Assembly: GCA_020849725.1 (NCBI GenBank)
Contig: JADLAZ010000039.1
Coordinates: 1 to 20,802 of the forward strand
DNA: 20,802 bases
Reading direction: 5' to 3'
From: Chloroflexota bacterium
GTDB taxonomy: Bacteria; Chloroflexota; Chloroflexia; Thermomicrobiales; JADLAZ01
In this document: piece after piece, positions 1-20,802 of the stretch
Numbering within the stretch: the stretch's first letter is position 1
How the letters are laid out: the number at the start of each line of letters is the position of its first letter
The notes under the pieces: generated by a model
What the model saw: the letters and a program-made list of their open reading frames with translations, nothing else
Database searches by the model: none
Told to the model about the DNA's origin: nothing
Program-made: the position numbers and the translations under genes

Positions 1-681
1 GGCCGGCGTGGCGCCTGGGCGCCGTCGCTGGTCGTGCCGGCCCAGATCTGCTGGAAGATCCCCAACACCGTGCCCGATGACCTGGCGACGCTGACCGAGC
101 CGCTCGCCTGTGCCATCCGCGCCGTCGATCGCAGCGAGTTGCGCTCGGCCGACCGCGTCGTCATCATCGGCGCCGGTCCGATCGGCCTGCTGATCATGAA
201 GGTAGCGCAGGCGACGGGTGCGAGGACGATCATTGTCTCGGAGACCAGCCCTTACCGGCGAGACCTGGCCCGCCGCCTGGGCGTCGACGTCGTCGTCAAC
301 CCCAACGAGGAGGACCTGCCCGGCATCGTGCGCCACCTGACCGACGGGCTGGGCGCCGAGGTCGTGTTCGAGGCGGTCGGCCATCCGGCGACCGTCGAGC
401 AGGCGATCGCGCTGGCCGCGCCGGGCGGCATGGTCCTCATCGCTGGCGTCGCCGACCGCGATGCGCACGCCGCCTTTCACCCGCAGGAGATCTTTTTCAA
501 GGAGCTCACGATCCGTGGCACCAAAGGCGTCACCGAAGGCATTGATCGAGCGCTGCGCTGGCTCAGCCGCCTCGATCTTGCGCCACTCATCACGCACACT
601 TTCCCGCTGGCCCAGGCTCAGGCGGCCGTCGATCTCGCCCTTGCCGGCCAGGCCGGCAAGGTTCTGCTGCGGCCATCGTGA
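1..681 (+). CDS. Zinc-dependent (MDR) alcohol/polyol dehydrogenase, C-terminal part
   Basis: Partial gene: the frame is open to the left window edge, so the true start and the N-terminal catalytic-zinc half are missing. The 226 visible residues begin in the equivalent of residue ~108 of the next gene and contain the linker with the LTEPLACAIRA motif, then the Rossmann fold with IIGAGPIGLL (about nt 163-192). An acidic residue follows the second strand (IIVSE), which favours NAD(H) over NADP(H). The end LSRLDLAPLITHTFPLA closely matches the downstream paralogue, so the two look like a tandem duplication. The family oxidises secondary alcohols or polyols (sorbitol, threonine or butanediol dehydrogenase type); the substrate cannot be told from sequence. 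A GTG at 34 is in frame but is internal to the conserved alignment and is not the start. The next gene begins 64 nt downstream, in the same orientation. Confidence 0.9.
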   Translation, partial: GRRGAWAPSLVVPAQICWKIPNTVPDDLATLTEPLACAIRAVDRSELRSADRVVIIGAGPIGLLIMKVAQATGARTIIVSETSPYRRDLARRLGVDVVVNPNEEDLPGIVRHLTDGLGAEVVFEAVGHPATVEQAIALAAPGGMVLIAGVADRDAHAAFHPQEIFFKELTIRGTKGVTEGIDRALRWLSRLDLAPLITHTFPLAQAQAAVDLALAGQAGKVLLRPS

Positions 682-745
682 GTGAGTTGCTCGTTGCTCG
701 TTATGCCGCTGCCAATTCTACTCATCACTCATCACTGGGGTCTGT

Positions 746-1753
746 ATGCAGGCAGCGTATCTGTACGGCACCCATGATCTGCGGCTGATCGAGCGCGCGC
801 CGGACCCGGTTGGGCCGGAGCACGTGCGGATCGCGATCAGCGCGACCGGCATCTGTGGGACGGACCTGCACATCTATGATGGGCTGATCTTCGGCGCGGG
901 CATGACGCTGCCACGGCCATTCGGGCATGAGTACGCGGGGCGCATCGTCGAGGCGGGGGAGGGCGTCGCCGGGCTAGCGGTCGGCGATCGGGTGACGGCG
1001 ATGCCCAGTGGACCGTGCCGGCACTGCGTGCTGTGTCGCACCGGCCGCGAGAGTGTGTGCCGCGACCGTCACCGGGCGCTGTCCGGGTCGTGGGCGACGT
1101 CGCTGGTCGCGCCGGCCGATCTCGTCTGGCGCGTGCCGGACGACGTGCCCGACCACCTGGCAGCGCTGACCGAGCCGCTCAGTTGCGCCGTGCGGGCCGT
1201 CGAACGCGCCCGCCTACGCTCGGCCGACCGCGTCGTCGTCATCGGCGGCGGGCCGATCGGGCTGCTGATCGCGCTGGTTGCTCAGGCGAGCGGCGCGCGC
1301 GACATCATCGTATCGGAGCCGCGGCCGTACCGCCGGGAGCTGGCAAGGAGCCTCGGCTTCGATACCGTCGTCGACCCGACCACCGGGAATCTGCCGGCGC
1401 TGGTGCGCGACCGCACCGACGGCCTGGGCGCCGAGGTCGTGTTCGAGGTGGTTGGGCTGCCGGCGACGATCGAGGCGGCGCTGCCACTGGTCGCCCCCGG
1501 CGGCACACTCGCCATCGTCGGCGTGACCGACCTGGACGTCGTCGCCACCTTCACACCGCAGGAGGTCTTCTTCAAAGAGATGACGATCGTCGGCGCGCGT
1601 GAGTTCACCGGCGGCGCTGACCGCGCGCTCCGCTGGCTGAGCCGGCTCGACCTGACGCCGCTGATCACCCACACCCTGCCGCTGGCCGAGGTCCAACGTG
1701 GCATCGACCTGGCCCGCTCCGGCCAGGCTGGCAAGGTCCTGCTGATCCCCTGA
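746..1753 (+). CDS. Zinc-dependent (MDR) alcohol/polyol dehydrogenase, full-length paralogue
   Basis: 335 residues, usual for the sorbitol/threonine-dehydrogenase branch of medium-chain dehydrogenases. Catalytic-zinc ligands are C37 (GICGTD) with H61-E62 (GHEYAG). The structural-zinc lobe C91, C94, C97, C105 is complete. E143 lies in LTEPLSCAVRA, and the Rossmann motif GGGPIG spans 167-172. E191 after the second strand suggests NAD+. The ATG at 746 is preceded by GGGG at 737-740, a modest ribosome binding site. It lies 64 nt after the upstream paralogue and 54 nt before the SDR gene, consistent with one operon. Likely reaction: reversible oxidation of a secondary alcohol or polyol to a ketone. 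L-iditol/sorbitol, butanediol and threonine dehydrogenases all share this architecture, so the substrate is open. Family assignment is firm, substrate is not. Confidence 0.93.
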   Translation: MQAAYLYGTHDLRLIERAPDPVGPEHVRIAISATGICGTDLHIYDGLIFGAGMTLPRPFGHEYAGRIVEAGEGVAGLAVGDRVTAMPSGPCRHCVLCRTGRESVCRDRHRALSGSWATSLVAPADLVWRVPDDVPDHLAALTEPLSCAVRAVERARLRSADRVVVIGGGPIGLLIALVAQASGARDIIVSEPRPYRRELARSLGFDTVVDPTTGNLPALVRDRTDGLGAEVVFEVVGLPATIEAALPLVAPGGTLAIVGVTDLDVVATFTPQEVFFKEMTIVGAREFTGGADRALRWLSRLDLTPLITHTLPLAEVQRGIDLARSGQAGKVLLIP

Positions 1754-1807
1754 TCCCCGGCGTGAGCCGGCCATCGTCCGCCACGTCCACCACCAGAAGG
1801 AGGCCCC

Positions 1808-2632
1808 GTGAGTCTGAACTGGTTCAATCTGGCCGGCCGGGTGGCGGTCGTCACCGGTGCCGGCGCCAACGGCGGCAATGGCCACGCGACGGCGCTGGCG
1901 CTGGCCGGCTGTGGCGCGGACGTGCTGGTCAGCGACATCGACGATGCCGGTGTCGAGCAGACCGTAGCCGAGGTGCGGGCGCTGGGCCGGCGCGGCTTTG
2001 GCTGCCACTGCGATGCCGGCGACGCCGACCAGATCGTGGCCATGTTCGCCCTGCTGGACCAGCGATTCGGCCAGGTCGACATCCTGGTCAACAACGTCGG
2101 CATCGGCCACCGCTCCCGGCCGGAGGACCTGTCGCTGGACGACTGGCGACGCGTCTTCCGCGTCAACAACGAGGGCGCCTTCCTGTGCAGCATGGAGGCC
2201 GGCCGACGCATGATCGCCCGCGGCCAGGGCGGCAGCATCGTCAACATCAGCTCGATCGCCGGCAGTTCAGCGCTCGGCCGCGGCAACTTCGTCTATAGCG
2301 CGTCCAAGGGCGGCATCAACCAGTTCACGCGCGAGCTGGCGGTGGAGTGGTCGATCCACGGCATCCGCGTCAACGCCATCCAGCCGGCGCAGATCATGAC
2401 ACCGGCGCTGCGGGCGATCTTCGAGCGCTCGCAACTCGACGGGGCGCGCACGCGCGAGCGCATGCTGGTCGGCATCCCCCTCGGCCGCTTCGGCGAGCCG
2501 GAGGATGTCGCCAAGGCAGCCGTCTTCCTCGCCTCCGACGCCGCGTCGTTCGTCACCGGCCACCTGCTGCCCGTCGACGGCGGCAACCTGGCCCTCAATG
2601 CCGGCGGCAGCCGGACCTGGCCGACGGAGTGA
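1808..2632 (+). CDS. SDR-family NAD(P)-dependent oxidoreductase
   Basis: 274 residues, classical short-chain dehydrogenase. The GTG start at 1808 is supported by AGAAGGAGG at 1795-1803. The dinucleotide-binding motif is T16-G17-A18-G19...G23-x-G25, slightly expanded (TGAGANGGNG) compared with the usual TGxxxGxG. D43 at the end of strand 2 favours NAD(H). NNVG is at 95-98. The catalytic tetrad is present: N120, S148/S149 (NISS), Y163 and K167 in YSASK. The C-terminal LPVDGG motif before the tail is typical of 3-oxoacyl reductase/glucose dehydrogenase-like members. It sits between two zinc dehydrogenases and a ketoacid dehydrogenase, so it probably catalyses another step in converting a hydroxylated substrate to the 2-keto compound. 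Acetoin/diacetyl-reductase-like or sugar-acid dehydrogenase roles are equally possible. Confidence 0.92.
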   Translation: MSLNWFNLAGRVAVVTGAGANGGNGHATALALAGCGADVLVSDIDDAGVEQTVAEVRALGRRGFGCHCDAGDADQIVAMFALLDQRFGQVDILVNNVGIGHRSRPEDLSLDDWRRVFRVNNEGAFLCSMEAGRRMIARGQGGSIVNISSIAGSSALGRGNFVYSASKGGINQFTRELAVEWSIHGIRVNAIQPAQIMTPALRAIFERSQLDGARTRERMLVGIPLGRFGEPEDVAKAAVFLASDAASFVTGHLLPVDGGNLALNAGGSRTWPTE

Positions 2633-2661
2633 CACGTGACAAGTGTGGTGAACGGAGGCAT

Positions 2662-2761
2662 CCTCACCCCACCCCTCTCCCACTGCGGTGGGCGAGGGAA
2701 CAGGCTCCGCACCCACCATGGCCGATCCCCTCTCTCTCTGGGAGATGGGGTAGGGTGAGGG
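2662..2761. repeat. REP/MITE-like imperfect palindrome
   Basis: About 100 bp in the SDR-E2 gap. The left arm CCTCACCCCACCCCTCTCCC starts at 2662. The right arm, 2739-2761, is its reverse complement apart from one substitution and one extra base. An inner pair, GGTGGG (2687-2692) and CCCACC (2712-2717), gives a nested stem. The pyrimidine/purine strand bias resembles dispersed REP-type palindromes common in high-GC genomes; that comparison is from general knowledge. No target-site duplication is evident. It interrupts the operon and could act as a transcript-stabilising or attenuating hairpin ahead of E2. Confidence 0.7.
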
Positions 2762-2800
2762 TTCGTTCCCAGCACCCAGCACCTACCCAAGGAGCATGAG

Positions 2801-4132
2801 ATGGCGAAACCGGTCGTGATGCCCCGCCTGGGATGGACGATGGAGGAGGGCAGCATCGTCGACTGGCTCAAGCGCGACGGCGACACCGTCACTGCTGGCG
2901 AGCCACTCTTCACGATCGAGAGCGATAAGGCGGTCAACGAGTGCGAGGCGCTCGACAGCGGCGTGCTGGTCATTCCGCCCGACTCGCCCGCATCCGGCGT
3001 CAAGGTGCCCATCGGTGCGGTGTTGGCGTACCTGGTCGCGCCGGGCGAAAGCCGCGCGTCCCTGGCCAGCGTCGACACGCCGGTGGCCGGCAAGGCGACG
3101 AGCGAACTCATGACGGCCGCGCCACTGGCCGTCGGCACTGGCGCGGCCACAGCGGTCACGACGCCAACGATTAGCCCGCGCGCCCGGCGCGTGGCTGGGG
3201 AGCTTGGCGTCGACTGGACGGGCCTGCGCGGCAGCGGCCGCACCGGCCGCATCGTCGAGCGCGACGTGCGCGCAGCTGCTGAGCGCATTCCGATTGAGGC
3301 CGCGCGACCGGCGCGGCTCACGCCGCTGGCGCGGCGCGCGGCCGTCGATGCCGGGCTGGACGCGGCCGCGCTGGCGACCGGCGCCGCCGGCAGCCGAGTT
3401 ACCCGCGCCGATGTCGATCAGGCGGCGCGGCCGACCGGGGCGATGACTCCGTTCGCCGGTGTGCGCCGCCTGACCGCCGCACATCTGACCGACAGCGCGC
3501 GCACCGTGGCAGCCGTCACGCTGACGACCGAGGCCGACGCCACCCGGCTGGTGGCGCTGCAGCGTGAGGCAGCCGAGCCAGCGGTCGCCGGCCCGGCGCC
3601 GCCGACGATCACGGCGCTGTTCGCCCGGCTGACAGCGCTGGCGCTGACGGCGCACCCGGCGCTCAACGCCTCACTCGACGGCGACGCGATCGTTCAACAT
3701 CCGACCGTCCATCTCGGGCTGGCGGTCGACACCGAGCGCGGCCTGCTGGTGCCGGTCGTGCGCGACGCCGACCGCAAGAGCGCCGGTCAGATCGCCGCTG
3801 ACGCCGCTCGGCTGGTGACCGCCGCCCGCGCCGGCAGTATCGGACCGGACGACCTGACCGGCGGCACGTTCACGATCACGAACCTGGGTATGTACGACAT
3901 CGATGCCTTCACGCCGATCATCAACCTGCCGGAGTGCGCTATTCTCGGCATCGGGCGCATCCTCGCCCGCCCGGTCGTCGTCGACGAGGCCAGCGAGGCC
4001 GTCGCCGTGCGGCGCATGGTCACCCTCAGTCTCACCTTCGATCACCGGCTGGTCGACGGCGCGCCGGCCGCCCGCTTCCTGCAGCACCTCAAGCGCCTGA
4101 TCGAGCAGCCGCTGCTCTGGCTTCTCACGTAG
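2801..4132 (+). CDS. Dihydrolipoamide acyltransferase (E2) of a 2-oxoacid dehydrogenase complex
   Basis: 443 residues. Residues 1-80 form a lipoyl domain with the attachment lysine K43 in the ESDKA motif. A peripheral-subunit-binding domain covers 124-160 (ISPRARRVAGELGVD...RTGRIVERDV). A second segment, 173-210 (LTPLARRAAVDAGLD...SRVTRADVDQAA), has the same pattern, so two binding domains seem to be present in tandem. The catalytic acyltransferase domain runs from about 215 to 443 with the H415-x-x-x-D419-G420 active-site motif (DHRLVDG). AAGGAG at 2789-2794 sits 6 nt before the ATG. An ATG at 2796 is out of frame. The enzyme moves the acyl group from E1-bound thiamine through lipoyl-lysine to CoA in the cytoplasm. 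E1 genes follow directly; no E3 is in the window. Pyruvate, acetoin, branched-chain or another ketoacid specificity is undetermined. Confidence 0.95.
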   Translation: MAKPVVMPRLGWTMEEGSIVDWLKRDGDTVTAGEPLFTIESDKAVNECEALDSGVLVIPPDSPASGVKVPIGAVLAYLVAPGESRASLASVDTPVAGKATSELMTAAPLAVGTGAATAVTTPTISPRARRVAGELGVDWTGLRGSGRTGRIVERDVRAAAERIPIEAARPARLTPLARRAAVDAGLDAAALATGAAGSRVTRADVDQAARPTGAMTPFAGVRRLTAAHLTDSARTVAAVTLTTEADATRLVALQREAAEPAVAGPAPPTITALFARLTALALTAHPALNASLDGDAIVQHPTVHLGLAVDTERGLLVPVVRDADRKSAGQIAADAARLVTAARAGSIGPDDLTGGTFTITNLGMYDIDAFTPIINLPECAILGIGRILARPVVVDEASEAVAVRRMVTLSLTFDHRLVDGAPAARFLQHLKRLIEQPLLWLLT

Positions 4133-4182
4133 TAGGCGAAGTACTCCGCGTACTGGCTCTACGCGTCAGCAAAGGATGGCTC

Positions 4183-5193
4183 ATGACTGTCAACGCTGCG
4201 TCTACTGACCTCCTTGGCCTCGACCGCGAGCGGCTGCTCCGGCTCTACCGGCAGATGCTGGAGATCCGGCGCACCGAGGAGGCGCTCGCCCGCGCCTACC
4301 TGAGCGGCCTGATCCACGGCGCGTGCCACACCTATGTCGGCGAGGAGGCGATCGCCACCGGCGTCTGTGCCCACCTGCGGCCGGAGGACGCCGTCGCCAG
4401 CACGCACCGCGGCCACGGCCACGCGCTGGCCAAGGGCGTCTCGCCGCGGGCCGTGGCGGCCGAGCTGTTCGGGCGCGAAACCGGCTGCTCGCGCGGACGC
4501 GGCGGCAGCATGCACCTGTTCGCGCCTGAGGTCGGCCTGCTTGGCACCAGCGGCATCGTCGGCCCATCGATCGGGCTGGCCACCGGCGCTGGCTATGCCT
4601 TCAAGCTGCGCGGCACGGACAACATCGGCGTTGGCTTTTTCGGCGACGGCGCGTCGAACAACGGCGCCTTTCATGAAGGGCTGGGCATGGCCGCCGTCTG
4701 GAAACTGCCGGTCCTGTACGTGTGCGAGAACAACCAGTTCGCGACCGAAGTGCCCTTCGCCGCCGTCGCCGCCAAGGTCGACATCGCGGCGCGCGGCGCG
4801 GCACTCGGCGTCAGCAGCGTCACGCTCGATGGCAACGACGTGATGGCGATCTACGAGGCGGCCGGTGCGGCCGTCCAGCGTGCCCGCGCCGGCGATGGGC
4901 CGAGCCTGCTCGTCTGCACGACGTATCGGACGCGGCCGCACTCCGAAGGCATGCGCGATACCGGCTACCGGACGCAGGCGGATATCGACGCCTGGAAGGC
5001 GCGCGACCCGATCGTGCTGTTCCGGCGGCGGCTGCTGGCCGCTGGCCTGGCGACCGACGCGGAGTTCGACCAGATCGAGGCGGAGACGCGGGCGCTGGCC
5101 GAGGACGCGATCGAGTTCGCGACGGCCAGTCCCTGGCCCGATCCGGCCACCGCCACCGATCACGTTTTCGCCGGCCAGCACGCGCCGGCCTGA
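4183..5193 (+). CDS. 2-oxoacid dehydrogenase E1 component, alpha subunit
   Basis: 336 residues. The start at 4183 is chosen over an upstream in-frame extension into the E2 gene because AAAGGA (4171-4176) precedes it and the protein then begins at the family-typical helix LLRLYRQMLEIRR. The thiamine-diphosphate motif runs from GDG (154-156) through 26 residues to NN (183-184). The RGRGGSMHLF segment (105-113, H111) and the loop YRTRPHSEGM match acetoin/pyruvate-type E1-alpha. It pairs with the beta subunit 37 nt downstream to make the alpha2beta2 decarboxylase that transfers the acyl group to the E2 lipoyl arm. Length and motifs are normal. The substrate is undetermined; acetoin-dehydrogenase-like (AcoA) and pyruvate-dehydrogenase-like (PdhA) proteins share these features. 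Confidence 0.95.
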   Translation: MTVNAASTDLLGLDRERLLRLYRQMLEIRRTEEALARAYLSGLIHGACHTYVGEEAIATGVCAHLRPEDAVASTHRGHGHALAKGVSPRAVAAELFGRETGCSRGRGGSMHLFAPEVGLLGTSGIVGPSIGLATGAGYAFKLRGTDNIGVGFFGDGASNNGAFHEGLGMAAVWKLPVLYVCENNQFATEVPFAAVAAKVDIAARGAALGVSSVTLDGNDVMAIYEAAGAAVQRARAGDGPSLLVCTTYRTRPHSEGMRDTGYRTQADIDAWKARDPIVLFRRRLLAAGLATDAEFDQIEAETRALAEDAIEFATASPWPDPATATDHVFAGQHAPA

Positions 5194-5230
5194 GCCGCGT
5201 CTCGGACAGGCGTCCGCGAGGGAGAGCACG

Positions 5231-6214
5231 ATGCGCGAAATGACCTTCACCGCCGCCGCCCGCGAGGGCCTGACCGAGGAGATGGCGCGCGATGCGTCGA
5301 TCTTCGTCGTCGGACAGGGCATCGGCGTCCGCGGCGGCAATTTCAACACGACCGTCGGCCTGTTCGAACTCTACGGCCCGGAGCGCCTGCGCGATGTCGG
5401 CATCGTCGAGCGCGGCTTCACCGGGCTATGCACCGGCGCGGCCATGGCCGGCGCGCGTCCGGTTGTCGACTACATGTTCTTCGACTTCGCGCTCGACGCG
5501 CTGGGCGAGCTGATCAACCAGACCGCGAAGATCCAGTACATGAGCAGCGGCCGGCTGACGATGCCGATCGTCCTGCGCGGCTGCATTGGCGCTGGCGGCG
5601 CGTCGGCGACGCATCACTCCGGCAGCTACTACAACATCTTTTGCAACATGGCCGGCTTCCGCGTCGTCGTGCCGACGACGCCGCGCGATGCCAAAGGGCT
5701 GCTCAAGACCGCCATCCGCAGCGACGACCCGGTGATCTTCATGGAGCACAAGTCGCTGCTGAACACCAAAGGGCTGGTGCCGGACCCCGAGGCCGACGAG
5801 TGCATCCCCTTCGGCCAGGCGCGCGTGGCGCGCGCCGGCAGTGCCGCCACCGTCGTCGGCATCGCCGCGATGGTGCCGAAGGCGCTGGAGGCAGCCGAGA
5901 CGCTGGCCCGCGAGGGCATCGCGATCGAGGTCATCGACCCGCGCACGCTGGCGCCGCTCGATATCGACACGATCCTGGCCAGCATCCACAAGACTGGCCG
6001 GTTGCTGATCGCCGATGAGACCTACGGGCCGTGCGGCATCGGCGGCGAGATCGCGGCGCAGGTGGCGGCGCGCGGCTTTGACGACCTGGATGCGCCGATC
6101 ATGCGTCTCAACGGGCCACAGACGCCGATCCCCTACAGTCCGCCGCTCGAGGCCGCCGTCCTGCCCTCGGCCGCTCAGGTTGAGGCAGCCATCCGCGATC
6201 TGCTGGCCGAGTAG
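5231..6214 (+). CDS. 2-oxoacid dehydrogenase E1 component, beta subunit
   Basis: 327 residues from the ATG at 5231, preceded by GAGGGAGAG at about 5218-5226; the frame is open farther left but that part lies inside the alpha-subunit gene. The N-terminal pyrimidine-binding domain has the conserved Glu in GIVERGFTGL and the segment GAAMAGARPVVDYMFFDFAL. ELINQTAKIQYMSSG and THHSGSYY follow, then the transketolase C-domain with VIDPRTLAPLDIDTI and LLIADETYG. The usual GEDVG near residue 28 is replaced by GQGIG, and RGGNFNTT replaces the commoner GGAFKVT. These mark a sub-clade distinct from textbook PdhB/AcoB. It forms the E1 heterotetramer with the preceding gene. Confidence 0.95.
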   Translation: MREMTFTAAAREGLTEEMARDASIFVVGQGIGVRGGNFNTTVGLFELYGPERLRDVGIVERGFTGLCTGAAMAGARPVVDYMFFDFALDALGELINQTAKIQYMSSGRLTMPIVLRGCIGAGGASATHHSGSYYNIFCNMAGFRVVVPTTPRDAKGLLKTAIRSDDPVIFMEHKSLLNTKGLVPDPEADECIPFGQARVARAGSAATVVGIAAMVPKALEAAETLAREGIAIEVIDPRTLAPLDIDTILASIHKTGRLLIADETYGPCGIGGEIAAQVAARGFDDLDAPIMRLNGPQTPIPYSPPLEAAVLPSAAQVEAAIRDLLAE

Positions 6215-6242
6215 GGCCGGCATCGCGATCGGAGGAGTGGGC

Positions 6243-7277
6243 ATGACCGACCACGGACCTGGCCTGGCCTTTATCGGCGCTGGCACGCTCGGGCAGATCT
6301 TCAGCGCGTCACTGGCGATGGCCGGCCCGCCGGTGACGCTGCTGGCAACACCGGGCACGGCCGCGCGGCTGCTGGCCGCCGGCCAGGTGCGCCTGCGCGG
6401 CCTGGTCGACCTGGCCGTGCCGGTCGCGCCCGCGCCCGCACCGCCCGGCGTCGTCGGCGTGACCGCCGACCCGCGCGACCTGCCAGCCAACACTGGCGTG
6501 CTGTTCACGACCAAGGGCCACCAGTTGCCAACCGCGATCGCGACCGTGCGTGCCGCCTGGCCGGCTGCCGGCGACCGCGCGGCCTGGGTCGGCGGTGTGC
6601 AGAACGGGATGCAAAAGGACACACTGCTGATCGAGGCGTTCGGCCCGGAGCGCGTCGTCGGCGCGGTGACGATCACCGCCGGACAGCGCGACCCGGACGG
6701 CACGGTCGTGCTGACCAGCCGCGGTGCCAGTTACCTGGGCGAGTTCCCACGGGGTCGATCGGAGCGCGCCATCACCGCTGCTGCCGCCATCGCCGCCACC
6801 GAATTGCCGGCCGAGGCGGTTGAGGACATCCGCAGCGTGCTCTGGTCCAAAGAAGCCAATGCCGTCGGCGTCTTCGGCGTGTCCGTCCTCTCGCGCTTGC
6901 CTGCCCCACTCATGATGCGCCGGCCCGACCTGGCCCGCGCCTACCTGGCGCTCATCCGCGAGGTCGACACGGTCGCCCGCGCCGATGGCGTCACCATGGG
7001 CGACTACGCCGGCTTCCCCATCAAGACCTACCTGGGCCGCACCGACGAGGAGAATATCGCATTTTTCAGCAGCCAGCCGTTCATTCCCAACGCCGACCCC
7101 AGCCGTCTCCCGCTGCCATCAATGACCCAGGACCTGCTGGCCGGCCGCGCGCTAGAAGTCGACGCCGTCTTCAGCGACTGCCTTGAGCGCGCCGCTCGCC
7201 TCGGTGTGACCGTACCCCGTATCGCGCTCGTCCGCGACCTGATCCGCGGCCTCGATCCCGGCCACTACGCCGAGTAG
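6243..7277 (+). CDS. Ketopantoate reductase (ApbA/PanE) family oxidoreductase
   Basis: 344 residues, a little longer than E. coli PanE (about 300). The start at 6243 follows GGAGGAG (6231-6237), 28 nt after the E1-beta stop; the longer open frame overlaps E1-beta and is not used. The N-terminal NADP-binding motif is IGAGTLG (11-17). K91 and QNG (120-122) lie in the cofactor/substrate cleft. K203 in WSKEANAVG corresponds to the catalytic lysine, and SMTQDLLAGRALEVD (293-307) holds the conserved Ser and Glu. As the last gene of the dehydrogenase cluster it more likely reduces or oxidises a 2-keto/2-hydroxy acid of that pathway than makes pantoate; this is inference. A true panE cannot be excluded. 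Confidence 0.88.
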   Translation: MTDHGPGLAFIGAGTLGQIFSASLAMAGPPVTLLATPGTAARLLAAGQVRLRGLVDLAVPVAPAPAPPGVVGVTADPRDLPANTGVLFTTKGHQLPTAIATVRAAWPAAGDRAAWVGGVQNGMQKDTLLIEAFGPERVVGAVTITAGQRDPDGTVVLTSRGASYLGEFPRGRSERAITAAAAIAATELPAEAVEDIRSVLWSKEANAVGVFGVSVLSRLPAPLMMRRPDLARAYLALIREVDTVARADGVTMGDYAGFPIKTYLGRTDEENIAFFSSQPFIPNADPSRLPLPSMTQDLLAGRALEVDAVFSDCLERAARLGVTVPRIALVRDLIRGLDPGHYAE

Positions 7278-7378
7278 CGATTACCTCACCGGGTCGATAG
7301 TGTGGCGCTCGCCCCCGTAGCCCCCCGTATCAGGCTAAGCACACGAACAGAAGCAGGGCGCGCTTTCGTCTGGCACAG

Positions 7379-7398
7379 TTCCCGTCGACGGACGGGAA
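7379..7398. terminator. Perfect 8-bp hairpin, possible terminator or operator
   Basis: TTCCCGTC (7379-7386), loop GACG, GACGGGAA (7391-7398): a perfect 8-bp stem with a 4-nt loop. It lies 102 nt after the dehydrogenase cluster and has no U-run, so intrinsic termination is only a possibility. It could equally be a dyad for a regulator. Confidence 0.4.
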
Positions 7399-7537
7399 GA
7401 TGGCACGGATGGTCAGGGGTGGGCCGCTGATGGCTGAGCCGCCACGGGCGCTGGTCGTCATCCAGCGGCAGGCGGTCGGTCGCGTGGCGATCTCGGCGCA
7501 TTCCAGAGCCGCTCACAGCCGCGCTTGCACTTGCCCC

Positions 7538-7566
7538 TTGCCGCCAGCCGCGTCGGTAGCTACCAT
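7538..7566 (+). promoter_or_regulatory. Weak sigma70-like promoter candidate for the sensor-regulator gene
   Basis: TTGCCG (7538-7543), 17-nt spacer, TACCAT (7561-7566), ending 32 nt before the GTG start. Only partial matches to TTGACA and TATAAT, so this is tentative. Confidence 0.25.
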
Positions 7567-7598
7567 GCGACTCTACCGGAATCGTGGAGGTCGTCCGC

Positions 7599-8894
7599 GT
7601 GCCGGGTCGCCTGGTGGTCGCATTTGGCGTGCTGTCGCTGGTCGCAGTCATCGCGTCGGCGCTGGTGACGCTGTACCTCGATAGCCGCCGCGCCGAGGTC
7701 GAGGCGCAGCGCCGTCTGATGACGGCCGCCAACTTCATGACCACGCTGCTCATGTCCGACCGCGACCGGATCCGCGTCGACGCGCAGGAGATCGCCTCGC
7801 GGCTGATGGTGCAGCAACTCCTGGTGGCGCACGATGGACCCGGCCTCACCCGCCTGCTGCCGGGCCTGCGCCAGACCGTGCGCGACGACGTCATTGCCAT
7901 CTATGCCGCCGATGGCACGTTGATCGCCAGCGACTCCGCAATTGTCGAGGCGCGGATCGACGCGCCGCCCGGCCTGGTTCGGGGTGCGCTGGCAAGCACG
8001 GCCGGTGCGGAGACCATCAACCATGCCGGGCATCTTATGGTCGCGGCGGCCGCTCCGGTCACGGTCAATAGCGAGATCATCGGCGCGGTACTCATTGGAG
8101 AGTTGCTCGATGAGCGGTTCGCTCGGCGCGTCAGCAACGCGGCCGAGATGACGGTGGTTTTGGCGCAGGAGAACGGCCCAACGATCGGCACCGAGCCGCT
8201 CAGCGGCCCGCTGCTGACGGCTGACCAGTGGGCGGCGCTGCGCGGGCGGGGCGACCTCTGGTTACACAGCACCGCCGCCACGCCACGACCGCTGCGCGCC
8301 ATCGCGCGGCCGCTGCTCGGCGGCGATGGGCGGCCGGTGGCCGCCGTCGTGCTGGGGCTGCCGGAGGCCACCGTCGTGCCGATCGAGGCCGCCGATCTGC
8401 CGCTGTATCTCGGCGCGAATGCGGTGCTGCTGCTCGGCCTGTGGGCCGTCGGCGCGCTCACCGCCATCGGCTTCAGCCGCCGCGCAGTGGCCGAGCCGGC
8501 GCCGAGCCGGTCGCTCCGTGCCCTCGTTGGCGGGGCTAGTCTGGCGGTGAACGATCAGGCGACCGTGCCGCTGGCGGAGACGCGCCACCTGGCTGACCTG
8601 ACGATCGACCGCGCCCGGCGGCGCGTGCAGGTCGGTGACCGCGAGGCGGCGCTGACACCGACGGAGTTCAACCTGCTGTGGGTGTTGGCCGCCGAGCCGG
8701 GCCGGGTCATGACGCGCGAGGAGTTGCTGGCTGAGCTGCGCGGTGTCGACTGGCAGGTCGAGCCGGGCCTACTCGATACGCATGTCAGCAACTTGCGCCG
8801 GAAGGTCGAGCCGGATCCTGCCCGCCCACGCTACGTGCTGACCGTGCGCGGCGTCGGTTTCAAGCTCGCCGACGACGTGGCATCGTCGGCCTGA
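7599..8894 (+). CDS. Membrane-anchored one-component regulator: TM, Cache-like sensor, TM, OmpR-type winged helix
   Basis: 431 residues from the GTG at 7599. This start is preferred over the GTG at 7584 because GGAGG (7586-7590) sits 8 nt before it and the protein then begins directly at the first membrane helix. TM1 covers about 5-27 (LVVAFGVLSLVAVIASALV). An extracytoplasmic region of about 240 residues (28-267) contains PAS/Cache-like strands (VIAIYAADGTLIASDS; APVTVNSEIIGAVLIGELL). TM2 is about 268-293, followed by a linker. A PhoB/OmpR-type winged helix occupies about 331-425 (LTPTEFNLLWVLA, recognition helix LLDTHVSNLRRKVE, wing YVLTVRGVGFKL). No receiver, HAMP or kinase domain is visible. 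ToxR/CadC proteins have the reverse order, with the DNA-binding domain N-terminal. It probably senses an extracellular small molecule and regulates DNA directly from the membrane. The next intergenic region contains matching direct repeats. Confidence 0.85.
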   Translation: MPGRLVVAFGVLSLVAVIASALVTLYLDSRRAEVEAQRRLMTAANFMTTLLMSDRDRIRVDAQEIASRLMVQQLLVAHDGPGLTRLLPGLRQTVRDDVIAIYAADGTLIASDSAIVEARIDAPPGLVRGALASTAGAETINHAGHLMVAAAAPVTVNSEIIGAVLIGELLDERFARRVSNAAEMTVVLAQENGPTIGTEPLSGPLLTADQWAALRGRGDLWLHSTAATPRPLRAIARPLLGGDGRPVAAVVLGLPEATVVPIEAADLPLYLGANAVLLLGLWAVGALTAIGFSRRAVAEPAPSRSLRALVGGASLAVNDQATVPLAETRHLADLTIDRARRRVQVGDREAALTPTEFNLLWVLAAEPGRVMTREELLAELRGVDWQVEPGLLDTHVSNLRRKVEPDPARPRYVLTVRGVGFKLADDVASSA

Positions 8895-9123
8895 GCGGGC
8901 TTTCAACCGCCCGTCACCCTTAAGGAAGGCTTAAGAACGCCTTCAGGGACGGTGCAGCGCGGTCAGGATCGCCCCTGCCAGCCGCTGATTTCGTCTGCCG
9001 CCGATCCTGCCGTGAAACGCAGGCACTCTTCAGGACTGCCGCGCCTGGTGGCCGGTACGCTGGAGGTGAGCGGAGCCACCGGACCAGGCCGGCTGACCCT
9101 GTTCGATGCCGAAGGATGAAGCC
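8895..9123 (+). other. Regulator-to-acyltransferase intergenic region
   Basis: 229 nt without a gene. A 5-bp stem (CGGGC 8896-8900 / GCCCG 8909-8913) just after the regulator stop is too weak to call a terminator. It is followed by the three 11-bp-phased repeats listed separately. A weak -10-like CAGGAT lies at 8964-8969, 16 nt after the last repeat. The rest shows nothing recognisable. Confidence 0.55.
8919..8951 (+). promoter_or_regulatory. Three direct repeats at 11-bp spacing, OmpR/PhoB-type operator
   Basis: CTTAAGG at 8919, CTTAAGA at 8930 and CTTCAGG at 8941 start exactly 11 bp apart. Direct repeats phased at about 11 bp are the known binding geometry of OmpR/PhoB-family winged-helix domains, for example the PhoB box. 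CTTAAG is rare in this GC-rich sequence, and I see no other copy in the window. The site lies 25 nt after the gene for such a domain and about 170 nt before the acyltransferase-esterase gene, so control by the neighbouring regulator is the simplest reading. Confidence 0.65.
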
Positions 9124-11367
9124 GTGGCGACGCGGGCGCGATGGACGCGACCAGGCCTACCAGCCCTGCCCGCGTGGGCCAGGGTCACCTGGCGCTACCA
9201 GGGGGCCAGTGGCCGGGACGCGCGGCTGGACCTGCTGCGCGGCTGCCTGATCGTCGCCATGCTGGTCGATCACCTCGGTGGCTCCTCCTGGTGGTATGCC
9301 GTGACCGGCGGCAACGCCTTCTATGTGTCGGCAGCCGAGGGCTTCGTCTTTCTGTCGGGGTTGGTGATGAGCCTGGTCTATGCCCGCGTCATCTCCCGCG
9401 ATGGACTGTGCGCGGCGACCAAGCGAGCGCTCCGCCGCGCCGGCACTCTGTATCTCATGGCCATCGGCCTGAGTGCTGCCTTCTATGGCGCCTCCAGTTT
9501 GGCCGGCGCGAGCTGGGCCGAACCGCTGGTGGACCTGCCGGCAGCCATTCTCCATTCCGCAACACTGCGTCGCAGCGATTATCTGGCTGACGTGTTGATG
9601 CTGTACGCGCTGCTCGTACTGGTCGCGCCGCTGGCGCTGGCGCTGCTGGCGCGTGGGCGTGCCGTGCCGTTGCTGCTCGGCTCGGCGGCGATCTGGGGGG
9701 GACATCAGGTCGGCTGGACTGCGCCGATCGATGCGCTGCTGGGCGGTCCCGAGACCTTTCGACCGCTGGCCTGGCAGGTCATCTTTGTCGCCGGATTGGT
9801 GCTTGGCTGGCACTGGCGCCGCCTCGAGCCACGGGTCGCGACCCGTGGTTGGACCCTGGCGACGCTCGCGCTGGGCACGGTCGCGGCCACGCTGATCGCA
9901 CTGGCTGTCATCGCGCCGCACACGCCGCTTGCGGAGCCGGTGGCCGCGATCTTCGCCAAGGATGGCCTGCGCGGTGGCCGGCTGCTGGCGGCGGCCATCT
10001 TCTTCCCGGTGCTGTTCGCCATCGCCACGCACCTGTGGCAGCCGCTGCGCGCCGGCCTGGGCTGGCTGCTGCTGCCGCTCGGGCAGCGTGCGCTACCGGC
10101 CTATGCGCTGCACCTGTTCGTCATCCTCGGCGCTCATGTCTGGTGGCCGCGCCTCCCCGGCTACAGCCTCGACGACGCAGCCGGCAATAGCATGCTGCAG
10201 GCATTGGCAGTCCTGCTGCTGTGGGCGCTGGTACGCCTGCCGGACGCGGCGCGGTCGCTCGCGCCGGCGCTGGTGGCCGGGGCGGTGCGACCGGCGGCCG
10301 GTCGGCCCATCGCCGCCGCCGGCGCCCTCGTCGGTGTTCTGCTGGCGGGCGGCGGACTGGCGGTGCTGCCCGTGGCCGCGCCCAGCCTGGTTCCCAGCCG
10401 GGCGGTGTCACCAGCGCTACCGGTCGCCCCGGCCCAGCACGCCCCGGCCGTCCCGACGTACATCGCTCAACGCATCGAGCGCACGGCCACGGCCACCAGT
10501 GCCAGTCTCACCAATGAACGCCCAGTCGCCGGCAGCGCCGTGGCTCGCCCTGACACCACGCCGTCCAGCCCACTCGCGGGCGCCGGCGCCGCCAGCGTCG
10601 AGTCACATGCCTTCTACAGCGTGGCCCTCGGGCGCACCATGGCCTACTGGATCTACCTGCCGCCGGGGTATCGCCAGACGTCGGCGCGATACCCGGTGCT
10701 CTACCTGCTGCACGGCATCGGCGGCGACCGTGGCGAATGGATCGAGTACGGCGCCGTCAATGCTGCCCAGCGCCGTCACGACGCCGGCCAGGCCGCGCCG
10801 ATGCTGATCGTGCTGCCGGAGGGCGAGCAGTCGTACTGGGTCAATCACGTCGAGGGGCCGCGCTGGGGCGACTACGTGGCCGACGATCTGGTCGCCCACA
10901 TCGACGCGACCTACCGGACGCAGCCGGTGGCGGCGGCGCGCGCCATCGGCGGCTTGTCGATGGGGGCCACGGCTGCGCTGACGCTGGCGCTGACCTACCC
11001 GGACCGCTTCGGCACGGTAGGGCTGCACAGCCCATCGGTACGGGCCGCCGATCAGGCACTCCCGTTCCTGGGCGTCGACGACGAGTTTGCCCGCCGCGAT
11101 CTGCTGACCATCCTACAGACGACCGATGCCCCGTTCCCCCGCCACGTGTGGATCGATGTCGGCGCTGACGACGGGTGGGCCGGCACAGCGCAGGCGCTGC
11201 ACGAGGCGCTCCTTGCGCGCGGGGTTGCCCACACCTGGCAGCTCAACACCGGCGCCCACGATGGTAACTACTGGTCGGCGCACGTCACCGACTACCTGCG
11301 CTACTACGATGAGGCTGTCGCCCAGACCACCATCATGGCGTCACCCCCTGGGGGGCAGTCGCCATGA
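9124..11367 (+). CDS. OpgC-like membrane acyltransferase fused to an esterase domain
   Basis: 747 residues from the GTG at 9124, chosen because AAGGA (9112-9116) lies 7 nt upstream; the ATG at 9106 is in frame but has no ribosome binding site. Residues ~30-380 form a multi-spanning OpgC-type domain (RLDLLRGCLIVAMLVDHL; SAAEGFVFLSGLVMSLVY; the RALPAYALHLFVILGAH helix). A last helix at about 398-418 leads to a Pro/Ala/Thr-rich linker (about 420-490). The C-terminal ~250 residues are an alpha/beta-hydrolase of the esterase-D/antigen-85 type: YPVLYLLHGIGGDRGEW, nucleophile S612 in GLSMG, acid in DVGADDGW (D682/D683) and H712 in GAHDG. OpgC adds succinyl groups to periplasmic glucans in proteobacteria. 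Here an acyltransferase and an esterase on one chain suggest acyl transfer to, and removal from, an envelope glycan or lipid. The substrate is unknown. Confidence 0.85.
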   Translation: MATRARWTRPGLPALPAWARVTWRYQGASGRDARLDLLRGCLIVAMLVDHLGGSSWWYAVTGGNAFYVSAAEGFVFLSGLVMSLVYARVISRDGLCAATKRALRRAGTLYLMAIGLSAAFYGASSLAGASWAEPLVDLPAAILHSATLRRSDYLADVLMLYALLVLVAPLALALLARGRAVPLLLGSAAIWGGHQVGWTAPIDALLGGPETFRPLAWQVIFVAGLVLGWHWRRLEPRVATRGWTLATLALGTVAATLIALAVIAPHTPLAEPVAAIFAKDGLRGGRLLAAAIFFPVLFAIATHLWQPLRAGLGWLLLPLGQRALPAYALHLFVILGAHVWWPRLPGYSLDDAAGNSMLQALAVLLLWALVRLPDAARSLAPALVAGAVRPAAGRPIAAAGALVGVLLAGGGLAVLPVAAPSLVPSRAVSPALPVAPAQHAPAVPTYIAQRIERTATATSASLTNERPVAGSAVARPDTTPSSPLAGAGAASVESHAFYSVALGRTMAYWIYLPPGYRQTSARYPVLYLLHGIGGDRGEWIEYGAVNAAQRRHDAGQAAPMLIVLPEGEQSYWVNHVEGPRWGDYVADDLVAHIDATYRTQPVAAARAIGGLSMGATAALTLALTYPDRFGTVGLHSPSVRAADQALPFLGVDDEFARRDLLTILQTTDAPFPRHVWIDVGADDGWAGTAQALHEALLARGVAHTWQLNTGAHDGNYWSAHVTDYLRYYDEAVAQTTIMASPPGGQSP

Positions 11368-11453
11368 CGGCGCTCCTGCTGGTCCAACTGGTGCTCGTCA
11401 CCGTCCTCATGGCGCTCGTCGTCGGCCTGATGGTTCTCGCCTTTCACGAGTAG
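11364..11453 (+). CDS. 29-residue single-helix membrane microprotein
   Basis: The ATG at 11364 overlaps the TGA of the acyltransferase-esterase gene (ATGA), a classical translational-coupling arrangement. The 29-residue product is almost wholly hydrophobic (LLLVQLVLVTVLMALVVGL and on), one transmembrane helix with a short FHE tail. The stop is TAG 11451-11453. GGGGGG at about 11350-11355 is the only Shine-Dalgarno-like sequence. I recognise no family. Coupling to a polytopic acyltransferase suggests a small accessory subunit of that enzyme; this is inference. It could also be a chance short frame, but the overlap geometry and composition argue against that. Confidence 0.55.
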   Translation: MTALLLVQLVLVTVLMALVVGLMVLAFHE

Positions 11454-11601
11454 GCCGAGTCGGCCGAGTAGAACCACAGGGTCAGCAGTGGCGGTTGCTC
11501 GTCGTTCGGGTGGGGTATGATGCGCAGGCTGCGGCGCCCGCAGCATCGGCGCCGACACCTGGCCCTGCTCGTACTGCTCGATCTACTCGGCCGACTCGGC
11601 C
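11453..11601. repeat. 20-bp perfect inverted repeats bounding a structured 149-bp segment
   Basis: The left arm 11453-11472 and the right arm 11582-11601 are exact reverse complements over 20 bp. Each arm contains two copies of a 9-nt unit (CGGCCGAGT or its complement). The 109-nt interior holds a 7-bp hairpin, GCTGCGG / CCGCAGC (11528-11534 / 11538-11544), with a 3-nt loop. The left arm starts at the last base of the microprotein stop codon and the right arm ends 12 nt before the MFS start. Options are a MITE remnant, a long-range RNA fold separating two transcription units, or a regulatory leader. No target-site duplication is visible. Confidence 0.75.
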
Positions 11602-11621
11602 GACTGGCGATGAATGACTGA
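11520..11621 (+). CDS. Possible Arg-rich leader peptide overlapping the MFS start
   Basis: 33 codons from the ATG at 11520 (an in-frame ATG also at 11517), preceded by GGGTGGGG (11508-11515). The N-terminus is strongly basic (MRRLRRPQHRRRH) and is followed by a Leu-rich stretch encoded partly by the right inverted-repeat arm. Its TGA (11619-11621) overlaps the first codons of the MFS gene (start 11614), so translation could be coupled. It may be a leader controlling the exporter, or only a chance frame across a repeat. Arg/Leu-rich chance frames are common in GC-rich DNA, so confidence is low. Confidence 0.3.
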   Translation: MRRLRRPQHRRRHLALLVLLDLLGRLGRLAMND

Positions 11622-12879
11622 CCACGATGGCCGCCCGGGCGGCACCTTCGCATCGCTGCGGCTGCGGAACTTCCGGCTGCTGCTGCTTGGCACGACGCTC
11701 TCAAACGCGGCGCAGTGGATTCAGCAAGTCACGCTGAGTTGGCTTGTCTTTGACCTGACCGGCTCCGGCGCGGCCCTGGGCAGCGTGAACCTGGTGCGGG
11801 CGGCAGCATCACTCAGCTTCGCGCCAGTCGCTGGCGTGGCCATCGACCGCTGGTCGCGGCGGGGGCTGATGCTGACCGTCAACGGCTGGCTGCTCACCAT
11901 CAGCCTGGTGCTCGGCCTGGCACTGCAGGCTGGACCGGGTCAGGTCTGGTGGCTGTTCGCGTTCGCGTTCCTCGGCGGTGTCGCCCAGGCGATCGACATG
12001 CCACTGCGTCAAACGGTCGTCTTCGTGCTGGTGCCGCGCGCGCTAGCGCCGAATGCGGTCGCACTCGTCCAGACTGGCTGGGCGCTGATGCGCTCGCTGG
12101 GACCGGCGGTCGGCGGCGTGCTGATCGTCTGGTTCGGCGCTGGCGGCAACTTTCTGGTCCAGGCCACCATCTACACCGTGATCGCGGTCAACACGCTGCT
12201 GATCCGCTTCCCGGTTGACGCGACGGGTGTGCCGCGCAAGGCCGGACTGAGCGCGATGGCTGAGGGCGTGCGCTACATCGCTGGCCAGCGCGAAACGCGC
12301 GCCTTCGTCATGATGGGCTGGGTGCTGCCATTGCTGATCATCCCCAACTACTCGGCGCTGCCGCCAATCTATGCCAAGACGATCTTTCAGGGCGGACCGG
12401 CGGTGCTGGGCGTGCTGATGTCGGCGGTCGGTATCGGTGGCATCGTCGGTGGCCTGGTCACCGCCTCGCTGGGCCGCTTCGAGCGACGCGGTCTGGTGCA
12501 ACTGAGCGCGCTGCTGCTGGTGGCGCTGTCGCTGATCGGGTTCGCCCTCAGCAGTGACCTGCTGCCGGCGCTGATCATGCTGGCGCTGTCCGGATTCTTC
12601 GAGATGGTATTTTTGACGACCAACCAGACCTTGCTGCAACTCTCCATTCCTGATGCGATGCGCGGGCGCGTCATGAGCATCGTCAGCCTCAACGCAGCGC
12701 TGTCGCCGCTAGGCGCGTTCCTGGCCGGCGTCGGCGCCGACCTGATCGGTCCGCGCGGTGTCACGTTGGTCCTGTGCAGCGGGGCGATGCTCGTCGCCAT
12801 CGGCGTCACACTCTTCTCGCCGACGATCCGGAACTACCGGTTCAGCCGTGCCCTGGCGCCGGGAGCCACCGACGACTGA
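11614..12879 (+). CDS. MFS transporter, MFS_3/EntS-like exporter
   Basis: 421 residues, usual for the family. The N-terminus FASLRLRNFRLLLLGTTLS, followed by WIQQVTLSWLVFDLTGSGAALG, is typical of MFS_3 (EntS-like) exporters. The loop 2-3 motif is degenerate (GVAIDRWSRRGLM). About 10-12 hydrophobic segments span the chain, with a central cytoplasmic loop around RKAGLSAMAEGVRYI and the second-half motif IPDAMRGRVMSIVSL. The ATG at 11614 has only a weak ribosome binding site; the preceding small frame ends across it, which might allow coupling. Likely role: proton-driven export of a drug, siderophore or metabolite; no substrate can be named. It faces the RNase H-like gene convergently across 63 nt. 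Confidence 0.9.
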   Translation: MTDHDGRPGGTFASLRLRNFRLLLLGTTLSNAAQWIQQVTLSWLVFDLTGSGAALGSVNLVRAAASLSFAPVAGVAIDRWSRRGLMLTVNGWLLTISLVLGLALQAGPGQVWWLFAFAFLGGVAQAIDMPLRQTVVFVLVPRALAPNAVALVQTGWALMRSLGPAVGGVLIVWFGAGGNFLVQATIYTVIAVNTLLIRFPVDATGVPRKAGLSAMAEGVRYIAGQRETRAFVMMGWVLPLLIIPNYSALPPIYAKTIFQGGPAVLGVLMSAVGIGGIVGGLVTASLGRFERRGLVQLSALLLVALSLIGFALSSDLLPALIMLALSGFFEMVFLTTNQTLLQLSIPDAMRGRVMSIVSLNAALSPLGAFLAGVGADLIGPRGVTLVLCSGAMLVAIGVTLFSPTIRNYRFSRALAPGATDD

Positions 12880-12928
12880 CCATCGCCTTCCACCGCTCCC
12901 CCACCCCCGTCACGTCCCCGGCTCTCCT

Positions 12929-12952
12929 CGGCCCACTGGCCCTCAGTGGCCG
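12929..12952. terminator. Hairpin between convergent genes
   Basis: CGGCCCACTG (12929-12938) pairs with CAGTGGCCG (12944-12952), with one bulged base and a 5-nt loop. It lies between the MFS stop and the RNase H-like stop and overlaps the latter. There is no T-run, so function as a bidirectional terminator is uncertain. Confidence 0.35.
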
Positions 12953-13365
12953 AGCGTGGCAACGCTGCGGGCGCGCGGGTGCCAGACGTAGCGCACCTCG
13001 CCAAAGTCGGCCGCCAGTGTCTTGATCTGCACGTGCCAGTCGCGCAGATTGGCGTGGCGCAGCTTGTAGACGCCGTTGAGCTGGTTGATGACAAGCTGGC
13101 TGTCGCCGGTGACCAGCACGCGATACGCGCGTGGCTCCTTGCCGGCCGCCGTCAGCGTTCGACGCAGGTCCGCCAGCGCCGCCGCCAGCGTCCGATACTC
13201 AGCCTCATTGTTGGTGACGTTGTCGCCGTAGTCGAGGCGCTCGATACGCCGACGGCCGGTGCTGGTGCGCAACTCGTAGCTGCCGTAGCCGAGGCCGGGG
13301 TTGCCGCGCGCCCCACCATCGAAGGTGATCATGTAGTCGGCCCCGAGCGTGGCCGGCTCAGTCAT
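12943..13365 (-). CDS. RNase H-like protein (ribonuclease HI family)
   Basis: 140 residues from the ATG at 13365, chosen because AGGAGG lies 5 nt upstream on the minus strand; a longer open frame to 13410 lacks this. RNase HI motifs are D16 in ITFDGGARGNPG, E54 in TNNEAEYRTL and D88 in VTGDSQLVINQL, three of the four metal-binding carboxylates. The C-terminus reads YVWHPRARSVATLGH and stops where family members have a segment such as N-x-x-A-D-x-L, so the fourth Asp is not seen. Reading the DNA beyond the stop in the other frames did not restore that motif. Expected role: cleavage of RNA in RNA-DNA hybrids. With the last Asp missing it may be weakened or rely on another residue. It is divergent from the AI-2E-family gene. 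Confidence 0.85.
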   Translation of the reverse strand: MTEPATLGADYMITFDGGARGNPGLGYGSYELRTSTGRRRIERLDYGDNVTNNEAEYRTLAAALADLRRTLTAAGKEPRAYRVLVTGDSQLVINQLNGVYKLRHANLRDWHVQIKTLAADFGEVRYVWHPRARSVATLGH

Positions 13366-13402
13366 GCCTGCCTCCTGCGACTGCGCTGGACACGAGTGCC
13401 CG

Positions 13403-13435
13403 GCGTTCAATACCGGTTAGAACGCATGGTACACT
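13403..13435 (+). promoter_or_regulatory. Promoter candidate with overlapping 6-11-6 inverted repeat
   Basis: TTCAAT (13406-13411), 18-nt spacer and TACACT (13430-13435) make a fair sigma70-like pair for the AI-2E-family gene. GCGTTC (13403-13408) and GAACGC (13420-13425) form a perfect 6-bp inverted repeat with an 11-nt spacer, overlapping the -35 element and spacer. A repressor dyad is plausible; nothing identifies the regulator. Confidence 0.4.
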
Positions 13436-13474
13436 GTCGGCCCGCGCACGAGCGCCGCCGCGCTGGCGGCCGAC
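13435..13474 (+). promoter_or_regulatory. 5'-UTR hairpin abutting the ribosome binding site
   Basis: TGTCGGCC (13435-13442) and GGCCGACA (13467-13474) are perfect complements enclosing about 24 nt of GC-rich sequence that can pair further (GCGC/GCGC). The stem ends directly at AGGAGAG (from 13474), 7-8 nt before the ATG at 13488, so it could tune translation. No known riboswitch is recognised. Confidence 0.4.
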
Positions 13475-13487
13475 AGGAGAGAGACGT

Positions 13488-14630
13488 ATGAGCGACCGTC
13501 TGGCGCTGCGGGTGCTGATCGGACTGGCGATCGCGCTGCTGCTGTTCTGGGTGATGCGCGAAGTCATCGACCTGCTGAACCGCTTCGGTCGCGTGATCGC
13601 GCTGTTCTTCTTTGCCTGGCTGATCTCGTTCGTGCTTGGCCCGCCGACCGATTCGCTGGTGCGCGCTGGCGTGCGCCGGCCGCTGGCCGTGACGGCCGTC
13701 TTTGTGCTGACCTTCACCGTCCTTTTCACCGCCACGCTGCTGTTGATCCCCGTCTTCGCCGATCAGGCGAACGATTTGCGCGAGACGGTCAACGCCTACA
13801 CCGCGCAGACGCCGGCACTGCTGACGCTGGTGGAGGAGCGGGCGCTCGACTTCGGCCTCTCTGAGACGGACCTGCGCAACTTCTACCTCAGCCTGGTCGA
13901 TCAGGCGCGCGCGTTCACCGGCCAGATGCTCCAGAACACCATCGGGCTGCTCACCGGCGCCGCCGGCTTCATGATCGACCTGATGTTCTGCCTCATCATC
14001 TCGGTCTATCTCATGCTCGACGGCCGGCGCATCCTGGCCGCCACGATCGCCATCACGCCCAACCGCTACCGCCCCGAGGTGCGGGCCGTCACCCAGAGCA
14101 TCAACGACAATTTCGGCGGCTACGTGCGCGGCACACTGATATTGTCGACGATCTATGGTGTGGCGATCGCGCTGGTCATGGTGGTGGTTGGTCTGGAATA
14201 CAAGGCCAGCAGCGCCATCTTTGCCGGGCTGGCGCTGATCATTCCGTTCGCCGGCCCGGCAATCTCGCTGCTGCCAGCGCTGTTGGTGGCGCTGCTGACG
14301 CGCCCCACTGATCTGTGGTGGATCGCGCTGGTGCTGCTGGTGGTGCAGCAGGTCGTGCTGAATGTGGCCGGGCCGCGCGTCTTCGGCCGGACGGTCAACA
14401 TGCATCCGCTGCTCGTCATCGGCGCGGCGCTGACCGGCGCGGCGCTGGCCGGCTTCTGGGGCGCGCTGTTCGGCATCCCGGTCGCCGGCATCATTGCCTC
14501 AGTGATCAAGCGGCTGTCGGCAGGATCGTTCGGGTCTGAGGACGGCGAGGCGGTCGCCACTGGCGCCTCGCCCGAGCCGGCGCTCGCACCGGACGCGGCC
14601 GCGTCACACTCGACCTCGCGTCCATCCTGA
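13488..14630 (+). CDS. AI-2E family transporter
   Basis: 380 residues. The start at 13488 has AGGAGAG upstream. The family pattern is clear: paired N-terminal helices (LIGLAIALLLFWVMREVID and VIALFFFAWLISFVLGPP), a third helix (TAVFVLTFTVLFTATLLLI), a soluble amphipathic segment (about 90-150), then helices around MIDLMFCLIISVYLMLDG. The conserved stretch FGGYVRGTLILSTIYGVAI and the LIIPFAGP / VFGRTVNMHPLLVI motifs follow. The last ~37 residues are an acidic, Ala/Pro/Ser-rich cytoplasmic tail. The family includes the proposed AI-2 exporter TqsA and Na+/H+ antiporters, so no substrate is assigned. It is monocistronic here: its stop lies 13 nt from that of pgi on the other strand, with no clear terminator between. 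Confidence 0.93.
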   Translation: MSDRLALRVLIGLAIALLLFWVMREVIDLLNRFGRVIALFFFAWLISFVLGPPTDSLVRAGVRRPLAVTAVFVLTFTVLFTATLLLIPVFADQANDLRETVNAYTAQTPALLTLVEERALDFGLSETDLRNFYLSLVDQARAFTGQMLQNTIGLLTGAAGFMIDLMFCLIISVYLMLDGRRILAATIAITPNRYRPEVRAVTQSINDNFGGYVRGTLILSTIYGVAIALVMVVVGLEYKASSAIFAGLALIIPFAGPAISLLPALLVALLTRPTDLWWIALVLLVVQQVVLNVAGPRVFGRTVNMHPLLVIGAALTGAALAGFWGALFGIPVAGIIASVIKRLSAGSFGSEDGEAVATGASPEPALAPDAAASHSTSRPS

Positions 14631-14643
14631 GCTGCGGCGAGTG

Positions 14644-16287
14644 TCATCCTGGGGCGGCCCGCCGACGGCGGTAGCGCCGGATCAGCGCGTTGGTCGAGCT
14701 GTCGTGAGCGAGCGCCGGCTCCGCGGCGCTGGTGAGTTCCGGCACGATGCGCTGCGCCAGCGCCTTGCCCAGTTCGACGCCCCACTGGTCGAACGAGTTG
14801 ATCGACCAGATGACGCCCTGCACGAATACCGCGTGCTCGTACAGCGCCACTAGCGCCCCCAGCGTCGCCGGCGTCAGCCGGTCGATCAGGATGACGCTCG
14901 ATGGCCGGTTGCCGGGAAAGGTCCGGTGTGGCACGAGCCAGTCGGGCGTGCCCTCGGCGCGCACTTCGGCGGCGGTCTTGCCGAAGGCGAGCGCCTCGGC
15001 CTGGGCGAACACGTTCGACAGCAGCAGATCGTGGTGCTCACCGAGCGGGTTGAGCGACTGGCAGCAGCCGATGATGTCGCACGGCACGAGCGCCGTACCC
15101 TGGTGGAGCAACTGGTAGAAGGAGTGCTGGCCGTTGGTGCCCGGCTCACCCCAATAGATGGCGCCCGTGTCATAGGTGGCCGGCGCGCCCTCGAGCGTGA
15201 CCGACTTGCCGTTGCTTTCCATCGTCAATTGCTGCAGGTAGGCCGGGAAGCGCTTCAGGTACTGGTCGTAGGGCAGCACCGCCACCGTCTGAGCGTCGAA
15301 GCAGGCACGGTACCAGACCCCCAGCAGCCCGACCAGCATCGGGAGGTTGGTCGCCGGCGGTGCGGTTTGGAAGTGCTCGTCCATGGCGTGGAAGCCACCC
15401 AGCAGCTCACGGAAGCGGTCCGGGCCGATGGCGATCATCGTCGACAGGCCGATGGCCGAGTCCATCGAGTAGCGTCCACCGACCCAGTCCCAGAAGCCGA
15501 ACATGTTGGCTGTATCGATGCCAAAGCGAGCCACAGCCTCGGCATTGGTCGAGACGGCGACGAAATGGCGCGCGATCGCCCGCTCGTCGGCCAGCGCCGC
15601 CAGTGTCCAGCGGCGGGCGGTCGCCGCATTGGTCATCGTCTCCAGCGTCGTGAAGGTCTTCGAGGCGACAATGAACAGGGTCTCGGCGGGGTCGAGGTCG
15701 CGCGTCGCCTCAGCGAAGTCGGTGCCATCGACGTTCGACACGAAGCGAAGGGTGAGCGATCGGTCGCTGTAGTGGCGCAGCGCCTCGTAGGCCATCACCG
15801 GCCCGAGGTCGGAGCCACCGATGCCGATATTGACGATCGCTCGGATGCGCCGGCCGGTAAAGCCGGTCCAACTGCCATCGCGCACCGCCGTCGCGAAGGC
15901 CGCCATCCGGTCCAGCACGGCGTGGACGGCCGGCACGACATCCTCGCCATCAACCAGGACGTGCGCATCACGCGGCGCGCGCAGCGCCACGTGCAAGACG
16001 GCCCGGCGCTCGGTGACATTGATCGGCGCGCCGCCGAACATGGCTGCCGTGCGGGCGGGCAGGCCGGACTCCTCGGCCAGTTGTCGCAGCAGCCGGAGCG
16101 TCTCGTCGGTCACGCGGTGTTTGGAGTAGTCGAGATAGAGACCGGCTGCCTCGGCCGTGAGCCGCTCGCCGCGTGCCGGATCGGCGGCGAACAGGTCGCG
16201 CAGGTGGACATCGCGCAGGCTGGCCGCGTGGGTGTGCAGCGCCGCCCAGGCCGGTCGCGCCGTCAGTGGTGGGACGCTCATCGTCAT
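14644..16287 (-). CDS. pgi: Glucose-6-phosphate isomerase
   Basis: 547 residues, the length of E. coli-type Pgi. Cytoplasmic aldose-ketose isomerase interconverting glucose-6-phosphate and fructose-6-phosphate. Visible motifs are GIGGSDLGP (154-162), phosphate-binding SKTFTTLET (209-217), GGRYS with R272, MESNGK with the catalytic base E357, NGQHS with H388, and DQWGVELGK with K508. The ATG at 16287 has GAGGAG 8 nt upstream on the minus strand; a second ATG two codons later is the alternative. The upstream glk gene ends 35 nt before it, so glk and pgi form a co-transcribed glucose-entry unit. Nothing unusual in length or active site. Confidence 0.97.
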
Positions 16288-16322
16288 CGTACCTGCTCCT
16301 CTTTCCTAACCGACACGGCCGC

Positions 16323-17330
16323 TCAGCCACCGGCGTCGATCAATCCGGCGCAGATCGCGGCGTAGCGCCCGGCGCCCAGCAGTGCCGTGTCGTCGTTCAG
16401 GATCACCCGCACCGGCACCGCCTCCAGCAGCGCGCGGAGCCGCCCCTTGGCGCGGAAGGCGGCCATGAAACCACCCTTCTGCAGGTGTGGCAGCAGCTTC
16501 GGTGCGATGCCACCGCCGATGTAGATGCCGCCGGTGGCCAGCATCGCCAGCGCCACGTTGCCGGCGACCGCGCCGTAGGTAGCGCAGAAGAGGTCGAGCG
16601 CCAGCACGCAGCGCGACGACGCGCCGCTCAGGCCGTGCTGGGCGATGACGGCAGCCGGGTCGCCGGTGGCAATGGCAGCGGTCGTGGCTGGCGGCTCCTC
16701 GCTCTGATCGTTGGCCGTCAGAAAGGCATGAATGTTGACCAGTCCCTGCCCCGACACGATGCGCTCGTCGCTGACGTGATCGAAGCGGCCGAGCAAGAAG
16801 CGGAGCAGCGCGATCTCCTGCTCGGTGCGCGGCGCGAAGTCGGCGTGGCCGCCCTCGGAGGGGATGACCCGGTAGGTGCGGCCGTCCCACAGCGCGCCGG
16901 CGACACCCAGCCCGGTGCCGGCGGCAATAATGGCCCGCGCACCGCCGGCCTCCGGCGTGCCGGCCTGCAAGACCGCCAGGTCCGCCGGCTCGAGCGCGAC
17001 AATGCCGTGGGTTGTCGCCGCCAGGTCATTGAGGAGCCAGACCTGCTCCAGCCCGAGCGTGCGCGCCAGGCTGGCCGCCTCGATAACCCACGGCAGGTTG
17101 GGCGTCACCACCCGACCGTCACGCACGGGACCGGCCACACCGAACGCGGCCGCCGTCACCAGCTGACCGTGACGAGCGATGACGGCCCGCACGATCTCGT
17201 CCAGGCCGGCGAAATCGCGGCTGGCGAAGCGCTCGACCACGATCGGCCGAGGCTGCCCACCGGCAATCTCGAAGAGCGCCAGCCGGGTCGACGTGCCGCC
17301 GATATCTCCCGCCAGAAGCATGCCTGCCAT
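16323..17330 (-). CDS. glk: Glucokinase (PF02685 type)
   Basis: 335 residues from the ATG at 17330. The open frame extends to 17459 but that part is Arg-rich and non-conserved. An ATG at 17321 (MLLAGDIGG) is the other candidate; neither has a strong ribosome binding site. ATP-binding AGDIGGTSTRL is at 7-17, GVAGPVRDG at 64-72, catalytic N101-D102 (LLNDLAA), GTGLG at 139-143 and the glucose-binding EGGHADFAPR at 160-169. SGQGLVNIHAF, GGIYIGGGIAPKL and the C-terminal DDTALLGAG match the E. coli Glk family rather than ROK kinases. It phosphorylates glucose with ATP in the cytoplasm, feeding the product to Pgi encoded 35 nt downstream. Confidence 0.94.
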   Translation of the reverse strand: MAGMLLAGDIGGTSTRLALFEIAGGQPRPIVVERFASRDFAGLDEIVRAVIARHGQLVTAAAFGVAGPVRDGRVVTPNLPWVIEAASLARTLGLEQVWLLNDLAATTHGIVALEPADLAVLQAGTPEAGGARAIIAAGTGLGVAGALWDGRTYRVIPSEGGHADFAPRTEQEIALLRFLLGRFDHVSDERIVSGQGLVNIHAFLTANDQSEEPPATTAAIATGDPAAVIAQHGLSGASSRCVLALDLFCATYGAVAGNVALAMLATGGIYIGGGIAPKLLPHLQKGGFMAAFRAKGRLRALLEAVPVRVILNDDTALLGAGRYAAICAGLIDAGG

Positions 17331-17370
17331 CCCACTTTGTCCATCGCGCGCCACGAGGGGTGCCCAGCCT

Positions 17371-17376
17371 ATTCTA
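17371..17376 (-). promoter_or_regulatory. -10-like element upstream of glk-pgi
   Basis: TAGAAT on the minus strand matches TATAAT at five of six positions, about 40 nt before the glk start, in a 137-nt gap between the AIR-synthase-like stop and glk. No TTGACA-like -35 is seen at 16-18 nt. A dyad CGTGG-CCTGGC-CCACG lies at 17395-17410, just upstream in the direction of transcription, and could be an operator. Confidence 0.35.
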
Positions 17377-17467
17377 GCGCGCCGCCGGTTGGCCCGTGGC
17401 CTGGCCCACGCGCCGCCGCGGACGGGCGACGAACGAAGCAGCGACATGCTGGCCGCCACAGCGATCG

Positions 17468-18487
17468 TTAGCCGTTCAGCAGGCGGGCGACCTCGTCGCG
17501 GTCGAAGTGGGGCAGCGGGCTGTTGTGGCCGGCTCGGCGCAGGCAGCGGTCGGCGGCGGCTGGCTCAAGCTGGCCGACGGCAGCAACGGGGATAGCCTGC
17601 CCGGCAAGCGCGACGGTGACGGCCGTCGCCCGCTCCGGCGCGGCGGCGATGAGCAACGACCCGGAGGCGAGCAGCCCCAGCGGGTCGAGGCCGAAGTGAT
17701 CGCACAACCGGCGTGTCTCCGGTAGGACGGGCACGGCGTCGGCATCGATCAGCAGGCCGCAGCCGGCGGCGTCAGCCAGCTCGTGCAGCGCGGTCGCAAG
17801 CCCCCCCTCGGTTGGATCATGGAGGGCACGGGCGCCGGCGGCGGCGGCCACCTGGGCCGCCAGGACGACACTCAGGCCCGGCGCGCGCAGGAGATCTCGG
17901 CAGCGCTGACCGAAAGCACCGCCGAGTGCCGCGTCCACGTCGGCCGCCAGTTCGGTGGCGAGCAGCGCCGTGCCCTCGATCGCGATGGCCTGGGTCAGCA
18001 GCAGCGTGTCGCCGGGCTGAGCGGCGCCAGTGGTGAGGAGATTGGCCAGCGCGACCTCACCGGCCATCGTGCCGGCGACAATTGGGCGCGGTAGGCCGGC
18101 CGTCACCTCGGTGTGGCCGCCGACCAGCGTCGCGCCCACGTCAGCGCAGGCGGCCGTGATCTGGTCGACAATGCCCAGCGCTAACTCGGCCGGACTGCCC
18201 TCCGGCAGCAGGATCGTCGCCAGGAACCAGCGCGGCGCCGCGCCGCGCGTGGCCACATCGTTGGCGTTGACGTGGACGGCATACCAGCCGATGTCAGCGG
18301 TGGCGAAGGTGATCGGGTCGCGGGCCAGCACCAGCGCCCGGTCGCCCACCCGGACGACGGCGGCGTCCTCACCGGTCGCCGGCCCGACCAGCACTGACGG
18401 GTCAGGCGTAGTTGGCGCGGCGCGGGCCAGCAGCGCCGCCAGCAGCGCCGCCGGCGCCTTGCCCACCGGTAGGCCCGATTGCTTCAT
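17468..18487 (-). CDS. AIR synthase-family protein (HypE/SelD/ThiL/PurM-like), function unassigned
   Basis: 339 residues. It is an ATP-binding PurM-type fold: GEDAAVVRVGDRALVLARDP (39-58), then VHVNANDVATRGAAPRWFL (71-89), VGGHTEVT (122-129), DPTEGGLATALHELADAAG (224-242) and ASGSLLI (274-280). It resembles HypE most. The C-terminus ends DEVARLLNG and lacks the PRIC-type Cys on which HypE builds cyanate, and no hyp or hydrogenase gene is near, so a HypE role is unlikely. The start at 18487 has only a weak ribosome binding site (GGGCAG). It lies 31 nt downstream of copZ and is probably co-transcribed with it. What it phosphorylates or activates is unknown. Confidence 0.85.
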   Translation of the reverse strand: MKQSGLPVGKAPAALLAALLARAAPTTPDPSVLVGPATGEDAAVVRVGDRALVLARDPITFATADIGWYAVHVNANDVATRGAAPRWFLATILLPEGSPAELALGIVDQITAACADVGATLVGGHTEVTAGLPRPIVAGTMAGEVALANLLTTGAAQPGDTLLLTQAIAIEGTALLATELAADVDAALGGAFGQRCRDLLRAPGLSVVLAAQVAAAAGARALHDPTEGGLATALHELADAAGCGLLIDADAVPVLPETRRLCDHFGLDPLGLLASGSLLIAAAPERATAVTVALAGQAIPVAAVGQLEPAAADRCLRRAGHNSPLPHFDRDEVARLLNG

Positions 18488-18518
18488 GCGCTGCCCATCA
18501 GATCACGCGGCGACGGCG

Positions 18519-18743
18519 TCACGCCTCACGGGCCACGGCGGCGACCGGGGACTCTTCGTCGGCCAGCACGGTCTTGAGGCGGTCGATGTCGACCTGGGCG
18601 GCATCGTAGTCGACGGTGACGTGCTTGGTCGGCAAATCGACGCTCACCGTGCGCACGCCGGCCAGCGGCGTCAGCGCCTCCTTCACGGTCGCCTCACAGT
18701 GACTGCACGAGATGTCGGGGACGGTCAGTACAACGCGGGACAT
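18519..18743 (-). CDS. copZ: Heavy-metal-associated domain copper chaperone (CopZ-like)
   Basis: 74 residues, a single ferredoxin-like HMA domain, the standard CopZ size. The metal site is C13-x-x-C16 in DISCSHCEAT. The usual Met of the GMxCxxC motif is replaced (PDISCSHC). The start at 18743 is fixed by GGAGG a few nt upstream on the minus strand; the open frame extends farther but into the copA gene region. It binds Cu(I) in the cytoplasm and hands it to the CopA ATPase encoded 31 nt upstream in the same transcript. The small gap and the partner gene make the copper assignment strong, although HMA chaperones for other metals look similar. Confidence 0.92.
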   Translation of the reverse strand: MSRVVLTVPDISCSHCEATVKEALTPLAGVRTVSVDLPTKHVTVDYDAAQVDIDRLKTVLADEESPVAAVAREA

Positions 18744-18774
18744 GGCTACCTCCATGATGCGTGGCGCGCGCTGG

Positions 18775-20802
<2,028 letters not shown>

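Follow-up and report, generated by a model that had tools for sequence, protein, structure and literature searches.

A dCache_3 sensor joined to an OmpR/PhoB winged helix in a family of predicted membrane-anchored one-component regulators

Results

Organization of the locus

The locus lies in a 20,802-nucleotide stretch of a Chloroflexota contig, the whole of which was analysed and is referred to here as the window. Placement by glucose-6-phosphate isomerase gave matches at E≤1e-30 in 72 of 400 genomes, the closest 78% identical and the set spread over at least two classes; like a family member titled ‘Chloroflexi bacterium’ (P0084, below), it points to Chloroflexota at the level of the phylum. 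It comprises a gene for a predicted membrane-anchored regulator, an 11-bp tandem repeat 3′ of it and, following on the same strand, a gene in which an OpgC-type membrane acyltransferase and an esterase domain are carried by one 753-aa chain (Table 1). The automatic ORF call begins the regulator at GTG 7584, five codons further upstream (436 aa); we favour GTG 7599 over this start because the GGAGG motif is well placed for it. Directly upstream (2801–7277) lie genes for a lipoyl acyltransferase (E2), E1 alpha, E1 beta and a ketopantoate-reductase-like protein, the E1/E2 genes being those of a 2-oxoacid-type dehydrogenase.

Table 1. Features of the regulator locus, with coordinates in the window
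Feature	Position	Strand	Evidence
GGAGG ribosome-binding site	7586–7590	+	8 bases 5′ of GTG 7599
Membrane one-component regulator	7599–8894	+	431 aa; ORF call, Pfam, homologues, AlphaFold2 model
TM1	7611–7679	+	approximately residues 5–27; hydropathy peak at 5–23 = 2.78; inside model helix 2–66
Extracytoplasmic dCache_3 sensor	7680–8387	+	residues 28–263; Pfam PF14827, E 7.3e-11; fold matches
TM2 helix	8388–8489	+	residues 264–297; hydropathy peak at 275–293 = 2.02; model helix 264–297
Linker, probably disordered	8490–8579	+	residues 298–327; pLDDT below 50 at 298–324
OmpR/PhoB winged helix	8580–8870	+	residues 328–424 of 431
Three half-sites CTTAAG/CTTAAG/CTTCAG, 11-bp spacing, candidate operator	8918–8946	+	0/500 shuffles
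OpgC-type acyltransferase fused to esterase, candidate target	9106–11367	+	Pfam OpgC_C E 1.1e-46, Esterase E 2.9e-28

Pfam searches with the 436-aa version of the regulator placed both halves well above their gathering cut-offs (dCache_3, 42.5 bits against 25.7; Trans_reg_C, 81.2 bits against 26.2, E 6e-23), and none of the families that Pfam listed at E≤1 was a receiver, HAMP or kinase domain (HisKA, HATPase_c). The initial annotation had proposed two helices flanking an extracytoplasmic Cache/PAS-like region, a C-terminal OmpR/PhoB winged helix and the lack of receiver, HAMP and kinase; hydropathy, Pfam and an AlphaFold2 model bear out each of these parts. With no Response_reg match the protein is not an OmpR/PhoB response regulator, and with no HisKA or HATPase_c it is not a sensor histidine kinase. 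It combines a predicted DNA-binding domain and at least one transmembrane segment in one chain, as one-component transmembrane transcription regulators (TTRs) do, and having neither receiver nor kinase domain at E≤1 it is not a hybrid TTR. Its C-terminus has both a Trans_reg_C score above the cut-off and the fold of an OmpR-family effector domain.

Predicted structure and membrane topology

The AlphaFold2 model, built on 17 sequences, has a mean pLDDT of 80.9 and a pTM of 0.54, at which the relative placement of the predicted domains is uncertain. A long helix (residues 2–66) that holds TM1 is followed by two PAS-like halves with strands at 98–169 and 185–255, the TM2 helix and a winged helix at 328–423. 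The modelled sensor has a dCache fold that matches CitA, LuxQ and DctB. Hydropathy peaks above 1.6 occur on both sides of the sensor in 19 of the 20 members of the family described below, the exception being P0081 with a weak TM2 (peak 1.40); weaker peaks (1.6–2.0) also occur within the sensor of several members, the regulator of the window included.

A tandem repeat between the regulator and the OpgC-esterase gene

The half-sites of OmpR/PhoB proteins are usually spaced about 11 bp apart. Repeats noted in the initial annotation at 8919–8951 proved real, in the form of an 11-bp triple repeat at 8918–8946 that ends 160 bases 5′ of the OpgC-esterase start. The two CTTAAG copies, at 8919 and 8930, are the only ones in the window, and CTTCAG follows at 8941. 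No shuffle out of 500 reached the score of this region at period 11, as against 33 at period 10 and 367 at period 12. The pattern CTTNAG-N5-CTTNAG, with up to one mismatch, has five matches in the window, four of them at the repeat (0.22 expected). The repeat test covered nine region-by-period combinations, and one other gave a low result, period 12 in the region beside a relative of the regulator at locus L117 (3/500), so that high repeat scores arise elsewhere too.

Beside the L117 relative the intergenic region yielded no 11-bp triple repeat, its 11-bp score lying below the shuffle mean, and no operator common to the two loci was found; 8918–8946 is a candidate operator that rests on one locus. 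Nor was such a repeat seen upstream of the regulator itself, which thus gives no hint of autoregulation. A possible RNA hairpin spans the repeat (8895–8975; z −2.29, with 4 of 200 shuffles folding as well). Between 7200 and 9300 nothing resembling a terminator with its T run was present, and Rfam and tRNA scans of the whole window returned no matches.

A family of full-length relatives

A protein search with the regulator gave 80 matches: 16 full-length relatives (P0001–P0013 and P0016–P0018), two fragments (P0014, P0015) and 62 partial matches, which span 16–30% of the query and are mostly receiver and winged-helix proteins. Two profile searches brought in P0081, P0084 and P0085. Counting the protein of the window, 20 distinct full-length proteins have the same layout, 29–95% identical to the regulator, and their number excludes a chance fusion. 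So far the family comes from metagenomes and one Chloroflexota metagenome-assembled genome (MAG) only: P0084, a protein of genome G177, is titled ‘winged helix-turn-helix domain-containing protein [Chloroflexi bacterium]’. In six further members Pfam placed dCache_3 above the cut-off for P0013, P0018, P0081 and P0085 and below it for the L117 member (21.8), and did not list it for P0016.

In pairwise comparison members are on average 62% identical over the winged helix, 45% over the sensor and 22% over the linker, and 37 residues distributed over both halves are invariant. The linker is of low complexity, variable length and low model confidence; across the 20 members the stretch aligned to residues 293–330 of the regulator measures 17–86 residues. 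Such variation favours an arrangement of dimers over a rigid helix as the signal.

The complete layout is rare. In a sample of 400 genomes from the phylum of G001, 56 matched the sensor half at E≤0.001, in 68 places. The best match was the family member in G177 (E 7.7e-87) and the next best had E 3.4e-25. Thirty of the 68 places were looked at and 26 labelled, mostly by eye, as 20 histidine kinases, two STAS-like proteins and one each of a GGDEF protein, an EAL protein, an adenylate cyclase and the winged-helix fusion; Pfam confirmed five of these kinases and one further kinase, L125. No second member was read at E≤1e-12 in the class of G177 (29 genomes), whose other five matches were four kinases (L083–L086) and one truncated where its contig stops (L088). 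Among the 158 genomes of one class no match was obtained at 1e-15, a class of 41 genomes yielded no more than the kinase already known from G237, and the phylum of G005 (246 genomes) gave none at 1e-12; in the larger samples only 6–15 first-look candidates were scored per genome, so the absence of further members is weak evidence. In a full-alignment contig scan the best 80 of 276 relatives matched within residues 300–431 only; both patterns lay in the winged helix, which makes the scan uninformative on sensors, and the G177 member was not among the matches listed. Ten odd-length matches to the family profile were also read and lacked the sensor–TM–winged-helix layout, their sole hydrophobic stretch falling in an open-frame extension. 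Four of the ten (L129:750–2126, L130:579–1727, L131:387–2000 and L133:252–1349) looked by eye like proteins with an AAA-type ATPase ahead of a C-terminal winged helix.

Origin of the sensor and the winged helix

In a tree of sensors (47 rows) all 20 members share a single branch (86/86, present in 85% of bootstrap trees), which joins the histidine kinases L121, L122 and L123 at 94/84. This tree omits matches that cover fewer than 180 positions, most duplicate loci and the sensor of a further kinase, L124, absent from the matches at E≤1e-6. A tree of winged helices (80 rows, 96 columns), in which the family was set among the 55 best-scoring other regulators and five kinase neighbours, again placed the family on a single branch (81/75) amid response regulators, with a bootstrap that was still unsettled. 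The supports of both trees are moderate.

All six kinases examined at such loci (L120–L125) carry HisKA and HATPase_c, and in five of the six an OmpR-type regulator lies downstream in the same orientation (three of them Pfam-checked), the exception being L122, where none was seen. Kinases L121–L124 have PAS, HisKA and HATPase domains and no HAMP, whereas L120 and L125 do have HAMP. The lack of HAMP may therefore be old in this sensor lineage. Among L121–L124, Pfam puts dCache_3 above the cut-off only in L121; in L122 and L123 it lists none, and for L124 it gives a weak sCache_3_3. Kinases L121, L123 and L124 resemble the regulator in a sensor half that matches the family profile, in a neighbour with the same winged-helix class and in having no HAMP listed; they differ in keeping PAS, HisKA, HATPase and a separate, receiver-bearing regulator.

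The initial annotation had suggested that the layout of a sensor kinase is retained with DNA binding as the output, a two-component system collapsed into one protein. The nearest other sensors are indeed those of histidine kinases, most of those examined having an OmpR-type regulator beside them, and ‘collapsed’ is a fair description of the protein. That the winged helix descends from one of those neighbouring regulators was not supported. The winged helices of the neighbours rank 127, 131, 132, 169 and 185 of 188, in a comparison whose profile was built from the family and whose regulators were preselected for similarity, which lowers the neighbours' ranks, and they also fall outside the family branch on the winged-helix tree. 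Sensor-kinase input was probably coupled once to an OmpR-type output, and what fits the sequences best would be a single coupling event in which the winged helix came from a regulator other than those beside the kinases.

Comparison with known membrane regulators

The DNA-binding domain of PilR is of the NtrC type. Among the closest published parallels is Rsp of Neisseria gonorrhoeae, in which the PilS receptor is joined to the PilR DNA-binding domain and which represses pilA, as cited by Demey et al. 2023 (PMC10269533). In Rsp too a sensor kinase contributes the N-terminal membrane receptor and a response regulator the C-terminal DNA-binding domain; the Rsp sensor is the membrane part of PilS rather than a dCache_3 domain, and the output that of PilR rather than OmpR-type. 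Demey et al. count 50,302 membrane regulators, about 56% of them single-pass and 17% with two transmembrane segments (PMC10269533).

Members of the ToxR family have an N-terminal DNA-binding domain, one transmembrane segment and a C-terminal periplasmic sensor, as given in a 2018 study (PMC5936718). The regulator shares with ToxR and CadC its one-component, membrane-anchored plan, winged-helix output and extracytoplasmic sensor, and the CadC linker is likewise disordered (PMC5936718); the regulator lies outside that family, with the order reversed as initially annotated, two transmembrane helices flanking the sensor and a Cache domain as that sensor.

Proteins that join an extracytoplasmic Cache domain to a DNA-binding output in one chain were tabulated in 2016: Table 1 of that survey, based on UniProt 2012_06, gives 300 transcription factors among 15,569 dCache_1 proteins and no transcription-factor entry among 883 with dCache_3 (PMC4822843). 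The outputs in that table are given as HTH clan or LytTR with no finer breakdown, whereas here the output is of the OmpR type. Since two-transmembrane membrane regulators, Cache–HTH proteins and the Rsp chimera are all published, the kind of protein is already known, and the architecture's novelty as first annotated is to that extent less supported. In the open-access literature, as far as its accessible text goes, we recognised no description of dCache_3 joined to Trans_reg_C; the apparent novelty lies in this combination, borne by a family of probably single origin.

A model for signalling and its alternatives

The regulator's parts, their order and conservation in the family, and the repeat are established, and from them we infer a ligand, a dimer switch, DNA binding and a target. 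The account we consider rather probable is of a membrane-anchored one-component regulator that would act without phosphorylation. Its dCache domain outside the membrane would bind a small molecule, and binding would alter the pairing of two copies through the Cache domains and transmembrane helices. The flexible linkers would let the two cytoplasmic winged helices reach the spacing of tandem 11-bp half-sites, most likely those at 8918–8946, and so change transcription of the OpgC-esterase gene at 9106. The ligand is perhaps a carboxylate-type metabolite, a first guess that follows from the CitA-like fold and from one relative, 36% identical to the regulator, which is divergent from genes for the tricarboxylate-transporter components TctA (E 3.3e-117) and TctB (E 1.1e-12) (L117:588–4442).

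That the protein is a genuine membrane DNA-binding protein with its own targets elsewhere, the repeat serving another OmpR-type regulator or a transcript hairpin, we judge unlikely but worth keeping in mind. The predicted hairpin and the lack of an equivalent repeat beside the L117 relative agree with it, as do the 7–28 matches to the family profile in each of eight genomes, of which the listed ones fall almost entirely in the winged helix. The exact 11-bp spacing, reached by no shuffle as against 33 and 367 of 500 at 10 and 12 bp, the position of the repeat between the regulator and the next gene and the lack of a terminator-like T-run site around it argue against it. Regulated proteolysis, in which the sensor would control cleavage near TM2 and free an active winged helix, is less probable still. 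The low-complexity, variable linker with its low model confidence could be the cleavage zone, but the shortest linkers have 17 residues, and cleavage is reported to be unnecessary for CadC, whose disordered linker has about 50 residues (PMC5936718). An assembly error, a frameshift relic or a decaying kinase is highly improbable: no listed member bears an isolate's name, the sole organism name being that of the MAG, but 20 distinct open full-length proteins with invariant residues over both halves, forming one branch in each tree, already refute it.

More tentatively, and somewhat short of probable, the single-origin family may be a condensed two-component system in which kinase-type dCache input and its transmembrane pair drive a response-regulator winged helix directly through freely varying linkers, the tethered winged helices meeting on 11-bp tandem sites adjoining the gene. 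Neither phosphorylation nor HAMP nor a phase-locked coiled coil would then be needed for a signal to cross the membrane. One membrane protein may thus replace a two-protein signalling pair. Since these regulators have an input of the type also used by kinases, the family amounts to a natural experiment in what a Cache/transmembrane module conveys through the membrane. Should such a module act through an unstructured linker of 17–86 residues, dimer proximity alone suffices as output. The family would also offer a compact, modular plan for extracellular biosensors and a step by which the passage from two-component to one-component signalling can be traced.

An OmpR winged helix is also coupled to a membrane sensor in P0073 (408 aa), where Pfam finds the membrane sensor domain PF13796 (Sensor) and then a C-terminal Trans_reg_C; this second case is unrelated, as is its sensor domain, and its BLASTP match covers 24% of the window's regulator.
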